A DNA stretch of 35,339 nt from an uncultured Bacteroidia bacterium (GTDB lineage Bacteria; Bacteroidota; Bacteroidia; Bacteroidales; UBA932): NCBI GenBank assembly GCA_902797435.1, contig CADBSV010000070.1, forward strand, positions 1 through 35,339, in the 5' to 3' direction. The notes under the pieces are model-generated. The model was not told where the DNA came from. It did not search any database and saw only the letters and a program-made list of their open reading frames with translations. The position numbers were made by a program, and so were the translations under genes. Shown piece by piece: positions 1 to 35,339 of the stretch; the first letter of the stretch is position 1; each line of letters opens with the position of its first letter.

Positions 1-123
1 CCCCTCGTAAAGGTGGAAATCTCCAATACTTCCCACCCGTTCTACACCGGTAAAACCAAGATTCTTGATACCGCCGGTCGTGTTGATATGTTCTACCAGC
101 GCTACAAAGCCAGAAAGAAATAA
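1..123 (+). CDS. rpmE2: 50S ribosomal protein L31 type B, C-terminal part (5' end outside window)
   Basis: The first 40 codons of the window, read in frame 1 to a TAA, give the C-terminal half of L31. The visible part contains SHPFYTGK and then [13 protein letters not shown] before a basic end (KARKK). This SHPFYTG block followed by the R-V-x-x-F-x-x-RY block is the conserved L31 tail. The assignment to the type B (zinc-independent) form rests on overall resemblance, because the N-terminal part that carries or lacks the zinc cysteines lies outside the window. The protein is a component of the large ribosomal subunit. A terminator follows 27 bp downstream, so this gene ends its transcription unit. 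Confidence 0.9.
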
Positions 124-150
124 TTCTTCTTTCTTCAAGATAGGTAAAAA

Positions 151-179
151 GCTTGCAACAAGGTTGCAGGCTTTTTTTT
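151..179 (+). terminator. Rho-independent terminator of rpmE2
   Basis: A 9-bp stem (151-159 with 163-171, one G-T pair) closes a 3-nt loop and is followed by eight T residues (172-179). The last T of the tract is also the first base of the next promoter's -7 box. Confidence 0.85.
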
Positions 180-187
180 ATATTTGC
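179..187 (+). promoter_or_regulatory. Bacteroidota -7 promoter box (TATATTTGC) for the glmM operon
   Basis: TATATTTGC matches the TAnnTTTGY -7 consensus of Bacteroidota. A TTG lies at 153-155 (23-bp spacer), inside the upstream terminator stem, and is a weak -33 candidate. The start codon at 193 is only 5 nt beyond the box, so the mRNA would have almost no leader (inference). Confidence 0.6.
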
Positions 188-192
188 ATACT

Positions 193-1608
193 ATGACACT
201 GATAAAAAGTATTTCAGGTATCCGGGGTACCATCGGCGGTCCCGCCGGAGAAGGTCTCACCCCTGTTGACATCGTTAAATTCACATATGCATACTGCGCA
301 AAACTCCGCAGCCGCAAGCAGCCTTTCGGCGACAGATACAAAGTAGTGGTAGGGCGGGATGCCCGCCTGAGCGGCGAGATGGTCGAGCAGCTGGTCTGCG
401 GAACCCTCGTGGCCTGCGGCGTCGATGTTGTGAAATGTGGCTTCGCATCCACTCCCACGACGGAACTGGCGGTCACTTTCAGCCATGCCGACGGCGGAAT
501 CATCCTCACTGCCTCACACAATCCGCGTCAGTGGAATGCCCTCAAGCTTCTGAACGAGCACGGCGAATTCCTCACTGCCGCCCAGGGGCAGGCTATCCTG
601 GACTGTGCGGAAAGCGGAGAATTCGATTTCGCCCCCGTGGACGAGCTGGGACATATTACCGAGCACGATTTTACCGACGAGCATATCGATTCCGTCCTTG
701 CCCTGAGCGCAGTTGACGTTCCGGCGGTAAGGGCGAGACATTTCAAGGTTGTGGTGGATGCAGTGAACAGCGTGGGAGGCATAATCATGCCGAGGCTCCT
801 CGAAAAGCTCGGCGTCGAGTGCATAAAGCTCAACTGCGAACCTACAGGCGAATTCGCCCATAATCCGGAACCGCTTCCGCGCAACCTTTCGGATCTCTGT
901 GAAACGGTGGTAAGGGAAAAGGCCGACCTGGGAATCAGCGTCGATCCCGACGTGGACCGTCTCGCCCTCATCTGCGAAGACGGGAATCCCTTCGTGGAGG
1001 AATATACGCTCGTAAGCGTCGCGGACTATCTGCTCGGCCTTGCGGAGAAGGACGGAGTAAAGAACCCCTGCACTGTGAGCAACCTCTCATCTTCGAGGGC
1101 GCTTCGCGATGTAACCGAAAAACACGGCGGCACCTATTATGCAGCTGCCGTGGGAGAGGTGAACGTAACCACCAAAATGCATGAGGTGGGAGCCCTTATC
1201 GGCGGTGAAGGCAACGGAGGCGTCATTTATCCGCAGAGCCACTGCGGACGCGACGCAATGGTGGGGGTGGCGCTTTTCCTGAGCCATATCGCCCATCTTG
1301 GCATGACGGTAAGCCGGTATAAGAGCACTCTGCCTCAGTATTATATTGCCAAGAACCGCATCGACCTTTCCGACAGCGCGCTGATAGACAGGATACTCGA
1401 CGCCATGAAGGAAAAGTTTGCCTCTGAAAGGGTTAGCACCATCGACGGCGTGAAGGTGGATTTCGAATCCCGCAGGGAATGGGTGCATCTGCGCCGTTCG
1501 AATACCGAGCCCATAATAAGGGTGTACTCCGAGGCTCCCGACCAGGAGCGTGCCGAGGCCCTTGGAGAGGAAGTGGTTGCCATGGCAAAGAAAATCATAG
1601 AAGGATAA
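193..1608 (+). CDS. glmM: Phosphoglucosamine mutase / phosphohexomutase (GlmM type)
   Basis: The 471-residue alpha-D-phosphohexomutase probably interconverts glucosamine-6-P and glucosamine-1-P for UDP-GlcNAc and peptidoglycan synthesis in the cytoplasm. The phosphoserine loop is TASHNP with Ser at about residue 108. The metal loop DPDVDR lies near residue 255, a sugar loop GEGNGG follows, and a C-terminal RxSNTEP phosphate-binding loop is present. These motifs define the family. The choice of GlmM over phosphomannomutase is by resemblance to the Bacteroidota/archaeal-type enzymes and is less certain. I chose the ATG at 193; a TTG at 184 is in frame but lies within the -7 promoter box. The TAA overlaps the next gene's ATG by one base (TAATG), which indicates translational coupling to the NamZ-like gene. 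Confidence 0.88.
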   Translation: MTLIKSISGIRGTIGGPAGEGLTPVDIVKFTYAYCAKLRSRKQPFGDRYKVVVGRDARLSGEMVEQLVCGTLVACGVDVVKCGFASTPTTELAVTFSHADGGIILTASHNPRQWNALKLLNEHGEFLTAAQGQAILDCAESGEFDFAPVDELGHITEHDFTDEHIDSVLALSAVDVPAVRARHFKVVVDAVNSVGGIIMPRLLEKLGVECIKLNCEPTGEFAHNPEPLPRNLSDLCETVVREKADLGISVDPDVDRLALICEDGNPFVEEYTLVSVADYLLGLAEKDGVKNPCTVSNLSSSRALRDVTEKHGGTYYAAAVGEVNVTTKMHEVGALIGGEGNGGVIYPQSHCGRDAMVGVALFLSHIAHLGMTVSRYKSTLPQYYIAKNRIDLSDSALIDRILDAMKEKFASERVSTIDGVKVDFESRREWVHLRRSNTEPIIRVYSEAPDQERAEALGEEVVAMAKKIIEG

Positions 1609-2648
1609 TGTTCTCGTTCCGCACATCTCCCATTACGGAGCAGACCGACAAGGCTCTTATGAGCGGTCCGGTCGGAGTGTTCTGCACCCCTTCCTGCTGG
1701 TATGCCGAAAGCGGCCGCTATCTGTGGGATTTCTTCCGGGAAAGGGGAGTGCTCCGCAAGACTTTCCGTCCCGAAGGCGACCACATCCTCTTTGACGTGG
1801 AAGACCTTGCCTCTCTTGCCGCCGTTGTGGTGGAGATTCAGGATGTGGGTTCCCGCTATTTCCCCTATACGGTGGACGTGCTGAGGCTGATGACCGCCAT
1901 GAAGTCCCTGCCCGAACCGCCTTCGCTTTACATAGTGGACCATCCGAATCCCGCCGGAAGGGAAGTGGAGGGCACTATTCCTGCCGGACTTGCCGATCAG
2001 TGGACACCTGCGGTGGCGCACAGGCACGGCCTTACGCTCGGAGAGCTTTGCAACCTGTATGCCGATGAAATAAAGGCCCCGTACCCCATTCACGTCATTT
2101 CTGCAGCCGTGGCGGATACCGCCCGCCTCCTGATGCCGTGGACTATACCTCCTGCTCATGATTTTCCTGGGGTCTTCACTCCTTTCTTCTATTCGGGAGG
2201 GAGCCTCTGGAACGATACCAACGTTTCGCCCGGGATAGGCACGAAGCGCCCGTACGAGGTTATAGGAGCCCCATGGCTCAAAGGGGACGTTACGGGAATG
2301 CCTCTCCCCGAAGGCGTACTTGCAAGGCCGCTGGATTATCTGCCGGTCGAGGGGATTTATCAGGGACATGCCTGCCACGGATACCAGTTCATCCTTACGC
2401 CGGGAGTGAGGTATCACTCCCTGCTGCATACCGTCCAGCTGATGCACTGGCTGTCCAACCGCTATTCTCATTTCCATATGTCAGAGGAACTCTACACCCG
2501 TGTGGCGGACCCGGTGATCGAGGAGTATCTGAGGGGAGAACTGACTTTCGACGTGGTGCAGGAACACGTCAAGGAGGGAGAACAGAAATGGATCCGCAAG
2601 GCGAAGCGGTATCTTTTGTATGACGACCAGCCCATAAGAATAAAATGA
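1608..2648 (+). CDS. DUF1343 / NamZ-like protein (putative exo-beta-N-acetylmuramidase)
   Basis: This 346-residue protein resembles the DUF1343 (YbbC/NamZ, GH171) family, whose characterised Bacillus member releases terminal N-acetylmuramic acid from peptidoglycan fragments. Visible family features are the EIQDVGSRYFPYT segment near residue 84, HPNPAGREVEG near 120, LTLGEL near 155, and NVSPGIGTKRPYEVIGAPW near 210. Compared with typical DUF1343 proteins the region before EIQDVGSR is short and the usual FGPEHG segment is not recognisable. No signal peptide is visible from this start, so a cytoplasmic location is suggested. It overlaps glmM by one base and the following YhhN gene by four (ATGA). 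Its pairing with glmM suggests muropeptide recycling or amino-sugar metabolism, but this is inference. Confidence 0.75.
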   Translation: MFSFRTSPITEQTDKALMSGPVGVFCTPSCWYAESGRYLWDFFRERGVLRKTFRPEGDHILFDVEDLASLAAVVVEIQDVGSRYFPYTVDVLRLMTAMKSLPEPPSLYIVDHPNPAGREVEGTIPAGLADQWTPAVAHRHGLTLGELCNLYADEIKAPYPIHVISAAVADTARLLMPWTIPPAHDFPGVFTPFFYSGGSLWNDTNVSPGIGTKRPYEVIGAPWLKGDVTGMPLPEGVLARPLDYLPVEGIYQGHACHGYQFILTPGVRYHSLLHTVQLMHWLSNRYSHFHMSEELYTRVADPVIEEYLRGELTFDVVQEHVKEGEQKWIRKAKRYLLYDDQPIRIK

Positions 2649-3322
2649 ACGCTAAAAAATGGACCGCCCTCGTGCTGTTTGCACTTGCGGCCGTATTCAA
2701 CCTGCTAGGCAACTACCTCGGAATACCTCTGATGGAGAGGGTTACAAAACCGCTCCTGATGCCATTGGTTCTTCTGAACGCGCTGCTTGCCCTTGAAGGC
2801 ACGCTCGCTCCCCGGTGGCTTGCCGCACTGCTTACATTCGCCCTCTGTTTCCACTGTGCAGGGGATATTCTGCTCATGATTCCTGGCTTCCCGTTCTTTG
2901 TGGCCGGGCTTTTTTGCTTCCTTGTGGGACATGTCTTTTACATAAGCATTTTTGTCCGCAGGGGAGTCTTCGAAGGCGGCAGCATTCTTGCCAAAGCCCT
3001 GTCGGTAACTGCGGCTCTGGCGCTCGTGCTGTCCATTGTCCTTGCACTTCGTTTCGAAGGACCTGTCAAGTACGCCGTGTTCGTGTACGGCTCGCTTCTG
3101 CTTTTCGTGGGAGTATGCGGCCTGTGGGGAGTCTTGAACCGGAAAGAGCCTGTTTACTGGCTTACTTTCTGCGGGGCTCTCGTGTTCCTGTTCAGCGATT
3201 TCCTTGTGGCGTGGAGGAGCCTTCTGGGACATACTTTCCCTGGAATGGGGTTCTGCATAATGCTCACATACATTTCTGCAGAGTGCATGATTGTTACCTC
3301 CATCGTGCGAGCGCAGCGGTGA
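2645..3322 (+). CDS. YhhN family integral membrane protein (lysoplasmalogenase-like)
   Basis: The 225-residue protein is almost entirely hydrophobic, with about seven to eight predicted membrane spans. It carries the YhhN/TMEM86 hallmarks: KPLLMPL near residue 35, an HCAGDILLM block near 75, and a FLVGHVFYI block near 95. Eukaryotic members hydrolyse the vinyl ether bond of lysoplasmalogen; the function of bacterial members is mostly unknown. Translation starts in an ATGA overlap with the NamZ-like gene, which makes it the third cistron of the glmM unit. A new promoter follows at 3328, so the unit probably ends here, although no hairpin terminator is seen in the 67-bp gap. Confidence 0.75.
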   Translation: MNAKKWTALVLFALAAVFNLLGNYLGIPLMERVTKPLLMPLVLLNALLALEGTLAPRWLAALLTFALCFHCAGDILLMIPGFPFFVAGLFCFLVGHVFYISIFVRRGVFEGGSILAKALSVTAALALVLSIVLALRFEGPVKYAVFVYGSLLLFVGVCGLWGVLNRKEPVYWLTFCGALVFLFSDFLVAWRSLLGHTFPGMGFCIMLTYISAECMIVTSIVRAQR

Positions 3323-3327
3323 AGCTA

Positions 3328-3359
3328 TTGTAAATTTCCGTTAAAATCACTATAATTGC
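3328..3359 (+). promoter_or_regulatory. Probable promoter of the OmpA-like lipoprotein gene
   Basis: TTG (3328-3330) lies 20 bp upstream of TATAATTGC (3351-3359), which differs from TAnnTTTGY at one position. Initiation a few bases downstream gives a leader of about 27 nt to the ATG at 3390. It would leave out the in-frame ATG at 3360, which supports the later start. Confidence 0.5.
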
Positions 3360-3389
3360 ATGATAAGAAACCTTATTAATTTTATTTAT

Positions 3390-4082
3390 ATGAAAAAGAT
3401 TTTATCAGCAGTCCTTTGCGGAGCACTCATTATCTCCGTTTCCGGTTGTGGTTCACTTAACAAGTCCCAGAAGGGCGGTCTCCTCGGTGCAGGCGGCGGT
3501 GCGGTTCTCGGAGCCGCTCTCGGCTACATCGTAAGCGGCGGCGATGCAAAGGCCATCGCTATCGGAGCTACTGCCGGTACCGCCGTGGGCGGCACTGCCG
3601 GCGCCCTCATCGGCAACAAGATGGACAAGAAGGCGGAAGAGCTTGCAGCTCTCGAAAACGCCAAGGTTCAGGAAGTGGAAATCAACGGCCTCAAGGCCAT
3701 CCGCGTCACTTTCGACAGCGGTATCCTCTTCCCCGTGAACGGCACTACGCTCAGCGATCAGAGCAAGAGCACCCTTGCAGCGTTTGCAGCTACAATGGCC
3801 GACCTTCCCGAGACCGATATCACCGTATGGGGTCATACTGACAACACCGGTACCGAGGCTGTCAATCAGAAGATTTCCCAGAAGAGGGCAGATGCAGTCG
3901 CTTCCTATCTCCAGGCCCAGGGCATGGCAAAGAGCCGCATCACCTCCGAGGGCAAGAGCTTCGACCTTCCCATCGCCAGCAACGATACCGTTGAAGGCCG
4001 CGCCGAGAATCGCCGCGTGGAGGTCTATGTCACCGCCAATGAGGCTATGATCAAGGCCGCTCAGGAAGGAACCCTCAAGTAG
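3390..4082 (+). CDS. OmpA-family outer membrane lipoprotein with glycine zipper (YiaD-like)
   Basis: The 230-residue protein begins with a lipoprotein signal peptide; the lipobox is VSGC with the lipidated Cys at residue 20. Residues about 28-75 are a Gly/Ala-rich glycine-zipper segment (GGLLGAGGGAVLGAALG, then further small-residue repeats) that may insert in a membrane. The C-terminal half is an OmpA peptidoglycan-binding domain with the GHTDNTG motif, a KRADAVASYL helix and the ending AENRRVEVYV. It should tether the outer membrane to peptidoglycan. The ATG at 3390 is preferred over the one at 3360 because the signal peptide starts there. The TAG overlaps the GTG of the priA-like gene (TAGTG), so the two are probably co-translated, which is an odd pairing by function. 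Confidence 0.88.
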   Translation: MKKILSAVLCGALIISVSGCGSLNKSQKGGLLGAGGGAVLGAALGYIVSGGDAKAIAIGATAGTAVGGTAGALIGNKMDKKAEELAALENAKVQEVEINGLKAIRVTFDSGILFPVNGTTLSDQSKSTLAAFAATMADLPETDITVWGHTDNTGTEAVNQKISQKRADAVASYLQAQGMAKSRITSEGKSFDLPIASNDTVEGRAENRRVEVYVTANEAMIKAAQEGTLK

Positions 4083-5905
4083 TGCCCGATAAGCGCTACA
4101 TACAAGTAATACTCCCACTCCGCCTGGAGTGGGAGCCTTGTTATTGCCTCGGCGGAGCCGACTCCTCCTCCGAGGTGCAGACAGGGGACCGCGTAAAGGT
4201 CCTTTTTGCGGGGAAGCCATATATAGGGGTGGTTTCTTCGGCGGATGCGGTTCCCGACATTCCGGACAGTAAGATAGCAGAGGTGCTGGAGCTTCACACC
4301 GGTCTTTCACGCGTATCCGGTGAAGAAATTGAGCTGTGGCGGTTTATCTCTTCATATTACCTCTGTACGATAGGGGAAGTTTACAAGGCGGCATATCCGA
4401 AAACGAAACTCTATTCGGAGGAAAGCGCTCTCCGCTCGAAGCAGCGCATGCAAAAAATGCTTGCTGCAAGGGAACTCCAGTGGAGGCGGCGCATCGAGCT
4501 CCTGCGCTCGAAGCTTGAGGGGAAAGACGAGGCGCTTTCGCATAGGCACAGCGCCTCGGTTGCGGAGCGTCTCCGCGGACAGAGGGGAAAAATAGCCGCC
4601 CAGCTTGAAGAGGCCGAAGGAAAGCTTTCTTCACTGCTTTCGGGCGAACTGTTCGAAGAAGATGCCCCTATTCCTGCCCTGAAGCCGGTTCGGAGTGCCC
4701 TTTCGGCAGCTGTCGCAGAAGCCGGCGGCAGACCGGTTCTATATAAGTCAGCCTCCCGCAGCGGGCAATATATTTCAGCAGTTGGCAACTGTCTTGCCTG
4801 CGGAAAGGGAGTGCTTTTCCTTGTTCCCGAAATCGCACTTGCAAAGTCGCTCGAAAAGAGTTTCAGGGAGCATTTTGCCGGGGCGTTGCTCGTGCATCAC
4901 TCCGGGGCGTCGCCCTCCCGCAGGCAGGAGATTGCATGCAGGGTGCGAAGCGGCGAGCCTTACGTGCTGCTTGGAACGCCTTCGAGCGTTTTCCTTCCGC
5001 TTTGCAATCTCGGACTTGTAGTAGTAGATGAGGAGCAGTCTCCTTTTTACAAGCAGGGCGACAGCGCGCCGCGTTATAATTCGCGCGATGCCTCGGTTGT
5101 GCTGGCCCGTATTCACGGGGCGTCCGTGGTTTTGGGTTCTTCTGCGCCATCCCTTGAATCGGAGTACAATGCAGCTACGGGAAAATATGCTCTTTTAAGG
5201 GAGGATTCCTCCGTAGAACCGTTCCGTCTTATCGACATTACTGCCGAGCGGAAAAAGAACGGAATGCTTGGCTGTATCTCACGAAAACTCTCTTTTGAGT
5301 GCAGGGAAGGGCGGATAGCCCTGATTCGCGGATTCGAAAAAGAAGAAGAAGTGAGCGAATCCGTTTCCGCCGTCTTTAAAGGAGAAGAGGACAGATTCTG
5401 CGTCATGACTGCGATGCAGGCCTCCAGGGAAGACCTTTCCCAGTTCGACGTGGTTGCGCTTCTTTCGGCGGACGCCCTTTTTCGCGGCGATGATTTCCGA
5501 GGAGACGAGCGCGCCTTCCAGCTTCTCGATTCCCTTCGGCTGCGCAGCAGGCGGCTGTTTATACAGACACGTAATCCCTCTCATCAGGTGTTTTCTATTC
5601 TGCCCGGCGGGCTCGATTCCCTTCTTGCCGAAAGAAAACTCTTTTCGCTTCCCCCATATACCCGCCTGATTGACGTCTCCCTCCAGGAAGTTCTCTCCCA
5701 GAAGCTCGTGGACTTTCTTTCGGGCCGAGGGTTCAATTCGGCCTATGCCATGCCGGAGAGTGACGGCCGGGGCAGGGTAAGGGTCAGTTTACCCCGTGAC
5801 CGCACCCTCGAGGCTAAAAAGAAAGCTCTCTGCGATGCCATCAAGGCTTTCTGCAGAGAGCGGAATTACAGGGGAAGCGTTGTCCTGGATGTGGACCCCC
5901 TTTAG
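4082..5905 (+). CDS. Degenerate PriA-like protein (primosomal protein N' homologue lacking ATPase motifs)
   Basis: The N-terminus (RYIQVILPLRLEW, then QTGDRVKVLFAGKPYIGVV, residues 5-52) matches the 3'-DNA-binding domain of PriA. Later PriA landmarks survive: LVPEIAL (247-253), GTPSSVFLPL (298-307), VVDEEQSPFYKQ, RYNSRDAS, GSSAPS (352-357), FIQTRNPSHQVF and PPYTRL. However, the Walker A loop, normally GxTGSGKT, reads KSASRSGQ (222-229) without the Lys-Thr pair. DEEH is DEEQ, the eight zinc-binding cysteines of the CxxC region are absent, and the QVAGRAGR motif VI is missing. The length is 607 residues against about 730-820 for typical PriA. An unwinding activity is therefore unlikely; a DNA-binding scaffold for replication restart is plausible. 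Start is GTG, overlapping the upstream TAG. Confidence 0.85.
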   Translation: MPDKRYIQVILPLRLEWEPCYCLGGADSSSEVQTGDRVKVLFAGKPYIGVVSSADAVPDIPDSKIAEVLELHTGLSRVSGEEIELWRFISSYYLCTIGEVYKAAYPKTKLYSEESALRSKQRMQKMLAARELQWRRRIELLRSKLEGKDEALSHRHSASVAERLRGQRGKIAAQLEEAEGKLSSLLSGELFEEDAPIPALKPVRSALSAAVAEAGGRPVLYKSASRSGQYISAVGNCLACGKGVLFLVPEIALAKSLEKSFREHFAGALLVHHSGASPSRRQEIACRVRSGEPYVLLGTPSSVFLPLCNLGLVVVDEEQSPFYKQGDSAPRYNSRDASVVLARIHGASVVLGSSAPSLESEYNAATGKYALLREDSSVEPFRLIDITAERKKNGMLGCISRKLSFECREGRIALIRGFEKEEEVSESVSAVFKGEEDRFCVMTAMQASREDLSQFDVVALLSADALFRGDDFRGDERAFQLLDSLRLRSRRLFIQTRNPSHQVFSILPGGLDSLLAERKLFSLPPYTRLIDVSLQEVLSQKLVDFLSGRGFNSAYAMPESDGRGRVRVSLPRDRTLEAKKKALCDAIKAFCRERNYRGSVVLDVDPL

Positions 5906-6648
5906 AGTTTGGCGCTTATGCCGATGCTGAGCATCTGCTTGAATGCTCCGGGGATAATCTCCGCAGGAGTGTATTTTACATATACTCCTATTTCGGAGAA
6001 CGAAATCTCGCCGAAGAAGGAATAGTAGAAAGGATTTACAGCGGCCTCGTACACTTTTTTGCGTACGGCCGTGTAACCGTATTCGATGCGTTCCTTCTGC
6101 ACGGCGCTGGTTATCAGGCCTGCTGCGGCACCTGCACGGAAGGAGAAATCATTCCAGTGGAAGTCGAGGCCGAGCGGAATTTCAAGGGCGAAGGTGCCAA
6201 TCTGGCTTCTGATAACCTTGAAATCGCTTGCAGCCGGGTACTGGGCCTTCTGGACAGAAATGTCTGCAAACTTTATTTCCCTTTCCGAGTCGAGATAGAT
6301 ATAATTATCGCCGTCTGCCATGTAGCGGTCCCATTTCAGGTTGAGTGCGAGATCGACCGAGAAGAAGGACGCCGCGTTGAGAGTAAGTGCTGCGGCATTG
6401 AACCAGATTTCCCTTGAATCGGACCTCTTTGTTGACAGGCCCTTGAAGTCCAGTGCGGTGTTGTAGCCGTATCCGAAGCGGTGGAGAATATCGAAATTCA
6501 CCAGCTTTTCTGCTTTTTTACTCTTTCTGGTCTTGACTTTGTCGGCTATTGACTCCAGTTCATCGAGGCGGTCCTTGCCGTCTTCCTGTGCCGCTGCGCC
6601 TGCTGCAATTCCAAGGAGCAGCGGAAAAATGAGAATGAATTTTTTCAT
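5902..6648 (-). CDS. Putative outer membrane beta-barrel protein, function unknown
   Basis: The 248-residue product has a clear Sec signal peptide (MKKFILIFPLLLGIAAGAAAQ, cut at about 21) and a short charged segment (residues 22-50). Alternating hydrophobic, aromatic-rich beta strands follow, with a C-terminus ending in a strand-like SIGISAKL. This suggests an outer membrane barrel, but I do not recognise a family. The ATG at 6648 fits the signal peptide and lies one base after the sppA TGA, which indicates coupled translation; an in-frame ATG at 6669 would place it inside sppA. Its stop codon overlaps that of the convergent priA-like gene, so there is no room for a terminator between them. 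Confidence 0.7.
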   Translation of the reverse strand: MKKFILIFPLLLGIAAGAAAQEDGKDRLDELESIADKVKTRKSKKAEKLVNFDILHRFGYGYNTALDFKGLSTKRSDSREIWFNAAALTLNAASFFSVDLALNLKWDRYMADGDNYIYLDSEREIKFADISVQKAQYPAASDFKVIRSQIGTFALEIPLGLDFHWNDFSFRAGAAAGLITSAVQKERIEYGYTAVRKKVYEAAVNPFYYSFFGEISFSEIGVYVKYTPAEIIPGAFKQMLSIGISAKL

Positions 6649-6649
6649 T

Positions 6650-8323
6650 TCAGTAAACAATGGTTTCATCGATTGTAAGATAAGGCATGCGCGCGAGGGT
6701 GTTCAGCCCTGGATGCAGCATTTTGCGAAGGCGGACAAGAGGCTCGTCCTTGTCTTTTTTATCGTTTCCGAAGAGAGTCTCGCGTATGCTCTTGACCTCG
6801 GGATAGCAGACCAGGCGGTAATCCTCAGCTCCTTTTTTGCCTATGAGCGAGGCTGCGTAGTCGATGGCGTCGAGGATGGTTCCCTTTTCATCGGCAAGGC
6901 CGAGGCGGAGAGCGTCTTTTCCGGACCATACGCGGCCCTGGGCGATTTCGTCAACCGCTTCCTTGGTCATGGATCTGCCGTTTGCCACGACTCCTACGAA
7001 GGTGTCGTATATGTCTTCGATTTCCTGCTGATACCAGGCGAGCTCTTCTTCGGAAAGGGGTGCGATGCCCTGCGTCATGCCGCTGTGGGCGTTCGTTCCA
7101 ATCTGCACTGGAGTGACATGGAGGTTCTTTTTAATCGCTTTTCCGAATGAAGGAACCATTCCGAATACCCCTATCGACCCGGTGAGGGTTGCATTGTCGG
7201 TGAAGATGCGCCGGCATCCGGCCGAAATGAGATAGCCTCCCGATGCTGCATATTCTCCGTAACTGGCCACGACGGGTTTGTCTTTCATGAGGAGTTCAAT
7301 CTCGCGGCGTATCATGTCGGCTGCGACTACCTCACCTCCGGGCGAGTTAACCCTGAACACGACGGCCTTCACAGTGGAATCCGCCCTTACTGCGGCAATC
7401 TTGTGAGCCAGCTTTTCGCCCACGATGTCTCCGCTTTCGCGAACAATCTCGCCGTCTGCATAGATGACAGCTATCTTCTTGGATGAGGAGCCCTTGCGTA
7501 TCTTTCCGATATAATCCTGGATGCTGACGGATTTTATGTCTTTGGGGTCTGTGGTTCCGAAAAGGCGGCAGATGTACTGCTCCATTTCGTCGCGGTATTT
7601 CAGGCCGTCAACAAGCGAATTGTCGAGCCAGGTCTTTGCGGTGCTGAGTGTAAGCTGGTCTGCCATCTGCCGTATGGTTTCGCTCCGGAGCCCACGCGAC
7701 TGGGCCATCTCATCCACGAAACCGCTCCAGATGGACTCCAGCAGTTCTTCGTACTGCCGGCGGTTTTCGGGGCTTATGTCGTTGCGGATATACATTTCGC
7801 CGGCCGATTTGAACTTGCCGTGGCGGATAAGCTGTACCTCGATTTCGAGTTTGTCGAGGAGATCTTTGAGGAAGAACTGGGTGCTGCCAAGCCCGGTGAG
7901 ACTGCCTTCTCCCTGCGGGTGCATGAAAATGCGGTCGGCAACGGAACCGAGATAGTAGCTTCCGTTGCCCAGCGAGGCTGCATACGCTACTACCGGTTTG
8001 CCGCTTTTGCTGAATTCTCCCAGGCAGGTTCGGATTTCCTCAAGTGCCGCCATCCCGGCCTGGAAATGGTCGAGATTAAGGAAAACCATTGCAATGCGGT
8101 CGTCATCTGCGGCCTTTCGCAATGCCCTTTCAATCTGCAGGAGAGAGACAGAAGAAGATGCGGATAAACCGCTCAGGGAAAGGGATATTGAGTTGTCTTC
8201 CCTTTCTGATACTCCGTCGCTAAGGTTGATTTTAAGAACTTTGCCTTTCAGATAATCCCCGGCAAAGGCTCCGGGACCGGTGAGCAGGAAAAGGCTCAGC
8301 GCCAGCGTCAGTAGATGTTTCAT
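6650..8323 (-). CDS. sppA: Signal peptide peptidase SppA, 67K (long, tandem-domain) type
   Basis: The 557-residue serine protease has an N-terminal signal or anchor segment (residues 1-22) and the two tandem SppA domains of the long form. It degrades cleaved signal peptides at the membrane. The general-base Lys lies in GKFKSAGE (Lys172, equivalent to the family's TYKSAVE Lys) in the N-terminal domain. The nucleophile Ser is in GEYAASGGY (Ser361) in the C-terminal domain, followed by the TGSIGVFG strand. Both catalytic residues are intact. A TACCTTTGT -7 box sits 14 nt upstream of the ATG. The downstream barrel protein gene begins one base after the stop, so the two form an operon. Confidence 0.93.
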   Translation of the reverse strand: MKHLLTLALSLFLLTGPGAFAGDYLKGKVLKINLSDGVSEREDNSISLSLSGLSASSSVSLLQIERALRKAADDDRIAMVFLNLDHFQAGMAALEEIRTCLGEFSKSGKPVVAYAASLGNGSYYLGSVADRIFMHPQGEGSLTGLGSTQFFLKDLLDKLEIEVQLIRHGKFKSAGEMYIRNDISPENRRQYEELLESIWSGFVDEMAQSRGLRSETIRQMADQLTLSTAKTWLDNSLVDGLKYRDEMEQYICRLFGTTDPKDIKSVSIQDYIGKIRKGSSSKKIAVIYADGEIVRESGDIVGEKLAHKIAAVRADSTVKAVVFRVNSPGGEVVAADMIRREIELLMKDKPVVASYGEYAASGGYLISAGCRRIFTDNATLTGSIGVFGMVPSFGKAIKKNLHVTPVQIGTNAHSGMTQGIAPLSEEELAWYQQEIEDIYDTFVGVVANGRSMTKEAVDEIAQGRVWSGKDALRLGLADEKGTILDAIDYAASLIGKKGAEDYRLVCYPEVKSIRETLFGNDKKDKDEPLVRLRKMLHPGLNTLARMPYLTIDETIVY

Positions 8324-8337
8324 CCAAGAAAATTTTC

Positions 8338-8346
8338 ACAAAGGTA
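8338..8346 (-). promoter_or_regulatory. Candidate -7 box (TACCTTTGT) for sppA
   Basis: On the minus strand TACCTTTGT matches TAnnTTTGY and ends 14 nt before the sppA ATG. No TTTG is seen at the expected -33 distance. It is divergent from the box at 8380-8388. Confidence 0.5.
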
Positions 8347-8379
8347 CTAAAAAGAATACTCCATGCATTTATTTTTTAG

Positions 8380-8388
8380 TATTTTTGC
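8380..8388 (+). promoter_or_regulatory. Candidate -7 box (TATTTTTGC) for the lipoprotein/TonB receptor operon
   Basis: TATTTTTGC matches TAnnTTTGY and lies 57 nt upstream of the lipoprotein ATG at 8446. No convincing -33 element is seen. Confidence 0.5.
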
Positions 8389-8445
8389 AACGATAACGGC
8401 AAAAAGCGTATCTGTATAGTAATGAGTTCCAATATTCAACGCAAT

Positions 8446-9732
8446 ATGAAAAAATCATCAATCATCGCCATGATCCTGCTCGCGGCAGCGGTCATCGGCA
8501 CCACATCCTGCGACAAAAAGGAGCAGGAAGAACCTGCTCTCAACACAGAGCAGCAGCAGAACAAAATAGATGAAACTGCAGCCGCCTTCATTGCAGAACT
8601 TGATCCGCAATACTGGCAGTCAACAGTGGAGACAATCCTTCCGGCGATGCGGTATCTCGTTAAAACCGACATTTCGGCCTTGGCAGACATCGAGCCTGTC
8701 ATTGAGGAAAAGACCACAGAAGGGAATACGGAAATAACAGAATCGACTGTTGACCTGTCCCTGATCCGCGGGCATTTTACTGCCGGCGAAGATGGCGTAA
8801 TTGTCGAGGAAAAAGGTGATTTTGACGATTTCGCGCTCTCTTTTGAGGCAGAGGAACACTCGTATGTCGCAAATATTTCCGTTGTCAACAGTAGCAAAAG
8901 GGTTTTTTTGGTAGGTATGAGTGAAGTGTCGCAAGCGGAATCTGGGGAAACGTCTCCGAGCAGGACCTGGAATGAGTATCTGATACTTCCATCCAAGGTT
9001 GTTGCCGATGTCGTGGCCGACGGCAGCAAACCGTTCTCCCTTGAGTTTGGGCTTACCTATAACGGCCCTGAATCATGGCCGGATGTACTTGCAGACATTG
9101 CAAGTCTTCAGATGAATGTTTCCCTTCTCGCCAAGGCTGGGGACTATGCCATTGACCTTTCCCAGCTCTCGTTCAAGGACGGTATCGCAGCCGAGAGGTT
9201 TACGATCAAGCGTTCCGGCAAGTCCCTCCTTGTTCTGGATGCAGATGTAACCGGTCTTGATGTCGATATGGATTCTGACGAGATTCCCGTCCGGTGTGAC
9301 AACGCCGACGTTGCTCTCGATGTCATGGGCGGTGTGCAGGTAAAAGGAAATCTCAAGGTTGGCGAGATACTCAAGCTCATCCCTGAACTCGATAAGTCTG
9401 AGCCTGCTACGGTGGAAGAGGCGCAGGCTCTGCTCAACAGCCTGGATCCGTTCTATGACCTTGACGTTTACTATGACGGAGGCAAAACATCCCAGGCCAG
9501 CGTAGCACTTATGGCCGTAGCGTATGGAGATGAAATTGAACCGGCTCCGGTGATCAACTTCAAGGACGGCACCAGTATGGCAGTTATGGAATTCTTCGCC
9601 CCCGATAAGTTCCCAAAGACCCTGGAAGCTTTCCAGCTGCTTGTGGGCAAGGTAAACGCCATTGCTCAGGAAATCGACAATGCTCTTTCCCATAAGGAGG
9701 GCGCGGAAGTCGTACCGGTAGAGCAGGGCTAA
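8446..9732 (+). CDS. Hypothetical lipoprotein, first gene of a TonB-receptor/DUF4249 operon
   Basis: The 428-residue protein starts with a lipoprotein signal peptide (MKKSSIIAMILLAAAVIGTTSC, Cys22 the likely lipidation site) followed by an acidic, Gln/Glu-rich linker to about residue 45. The rest is a mixed alpha/beta acidic sequence without transmembrane segments or motifs that I recognise. An ATG at 8422 is also in frame, but the signal peptide argues for 8446. The TonB-dependent receptor begins 6 bp after the stop, which suggests co-transcription and a shared role at the cell surface or in the periplasm. Its ligand and family remain unknown from sequence reading. Confidence 0.75.
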   Translation: MKKSSIIAMILLAAAVIGTTSCDKKEQEEPALNTEQQQNKIDETAAAFIAELDPQYWQSTVETILPAMRYLVKTDISALADIEPVIEEKTTEGNTEITESTVDLSLIRGHFTAGEDGVIVEEKGDFDDFALSFEAEEHSYVANISVVNSSKRVFLVGMSEVSQAESGETSPSRTWNEYLILPSKVVADVVADGSKPFSLEFGLTYNGPESWPDVLADIASLQMNVSLLAKAGDYAIDLSQLSFKDGIAAERFTIKRSGKSLLVLDADVTGLDVDMDSDEIPVRCDNADVALDVMGGVQVKGNLKVGEILKLIPELDKSEPATVEEAQALLNSLDPFYDLDVYYDGGKTSQASVALMAVAYGDEIEPAPVINFKDGTSMAVMEFFAPDKFPKTLEAFQLLVGKVNAIAQEIDNALSHKEGAEVVPVEQG

Positions 9733-9738
9733 TCTATA

Positions 9739-11733
9739 ATGAAATTCATCCGGCCTGCCCTCGTGCTTCTCTGCCTGTCGGCTTATGCAGAAGCCTTCGG
9801 GCAGGCCGTTCTTGTATCCGAGCATCTCGACAGTACCGTGCTCACATCCCGCAGGGCCGGTTCTCCTGTCATCAGGGACAGATCCGGCGTGGAAAGGGTA
9901 GATATCAGGGGGCTGGCCTCGATGCCTTCTCTTCTTGGAAACGCCGACCCGGTCCGTTTCCTTACTTCTCTGCCTGGAGTGGAAACCGGAAATGAACTCG
10001 ATGCGGGCCTGCACGTCCAGGGGAGCGAATCGTCTCACAGCGTGGTTATGATGCAGGGCGTGCCGGTGTATGGGGCCAAGCATCTGCTGGGATTGTTCTC
10101 GGTATTTACGCCATCTCATTTTTCGACCTTGCGCTTTTCGCAAAAGAGCTCCGATTCCGGCCGGCTCGGGGCAGAAGTGGATGTGCGTCTTCCTGAGGGC
10201 ATCCCCCGGGAAACGGAAGCGGACCTTTCTCTCGGCCTTGTGTCAGGACAGGGAACCGTAAGGTTTCCGATTGGAAAAAAGAGCGTTCTGTCTTTGTCGG
10301 GGAGGGGGTCGTTTATAAATCTTGTCTATAAGGATGCCATAAAGCTGGACGGAGAGCCGATTTCTTATGGTTTCCGTGACGGAAATCTTTCTTTCATTTC
10401 CAATCCGGGACCGGAAGATCACATAACCCTTAACTTTTATTCCGGTTCGGATGCCGGCTCTTATCATTCTGCCCCTACCTCACTCATGCTTGATTCCGAC
10501 TGGCGCAATACCCTCGCATCGGTTTCCTGGCGGCATAAGAGCGTTGAGCAGCAGCTGTTCTGGACTTCCTATGCCCTCGATCTGAATCTTTCTTTCAACA
10601 CGATGGGTGCCGGCATCCCGTCGGATATTTCTACGGCAGGTTACCGTATCGCCTGGAACGACGGCCGCTGGAATCTCTGCGCTGAAGCACTCTGGCATGA
10701 CGCCGTTCTGCAGTTCCCTTATCTGGACGGAGTCTATAGCGCCACTGCCGGGTCGGCAGAAAGGCAGACCGGTTTGGAGAGCACTCTCTCTGTAAGTTAT
10801 GAGAGGGATTTCACGGCAGATCTGTCGGCGGTGTTTTCCGCCAGGGGAAGCAGTTTTCTTGATCCGGAACGCAAGACACACTGGGATATGTCTCCGGACG
10901 TTACGCTCAGGTACAACATGCGCAGCAGCGGTCGTTTGGAGTTTTCGGCAGGTACCAGGGTACAGTATCTTTTTCAGACCGGCGTCACAAATCTCGGTTT
11001 TCCATGCGAATTCTGGTTCCTTTCCGGAAGACACTCTTCTCCTCAGCATTCCGCCTATGGAATCCTTTCCTATGCGAAGGGCTTTGGTTCGGAGGTGTAT
11101 GAGATAAAGGCAGACCTTTATTACAGGCATCTTACCGGACAGGTCGAGTACGTGGGTGACGTCTTTGATTTTGTGGGAGGTAATTACAGTCTGGACAACA
11201 GCATCATTCGCGGATGGGGACGCAATTTCGGCCTTTCGCTCATGCTTCACAAGCAGTCGGGCAATCTTACCGGATGGGTGTCATATAACCTGGGCCGTTC
11301 CCTGCGCAGTTTCGACGTTCCCGGATATGCCGGGGAATATCCTTCGAACCACGAACGTCTTCATGAATTGAACGTGGTTGCTTCGTGGAATGCCCGCAAT
11401 TGGTCTGCCGGACTTTCCATGGTTGCGGCAAGCGGTACTCCCTTTACCGCACCGGATGCTTTTTACGTTGTTTCTGGCAGAATCGTATCGCATTTCGGCG
11501 CCCATAATTCCAGCCGCCTCTCTCCATACTTCCGCACGGACCTCTCGCTTAACTGGTATTTCATCCGCACTTCTTCCCGCACGTTCGGCGCCAACTTTTC
11601 GGTTTACAATGCCACGATGCGCCAGAATGAGATTCTGTGCCGCCTGTTCACCAAAGAGGGAACATTCGCGTACAGGCCTCTCACCCTGGGTTTCAGCATC
11701 CTTCCGTCCCTGAGTCTGTTTTATCGTTTATGA
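9739..11733 (+). CDS. TonB-dependent outer membrane receptor (DUF4249-associated type)
   Basis: The 664-residue product has a signal peptide (cleaved near AFGQA, residue 23). A plug domain follows, with a conserved-looking stretch from LLGNADPVRFLTSLPGV to GLHVQGSESSHSVVMMQGVPVYGAKHLLGLFSVF, and then a long beta-barrel rich in aromatic residues. The C-terminus ends in a strand with aromatic residues (LSLFYRL). The carboxypeptidase-regulatory-like N-terminal domain found in many Bacteroidota receptors of this sort is absent; the mature protein starts almost directly at the plug. Energy would come from TonB-ExbBD encoded elsewhere. The DUF4249 lipoprotein gene overlaps its end (ATGA), an established pairing in the phylum; the substrate is unknown. 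Confidence 0.85.
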   Translation: MKFIRPALVLLCLSAYAEAFGQAVLVSEHLDSTVLTSRRAGSPVIRDRSGVERVDIRGLASMPSLLGNADPVRFLTSLPGVETGNELDAGLHVQGSESSHSVVMMQGVPVYGAKHLLGLFSVFTPSHFSTLRFSQKSSDSGRLGAEVDVRLPEGIPRETEADLSLGLVSGQGTVRFPIGKKSVLSLSGRGSFINLVYKDAIKLDGEPISYGFRDGNLSFISNPGPEDHITLNFYSGSDAGSYHSAPTSLMLDSDWRNTLASVSWRHKSVEQQLFWTSYALDLNLSFNTMGAGIPSDISTAGYRIAWNDGRWNLCAEALWHDAVLQFPYLDGVYSATAGSAERQTGLESTLSVSYERDFTADLSAVFSARGSSFLDPERKTHWDMSPDVTLRYNMRSSGRLEFSAGTRVQYLFQTGVTNLGFPCEFWFLSGRHSSPQHSAYGILSYAKGFGSEVYEIKADLYYRHLTGQVEYVGDVFDFVGGNYSLDNSIIRGWGRNFGLSLMLHKQSGNLTGWVSYNLGRSLRSFDVPGYAGEYPSNHERLHELNVVASWNARNWSAGLSMVAASGTPFTAPDAFYVVSGRIVSHFGAHNSSRLSPYFRTDLSLNWYFIRTSSRTFGANFSVYNATMRQNEILCRLFTKEGTFAYRPLTLGFSILPSLSLFYRL

Positions 11734-12584
11734 AAGCTCGCTGTCACATAATTGTCCTGCTCACCATGTGTTTGATTTCCTGCAGCAAAGACCCCGGCGG
11801 GTCTTCGGCCGGCCCGCTTGTCGTGGAAGGGTGGATCGAGTCGGGAGAGTTCCCCGTGGTGATGGTAACCACTCCGGTAGTTCCAAGCGAGGAGTACCAG
11901 AGCATTGACGACCAGGCCGGGCATATTGTCCGCTGGGCAAGGGTGAGCGTTTCCGACGGAGACGAAACCATACTGCTGACCGGGATGTACAATCGTTATT
12001 ATTTCCCTCCTTTCATATATACGACAAACCGCATGCGTGGTAAGGAAGGGAAGACATACACCCTGGAGGTTGAATATGGCGGCCGGGTAGCCACAGCTGT
12101 GACAACCATTCCGGCCCGGGTCGCACTTGACAGGATAGATGTCATCCCGGATGAAGGCGGGAGCGGAGAATACTGCCTCAGGGGTGTGTTCAGCGATCCT
12201 CCGGAGGAAAAGAATTACTACAGGCTGTTTGTCAAGGCCCAGGGAAGGGACAGCACCTTTGTCCCGTCTTTTCTCGGCGTATTCGATGACGAAAATATCT
12301 CCCGGCCGGCCTCGCATGAAATAATGAGGGGGTCGAGCATAACCAATGAGGATTCATGGGACTGGAACCCTGCACTTTTCGAAGCCGGCAGGAAGGTGTC
12401 CATAAAATTCTGCACGATAGACGCCGAGAGTTACCGCTATTGGACGAGTTTCGAGAAAGTATCCGCCCTCTCCATCCTTCCTATGTTCTCCGCAGCGTAC
12501 AATCCGCAGTACAACGTAGAAGGAGCAATGGGCTATTGGTGCGGCTACGGGCTCTCCGAATATGAGATAATACCGGGGGAGTAG
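11730..12584 (+). CDS. DUF4249 domain-containing lipoprotein
   Basis: This 284-residue protein has a short lipoprotein signal peptide with lipobox LISC (Cys18). It continues with the DUF4249 opening LVVEGWIESGEFPVVMVT and strand-rich segments (ARVSVSDGDETILL, KTYTLEVEYGG). It ends with EGAMGYWCGYGLSEYEI, a typical conserved C-terminal block of the family. DUF4249 proteins are encoded next to TonB-dependent receptors and are thought, by analogy with SusD-type partners, to be surface or periplasmic accessory lipoproteins; no biochemical role is established to my knowledge. The ATG overlaps the receptor's stop (ATGA). No hairpin with a T-run on the plus strand follows directly. Confidence 0.85.
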   Translation: MKARCHIIVLLTMCLISCSKDPGGSSAGPLVVEGWIESGEFPVVMVTTPVVPSEEYQSIDDQAGHIVRWARVSVSDGDETILLTGMYNRYYFPPFIYTTNRMRGKEGKTYTLEVEYGGRVATAVTTIPARVALDRIDVIPDEGGSGEYCLRGVFSDPPEEKNYYRLFVKAQGRDSTFVPSFLGVFDDENISRPASHEIMRGSSITNEDSWDWNPALFEAGRKVSIKFCTIDAESYRYWTSFEKVSALSILPMFSAAYNPQYNVEGAMGYWCGYGLSEYEIIPGE

Positions 12585-12590
12585 TGCGTG

Positions 12591-12634
12591 TAAAAAGACA
12601 AATGAGACCGGCTGAATTATCAGTCGGTCTCATT
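12591..12634 (-). terminator. Terminator of tRNA-Phe (minus strand), perhaps bidirectional
   Basis: A 15-bp stem (12601-12615 with 12620-12634, one G-T pair) with an ATTA loop is followed on the minus strand by a T-rich tract (12600-12591). It ends tRNA-Phe transcription. It could also stop transcription from the DUF4249 operon, but no T-run follows on that side. Confidence 0.8.
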
Positions 12635-12637
12635 ATG

Positions 12638-12710
12638 TGGTGCTGGCAGGAGTTGAACCGGCGACACATGGATTTTCAGTCCATTGCTCTACCACCTGAG
12701 CTACAGCACC
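12638..12710 (-). tRNA. tRNA-Phe (anticodon GAA)
   Basis: On the minus strand the 73-nt cloverleaf has a 7-bp acceptor stem (GGTGCTG with CAGCACC), a D arm with AGCTCAGGTGGTAGAGC, and an anticodon stem/loop ATGGA-CTGAAAA-TCCAT with anticodon GAA. The T arm is CCGGTTCAACTCCTG and the discriminator base is A. CCA is not encoded (the following bases are CAT), so it must be added by the CCA-adding enzyme. Confidence 0.97.
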
Positions 12711-12721
12711 GTTTTGGGTTT

Positions 12722-12753
12722 GCAAAGATAGGCATTTTCGGACAATCTGCAAA
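12722..12753 (-). promoter_or_regulatory. Promoter of tRNA-Phe with full -33/-7 elements
   Basis: On the minus strand TTTG (12753-12750) and TATCTTTGC (12730-12722) are separated by 19 bp. This is an excellent match to the Bacteroidota TTTG-N19-TAnnTTTG promoter, and the -7 box ends 11 nt before the tRNA 5' end. Confidence 0.8.
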
Positions 12754-12774
12754 TTATTTTTAAAAAATAATGCA

Positions 12775-12810
12775 ACTATGGCCCCTGACTTCACAGCGAG
12801 GGGCCATAGT
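12775..12810. other. Perfect 12-bp inverted repeat in intergenic space, role unknown
   Basis: ACTATGGCCCCT (12775-12786) and AGGGGCCATAGT (12799-12810) form a perfect 12-bp stem with a 12-nt loop. On the plus strand a short T-run (12818-12822) begins 7 nt after the stem; on the minus strand a T-rich stretch lies further away. It may be a terminator of the DUF4249 transcript or of an unannotated RNA. No coding sequence is seen here, and nothing else is recognised between it and about 12929. Confidence 0.6.
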
Positions 12811-12929
12811 ACTGAAGTTTTTCTTGTGTAGTTTAAGTACTTTATCTAAATAACTCTTTTGTTACTTATATCCTTCTCTTATCTTTCGTAAGCAAAATTA
12901 GGGAGTTTGTACGTCTGTTCCTTCAAAAA

Positions 12930-13039
12930 GTGACAGTGACGTACGATAAGTGACAAAATAGGTGAATTAGTGACAAAAACGCTTATTTTGTGACAAAATG
13001 AATATAATTTGTATATTTGTCACAGCTAAAATTGTGACG
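12930..13039 (+). promoter_or_regulatory. Operator-like array: GTGACA sites at exact 20-bp spacing upstream of the LytTR gene
   Basis: GTGACA occurs at 12930, 12950, 12970 and 12990, an exact 20-bp phase, and the last three copies continue as GTGACAAAA. An additional GTGACG overlaps at 12936. A core in inverted orientation (GTCAC, 13019-13023) overlaps the end of the -7 box, and another GTGAC (13034-13038) lies just before the ATG. The 12990 copy sits inside the 15-bp palindrome ATTTTGT-G-ACAAAAT (12985-12999). A spacing of about two helical turns places all sites on one DNA face, as for the direct repeats bound by LytTR domains. Autoregulation by the downstream gene is inferred. Confidence 0.75.
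12987..13020 (+). promoter_or_regulatory. Promoter of the LytTR regulator gene
   Basis: TTTG (12987-12990) and TATATTTGT (13012-13020) are separated by 21 bp and match the Bacteroidota promoter. The -33 box overlaps the fourth GTGACA repeat and the -7 box overlaps the inverted GTCAC copy, so bound protein would affect initiation directly. Confidence 0.7.
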
Positions 13040-13041
13040 AA

Positions 13042-13851
13042 ATGCGCGATATTCCAAAGATTTTCTTCGGTTGGCCGTCTGTAGTTCTGCATATGACCAT
13101 CCCCCCGGTGTTCTTTCTTGCGTTCGCTATTGTCTATAATCCATTCGGGATCGTCGAGTTCCTTGACATGGGGAGGGGTTTGTCCGCGTTCAACCTGTCA
13201 ATTATTTTTGCAATCGCGCTTGTGTCGCTGATGATTACTCGCATAGGCTTTCATTTCTTTGCCAGGGCGAAGCATTTTCCCTGGCTCGTGTATATCAGCT
13301 GGTGCCTGGGGGAAATGCTGGTCATATCTCTTTTCGTGGCTTTGTACGTGTCCCTTATGTCCAGGGGAGTTTATCCGTACTTTGAAGCGCTTTTCCGTTT
13401 TTCCCTTGGAGACACGATGCTCATACTTATCTATCCGTATGCGATTCTCACTTTGTCCTATGCGATTTCGGCGACCTCGGGCGAAACGGGTGATGAAGCC
13501 GCGGATAATGAGAGTCTGATACGTTTTTATGATGTTTACAAGAAACCGAAGCTTCTTATCGCAGTCAGCGCGATTCTGTATATAAAGGCGGATGAGAACT
13601 ATATGAACATCTGGTACACAGACAACGGCAGGCCGGTAAAATTCTCCCTGAGGGCCCCTATGAACTCCATCGAGGAGAGCTGCATCAGACACGGTCTGGT
13701 GCGTTGCCAGCGCTCGTATTTCATAAATCCGGCCCATGTGACCATACTCCGCAAGGAGAACGGCTGGATATATGCCGACCTCGACATGGAAGGACTTCCG
13801 AGTATTCCGGTCTCCAAGCGTTATTACGACGCTCTGTCCAGCCTTTTATAA
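13042..13851 (+). CDS. Membrane-anchored LytTR-domain transcriptional regulator
   Basis: The 269-residue protein has four predicted membrane spans (about residues 10-32, 50-67, 80-106 and 120-142), an acidic linker (146-160) and a C-terminal LytTR DNA-binding domain (about 168-269). The domain shows ILYIKADENYMNIWYTDNG, then the block around LVRCQRSYFINPAHV and the ending IPVSKRYYDAL, which are the standard LytTR landmarks. No receiver domain is present and no histidine kinase gene is adjacent, so it is probably a one-component membrane sensor/regulator. The ATG follows a good promoter by 21 nt, and the promoter region holds a phased array of GTGACA sites, which suggests autoregulation. The signal sensed by the membrane part is unknown. 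Confidence 0.88.
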   Translation: MRDIPKIFFGWPSVVLHMTIPPVFFLAFAIVYNPFGIVEFLDMGRGLSAFNLSIIFAIALVSLMITRIGFHFFARAKHFPWLVYISWCLGEMLVISLFVALYVSLMSRGVYPYFEALFRFSLGDTMLILIYPYAILTLSYAISATSGETGDEAADNESLIRFYDVYKKPKLLIAVSAILYIKADENYMNIWYTDNGRPVKFSLRAPMNSIEESCIRHGLVRCQRSYFINPAHVTILRKENGWIYADLDMEGLPSIPVSKRYYDALSSLL

Positions 13852-13868
13852 TAAGTTGAGAACGGTCC

Positions 13869-13888
13869 GCCCCGCCATGTGCCGGGGC
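13869..13888 (+). other. GC-rich hairpin after the LytTR gene
   Basis: GCCCCG (13869-13874) and CGGGGC (13883-13888) enclose an 8-nt loop, 18 nt after the LytTR stop codon. No T-tract follows, so a terminator role is only possible, not shown. Confidence 0.35.
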
Positions 13889-13963
13889 CCGCTTTGAATC
13901 CGGGACTTTCCTGAAAAACTGCGGTTCTGTGCGGTAAAATTAGGTTTTTTCAAAAAAAAAGCA

Positions 13964-13972
13964 TACATTTGT
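13964..13972 (+). promoter_or_regulatory. -7 box (TACATTTGT) for the 158-aa gene / gcv operon
   Basis: TACATTTGT matches TAnnTTTGY and ends 6 nt before the ATG at 13979; a T/A-rich tract precedes it and no TTG is seen at the -33 position. The transcript would be nearly leaderless, leaving no room for a glycine riboswitch. Confidence 0.6.
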
Positions 13973-13978
13973 TGTGAT

Positions 13979-14455
13979 ATGGCCGAAATGGAGCAAACCG
14001 CTGTTTATCCTCTCGATCCTGAAAAGGTCTATTTGTCCATGGATGAGCTCACGCTCGACACGGACGAAGGGCCCCTTACTCTCAAGATGGGGGTCTGGAT
14101 TAATTTCGATCCGGTGCGCATCCATAAAATGATAGTCCGTGAAAAGACATTGAAGGTCGATGAATTCGAAGTCCTGAATCCGCTTGTGAGTAAACTCCGC
14201 CGTGCGGACCCCGAGTACTACAAGCGCTTCACCGGGCTCAAACTTATCATCGACTATCCCGGATACAGCAGCGGAATCATGGCCAAGATACCTTTCGAAA
14301 ACGATCCTGTGGGCTTCTACAAGTGGTGGCGCAAAGGCAAGCACGAAGACAAGGTTTACCTCTCTCTGCCGCGGCAGGTGCAACTCTTCCAGAAAGTTGC
14401 GCTTATGGATCCCAAGATGATTCTAAAAAAAGATCTCGAAATTCTTCGGGGCTGA
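13979..14455 (+). CDS. Conserved-looking hypothetical protein, first gene of the gcv unit
   Basis: I do not recognise this 158-residue protein. It is soluble by appearance, with no signal peptide or membrane segment. An acidic N-terminal half contains LTLDTDEGPLTLKMGVWINFDPVRIHKMI, and the central region has EYYKRFTGLKLIIDYPGY. A basic, aromatic segment (FYKWWRKGKHEDKVYLSLPRQ split over residues 111-131) precedes a helical end. The start is the ATG immediately behind a -7 box. gcvT begins 2 bp after its TGA, so it is almost certainly co-transcribed with the glycine cleavage genes; a role linked to glycine or one-carbon metabolism is conceivable only from context. Confidence 0.65.
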   Translation: MAEMEQTAVYPLDPEKVYLSMDELTLDTDEGPLTLKMGVWINFDPVRIHKMIVREKTLKVDEFEVLNPLVSKLRRADPEYYKRFTGLKLIIDYPGYSSGIMAKIPFENDPVGFYKWWRKGKHEDKVYLSLPRQVQLFQKVALMDPKMILKKDLEILRG

Positions 14456-14457
14456 AT

Positions 14458-15558
14458 ATGGAAGCACAGCTTAAAACCACATGCCTGTACCCTGAGCACG
14501 TTGCCCTGGGTGCAAAGATGAGCCCGTTCGCAGGGTTCATGATGCCTATCCAGTACACTAACATTACCGATGAACATAACGCAGTAAGGCATCGCTGCGG
14601 CGTATTCGACGTGTCCCACATGGGCGAAATCTTCGTCTCGGGCCCGGATGCGGAAAAATTTGTCAATCACATTTTCTGCGGTGATGTTACGCCTCTTGTT
14701 CCCGGGCAGTGCATCTATGGAATGATGCTCTATCCCGACGGCGGCACTGTTGACGACCTTCTGGTTTACAAGGAATACCGTCCCGATCATTATCTGCTCG
14801 TAGTCAATGCCGCGAATGTGGACAAGGATTACGACTGGATAAAGGAGAACAGCGATGGGTTTGTCGTGAATATCAAAAACGATTCCCCATCCTGGGGCCA
14901 GCTTGCCGTGCAGGGGCCGCAGTCCGAACAAATCCTCGGCAAGGTTCTCGGTTCCGACCTTTCCGGTATTGAGTTCTATCATTTTGCCGATATCCTTCTC
15001 TATGGAAAGAGGGCGATAGTAAGCCGTACCGGGTACACCGGAGAAGACGGATTTGAGGTTTATGCCGCTCCGGAGGCCATAGTGGACCTTTGGAAAGCTC
15101 TCCTTGCCGCCGGGGTTGTTCCCTGCGGACTGGGATGCCGCGACACCCTCCGCTTCGAGGCCGGACTTCCCCTTTATGGGGATGAACTTTCGGCCGACAT
15201 CTCTCCAGTCGTGGCGGGGTTCGGCATGTTCTGCAAGCTCGACAAGCCGGAGTTCATCGGCAAGGAAGCCATCGCCAGGCAGAAGGCCGAAGGTACTGCC
15301 AAAAAGCTTGTGGGTATAGAGATTGCCGACAGGGCGGTGCCCCGTGCGGGTTATCCCGTACTTCGTGAAGACGGCAGCCAGGCGGGTGTCGTAACTACCG
15401 GATACCACTCCATATCCCTGGACAAGAGCATCTGTTTCGCCCTTGTGGACAGGTCGGATGGGGCATTGGGGAACACGCTCTACATCCAGATTCACCGCAA
15501 GGTTTTCCCCGGAACCGTTGTCAAGAAAAGATTCTATCAGACTAACTACAAAAAATAA
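14458..15558 (+). CDS. gcvT: Aminomethyltransferase, T-protein of the glycine cleavage system
   Basis: The 366-residue protein transfers the methylene group from aminomethyl-lipoyl H-protein to tetrahydrofolate and releases ammonia. It shows the GcvT features: HxALGAKMSPFAGFMMPIQY near the N-terminus, HRCGVFDVSHMGEI (46-58), and the GTVDDLLVY motif (97-105) holding the conserved catalytic Asp. RTGYTGEDGFEVY and the GLGCRDTLRFEAGLPLYG block follow. The length is normal for the family. The chosen ATG lies 2 bp after the upstream stop, and gcvH follows after 4 bp, so the gene is within one operon containing the whole pathway. Confidence 0.97.
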   Translation: MEAQLKTTCLYPEHVALGAKMSPFAGFMMPIQYTNITDEHNAVRHRCGVFDVSHMGEIFVSGPDAEKFVNHIFCGDVTPLVPGQCIYGMMLYPDGGTVDDLLVYKEYRPDHYLLVVNAANVDKDYDWIKENSDGFVVNIKNDSPSWGQLAVQGPQSEQILGKVLGSDLSGIEFYHFADILLYGKRAIVSRTGYTGEDGFEVYAAPEAIVDLWKALLAAGVVPCGLGCRDTLRFEAGLPLYGDELSADISPVVAGFGMFCKLDKPEFIGKEAIARQKAEGTAKKLVGIEIADRAVPRAGYPVLREDGSQAGVVTTGYHSISLDKSICFALVDRSDGALGNTLYIQIHRKVFPGTVVKKRFYQTNYKK

Positions 15559-15562
15559 CACT

Positions 15563-15940
15563 ATGAGCAAAATCATCGAAGGGCTTCTCTATAGCGAGTC
15601 CCACGAATGGGTCAAGACCGACGGCAATGTCGCCGTCATAGGCGTTACTGATTTCGCACAGGCGGAGATGGGCGACATCACTTATGTCGATCTTCCGCAG
15701 GAAGGTGACGAATTCTCGAAAGACGAGGATTTCGGTGCGCTTGAAAGCGTAAAGGCATCCAGCGAACTCTACACTCCGGTAAGCGGTAAGGTGATTGCCG
15801 TAAACGAAGAACTCAGCGACGCTCCCGAGCTCATCAACCAGGATCCATACGCAAACTGGATCATCAAGGTTGAAATGTCCGACAAGGGTGAACTCGACGC
15901 CCTGATGAACGCACAGGCCTACGCAGATTCAATAAAATAA
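15563..15940 (+). CDS. gcvH: Glycine cleavage system H protein (lipoyl carrier)
   Basis: The 125-residue H protein shuttles the aminomethyl group between P, T and L proteins on a lipoyl arm. The lipoylation site is Lys64 within ALESVKASSELYTP, the usual H-protein motif. Other family features are SHEWVK (13-18), the GDITYVDLPQEGD segment and the NxDPYANWIIKV-like end. It lies 4 bp after gcvT and 5 bp before gcvPA. Lipoylation requires a lipoate ligase or LipA/LipB, not encoded in this window. Confidence 0.97.
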   Translation: MSKIIEGLLYSESHEWVKTDGNVAVIGVTDFAQAEMGDITYVDLPQEGDEFSKDEDFGALESVKASSELYTPVSGKVIAVNEELSDAPELINQDPYANWIIKVEMSDKGELDALMNAQAYADSIK

Positions 15941-15945
15941 AGCAT

Positions 15946-17247
15946 ATGGGAACATTCGCTTATTTTCCTCATACTGAGGAAGATATCCGCGCAATGCTCG
16001 ATCGTATAGGGGTCGCCTCTCTGGACGGCCTTTACTCTGATGTGCCGGATGACTTCCTGTATAAGAGGGATTACGACCTGCCTTCCGCAATGAGCGAGCA
16101 GCAGGTGAGGGATTTCTTCGAATCCCTCGGCCAGAAGAACACCCGCCTCAAAGTCCTCGTGGGTCAGGGGGCGTACGACCATTATGTTCCGGCAGTGATT
16201 CCGTATATCACTTCGCGCTCGGAATTCCTTACATCCTATACCCCCTATCAGAGCGAGATTTCGCAGGGGACTCTGAGATACATTTTCGAATGGCAGAGCA
16301 TGATATGCCGCCTCACCGGCATGGATGTGAGCAATGCCAGCATGTATGACGGCCCTACCGCAGCGGCTGAGGCCCTGAGAATGATGGTGGCATGCGGACG
16401 CAGGCGCAACAAGGTTATTGTGTCCTCCTTCCTGCTTCCTTGCGTCCTCAAAGTTGTCCGGACATATATGAAATATGCTGGAATCGAGCTCGTAGTCACT
16501 GATGATGTCCTTTCGGAACTCGGGCCTGATGTCGCCGGAGTGCTCGTTCCGCAGATATGCAAATACGGCTATGTCCAGGACCTGACCGGCTTTGCCGACA
16601 AGATTCACCACTGCGGTGCTCTTTTTGCCGTGTACTGCGATCCTTCCACTCTCGCCGTGCTTGAGAGCCCTGCCGAACTCGGTGCCGATATCGCGGTGGG
16701 AGACGGGCAGAGCCTCGGTATTCCGCTCAATTACGGGGGGCCTTATGTCGGTTTCCTCTCATGCAGGGAAGCCCTCATGCGCAAGCTCCCGGGCCGTATC
16801 GTAGGGCAGACCCTCGATGCTGACGGCAGACGCTGCTTTGTCCTCACCCTGCAGGCCAGGGAGCAGCACATCCGCCGCGAAAAGGCCACATCCAACATCT
16901 GCTCAAATGAGAGCCTGATGGCCCTCTGGTGCACCGTCTATCTGTCGCTAATGGGCCCCGAAGGCCTTCGCAGGGTGAATGAACTCTCGTCCGAGGGAGC
17001 GCATTACCTGCACGACGCCCTTCTTGCTACCGGTAAATTTGAAGACACCCACCCCGGGAAGGTATTCATAAACGAATTTACCCTCAGGCCGCTCCGCGAC
17101 GCAGCTGCCCTTCAGCAGGCTTTTCTCGACGGCGGTTTCTTCGCCGGACTGCAGGTGGACAGCGGCGAACTCGCATTCTGCGTTACCGAAAAATATGGTA
17201 AGGACGATCTCGACGCCCTTGTAAAGATTGTGGAGGACCTGGCATGA
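15946..17247 (+). CDS. gcvPA: Glycine dehydrogenase (decarboxylating) subunit 1
   Basis: The 433-residue protein is the N-terminal half of a split P-protein, which with GcvPB forms the PLP-dependent glycine decarboxylase. Recognisable segments are FAYFPHTEEDIRAML at the N-terminus, the SRSEFLTSYTPYQSEISQGTL block near residue 85, EWQSMICRLTGMDVSNASMYDG near 111, and NYGGPYVGFLSCRE near 263. The REEHIRREKATSNICS-type block, here with REQHIRREKATSN near 305, is the conserved P-protein feature. The PLP lysine is on the partner subunit. The TGA overlaps the gcvPB ATG by four bases, consistent with coupled 1:1 synthesis. Confidence 0.96.
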   Translation: MGTFAYFPHTEEDIRAMLDRIGVASLDGLYSDVPDDFLYKRDYDLPSAMSEQQVRDFFESLGQKNTRLKVLVGQGAYDHYVPAVIPYITSRSEFLTSYTPYQSEISQGTLRYIFEWQSMICRLTGMDVSNASMYDGPTAAAEALRMMVACGRRRNKVIVSSFLLPCVLKVVRTYMKYAGIELVVTDDVLSELGPDVAGVLVPQICKYGYVQDLTGFADKIHHCGALFAVYCDPSTLAVLESPAELGADIAVGDGQSLGIPLNYGGPYVGFLSCREALMRKLPGRIVGQTLDADGRRCFVLTLQAREQHIRREKATSNICSNESLMALWCTVYLSLMGPEGLRRVNELSSEGAHYLHDALLATGKFEDTHPGKVFINEFTLRPLRDAAALQQAFLDGGFFAGLQVDSGELAFCVTEKYGKDDLDALVKIVEDLA

Positions 17248-18641
17248 AATACTACGACAAATTGATTTTCGAACTCAGCCGCCCGGGCCGCAGCGGATAC
17301 TCGCTTCCAGCGAGCTTTGCTCCCGGCAAAGGCATCTCGCTGCCGGAGAATCTCCGCAGGAAGTCTTCGCTTGACCTTCCGCAGGTGAGCGAGGTGGATG
17401 TGGTAAGGCACTATACCAATCTGAGTCAGATGAACTTCGGTGTGGACACCGGCTTCTACCCGCTCGGTTCCTGCACCATGAAATACAATCCGAAGATAAA
17501 CGAAGAGATTGCTTCGCATCCCCTTTTCAGCGGGCTTCATCCGCTGCAGCCCGAAGAGACGGTAAGGGGTGCCCGGGAAGTGATCGACGGGCTGGACAAA
17601 GCCCTTGCCGCCATAACCGGTTTCAGGCATTTTACCTTCCTTCCCTGCGCTGGGGCGCATGGTGAACTTACCGGCCTTATGATAATGCGCGAGTATCACA
17701 TGGCAAGGGGTGACTCCGCCCGTACCAAGGTGATAGTCCCCGACAGCGCTCACGGAACCAATCCTGCCAGCGCGCATGTCTGCGGGCTTGAGATTGTGGA
17801 AGTAAAATCGCGTCCCGACGGTCTTGTGGACGTGGAAGACCTTAAGCCGCTGCTCGGTCCCGACATCGCCGGAATAATGATGACCAACCCCAATACCCTC
17901 GGGCTGTTCGAAAAAGACATCAAGGAAATCGCATCCCTTGTCCATGGCTGCGGCGGCCTTCTCTATTACGACGGCGCCAACATGAATCCTCTCTTGGGGA
18001 AGGTGCGTCCAGGCGACATGGGCTTCGACATCCTCCACCTCAATCTGCACAAGACCTTCAGCACTCCTCACGGGGGAGGCGGCCCCGGAAGCGGCCCTGT
18101 TGGCGTAGCGGAAAGCGTGCTGCCCTATCTGCATATTCCGGTAACGTCCGGCTTCCACGGCAATTTTGCCGTCATGATGCGTGCCTACGCATATATACTC
18201 ATGCTGGGGAAGGAGAATATCAGAATGGCCGGTCCGCTTGCCGTGCTCGGTGCAAACTATATCAAAGAGAGTCTGAAGGATGTGTACAAGCTCCCGATAG
18301 GCTCGGTCTGCAAGCACGAGTTCGTGTTTGACGGTCTTCTGAACGACGGAGCCCGCGACGACGTGCCGGGTGCCACAACCCTGGACGTAGCCAAACGGCT
18401 GCTGGACTACGGCTTCCATGCTCCTACCATCTATTTCCCGCTTTTGTTCCATCAGGCCCTCATGATAGAGCCCACCGAAACCGAAAGCAAGGAAACCCTC
18501 GATGCATTTATCGCCGTAATGCGCACGATAGCCTCCGAGGCGGCGGAAGATCCGCAGTTGCTCCGAAGCGCTCCCCACAATACTCCCATCCGCCGTCCGG
18601 ATGAGACTACGGCAGCCAGGAATCCAATAGTGAAGGCATGA
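17244..18641 (+). CDS. gcvPB: Glycine dehydrogenase (decarboxylating) subunit 2, PLP-binding
   Basis: The 465-residue C-terminal half of the split P-protein carries the PLP-binding Lys270 in LNLHKTFSTPHGGGGPGSGP, a hallmark motif. Others are FYPLGSCTMKYNPK (71-84), PDSAHGTNPASAH (167-178) and a DGANMNPLLG block (243-252). With GcvPA it decarboxylates glycine and loads the aminomethyl group on GcvH. The last residues (after about 450) are a poorly conserved tail. The start lies in an ATGA overlap with gcvPA, and the stop in an ATGA overlap with lpd. Confidence 0.97.
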   Translation: MKYYDKLIFELSRPGRSGYSLPASFAPGKGISLPENLRRKSSLDLPQVSEVDVVRHYTNLSQMNFGVDTGFYPLGSCTMKYNPKINEEIASHPLFSGLHPLQPEETVRGAREVIDGLDKALAAITGFRHFTFLPCAGAHGELTGLMIMREYHMARGDSARTKVIVPDSAHGTNPASAHVCGLEIVEVKSRPDGLVDVEDLKPLLGPDIAGIMMTNPNTLGLFEKDIKEIASLVHGCGGLLYYDGANMNPLLGKVRPGDMGFDILHLNLHKTFSTPHGGGGPGSGPVGVAESVLPYLHIPVTSGFHGNFAVMMRAYAYILMLGKENIRMAGPLAVLGANYIKESLKDVYKLPIGSVCKHEFVFDGLLNDGARDDVPGATTLDVAKRLLDYGFHAPTIYFPLLFHQALMIEPTETESKETLDAFIAVMRTIASEAAEDPQLLRSAPHNTPIRRPDETTAARNPIVKA

Positions 18642-19948
18642 AACTGATGATAATAGGTGGCGGCCCCGGAGGTTACGAGACCGCCATCGAAGCTTTGAAC
18701 CGCGGTTTTGAAGTGACCCTCGTAACAGAAGGGCCTCTTGGCGGAACCTGTCTCAATGAAGGCTGCATTCCTACCAAGACTTTCTGTCATTATGCGGAGT
18801 CGCTGGCCTTGCAGGCGGCAGACGGAGCGCAAGTGCCGGATATGGATTTGCTGCAGCGGAGAAAGGCCGATGTCCTTTCAAAACTTCAGGGAGGCATCGC
18901 CTCGCTTCTTAAAAAAGCGCAGATCGTTTATGGCAGGGCCTCTTTTTCTGGAGCGAAGACAGTGCGTGTCGGGGATACCGATTATACCGCGGACAAGATA
19001 ATCATCGCAACCGGTTCGGTTCAGGCGACGCTTCCCATTCCGGGAGCGGAGCTCTGCCTCGGGTCGGGGGAGATGCTGAATCTGAGGGAGGTTCCAAGGA
19101 GGCTGTGCGTCATCGGCGGGGGAGTGATAGGGCTTGAGTTCGCCAGTATCTTCGCTTCTTTGGGAAGCGAGGTGTCCGTGCTGGAGTATTGTCCGGGCAT
19201 CCTTCCGCGCTTCGATGAAGACCTTGCGAAGCGTCTCCGCCTTTCCCTTAAAAAGCGGGGGATCGGCATCACGACCTCCTCGCAGGTAACGGCGATAGAA
19301 AAGAAAGCGGACGGAAGCCTTGCCGTTTCCTATATCTTCAAGGATGAGGAGTGCCTCACCGAGGCTGATGCCGTTTTGATGGCAGTGGGCCGGAGGCCGG
19401 CTACGGACCTCCTCAATCTCGAGGCGGCAGGGGTCGAATACGGAAAGAAGGGTATCCGCGTGGACTCCGATATGCGCACAAGTGCGGACGGCATCTATGC
19501 AGTCGGGGATGTTACCGGCGGAATAATGCTTGCCCATTATGCATCGTTCCAGGGCAGAAGGGCGCTCAACCATATCTGCGGAGTAAAGGATTCGATACGT
19601 TTCGACATCTGCCCCGCAGCTGTATTCACCGTTCCAGAAGTTGCTACGGTAGGCCTCTCCGAAGAGGATTGCAAGGCAAGGGGAATAGATTACATGGCCC
19701 ACAAGGGGATGTACGGCGGAAATGGCCGGGCCGTCTCGATGGGAGAAAGCGAAGGCATCGTCAAAATCCTTACGGAGGGAGAGGACGGAAAGATTCTGGG
19801 GGCCCACATACTGGGAGCCCATGCATCCGACATCATTCATGAAGTGGCAGCACTGATGAACTTTGATGCCACCCTGCTTCAGGCCCGCGACATAATACAC
19901 GCTCATCCCACCCTTTCGGAGGTCCTTCAGGCCGCAATCCGCAGTTAG
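18638..19948 (+). CDS. lpd: Dihydrolipoyl dehydrogenase (E3 / L-protein)
   Basis: This 436-residue flavoprotein reoxidises dihydrolipoyl-GcvH with NAD+. The FAD-binding GGGPGGYETA motif (7-16) and the redox-active disulfide GGTCLNEGC (Cys38 and Cys43) are present. The NAD-binding GGGVIGLEFA motif, the second FAD motif IYAVGDVTGG and the catalytic His423 with Glu428 in HAHPTLSE are also intact. It is shorter than the usual 460-475 residues, with a compact C-terminus ending soon after HPTLSE. Its place at the end of the gcv genes argues for service to glycine cleavage, though E3 can also serve 2-oxoacid dehydrogenases. Translation is coupled to gcvPB by ATGA. Confidence 0.95.
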   Translation: MKLMIIGGGPGGYETAIEALNRGFEVTLVTEGPLGGTCLNEGCIPTKTFCHYAESLALQAADGAQVPDMDLLQRRKADVLSKLQGGIASLLKKAQIVYGRASFSGAKTVRVGDTDYTADKIIIATGSVQATLPIPGAELCLGSGEMLNLREVPRRLCVIGGGVIGLEFASIFASLGSEVSVLEYCPGILPRFDEDLAKRLRLSLKKRGIGITTSSQVTAIEKKADGSLAVSYIFKDEECLTEADAVLMAVGRRPATDLLNLEAAGVEYGKKGIRVDSDMRTSADGIYAVGDVTGGIMLAHYASFQGRRALNHICGVKDSIRFDICPAAVFTVPEVATVGLSEEDCKARGIDYMAHKGMYGGNGRAVSMGESEGIVKILTEGEDGKILGAHILGAHASDIIHEVAALMNFDATLLQARDIIHAHPTLSEVLQAAIRS

Positions 19949-20620
19949 ATGGAAATAAAACCGGTCGCAATCCTCCATTCTCCAATCCAGGGGAAGTTCG
20001 GCTTGCCGCGTCAGAGCGGCCTTGCCTCCTCTTTGGGGTGCGAACTGCAGCTGCTTCCCCCGTACAACCGGGAGGAGGCGCTTCGAGGCCTTGAGGGGTT
20101 CGATTATATCTGGCTTATCTGGGAGTTCTCGCTTGCTGATTCCCGCAGTGGGGATTCTGCCGGAGTCCCGCTGACCGTCAGGCCGCCCCGTCTCGGGGGC
20201 AACGCAAAGGTAGGGGTGTTTGCAAGCCGTTCTCCCTTCAGGCCCAACCGTCTGGGGCTTTCGAGCGTGAAGATTGAAAGCATCGATGCCGCCCGCGGGG
20301 TAATTCGGGTTTCCGGAGCAGACCTTGCGGATGGGACGCCCGTTTATGACATAAAACCCTACGTGCCCTATGCGGACTCCCATCCGGATGCCCGCGGCGG
20401 GTTCACTGATTCCGTGGCATGGAAGCCGCTCGAGGTCGTCATTGATCCGCAGTTTCTTTCCGCTGATATTGACATCCAGGCTCTTCGCGAAATCCTATCA
20501 CTTGACCCGCGCCCGCATTACCAGGACGATCCGCAACGCATCTACGGCCTTTCATTTGCAGGCCGGAATGTCCGTTTCCGGGTCTCAGGCGGCACCCTTA
20601 CGGTAGTCGCCATAGAATAG
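19949..20620 (+). CDS. trmO: TrmO-like tRNA (t6A37) N6-methyltransferase, TsaA/YaeB family
   Basis: The 223-residue protein contains the TsaA/YaeB beta-barrel core: PVAILHSPIQGKFGLPRQ near the N-terminus, the LEGFDYIWLIWEF block near residue 48, GVFASRSPFRPNRLGLSSVKI near 88-108, and YDIKPYVPYADSHPDA near 132-147. Family members methylate N6-threonylcarbamoyladenosine at position 37 of ANN-decoding tRNAs using S-adenosylmethionine. The ATG follows the lpd TAG with no gap, so it is the last gene of the gcv unit; the link may be through one-carbon and SAM supply, but that is inference. It converges on the M23 peptidase gene with only 4 bp between the stop codons. Confidence 0.88.
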   Translation: MEIKPVAILHSPIQGKFGLPRQSGLASSLGCELQLLPPYNREEALRGLEGFDYIWLIWEFSLADSRSGDSAGVPLTVRPPRLGGNAKVGVFASRSPFRPNRLGLSSVKIESIDAARGVIRVSGADLADGTPVYDIKPYVPYADSHPDARGGFTDSVAWKPLEVVIDPQFLSADIDIQALREILSLDPRPHYQDDPQRIYGLSFAGRNVRFRVSGGTLTVVAIE

Positions 20621-20624
20621 GGAT

Positions 20625-21848
20625 TTATTTGCTCAGCTTTTTCACTTCGGCCTTGTAGGCGGCAAAGAGGGAGTCGAGGGCCGGCTTGTTTTCCGGCTTT
20701 ATGGGCTCCGCGGAAGGCGATTCCATCTTGAGGGGATCGATCGGGGTGCCGTTTTTCCACACTCGGAAATCGAGGTGCGGACCGGTTGCAGCACCTGTCG
20801 CTCCTACGTATCCGATTATCTGTCCCTGTTCGACAAGCACTCCGGGCCTGATGCCTTTAGCATAACCCTTGAGATGGAGGTAACCTGTCTCGTAGCGGTT
20901 TGCGTGCCTTATCTTGATGGTGTTGCCGCCTCCGTGCGAATCCCATCCCACTTTCGTAACGGTGCCGTCGCCGAGGGCATGGACAGGGGTTCCAGCCGGA
21001 GCGGCATAATCGACTCCCGTGTGCGGGCGTACGATTCCGTAGATGGGATGCTTGCGGTGATAGGTGAAATGCGAGCTGATGCGGCTGAACTTGAGCGGAG
21101 CCTTGAGGAAGGCCTTGCGCATGCTTTCTCCTTTCTGGTTCCAGTATTTGTTGCCGCCGTCTCCCTGGTCGAAGCGGATGGCATACAGGGAGTCAGCTCC
21201 CCGGGAATAAACCGCGAAGTCGATGCCCAGTACGTCAAATACTTCTCCCTCGCATACCCTTTCCCTTGCGATGGCCTGGAAACGGTCCCCTTCGTGCAGT
21301 CCGAAGAAGTTGACCGTCCATTCATACACACTTTCGAAAGTGGAGATGAAAATGGGGGATTCACCCTGGTTAACGAGGTCTTGCCACAGCGAAGAATGGA
21401 TGGTGACATCCACATACTTCCGGACTGTATCCACCTGTTTGCTTACTGTCCATACAGCCAGGGAGTCGAAGCAGCGGAAGACGGTAGAGTTGATGCGGTC
21501 GTTTTTGTAAACCACATAATCGAGCCTGGGTGCGAGCGTATCGCCGCTGTAGTAGGCGTCTATCGGACGGTCGGCCTTGATGAGGCGCACGTCAAATGAA
21601 TCGCCGCAGGCAAGCGAAAGCGGGTAGAGCTTTTCCTTGGCAAGTCCGAGGCGAAGCATGAGGGCGGCGAAAGTGTCGCCCTGGCGCACCTTGGAACTCT
21701 CGAGACGAAGCGTGTCCGTAAGAAAACCGAGCGGATAGACCGTATCCTTCTGGGGCTCCGCTTCCTTGGCGGAAGAGCCTCTCCTGCCGCATGAGAACGG
21801 CATGAGAAGAAGGACAACGGCAGCCGCTGCAATTGAAATCTTCTTCAT
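20625..21848 (-). CDS. M23-family peptidoglycan endopeptidase, probable lipoprotein
   Basis: The 407-residue protein has an N-terminal export signal with a possible relaxed lipobox (FSC, Cys20) and a central region (40-250) resembling the OapA/LysM-like part of M23 envelope proteases. The C-terminal zinc peptidase domain shows HTGVD (His276 and Asp280), YLHLK (His325) and GPHLDF (His358), so the metal and catalytic residues are intact. A Pro/Lys/Glu-rich tail follows (residues 375-407). It should cleave peptide cross-links in the periplasm during growth. It is the last gene of the ten-gene minus-strand run, beginning 6 bp after the HerA-like gene's stop. Confidence 0.9.
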   Translation of the reverse strand: MKKISIAAAAVVLLLMPFSCGRRGSSAKEAEPQKDTVYPLGFLTDTLRLESSKVRQGDTFAALMLRLGLAKEKLYPLSLACGDSFDVRLIKADRPIDAYYSGDTLAPRLDYVVYKNDRINSTVFRCFDSLAVWTVSKQVDTVRKYVDVTIHSSLWQDLVNQGESPIFISTFESVYEWTVNFFGLHEGDRFQAIARERVCEGEVFDVLGIDFAVYSRGADSLYAIRFDQGDGGNKYWNQKGESMRKAFLKAPLKFSRISSHFTYHRKHPIYGIVRPHTGVDYAAPAGTPVHALGDGTVTKVGWDSHGGGNTIKIRHANRYETGYLHLKGYAKGIRPGVLVEQGQIIGYVGATGAATGPHLDFRVWKNGTPIDPLKMESPSAEPIKPENKPALDSLFAAYKAEVKKLSK

Positions 21849-21854
21849 TTTCAG

Positions 21855-23450
21855 TTATTTAAGCAGATTGCCGAGGATCGAGCGCGTGAGCGTGCGGGTA
21901 GCCGCAGAAGTGGCATTCTTGACGGCTTTGCCCGCGACATTCTTGGCCGAAGTCGCGGAACTCTTCTTCCCGGTGACCTTGTTCGCCACCATTGCTCCGG
22001 CAGAGGCGGTAATGCTTGTCACAGCCGCGCCGAGCGCCGCTTTGGCAATCTTGGCGAAAATGCTTTGCGTTCCCTTCGAGTTGCCGTTTTTCTTTGCAGC
22101 CTTTTCGCTCTCTTCAGCCTGGCGGGCTACTTGCTCTTCCTGGGCGGCCTGTTCTTCTTCCGCCTTCTTTGCGTCGGCAAGAAGGACCTCGAACGCACTT
22201 TCGCGATCGATGGGCTTATCGTATTTTCCGGCAATCATGCTGGAATTGATGACCATAGTGCGCTGTTCGGGGGAGATTGCCCCTATCTGGCTCAGCGGGA
22301 AGAGTATCTTTGCCCTCTGAACCACCGCGGGAGCTCCTTTCTCGTCAAGGAAAGAGACGAGCGCCTCTCCGGTTTCGAGTTCCATGATGGCGTCGGAGGT
22401 CTTGAACGAAGGATTTGCACGGAAGGTCTCGGCAGCGCTCCGCACTGCTTTCTGGTCTTTCGGAGTATAGGCCCTGAGAGCGTGCTGCACGCGGTTTCCG
22501 AGCTGCCCGAGGATAGTGTCGGGGATGTCGGTGGGATTCTGGGTAACGAAATAGACTCCCACTCCCTTGCTTCGGATGAGACGGATTACCTGCTCTATCT
22601 TGTCGGTGAGCGCCTTGCTGGTATCCTCGAAAAGGGTGTGGGCCTCGTCGAAGAAGAAGACGAACTTGGGAAGTTCCATGTCTCCTACTTCGGGAAGTTT
22701 GGCATAGATGTCCGAAAGCAGCCACAGCAGGAATGTGGAGTAGAGCTTGGGATTCTGCATCAGCTTGTCTGCCGCAAGCACGCTCATGATTCCCTTTCCG
22801 TTGTTGGTCTGGAGAAGGTCGAAGATGTCGAAGGCCGGTTCTCCGAAGAACTTGTCGGCCCCCTGGCTCTCGAGGGCAAGGAGCGCCCTCTGGATGGCTC
22901 CTACTGAGCCTTCCGTCACGTTTCCGTAGCTGAGCCGGTACTCTGCCGCATGCTCGCTCACGTAGAGGGTCATCGCCCTCAGGTCCTTGAGGTCGAGAAG
23001 CAGCAGGCCCTTGTCGTCGGCGACTCGGAAAATAATGTCCATCACACCGCTCTGCACTTCGTTAAGGCCGAGAAGGCGGCTCATCAGCATGGGCCCCATG
23101 TTGCTTATAGTGGTGCGCATCGGATGCCCCTGCTCCCCGAATACATCGTAGAAACGTACCGGGCAGCCTGCGAATTGCGGATCCTGGATTTCGAATTCGC
23201 CCAGCCTCTTTTCGATGAAGCCGGAAAGCCTTCCGGCCTGGCTGATTCCTGAAAGGTCTCCCTTCATGTCTGCCATGAAGCAGGGGACTCCTGCCTGGCA
23301 GAAGGTCTCCGCAAGCACCTGGAGTGTAACGGTTTTTCCTGTGCCGGTGGCGCCGGCGATCAATCCGTGGCGGTTTGCCATCTTTCCGCAGAGGGAGATG
23401 GGCCCCTCTTCACAGTGGGCCACATAAAGGCCGCGTTCTTTGTCGAGCAT
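21855..23450 (-). CDS. HerA-like / DUF853 ATPase (YjgR type)
   Basis: The 531-residue P-loop ATPase belongs to the HerA/FtsK-related DUF853 group. Walker A is GATGTGKT (33-40), followed by [14 protein letters not shown], and Walker B is [12 protein letters not shown] (about residue 264). A conserved [19 protein letters not shown] sensor-like segment lies near 295. The C-terminus after about 420 changes to a Glu/Gln/Ala-rich helix and then a Lys/Ala/Ser/Thr-rich, small-residue tail (450-531) that could contact membrane or nucleic acid. The function of DUF853 proteins is not well established; helicase naming rests on the HerA relationship. It starts 15 bp after the PrsW-like gene. Confidence 0.85.
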
Positions 23451-23465
23451 ATTGTGTGTGTTTAT

Positions 23466-24284
23466 TTATTGTTCTTCGGGAGTGTCATCATCCCCCTCAA
23501 AGTAGTAATAGCGGAAGTCGTTTCCGTAATTGTTGGGATGAGGGGTGCTGTAAAAATCACGGTGGCTGGCATAAAAGCCGCTGTCTGAGGCATTGTCCGC
23601 AGCTTCTGCTATTATGCGGTTGCGGGTGAACCTGAAAAGGCGGAAGCAGAAGAAGAGAAGCACGAAGGTGAGTATCACGCTCCAGGTTTCGCTGAGGCCG
23701 CTTGCAAAGCAGATTGCGTCGTAGATTCCGTGCAGGAGCACCGGATAGAGCCACATCTTGATGCATGCACTTTTCTTTTCTTCCGCTTTCCAGCTGAAAT
23801 GCTGCTTGGAATAGTAGTAACCCATTATCACCGCGAAGGCGAAATGCCCGGGCACCGCAAGGAAAGCCCTTGAAATGGCTACCTGGAAGAATCCGAATCC
23901 GGAAGATGCGAGATAAAGGATATTCTCGAATGTGGCGAATCCAAGACCCACTGCGGAAGCATACACGATTCCGTCGTAGCGTTCATCGAAATCCCCGCAG
24001 CGGCGAAGCAGCAGCCACAGCATCAGCAGTTTTGCCAACTCTTCGGGGATGGCCGCACCGAAAAAGGCCGTTTTAACCGCACCCCATACGGTAGTGGGTT
24101 CGTTGTCAAAAAAACCGAGCCCCATCAGCGGCCCTGAGATGAGGGTCGAGAGGAAAGTCGCGAAAACTCCGTAAAGGAAACCCTTGAGCACGACGTTTTT
24201 GGGTTCGGGCGTAATGTCCCGTGAATAAACGTACCAGAAGAGTATGAATGCGGGCAGCACTGCCGCGAGAAGAAACAGGAACAT
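23466..24284 (-). CDS. PrsW-family intramembrane metalloprotease
   Basis: The 272-residue membrane protein has about seven predicted spans and the PrsW/CAAX-like protease motifs: IPEELAKLL with the Glu-Glu pair near residue 95, DGIVYASAVGLGFATFEN near 125, an AVPGHFAFAVIMG segment containing His near 152, and LLHGIYDA near 198. These conserved Glu and His residues are the proposed metal ligands. In Bacillus, PrsW performs site-1 cleavage of an anti-sigma factor; the substrate here is unknown. A hydrophilic, Tyr/Asp-rich C-terminal tail (about 230-272) is present. The start codon abuts the stop of the DUF819 gene with no gap. Confidence 0.85.
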   Translation of the reverse strand: MFLFLLAAVLPAFILFWYVYSRDITPEPKNVVLKGFLYGVFATFLSTLISGPLMGLGFFDNEPTTVWGAVKTAFFGAAIPEELAKLLMLWLLLRRCGDFDERYDGIVYASAVGLGFATFENILYLASSGFGFFQVAISRAFLAVPGHFAFAVIMGYYYSKQHFSWKAEEKKSACIKMWLYPVLLHGIYDAICFASGLSETWSVILTFVLLFFCFRLFRFTRNRIIAEAADNASDSGFYASHRDFYSTPHPNNYGNDFRYYYFEGDDDTPEEQ

Positions 24285-25451
24285 CTATAGAAGATTTAAA
24301 AGTTGACTGACGAGGAATCCGAGATAATTGCCTGCCGCATAGCCTATTATACCTGAGGAGAGGCCTATGACGACAACTCTGCGGCTGTTCATCGCCGCCG
24401 CCATCATGGGAACGAAGGGAGGGGAGCAGATGAACGATACGGAGCAGATGACCGTGGTGTCGGCGTCTATCCTGAGAATCTTGGCGAGGAGGACATTCAG
24501 TATAAGCGAACCGAAAACCACGAGGGTAAGATAGCCCAGCAGGTTCAGGCCCCCGCTGATATCGAGTTTGCCGAGGTCTGCCATCGAGGCTACGACTATC
24601 GAAAAGACGTATATCAAATACATGGCAGTTGGCTCGTTGTACTTACATTTGCGGAGAGGCTTCCAGAAAGACGCGACTATGCCGAGAGTTGTAAGCAGCA
24701 GGATGAACACAGTCATGAACCATCCGCCGGCAAGCGCTCCGGCGCCTGCAGAAATGCCGATAATCGCTATGGTGACAACAAGCGGGAGCCATTCGGTGCT
24801 AAAATACTCCCTGACTTTCGGGAACAACCCGCGGACGCGGCCGCTCTCAGCGCTTGCTTCGCAGGTTGTCCCTTCTCCGCAGGTACCCGGTGCGTCATAA
24901 GGAGCCGGCGGCGGTGTAGGCAGAAATCTCCTGAAGAGCTTGATGCCTGCGGCGATAAGGAAGGTAAGATAGAGGAAACTGATGACCATGTCGTAGGAGT
25001 TCAGAAGAATGAAGGTCTCTTCCGGGACTCCCAGCATGACCTTGATGGCCGCCAGATTCACCGTGCCTCCGGTGTACACCCCCGTAAGCATGCCGCCCAC
25101 CTTGGCTCCGTCGGGAATGCCCTTGCCGAATATAAGGTAACCTGCTATCACGGCGGCGATTACGGATACTATTCCTGCGAGAATCGCCAGCACCTGGGAA
25201 CGGGTCTCTCCCTTGCGGAAAGTGCAGCCGAAGAGCATCAGCGGTATAGCCAGGGGAACCGCAGCGCTGCTCAGGACCTCCTGTATTGCACCCATGAGCG
25301 AAGGATGCCAGATGTTGCCGAGAATGACGCCCAGGACGTAGAGAATCAGGACAGGACCTATCTTTCCGAGCCAGGAGACTCTGCGGCAGAGCCACATTAC
25401 TCCGGCCGGGGCGAGGAGGTATATCAGCACCAGAAGAATATTCCCTACCAT
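24285..25451 (-). CDS. DUF819 family integral membrane protein (putative transporter)
   Basis: The 388-residue protein is highly hydrophobic with about ten or more spans. DUF819-type segments include PVLILYVLGVILGN near residue 32, VPLAIPLMLFGC near 65, GGMLTGVYTGGTVNLAAI near 120, a NEPTAMYLIYVFSIVVASMADL block near 275, and CSPPFVPMMAAAMNSR near 345. A hydrophilic loop at about 180-215 contains a Pro-rich stretch and two Cys residues. The family is thought to contain transporters, without an assigned substrate. I chose the ATG at 25451; its first 7 bp overlap the end of the symporter gene. Longer in-frame extensions lie wholly inside that gene and lack protein-like sequence. Confidence 0.82.
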   Translation of the reverse strand: MVGNILLVLIYLLAPAGVMWLCRRVSWLGKIGPVLILYVLGVILGNIWHPSLMGAIQEVLSSAAVPLAIPLMLFGCTFRKGETRSQVLAILAGIVSVIAAVIAGYLIFGKGIPDGAKVGGMLTGVYTGGTVNLAAIKVMLGVPEETFILLNSYDMVISFLYLTFLIAAGIKLFRRFLPTPPPAPYDAPGTCGEGTTCEASAESGRVRGLFPKVREYFSTEWLPLVVTIAIIGISAGAGALAGGWFMTVFILLLTTLGIVASFWKPLRKCKYNEPTAMYLIYVFSIVVASMADLGKLDISGGLNLLGYLTLVVFGSLILNVLLAKILRIDADTTVICSVSFICSPPFVPMMAAAMNSRRVVVIGLSSGIIGYAAGNYLGFLVSQLLNLL

Positions 25452-26833
25452 AGCTTTTTGCTTTCGAATTCTTTGAGCGATGAAAGGGCTTTCGGGCAGA
25501 GGATAAGAAGGGCCACCACATTGATCCAGGCCGTAATGCCGACACCGATGTCTCCCAGCTGCCATATTACTCCCGCCTCCTTGAGGGAGCCGAAGACTAT
25601 CATTCCTATCAGGCCAAGGCGGAAGAGCCATACAGCGGCTTTTTCTCCTTTTTTGCCGTTGAACATGTAGATTATGCTCGACTCACCGTAGAAATAGTAG
25701 GCCATGAGGGTCGTAAAGACGAAGAACAGCAGCGCTACGCTGACAAACGCTCCGCCGAAACCGCGCAGTGCGGAATCGACGGCTGCCTGGGTGTATCCTA
25801 CATAATTGTTTCCCAGCTCCGGGGCATAGGCTGCAAGCATCTCTCCCGTCCTGGAATCGAAGATGTTGTAGGTGCCGGAACAGAGTATCATGAGGGCCGT
25901 GCCCGTGCAGATTAGAAGGGTGTCAACATATACGGAGAACGCCTGGGCCAGACCCTGCTTTGCCGGATGTGATACCGATGCCGATGCCGACACGATGGCG
26001 CCGCCGCCCTGCCCGGCTTCGTTGGAGAACAGTCCGCGCTTTACCCCCATCATGATGGTCGATCCGAGGATTCCCCCAGTAAGCGGTTTTATTCCGAAAG
26101 CACCTTCCATTATGGCCTTGAGGACTCCCGGAACGGCATCTATGTGAATGACTACCACCACTACGGTGAAAATGATGTATCCCAGTGCCATGAAGGGAGT
26201 AACCACGGCAGCTACCCTCGAGATGCTCTTTATGCCGCCGATAATGACCAGTCCCACCAGAAAAGCCAGGGCAAGCCCGCTGTGCAGGGGAGAGACGCCG
26301 AAGGTGTTGTGCATGGCGGAAGTCATCCCGTTGGACTGTACTGTTACCAGCAGAAAGCCGTAGCCTATGACAGTCAGGACTGCAAACAGGACTCCCAGCC
26401 ATCTGCTTCCGAGCCCTTTTTCGATATAGCACGAGGGCCCGCCCCTGTAGCCGGAAGCATGGTGGAATTTGTACATCTGCCCCAGGGTGGATTCCACGAA
26501 GGCGGTGGACGCTCCGAGGAATGCTATTATCCACATCCAGAAAACGGCGCCCGGGCCTCCCATGGCTATGGCTGTAGCCACGCCCACGATGTTGCCGGTG
26601 CCGACCCTTCCGGAAAGTGACATGCAGAAGGCCTGGAAGGAAGAAATGCCTTTGCGGGAGCCGCTTTCGTCGATATGGGCGGGAGCGAAAAGGGACCTTA
26701 CCATAAGGCCGAAGCGGCGTACCTGCAGGAAGCGTGTGCGTATGGAGAAGTACAGACCGGCACCGACGAGCAGAACCACCAGGGCGGGGCTCCACACGAT
26801 ATCGTTGATTATGGATACTGTCTTCTCGAGCAC
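25445..26833 (-). CDS. Sodium:alanine/glycine symporter (AGCS family)
   Basis: The 462-residue transporter has about ten to eleven membrane spans and clear AGCS signatures: FCMSLSGRVGTGNIVGVATAI near residue 68-88, GGPGAVFWMW near 92, and YRGGPSCYIEKGL near 128. GVKRGLFSNEAGQGGGAIVSA near 273-293 is the other hallmark. It should import alanine, glycine or a similar small amino acid with sodium. It starts 21 bp after the potD stop and overlaps the next gene by 7 bp, so it appears to be in the polyamine operon's transcript. Glycine as a possible substrate would fit the nearby, convergent gcv operon, but the sequence does not fix specificity. Confidence 0.92.
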   Translation of the reverse strand: MLEKTVSIINDIVWSPALVVLLVGAGLYFSIRTRFLQVRRFGLMVRSLFAPAHIDESGSRKGISSFQAFCMSLSGRVGTGNIVGVATAIAMGGPGAVFWMWIIAFLGASTAFVESTLGQMYKFHHASGYRGGPSCYIEKGLGSRWLGVLFAVLTVIGYGFLLVTVQSNGMTSAMHNTFGVSPLHSGLALAFLVGLVIIGGIKSISRVAAVVTPFMALGYIIFTVVVVVIHIDAVPGVLKAIMEGAFGIKPLTGGILGSTIMMGVKRGLFSNEAGQGGGAIVSASASVSHPAKQGLAQAFSVYVDTLLICTGTALMILCSGTYNIFDSRTGEMLAAYAPELGNNYVGYTQAAVDSALRGFGGAFVSVALLFFVFTTLMAYYFYGESSIIYMFNGKKGEKAAVWLFRLGLIGMIVFGSLKEAGVIWQLGDIGVGITAWINVVALLILCPKALSSLKEFESKKLW

Positions 26834-26854
26834 GTTATTTTGGGGTGACGCTTG

Positions 26855-28150
26855 TTATCTGCGCCTCTTGTTTTTCTTGTTTTTCTTGGCGTGGGCAGCG
26901 ATGACGCCTGCCACGAGTGCCACTATTGCGATGCCAATGATAATGTAGGTGGTGGCGCTGGCATTGTCTCCCTTGACCCTGGACCACATGTCGAGCAGGT
27001 TCTGGGTGCGGTCGCCGCTGTCATGCATCATGCCGCAGCGGGCAATGATTTCAGCTGAAGGATACATTACCGGATTGATGTGTGCAGCGGCAGCTTCGGG
27101 GCCGAAGAAATAACTGGCATCCTCGGCTTCGAAAGCCTCTTCATCGCTGATCGCTTCAAGGATCTCTGGCCCGCCTACGCAGCTCACATAGCCGATTTCG
27201 TCCATGTTGCGCAGCGCATTTTCGGGCTTGCACATGAAGTTGATGAAGTAACGGGCGGCCTTGACGTTTTTGGCATATTTCGGGATCACCCAACCGTCGA
27301 ACCACACGATGCTGCCTTCCTTCGGAACGACGAAATCGAGCCCTACGCCTACTTCAGCGGCCTCGTCGATTGCCCACTGGGCGTCTCCGCTCCAGGTGAC
27401 ATTGAGCCATGCCTTCTCCTGGGTCATGCGCTCCTTTCCGAAATCGGCCTCCCAGCCGGAGACATTGTCCTTGAAGGAATTGAGGAAATCTTCCACCTGG
27501 GCGATGTCTTCGTCGGACGCGTCAAAGCATATCTTTTCGGTATCCATCTCGCCGGCGTCAATCTTGTCGCGGTTGAGAGCTATGCGGAGTGAGGTGTAGA
27601 TGTCGCGGAAGGCGTCCTTCATGAAAAGCTTGCCCGCCCATTTGGGGTCCTGGAGGGCATACCATGTGGAAACCTCGTCGCGGGTTGCGTGCTTTGTGTT
27701 GTAGAGGAAGCCTACAGTGCCCCACATGTAACCTACGGAATAGTCGTTGGCATTCTTGCCGGAACCGTCTATCTGATTGAATTTGTTGATGATATAGGGC
27801 GATATGTTGCTCAGGTAGTTGGGCGTGTCGCCAAAGTCCTTGTCTATCGGAAGAAGCAGGTCGCTGCGGAGCATGCGCTCGATAATGTATTCGGAAGGAC
27901 ATACGACGTCGAAATCCTCATGTCCGAGTTCGATCTTCGAGAGCATGATTTCGTTGATGTCGAAGAGCTGATAGACAATCTTGACAGGCTCGCCGGTCTG
28001 TTCTTCATACCACTGTTCGAATTCACCGATGAGAGCCTCGTCGATGTAGTCGGCCCAGTTATAGACCTTGAGCGTATGCTCGCGGTCGATGGCATTCATG
28101 GGAAGCGCAAGCATCAGGAGTGCTGCGGCGGCAAACAGGATTCTTTTCAT
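26855..28150 (-). CDS. potD: Spermidine/putrescine ABC transporter substrate-binding protein with C-terminal membrane anchor
   Basis: The 431-residue protein has a Sec signal peptide (cut near residue 20), then the PotD start VYNWADYIDEALIGEFE. FDVVCPSEYIIERM and GYMWGTVGFLYNTK are further family segments. IVWFDGWVIPKYAKN places Trp283 and Asp285 at the positions of the polyamine-binding Trp and Asp of E. coli PotD. Unlike the classical soluble PotD, it continues with a transmembrane helix (about 401-421) and a polybasic tail (KKNKKNKRRR). The binding domain would therefore be tethered to the inner membrane from its C-terminus, with the tail in the cytoplasm. It overlaps potC by 4 bp. Confidence 0.93.
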   Translation of the reverse strand: MKRILFAAAALLMLALPMNAIDREHTLKVYNWADYIDEALIGEFEQWYEEQTGEPVKIVYQLFDINEIMLSKIELGHEDFDVVCPSEYIIERMLRSDLLLPIDKDFGDTPNYLSNISPYIINKFNQIDGSGKNANDYSVGYMWGTVGFLYNTKHATRDEVSTWYALQDPKWAGKLFMKDAFRDIYTSLRIALNRDKIDAGEMDTEKICFDASDEDIAQVEDFLNSFKDNVSGWEADFGKERMTQEKAWLNVTWSGDAQWAIDEAAEVGVGLDFVVPKEGSIVWFDGWVIPKYAKNVKAARYFINFMCKPENALRNMDEIGYVSCVGGPEILEAISDEEAFEAEDASYFFGPEAAAAHINPVMYPSAEIIARCGMMHDSGDRTQNLLDMWSRVKGDNASATTYIIIGIAIVALVAGVIAAHAKKNKKNKRRR

Positions 28151-28944
28151 TTTTTATTGGTGTTTTTGCTTGATCTGTAGTTTATGAGCAGCAGCAAAAG
28201 GAGCACTACCAGAAATACCACGGTCATGAGCGGCCGCAGTTCCGGGGTAAGGCCTCCTTTGCGTGCATCTGCATATATGAAGGTGGACAGCGTTTCAAGC
28301 CCCTGGTTGCCCTTTGTGAAGAGGGTGACCGCAAAATCGTCTATCGAGAGGGTGAATGCGAGAATGAATCCCGACACGACCCCTGGGCGGATCTGGGGCA
28401 GTATCACCTTTCTAAGGGCCTGTCCTGGAGTAGCTCCGAGGTCGAGGGCCGCCTCATAGGTGTTCGCCTCCATCTGCCTCAGCTTGGGCATGACGCTCAG
28501 CACGACATACGGGGTGCAGAAAGAAACATGAGCGAGAAGCACTGTGAGATATCCCTGCGTCACGCCCACTGCCACGAAAAGCAGGAAAAGCGAGATACCG
28601 GTTATGATGTCCGGATTAAGCATGGGGATGTTGTTAAGGAATGTTATGGCCTGCTTCTTGCGCCCTTTGAGGTTATAAATACCAACCGCTGCAATCGAGC
28701 CCAGCAGGGTCGAGAAGAATGCCGACAGCACTCCTATGCTAAGCGTGTTCTCAACTGCCTTGAATAGAGAATTGCTGATGCTGCCGGAAAAGAGGTTCTC
28801 GTAGAGTTTCAGCGAGAATCCCGTCCAGTTGCCAAGCACTTTCGCCTCCGTGAACGAGAAGATGGCAATGATGGCGATGGGGGAGTACATCAGTATGAGC
28901 AGCAGCCACAGATAGGCTTTTGCAAAGAATTTTCCCGCTTTCAT
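28147..28944 (-). CDS. potC: Spermidine/putrescine ABC transporter permease PotC
   Basis: The 265-residue inner membrane permease has six predicted spans. The conserved ABC permease EAA loop reads EAALDLGATPGQALRKVILPQIRPG (about residues 164-188, quoted here in two parts around the Gly). YSPIAIIAIFSFTEAK near the N-terminus and LSIDDFAVTLFTKG near 203 are typical of PotC. It pairs with PotB and is driven by PotA. The ATG overlaps the potB TGA by one base (TGATG) and the stop overlaps potD by 4 bp. Confidence 0.94.
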   Translation of the reverse strand: MKAGKFFAKAYLWLLLILMYSPIAIIAIFSFTEAKVLGNWTGFSLKLYENLFSGSISNSLFKAVENTLSIGVLSAFFSTLLGSIAAVGIYNLKGRKKQAITFLNNIPMLNPDIITGISLFLLFVAVGVTQGYLTVLLAHVSFCTPYVVLSVMPKLRQMEANTYEAALDLGATPGQALRKVILPQIRPGVVSGFILAFTLSIDDFAVTLFTKGNQGLETLSTFIYADARKGGLTPELRPLMTVVFLVVLLLLLLINYRSSKNTNKK

Positions 28945-29723
28945 CAGATGAGCCCTCCCGCTTCATTAGCCTGCTCCTGCTCGCTGTCGGAGAAGAGCAT
29001 CGTTATACCTATGATAACCAGCATTATAAGTGCAAGGGCGGCGCCATAATTCCACATTCCGTTGTTAATGTTTTCCTGGATCGTGGTTCCGAAGAGCTTT
29101 ATTTTATTCATAGTAAGCAGTTCGGCCACGGCGAAAGTGGATATGGTGGGCATGAACACCATGAGCACACCGCTGAGCACGCCCGGCATGGAAAGGGGAA
29201 CGGTGACCTTGGTGAATACCGTGACGGGATTCGCTCCGAGGTCCTGCGCCGCTTCGATGTATGACTTGTTCATTTTGCTCAGCGTGTTGTAGATGGGATA
29301 AATCATGAACGGCAGGAAGTTGTACACCATGCCGAATATGAGCGTAGCTTCCCCCAGGGGCGCCCTGAGGAAGTCGAACAGGGCGACGGTGGCCAGCGTG
29401 CGGATGAGCATGTTTATCCACATCGGAAGGATGAAGAGCATCACCGTGATGCTCGACCGGCTCAGGTTGCTGTTGCTCATTATCCATGCGGCCGGGTAGC
29501 CGAGCAGCAGGCACAGAACCGTCGTAATCAGCGCTATTTCAATGGAATATACGAATGTGTGCAGGTCTTCTGGCGTCTGGAAAAAACGCACGAAATTGGC
29601 GAGCGTAATGCCTCCGTCCCTTCCATGGAAGGCATAGAAGAGCACCATGACGAGCGGAAGCGCCACGAACAGCAGCAGGAAAATGAAGTAGGGGAGAGCC
29701 CAGGTTGTTCTTTTAATTCTCAT
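28944..29723 (-). CDS. potB: Spermidine/putrescine ABC transporter permease PotB
   Basis: The 259-residue permease has six predicted membrane spans and the EAA loop [19 protein letters not shown] near residue 157. [12 protein letters not shown] near 100 and [16 protein letters not shown] near 178 are PotB-like. I chose the ATG at 29723 ([13 protein letters not shown]), which begins directly before the first membrane span and overlaps the potA end by 11 bp. The longer in-frame extension runs through potA and has no protein-like sequence. With PotC it forms the membrane channel of the polyamine importer. Confidence 0.93.
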
Positions 29724-31104
29724 TTTGCAGCTCGCTGATTCGGATTTCGTCCTGATCACTGAATCTGATTCCGACAAGGTCGCCCTTGTCCCAGATGTCG
29801 TTGGTATCGACATAGAGGAAGTCGCCGTCGTCGGTGCGAACGGTAAGATGATAGTGGTTTCCCTTATAAAGGATGAAATGCACCTCTCCGCTGATGACTC
29901 CTTCATCGAGGTTGTCCATGAGATCGACGGATGAGAAGGGCACTTCAACCCTGACGGGGGTGCCGGCTGCAAAGTCGCAGGAAACGGGGAAGTCGGCTCC
30001 GAGCAACTGAATGGTGCCGGCATCCTTCACGGTTCCCGTGAGGATGTTCGCCGTGCGTTCCTTCTTCATGACCTGGATATCCTCAGGCTTGATGAGCATA
30101 TAAACCTTTTCTCCCACTTCGAAGGGATTGTAGTCCTGGATAGTCATCTCGAATCCTTCGTCGGTATCCACCAGGATTTCGTTGTGGACCCCTTTGAAGA
30201 TGCACGATTTCACCGTCCCGGAGAACTGGGTTCCGCTCTGGGAACGGCGGATATAGACGTCTTCCGGGCGCACTACCACGTCAACGGGCGCATTCTCGCC
30301 GAAGCCTGTATCCACACATTCGAATTCTTTCCCTATGAACGACACGAGTCCGTCCTTGATGAAGGTGCCGTCCAGGATATTGCTCTCACCGATGAAATCG
30401 GCCACGAAGCTGTTGACAGGTTCGTTGTAGATGTCACGGGGGGTGCCTATCTGCTGGATCTTGCCTTCGCGCATGACTACGATGGTGTCGGAGAGCGTGA
30501 GCGCCTCTTCCTGATCGTGGGTCACGTAGATGAACGTGATGCCCAGTTTCTGATGCATTTCCTTGAGTTCGAGCTGCATGTCCTCGCGCATCTTGCGGTC
30601 GAGTGCGGCAAGCGGTTCGTCAAGGAGAAGTACGCGCGGTTCGTTCACGAGAGCCCTTGCGATGGCAACCCTCTGCTGCTGACCGCCGGAGAGGGAATCG
30701 ACGTCGCGGTCTTCGTAATCGGACATCGCCACCATCTTGAGCGCTTTGCGCACGCGGCGGTCGATTTCGTTTGTGGGAGTCTTGCGCAGCTTGAGGCCGA
30801 AGGCTATGTTGTCGTAAACGTCGAGGTGGGGGAACAGGGCATAGCGCTGGAATACGGTGTTGAGAGGCCTCTTGTAGGGAGGGACTCCAGCTATGTCGTT
30901 GCCGTCCAGCAGGATACGGCCTTCGTCGGGCTGGATGAAGCCGGCTATGAGGCGGAGCGTCGTGGTTTTACCGCATCCGGAGGGTCCCAGGAGGGTTACA
31001 AACTCGCCTTCCCTTATATAAAGATTGATGTTGTCGAGTACGGTTTTTCCGTCGTAGCGCTTGGAGATGTTCTCAAGCTTGATGATATTGTTCTCTCCTG
31101 CCAT
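29713..31104 (-). CDS. potA: Spermidine/putrescine ABC transporter ATPase PotA, C-terminally extended
   Basis: The 463-residue ATPase has Walker [10 protein letters not shown] (40-48), the Q-loop in FQRYALFPH (Gln86), signature LSGGQQQR (138-145) and Walker B LLLDEP (158-163), followed by the switch His in THDQEEA. After about residue 235 a TOBE-type regulatory region follows. It is longer than in E. coli PotA (378 residues) and looks like two consecutive TOBE-like segments (about 240-345 and 355-463). The extra domain could bind substrate or regulate transport. The ATG at 31104 directly precedes the ABC core; extension upstream would enter the outer membrane gene in an Arg-rich non-protein frame. 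Confidence 0.94.
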
Positions 31105-31109
31105 CTTCT

Positions 31110-32093
31110 TTACCTTGTGCTGAAGCAGAGGTTGTACATCACGCCGGCGAGTGCGGAGAAGCCGCCGAGGAGGTTGCTGTAACCGGCTGCGGCATGCAGC
31201 TGAAGGTTCTCCACCGGGGACCAGTTGACGAATCCGCCGGCGGTATAGCCGGAGAGGGCATCCTTGAAAAGGGCCTGCCCGGTGTACTCGTAGCCGCCGC
31301 GTACGGCGATGCACAGACTCTCGGAGGGAGTCCAGGACAGCTCGCCATATCCGCTGTGGCCCTTCACCAGAATGGCCTCTTCATCACAGAGGGCGTTGGA
31401 ATAATCAACGGTGAGCGTGAAGCTGTCGGAAATGCTGAAAGCCTGTCCGAGGCTGACAAGGGGATAGAAGCCGTCGCCCGTATCCATGCAGGAGACGCTC
31501 CATATATTGCTCAGCGGGCCGTATTCGCCTTTCCACTGAACACCATAGGAATAGAGGCCGCTGCTGAAAGGATCGCCGTACGGGGACGTGACCATCTGAA
31601 CGGCGAGCGTGGTGTTCTCTGAAGAATTGTGCCATGCTGCGCTGAAGCCGTATTGGTACATTCCGAAATTGTACCACAGGCTCGATGCAAGAAGCGGGTG
31701 CACTTCCCAGTCATACTTGTCTCCTTCCATTCCCTCGGAGAAGAGGCAGTCCTTTCCTATCGAAACCGAGAAGTTGCCCATGTCGTAGCTGAGGTAGGCC
31801 CAGTCCACGAGAGAGGACCAGGATGTGTCGAACACAAGCGAACGGTCTTCCAGGTAGAGACTTGTCCAGTGATTGGCCAGGCTGAAAGAGAGATTGTCAG
31901 TGATATTCCCTTCGAAGAGGGAATAAAGAGAAGAATTCCCCAATGCCAGTTCATTGGCCTCGTAAGAGAGATCGAGGCGGGGGATAAGGGTGAACTCGAC
32001 ACCAGGGCCGGGCTCGTCAGCCTCTTGCGAGAGCAAGGGGAAGCATGGCAGCAGCAAAAGTGCCGCCGCGCAGACTACCAGGTATTTCTTCAT
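31110..32093 (-). CDS. Putative outer membrane beta-barrel protein, first gene of the pot operon
   Basis: The 327-residue protein has a signal peptide (cut near LLSQEA, residue 22). The rest is aromatic- and Gly-rich beta-strand sequence throughout, with repeated strand pairs such as [35 protein letters not shown] and [21 protein letters not shown]. The C-terminal strand is typical of a porin-like barrel. I recognise no precise family. Only 5 bp separate its stop from the potA start, so it should be co-expressed with the polyamine transporter. A role as an outer membrane pore for polyamines is a context-based inference. Confidence 0.75.
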
Positions 32094-32128
32094 TTGTCAG
32101 CATAAATTAGGTTTAAGTCAATTTGTAT

Positions 32129-32137
32129 GCAAAATTA
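32129..32137 (-). promoter_or_regulatory. Candidate -7 box (TAATTTTGC) of the pot operon
   Basis: On the minus strand TAATTTTGC matches TAnnTTTGY and lies 35 nt upstream of the first gene's ATG at 32093. No -33 element is found at 19-21 bp. The region is AT-rich, so a chance match is possible. Confidence 0.4.
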
Positions 32138-32161
32138 TAAAAAAATTCCACAAAAGTATGC

Positions 32162-32170
32162 TATATTTGC
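32162..32170 (+). promoter_or_regulatory. -7 box (TATATTTGC) of the nucleoside kinase gene
   Basis: TATATTTGC matches TAnnTTTGY exactly and ends only 4 nt before the ATG at 32175. This predicts a leaderless or nearly leaderless mRNA and argues against an upstream in-frame start at 32127. Confidence 0.6.
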
Positions 32171-32174
32171 GTGC

Positions 32175-33851
32175 ATGATACAGGTGTACTGCAAAAACAC
32201 GGGGACATATAAGAGTTTCAGGGAAGGCACGACCCTGCTCGATATGCTCCCCGAATTCGTTTTCGATAGGCCTTATCCGATTGTCTCGGCAAAGGTCAAC
32301 AATGTTTCCCAGGGGCTTAAATTCCGTGTTTACAACAACCGCGACGTGGAATTCGTAAATGCCACCGCTCCCAGCGGGATGCGCGTTTACAACCGTTCCC
32401 TTTTCTTCCTGCTCTGCAAAGCTGCCCACGATGTTTTCAAGGGCAGCCGTCTTTTTGTTGAGCACCCCATCTCCCACGGATATTACTGTGAGCTGCACAA
32501 AGCGGACAGCAGCAGGATTACGGCGGATGATGTGGAGAAGATCAAGGCGCGCATGCTCAGCATGGTGCAGCGCGACATGAATTTCCACCGTTTCGAGGTC
32601 CAGACCGAGGAGGCGATCCGCATTTTCAGGGACAAGGGCTACGAAGACAAGGCCCGTCTTCTTGAGACCAGCGGACAGGTGTACATGGATTACTATACTC
32701 TCGGGCGCACTCCGGACTATTATTACGGCCGCCTTGTGCCATCTACCGGATACCTCAAGGTCTGGGACCTGCAGCTCTTCCATGAAGGCATGCTTCTTCG
32801 CGGACCGGACAAGCATGACCCAACTCAGGTGGCTCCTTATGTTGACCAGCCCAAGACCTTCCGCATGTTCAAGGAGAATCTTTCCTGGAACGAGATAATG
32901 GGGCTTCGCACGGTGGGAGACCTTAATTACGCCTGCCAGCAGGGGCACGGCCGTGAGCTGATTCAGATAGCGGAAGCCCTCCAGGAGAAGAAAATCGTCC
33001 AGATAGCGGAAGACATCCGCAAACGCTTCTATGGCCCGAAAAAGGTGCGTCTGGTGCTCATCACAGGGCCGTCCTCATCCGGAAAGACCACCGTGTCGCA
33101 GCGGCTTGCGGTGCAACTCAAGGCCTGCGGCCTGCGTCCGCTGACTTTCAGTACCGATGATTATTTCGTCAACCGCGTGGACACCCCCAAGCTTCCTGAC
33201 GGCAGCTACGACTTCGATAATTTCGACACTGTCGATCATGAAGCCCTTCAGAAGGATCTGGAAAAGATTCTGAAAGGGGAGGAGGTGCTTGTTCCGGAAT
33301 ACAACTTCAAGACGGGCATACGGGAATACAAAGACCGGAGGTTCAAGCTCGGCGCCAACAATGTCATCGTGCTCGAAGGTATCCATGCCCTGAATCCTGC
33401 TTTGACGAACCATATCCCAGATGCCTGCAAGTACCGGATTTTCATAAGCACGCTCACAGGTATAGCCCTCGACAACCACAACTGCATTCCCACGAGCGAC
33501 AACCGATTGCTGAGGCGCATCGTAAGGGATTGCTACAAAGGCGCTTTCTCTGCCCGCGAGACCATAGCCCAGTGGCCGCTTGTACGCAAGGCGGAAGAAG
33601 ACTGGATTTACCCGTATCAGGAGAAGGCTGACGCCATGTTCAACAGCGCATACCTCGTGGAGTTCGCTGTTCTGAGGAATCATGCCGAGCCTATTCTGGA
33701 AAGCGTACCGAAGAACTGTCCCGAGTACTCTGAGGCGCACCGCTTGCTCAAATTCATCCATTATTTTACTCCCGTGCCCGATAATGAGATTCCTGCGACA
33801 AGCCTTCTGCGTGAGTTCGTGGGCGGTTCTACCTTTACATATCCCCGCTAA
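32175..33851 (+). CDS. Nucleoside (uridine) kinase-like protein with ThrRS-like N-terminal domains
   Basis: The 558-residue protein combines a TGS-like ubiquitin-fold segment (about 1-60) and a region resembling the ThrRS/AlaRS second additional domain (about 65-200, with EHPISHGYYCE at 96-106). The C-terminal part is a uridine kinase/phosphoribulokinase domain (about 290-500). The P-loop is GPSSSGKTT (298-306). FSTDDYFVNR and YDFDNFDTVDHEAL follow, as in uridine kinases, then EGIHALNP. Such fusions are annotated as nucleoside kinases in many anaerobes; the substrate and the role of the synthetase-like domains are not established. The start at 32175 follows a -7 box by 4 nt. Confidence 0.88.
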   Translation: MIQVYCKNTGTYKSFREGTTLLDMLPEFVFDRPYPIVSAKVNNVSQGLKFRVYNNRDVEFVNATAPSGMRVYNRSLFFLLCKAAHDVFKGSRLFVEHPISHGYYCELHKADSSRITADDVEKIKARMLSMVQRDMNFHRFEVQTEEAIRIFRDKGYEDKARLLETSGQVYMDYYTLGRTPDYYYGRLVPSTGYLKVWDLQLFHEGMLLRGPDKHDPTQVAPYVDQPKTFRMFKENLSWNEIMGLRTVGDLNYACQQGHGRELIQIAEALQEKKIVQIAEDIRKRFYGPKKVRLVLITGPSSSGKTTVSQRLAVQLKACGLRPLTFSTDDYFVNRVDTPKLPDGSYDFDNFDTVDHEALQKDLEKILKGEEVLVPEYNFKTGIREYKDRRFKLGANNVIVLEGIHALNPALTNHIPDACKYRIFISTLTGIALDNHNCIPTSDNRLLRRIVRDCYKGAFSARETIAQWPLVRKAEEDWIYPYQEKADAMFNSAYLVEFAVLRNHAEPILESVPKNCPEYSEAHRLLKFIHYFTPVPDNEIPATSLLREFVGGSTFTYPR

Positions 33852-33854
33852 GGT

Positions 33855-33885
33855 TTTGCATTAAGCAATTATTTTATATTTTTGC
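33855..33885 (+). promoter_or_regulatory. Promoter of the secreted coiled-coil protein gene
   Basis: TTTG (33855-33858) and TATTTTTGC (33877-33885) are separated by 18 bp, a good Bacteroidota promoter. It gives a leader of roughly 23 nt before the ATG at 33912. Confidence 0.65.
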
Positions 33886-33911
33886 AATTCGGAAATTAAT
33901 TCAATATCAAT

Positions 33912-34745
33912 ATGAAAAAGTCTTTTTCCCTCATCGCCGCAGTTGCGGTGGCCCTCTTTGCAGGTGTAACTGCATTTGCTCAGAACACTGAAGATGCATT
34001 GGCCAACGCACAGGCCAGTTTCGAAGTCGCCCAGCAGAAGTATTTGGCGCAGGTACGCGAGAGTGACAGCCAGATTGCTGCCAGCAAGTCCAACATCAAT
34101 GGTTACAAGGTACAGATCCAGCAGGAGAAGCTCGCCATCGACAACCTGAATGCCCAGATAAAGAGCAAGCAGACTACCATCAAGCTCAAGAAAGACGCTT
34201 ACAAGGCTGAAAAGGAGAAGCTTTCCGCAGACGGAGGCCTCAATCAGTCCGACAAGCTGCAGCTCAAGGCCCTCGAGGCAGAGTGGAAGACTATCGAAAC
34301 CGAAATCGATGCCCTCAAGGCAGATATCAAGACCTGCAAGGCCAAGGTATCCACCCTTAACGACAATATCTCCACTGAAAACAAGAAGATCAGCGCCTAC
34401 AATGCCGCTTCCAAGGCTGCAAAAGACGGGGTCAACGTTGCCAAGCAGACAGTGAAAAACCTCCAGAAGCAGCTAAAGACCGAAGCCAAAGCCAAGGCTG
34501 CCGCCGAAAAGGCTGCTGCAAGCGCTGCCGCTGCCGATGCCGTTGGTAAGGTAGAATCCACCAACGTCCAGGCTCCCGCTGCCGTTCCCACCGCTCCTGT
34601 CGCTCCTGTGGCTCCTGCCGCACCTGTTACAGAGCAGCCCGTCGTGGCTCCCGCAGCCCCCGCCGAGCCCGTTCCCGCCCCCGTGGCCGAAGAACCTGTC
34701 GTGGTTCCCGCCGCTCCCGCAGTGGAATCTCCCGTCGCAGAATAG
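33912..34745 (+). CDS. Secreted coiled-coil protein with Pro/Ala/Val-rich C-terminal tail, function unknown
   Basis: The 277-residue protein has a Sec signal peptide (cut after AFAQ, residue 24). A long helical region (about 25-205) with heptad-like hydrophobic spacing and Lys/Glu/Gln richness follows, including QIQQEKLAIDNLNAQIKSKQ. An Ala-rich hinge (about 188-208) leads to a low-complexity tail (215-277) of APVAP/PVVAPAAPAEP type repeats. Such architecture suggests a periplasmic or envelope-spanning structural or tethering protein, but no family is recognised. It has its own promoter and a strong terminator, so it appears to be a single-gene transcript. The repetitive tail may vary in length between strains. 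Confidence 0.8.
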   Translation: MKKSFSLIAAVAVALFAGVTAFAQNTEDALANAQASFEVAQQKYLAQVRESDSQIAASKSNINGYKVQIQQEKLAIDNLNAQIKSKQTTIKLKKDAYKAEKEKLSADGGLNQSDKLQLKALEAEWKTIETEIDALKADIKTCKAKVSTLNDNISTENKKISAYNAASKAAKDGVNVAKQTVKNLQKQLKTEAKAKAAAEKAAASAAAADAVGKVESTNVQAPAAVPTAPVAPVAPAAPVTEQPVVAPAAPAEPVPAPVAEEPVVVPAAPAVESPVAE

Positions 34746-34773
34746 GACTGCTGCTGGTTCTTTCAGCAATACA

Positions 34774-34805
34774 GAAACCCGCTCAGACCGAGCGGGTTTC
34801 TTTTT
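34774..34805 (+). terminator. Strong rho-independent terminator
   Basis: GAAACCCGCTC (34774-34784) pairs perfectly with GAGCGGGTTTC (34790-34800) around a 5-nt loop and is followed by TTTTT (34801-34805). It ends the coiled-coil protein transcript; the leading A-tract is too short to make it clearly bidirectional. Confidence 0.92.
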
Positions 34806-35089
34806 AGTCCGTAATTCACTTTTTCAGTGATTGCATTCACGCATTTATGTCTTTATGTCGTTACTTGGTGACATTGTGATGTTGTGGCGTTGTGCGGCAA
34901 AGAGCCGAGCTACAGCTTCTGGAGGGCGTCTCATTCCAGGATTTTCACATCGGCCGCGAGGCCGATTACAAAGCGCCCGGTGCCTTCCAGCGAGTGAATT
35001 ACCGTCCGGAGATCTTCCTTTTCATAATCACGTTTCCGAGGTTTTTGGAGAGGGTTGTTATACACCTTTCCGAGAATTTTGCAAAAATA
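34806..35089. other. Intergenic stretch with no supported gene
   Basis: About 284 bp between the terminator and the convergent DUF4143-type gene hold no convincing coding sequence, repeat or hairpin terminator. Open frames on the plus strand exist but lack a promoter or a recognisable protein. The part from about 34810 to 34890 is AT-rich, the rest is similar in composition to coding DNA, so decayed sequence is possible. Confidence 0.5.
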
Positions 35090-35339
35090 CTACCGTTTTT
35101 TCCGGAAGAGGGTTTTCAAATCGATACTGAAGAAGTCCTCCAATGGTAGTCCTTCGGGACCGACGATAAAAGCGCTGGTGATATGTTCGGCGTACAGTTC
35201 CTTGAACTTTTCGTAGCCATCAGTATCGTCGGCACTGCTGCTCTTGACCTCGATAGCCACCAAAGCCTGTCCCTTCTTGAGGACGTAATCGCATTCTTCT
35301 TTTTTGTCATTGCGCCAATAGAGAAGTTCGAATCCGTCC
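35090..35339 (-). CDS. DUF4143-type ATP-binding protein, C-terminal part (5' end outside window)
   Basis: On the minus strand an open frame enters from the right edge (first full codon at 35338) and ends at TAG (35092-35090), giving 82 residues. It reads DGFELLYWRNDKKEECDYVL, then KKGQALVAIEVKSSSADDTDG, then an EDFF-containing end with a basic tail (FRKKR). The pattern of YWR, an acidic/Cys-Asp-Tyr-Val-Leu strand and AIEVKSS is the nuclease-like C-terminal DUF4143 domain of a common family of AAA ATPases in Bacteroidota. These ATPases are often numerous and of unclear function. The frame is intact as far as visible; the ATPase domain would lie beyond the window. Confidence 0.75.
   Translation of the reverse strand, partial: DGFELLYWRNDKKEECDYVLKKGQALVAIEVKSSSADDTDGYEKFKELYAEHITSAFIVGPEGLPLEDFFSIDLKTLFRKKR

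Follow-up and report, generated by a model that had tools for sequence, protein, structure and literature searches.

In a stretch of 35,339 nucleotides from an uncultured Bacteroidia bacterium (Bacteroidales; UBA932), here called the window, copies of GTGACA stand at 20-bp steps ahead of a gene for a membrane protein with a LytTR domain. What is this array for, which protein reads it, and is the regulator gene all that it serves?

The repeat array at the promoter of the regulator gene

Four GTGACA copies begin at 12930, 12950, 12970, and 12990 of the forward strand. Inspection of the sequence agrees on this with an earlier note on the window. The three inner copies share the 9-bp sequence GTGACAAAA and are separated by spacers of 11 bp. 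They are called here S1 (12950–12958), S2 (12970–12978), and S3 (12990–12998). The first G of S3, at 12990, is also the last G of the −33 box TTTG (12987–12990, forward strand). The −7 box TATATTTG follows at 13012–13019 on the same strand and is assigned to what we take to be a promoter of the Bacteroidota type. An inverted copy, TTTGTCAC (read on the minus strand as GTGACAAA), lies at 13016–13023 and has TTTG in common with the −7 box. A further forward copy, S4 (GTGACGAAA, 13034–13042), is 44 bp after S3 and runs into the ATG at 13042. The earlier note had copies overlapping both the −33 and the −7 box and one ahead of the ATG; all three placements hold. On the distal side, the GKGAYG element S0 (GTGACGTAC, 12936–12944, forward strand) is about 14 bp ahead of S1. 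The outermost GTGACA (12930–12935, forward strand) is 20 bp ahead of S1 and 2 bp off a candidate −33 box of a divergent promoter. Counted singly, GTGACA is seen 18 times in the window against 10.8 expected. This enrichment is only mild, so spacing and conservation were used instead of motif counts.

Homologues were collected from 61 relatives and from 400 genomes of the genus, 272 of which have a match at 1e-25. The sampling followed high-scoring places and is thus non-random; 80 homologues were taken by coordinates and the others as search loci. Removal of 11 near duplicates from 138 upstream regions left 127 non-redundant ones, and one locus with a truncated sequence (L050) was left out. Pairs of GKGAYNAA at 19–21 bp are seen in 64 of the 127 upstream regions, and triples in 34. 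In 200 dinucleotide-shuffled sets, the mean number of pairs was 0.015 (maximum 1), and triples did not occur. The array is not a product of chance. The 20-bp phase and the core, whose conservation in orthologous promoters the earlier note had suggested examining, are kept. The histogram of repeat spacings is sharp, with 89 cases at 20 bp and further peaks at 14 (14 times), 34, 40, and 44 bp.

Both the array and the inverted copy are present in 77 of the 127 loci, and there S1 begins at about −66, S2 at about −46, and S3 at about −26 relative to the inverted copy. An anchored set of 56 loci was compared position by position, the other 21 of the 77 being left out. With 1 bp of slack, GKGAY is found at S1 in 46, at S2 in 40, and at S3 in 53 of the 56, and GKGAYG is found at S0 in 37. 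A copy shortly ahead of the start codon, corresponding to S4, is present in 45 of the 56. The outermost position is conserved poorly, and less well than S0: with the same slack, it reads GTGACA in 5 loci and GTnAC in 17. The array had been described as lying on one face of the DNA. The direct repeats do lie so. An inverted copy also belongs to the conserved set, however, and the copy at 12930 has no conserved counterpart at the 20-bp step.

The motif drifts among loci, for example between GTGAC and GGGAC. The variable base is identical in S3 and the inverted copy in 50 of the 56 anchored loci. On the protein tree, four to five independent pairs change the same way, none the opposite way, and four to five have no difference (p 0.0625–0.125). 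As the tree-corrected p falls short of significance, the concordance is suggestive only; it suggests that S3 and the inverted copy may be read by the same protein.

High occupancy of the sites at the −33 box, the −7 box, and the start codon would be expected to shut the regulator's own promoter. S1 and S2, however, form a 9-11-9 pair that ends 8 bp ahead of the −33 box. In the LytTR regulatory systems (LRS), as described in part of PMC6193735, direct repeats are 9 bp long with a separation of mostly 12 bp (11 or 13 in some); they lie 4–11 bp ahead of the −35 box and are activating. The S1–S2 pair matches this layout, so the regulator's own promoter may be either repressed or activated. An LRS-like positive feedback, with the pair activating this promoter and the array not repressing it, is a serious but rather doubtful alternative. 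Against it stand S3, the inverted copy, and S4, which overlap the −33 box, the −7 box, and the start and are thus where repressing sites would be expected. Moreover, S3 and S4 are kept about as well as S1 and S2 (53 and 45 against 46 and 40 of the 56).

The divergent promoter and the predicted small RNAs of the window clade

The earlier note regarded the array as the autoregulatory operator of a one-component membrane LytTR protein. A conserved phased array at the promoter agrees with this, but the array's place between two divergent promoters was overlooked. On the minus strand, a −7 box, TAATTTTG, is present at 12893–12900, as judged by the box pattern and by a fixed distance, with a weak candidate −33 box, TTTG, at 12924–12927. 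The minus-strand −7 pattern is seen in 63 of the 77 loci; its position relative to the inverted copy is −126 to −123 in 62 of these 63. S0 and the outermost copy adjoin the T-rich −33 region of this promoter. Since a second promoter stands at a fixed distance on the far side, the array is probably common to two promoters. The distal end of the array abuts the divergent −33 region, a placement that would suit activation.

The divergent products of the 127 loci were assigned by similarity to representatives; RNA loci were picked by eye, and each of them then proved to have a terminator hairpin. The products are GT8 glycosyltransferases (22 loci), SGNH/GDSL proteins (18), AMP-binding ligases (13), AATase-type proteins (5), acyl-ACP thioesterases (4), FabH (4), and FabF, a PlsC-like protein, a condensation-type protein, and another glycosyltransferase (1 each). 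In 28 loci, including the window, the product is an RNA of 72–151 nt with a terminator and no long open frame. The remaining 29 have none of these products, and strict pairs are seen in just 5 of the 29. The divergent protein genes are mostly for lipid or glycan enzymes. By sequence comparison, the repeats are a real, conserved operator in a bidirectional cassette, with a membrane LytTR regulator on one side and a divergent RNA or lipid gene on the other. Because KS III, KS II, ligase, and thioesterase occur among the divergent genes, aryl polyene clusters were also considered; they were discarded, as the regions fetched were fabH-fabK-fabF-fabZ and a paper search for an aryl polyene link listed nothing relevant.

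In the window, the predicted divergent product is a small RNA of about 120 nt, sRNA1, on the minus strand at 12765–12888 (ends approximate). It has a 5′ hairpin, AAGUAAC..GUUAUUU (12848–12867), a core, AAAGTACTTAAACTA (12829–12843), and a terminator hairpin (12775–12810) followed by a T-rich tail. The fold of 12765–12889 has a z of −4.92, and none of 200 shuffles was equally stable. Downstream of the terminator is tRNA-Phe (12638–12710, minus strand), with a −7-like box of its own in between. In two relatives (L040 and L041), the terminator hairpins differ in sequence, and a short core around AGTAC is kept. An own promoter, an intrinsic terminator, and the lack of a long open frame, which together define a small RNA here, are predicted both for the window and for a related clade treated below. 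Two other identities were rejected. A leader or attenuator does not fit, as the downstream sequence varies among loci and, in several of them, belongs to a convergent gene or to a tRNA that has a promoter of its own. A small-protein gene does not fit either, as the predicted window transcript has no long open frame.

A search of Rfam with 12500–13100 of the window returned the tRNA and one match far below the gathering score. With seven loci (L040, L041, L049, L059, L199, L200, and L299), only tRNA reached the gathering score. No strong mRNA target of sRNA1 was found at 60 gene starts in the fetched stretches of its own genome (best −10.9 kcal/mol), and the ligase starts of this genome have no clear sRNA1 site. 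FabZ matches at an E of 1e-30 were obtained in 12 of 19 genomes of the window clade, the own genome not among them, and the 3 fabZ starts displayed of these 12 have no site. Some divergent RNAs of type B (L046, L055, L058, and L059) have TACTGCCAACC in common, apparently in loops on differing stems, as read by eye.

A search for complements of the type B core gave 35 matches in total against 15 for the control, and it uncovered a second predicted small RNA gene, sRNA2, in 11 of 15 window-clade genomes, the own genome included. In the own genome, it is on contig C31 near 35718 (G000; L299:1486–1565) and has a 39-nt 5′ part that is near-invariant, as well as a terminator. Its start there is near that of an open frame transcribed divergently. 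The first 39 nt are identical in 11 copies, which were picked through an 11-nt match and by eye.

The pairing of the window sRNA1 with sRNA2 is predicted at −27.2 kcal/mol, own folding being ignored, against −14.0 (sd 2.6) for shuffles, none of 300 of which reached it. The pairing includes 12829–12837 of the core, and the segment GAAAAACTTC (12814–12823, minus strand) complements the first 10 nt of sRNA2. The window sRNA1 took no part in the search that revealed sRNA2; for the type B RNAs, pairing was partly built in by that search. For 7 of the 11 cognate pairs, at most 1 of 300 shuffles reached the pairing energy. The other four pairs are weak or absent, being reached by 204 (G127), 40 (G292), 15 (G279), and 11 (G268) of 300 shuffles. 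Since sRNA1 pairs with sRNA2, it probably works through an RNA–RNA pair in the window clade. In one genome (G351), the sRNA2 sequence is found directly ahead of a ligase paralogue and pairs over 15 nt with the sRNA1 of that genome, from which sRNA2 may be a target mimic.

Enterobacterial sponge or anti-sRNA pairs consist of two trans-encoded small RNAs that are complementary to each other over a long stretch, and one of them resembles the target of the other. The sRNA1–sRNA2 pair is like them in mutual complementarity and differs in that the gene of one partner neighbours that of a membrane LytTR regulator. In four window-clade genomes (L298, L303, L308, and L311), TTAAGTTTAGG is also seen in a conserved leader, about 100–150 nt ahead of an SSB-like gene named by eye.

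The array could instead be a simple autoregulatory operator for the LytTR gene alone, with the window RNA a non-functional leader and terminator left after loss of a divergent gene. At the place of the short RNA, near relatives (L043–L045) do carry a divergent SGNH/GDSL gene. The failure to find an mRNA target at the 60 starts, and an array seen only here in the own genome, would also fit. We nevertheless regard this as unlikely. In L040 and L041 the short RNA retains promoter, core, and terminator, though the terminator sequence has changed, and the pairing with sRNA2 goes far beyond that of shuffles. In the related clade, RNAs at the same place are conserved, and their targets covary with them. 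The reading that we favour, and hold to be reasonably probable, is that a one-component membrane LytTR switch controls its own gene as well as a divergent RNA with a regulatory role in lipid metabolism.

The regulator as the probable reader of the array

The regulator gene (13042–13851, forward strand) encodes 269 amino acids. Hydropathy, used alone for this purpose, places four hydrophobic segments at residues 13–31, 47–65, 88–106, and 120–138. The C-terminal part matches the LytTR domain PF04397 (E 4.7e-11; 43.2 bits, cut-off 22.6). Four membrane spans and a LytTR domain, as proposed earlier, are thus recovered. A structure prediction was unusable (mean pLDDT 37.6), and a sequence search of the PDB gave no match. 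On one flank of the gene are the divergent RNA and tRNA-Phe; on the other are a gene for 158 amino acids without a Pfam match and then a gcvT-like gene, named by eye.

A single chain carries both a DNA-binding domain and, by hydropathy only, one or more membrane segments, which is the make-up of a transmembrane transcription regulator (TTR). A soluble regulator with a separate co-encoded membrane inhibitor, which defines an LRS, is not seen; there is a single gene with membrane segments of its own. The regulator is a LytTR protein of the transmembrane one-component class, outside the LRS definition owing to the absence of a separate inhibitor.

The exact double site was searched in 61 genomes and gave 23 matches against 1 for the control. 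Fifteen of them are ahead of LytTR genes, 5 (three loci) are ahead of an AATase-type gene without an adjacent LytTR gene, and 3 are elsewhere. Three of the LytTR-linked double sites belong to other families of the order (G037, G055, and G057). In the own genome, whose assembly is 80% complete, the search for double sites allowed up to 3 mismatches and yielded 9 matches, the control 11; those beyond the array all have 3 mismatches and were taken as chance. Pairs of GTGAC 19–22 bp apart gave 6 matches there, 3 of which are the array itself, against 5 for the control. The genome search for further spaced GTGACA that the earlier note had proposed thus meets the array nowhere else in this 80%-complete genome. 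A LytTR paralogue beside a fabH-like gene (L028) has GTGGYRAAA sites, with TTTGTCGCC over its −7 box.

These distributions point to the neighbouring LytTR protein as the putative reader of the array. That another regulator reads it is very unlikely. The three orphan arrays ahead of AATase-type genes without an adjacent LytTR gene would be in its favour, but across genomes, and in three further families of the order as well, arrays follow LytTR genes; the motif variant of L028 is specific to its paralogue, and the site spacing is that of LytTR sites. LytTR domains bind direct repeats at a distance of about two helical turns. The membrane-embedded LytTR protein would most likely occupy the tandem GKGAYNAAA sites with its DNA-binding domains lined up in a chain, one about every two turns.

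The orphan arrays themselves (L153, L163, and L167) could be trans targets. Upstream of a second acyl-CoA ligase (L278–L288), TTTCGCCACA/TTTTCACCACA-like sites are present at most of these ligase paralogues, and they resemble the motif variant of the fabH-type LytTR paralogue. Other LytTR paralogues, one of them in the own genome (L197), stand beside a fabF-like start, as read by eye.

According to the parts of PMC6193735 that describe them, the LRS HdrRM and BrsRM are like the window in that a LytTR regulator adjoins its own direct repeats upstream of the promoter, the repeats being 9 bp long and 11–13 bp apart. They differ in having a soluble regulator with a separate membrane inhibitor, two repeats, and positive feedback. 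The same source already notes membrane LytTR proteins with direct repeats upstream in Bacteroides. In these LRS-like operons, the LytTR protein itself has membrane segments, as in the window. Their repeats are 11 bp long, 11 bp apart, and 11 bp ahead of the promoter, and an NfeD/DUF2154 membrane protein is co-encoded. The window differs from both in having one gene, a larger array with an inverted copy at the −7 box and a copy at the start codon, and a divergent small RNA or lipid gene at a fixed distance. TTRs, in which Bacteroidota are described as enriched (PMC10269533), are likewise one-component DNA-binding proteins anchored in the inner membrane; an operator array and a divergent small RNA are absent from the description of TTRs in the sections of that paper that bear on them.

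The RNA of the related clade and its predicted targets

A covariance model was built from nine RNAs of another clade, which were found through their LytTR genes. In the 400 genomes, it gave 49 matches at 1e-3 in 45 genomes. Thirty of the 49 were placed as loci, the other 19 being all weak. Of the 30, 27 are beside a divergent LytTR gene, the best 24 among these, and outside the training set the figure is 18 of 21. In one locus (L227), the LytTR gene is present as its first 28 residues ahead of the contig end. The three without a LytTR neighbour (L223, L226, and L228) are weak matches and were left out of the alignment A3. In the 27 RNAs, the terminator helix is 97.0% paired, with double changes in 7 of its 11 pairs, and the covariation score is 0.551 against 0.202 for shuffled alignments. 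AAGTTAAAGTACA, ahead of the terminator helix, is nearly invariant. The model gave no match to the window RNA and its relatives (24 sources, E up to 1). The window RNA is by sequence of a different type, and homology of the two types is unproven, since the model does not match it.

The complement of the 12-nt core has 40 exact matches in the 27 genomes, against 11 for the reversed pattern, a control on count only. The RNA gene itself makes up 21 of the 40. The other 19 are ahead of gene starts in 17 cases and elsewhere in 2. These genes encode long-chain acyl-CoA ligase (12), FabZ (2), butyrate kinase (2), and FabF (1). The sites end 7–42 nt ahead of the start codon, 16 of the 17 at 18 nt or less, and many ligase sites directly follow the stop codon of a co-oriented upstream gene. 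A single representative per kind was scanned, and the remaining proteins were matched by eye. In these scans, FabF and butyrate kinase were above the cut-off, FabZ and FabK were slightly under it, and the ligase was named from its closest families. The fabF and fabZ targets sit in a fabH-fabK-fabF-fabZ operon divergent from a LytTR paralogue, as seen at L332:9119–13888 and L325:5358–10098.

Ligase starts were then taken from 25 of the 27 genomes irrespective of the motif; the other two (G089 and G295) have no ligase match at 1e-230. Changes in the RNA core are mirrored in the ligase site in five genomes (G322, G265, G258, G020, and G031). The mean pairing energy is −19.7 kcal/mol for cognate and −16.1 kcal/mol for non-cognate combinations of RNA and ligase site, and none of 20,000 permutations was as low, relatedness being uncorrected and the sites orthologous. 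At least 11 contiguous pairs, with G-U counted, are formed by 20 of the 25 ligase sites; fewer are formed in G361, G323, G365, G025, and G380. The ligase starts of 19 window-clade genomes, which are without this RNA type, form at most 9 contiguous pairs with any of the 27 seeds. In seven larger regions, chosen for holding a site, the predicted target ranks first of 15–21 genes in each.

That these short, AT-rich sites are DNA-level operator or promoter elements and not RNA pairing sites is highly improbable, as they end 7–42 nt ahead of starts, many ligase ones right after a same-direction stop, and change base by base with the small RNA core in the five genomes named above.

Pairing between the RNA and its targets is, on these comparisons, strongly indicated in the related clade and indirectly in the window. 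The small RNA of the related clade, encoded at the same place, most likely pairs through its unpaired core of 12–13 nt with the translation starts of fatty-acid genes and would block their translation. The window RNA would serve the same end.

GibS of Bacteroides thetaiotaomicron is comparable, as far as it is described in part of PMC7366714, in being an intergenic small RNA whose unpaired seed forms base pairs in the region of start codons. It differs in its link to sugar, its length of 145 nt, and its targets, and neither "LytTR" nor "fatty acid" occurs in the main text of that paper. In the open-licence PMC literature, at the level of titles and the starts of abstracts and among the matches listed, no small RNA of Bacteroidota is connected with fatty-acid synthesis or with a LytTR regulator.

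The whole cassette would be a switch from the membrane to lipid metabolism. A wider circuit for membrane-lipid homeostasis in Bacteroidales can be proposed tentatively. The four-helix LytTR protein would sense the bilayer, and the two-way operator would control the regulator itself and a small RNA acting on fabF, fabZ, acyl-CoA ligase, and butyrate kinase messages. In the window clade, the output would be buffered by the target-mimicking, near-invariant sRNA2. With the paralogues beside fabH-fabK-fabF-fabZ and their own motif, one family would control lipid synthesis at two levels, through transcription and through RNA. If true, lipid genes of Bacteroidales would be linked to a membrane protein by a complete chain that can be tested. 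The circuit would also add a small RNA with covarying targets in a group for which, in the part of PMC7366714 concerned with Bacteroides, no obvious Hfq or ProQ homologue is reported. An operator code with one motif variant per paralogue may then let regulator–target pairs be read from sequence.

One exact core complement (L253, in G365) has no gene start nearby and adjoins a hairpin-like sequence. It is possibly a sponge at a 3′ end.
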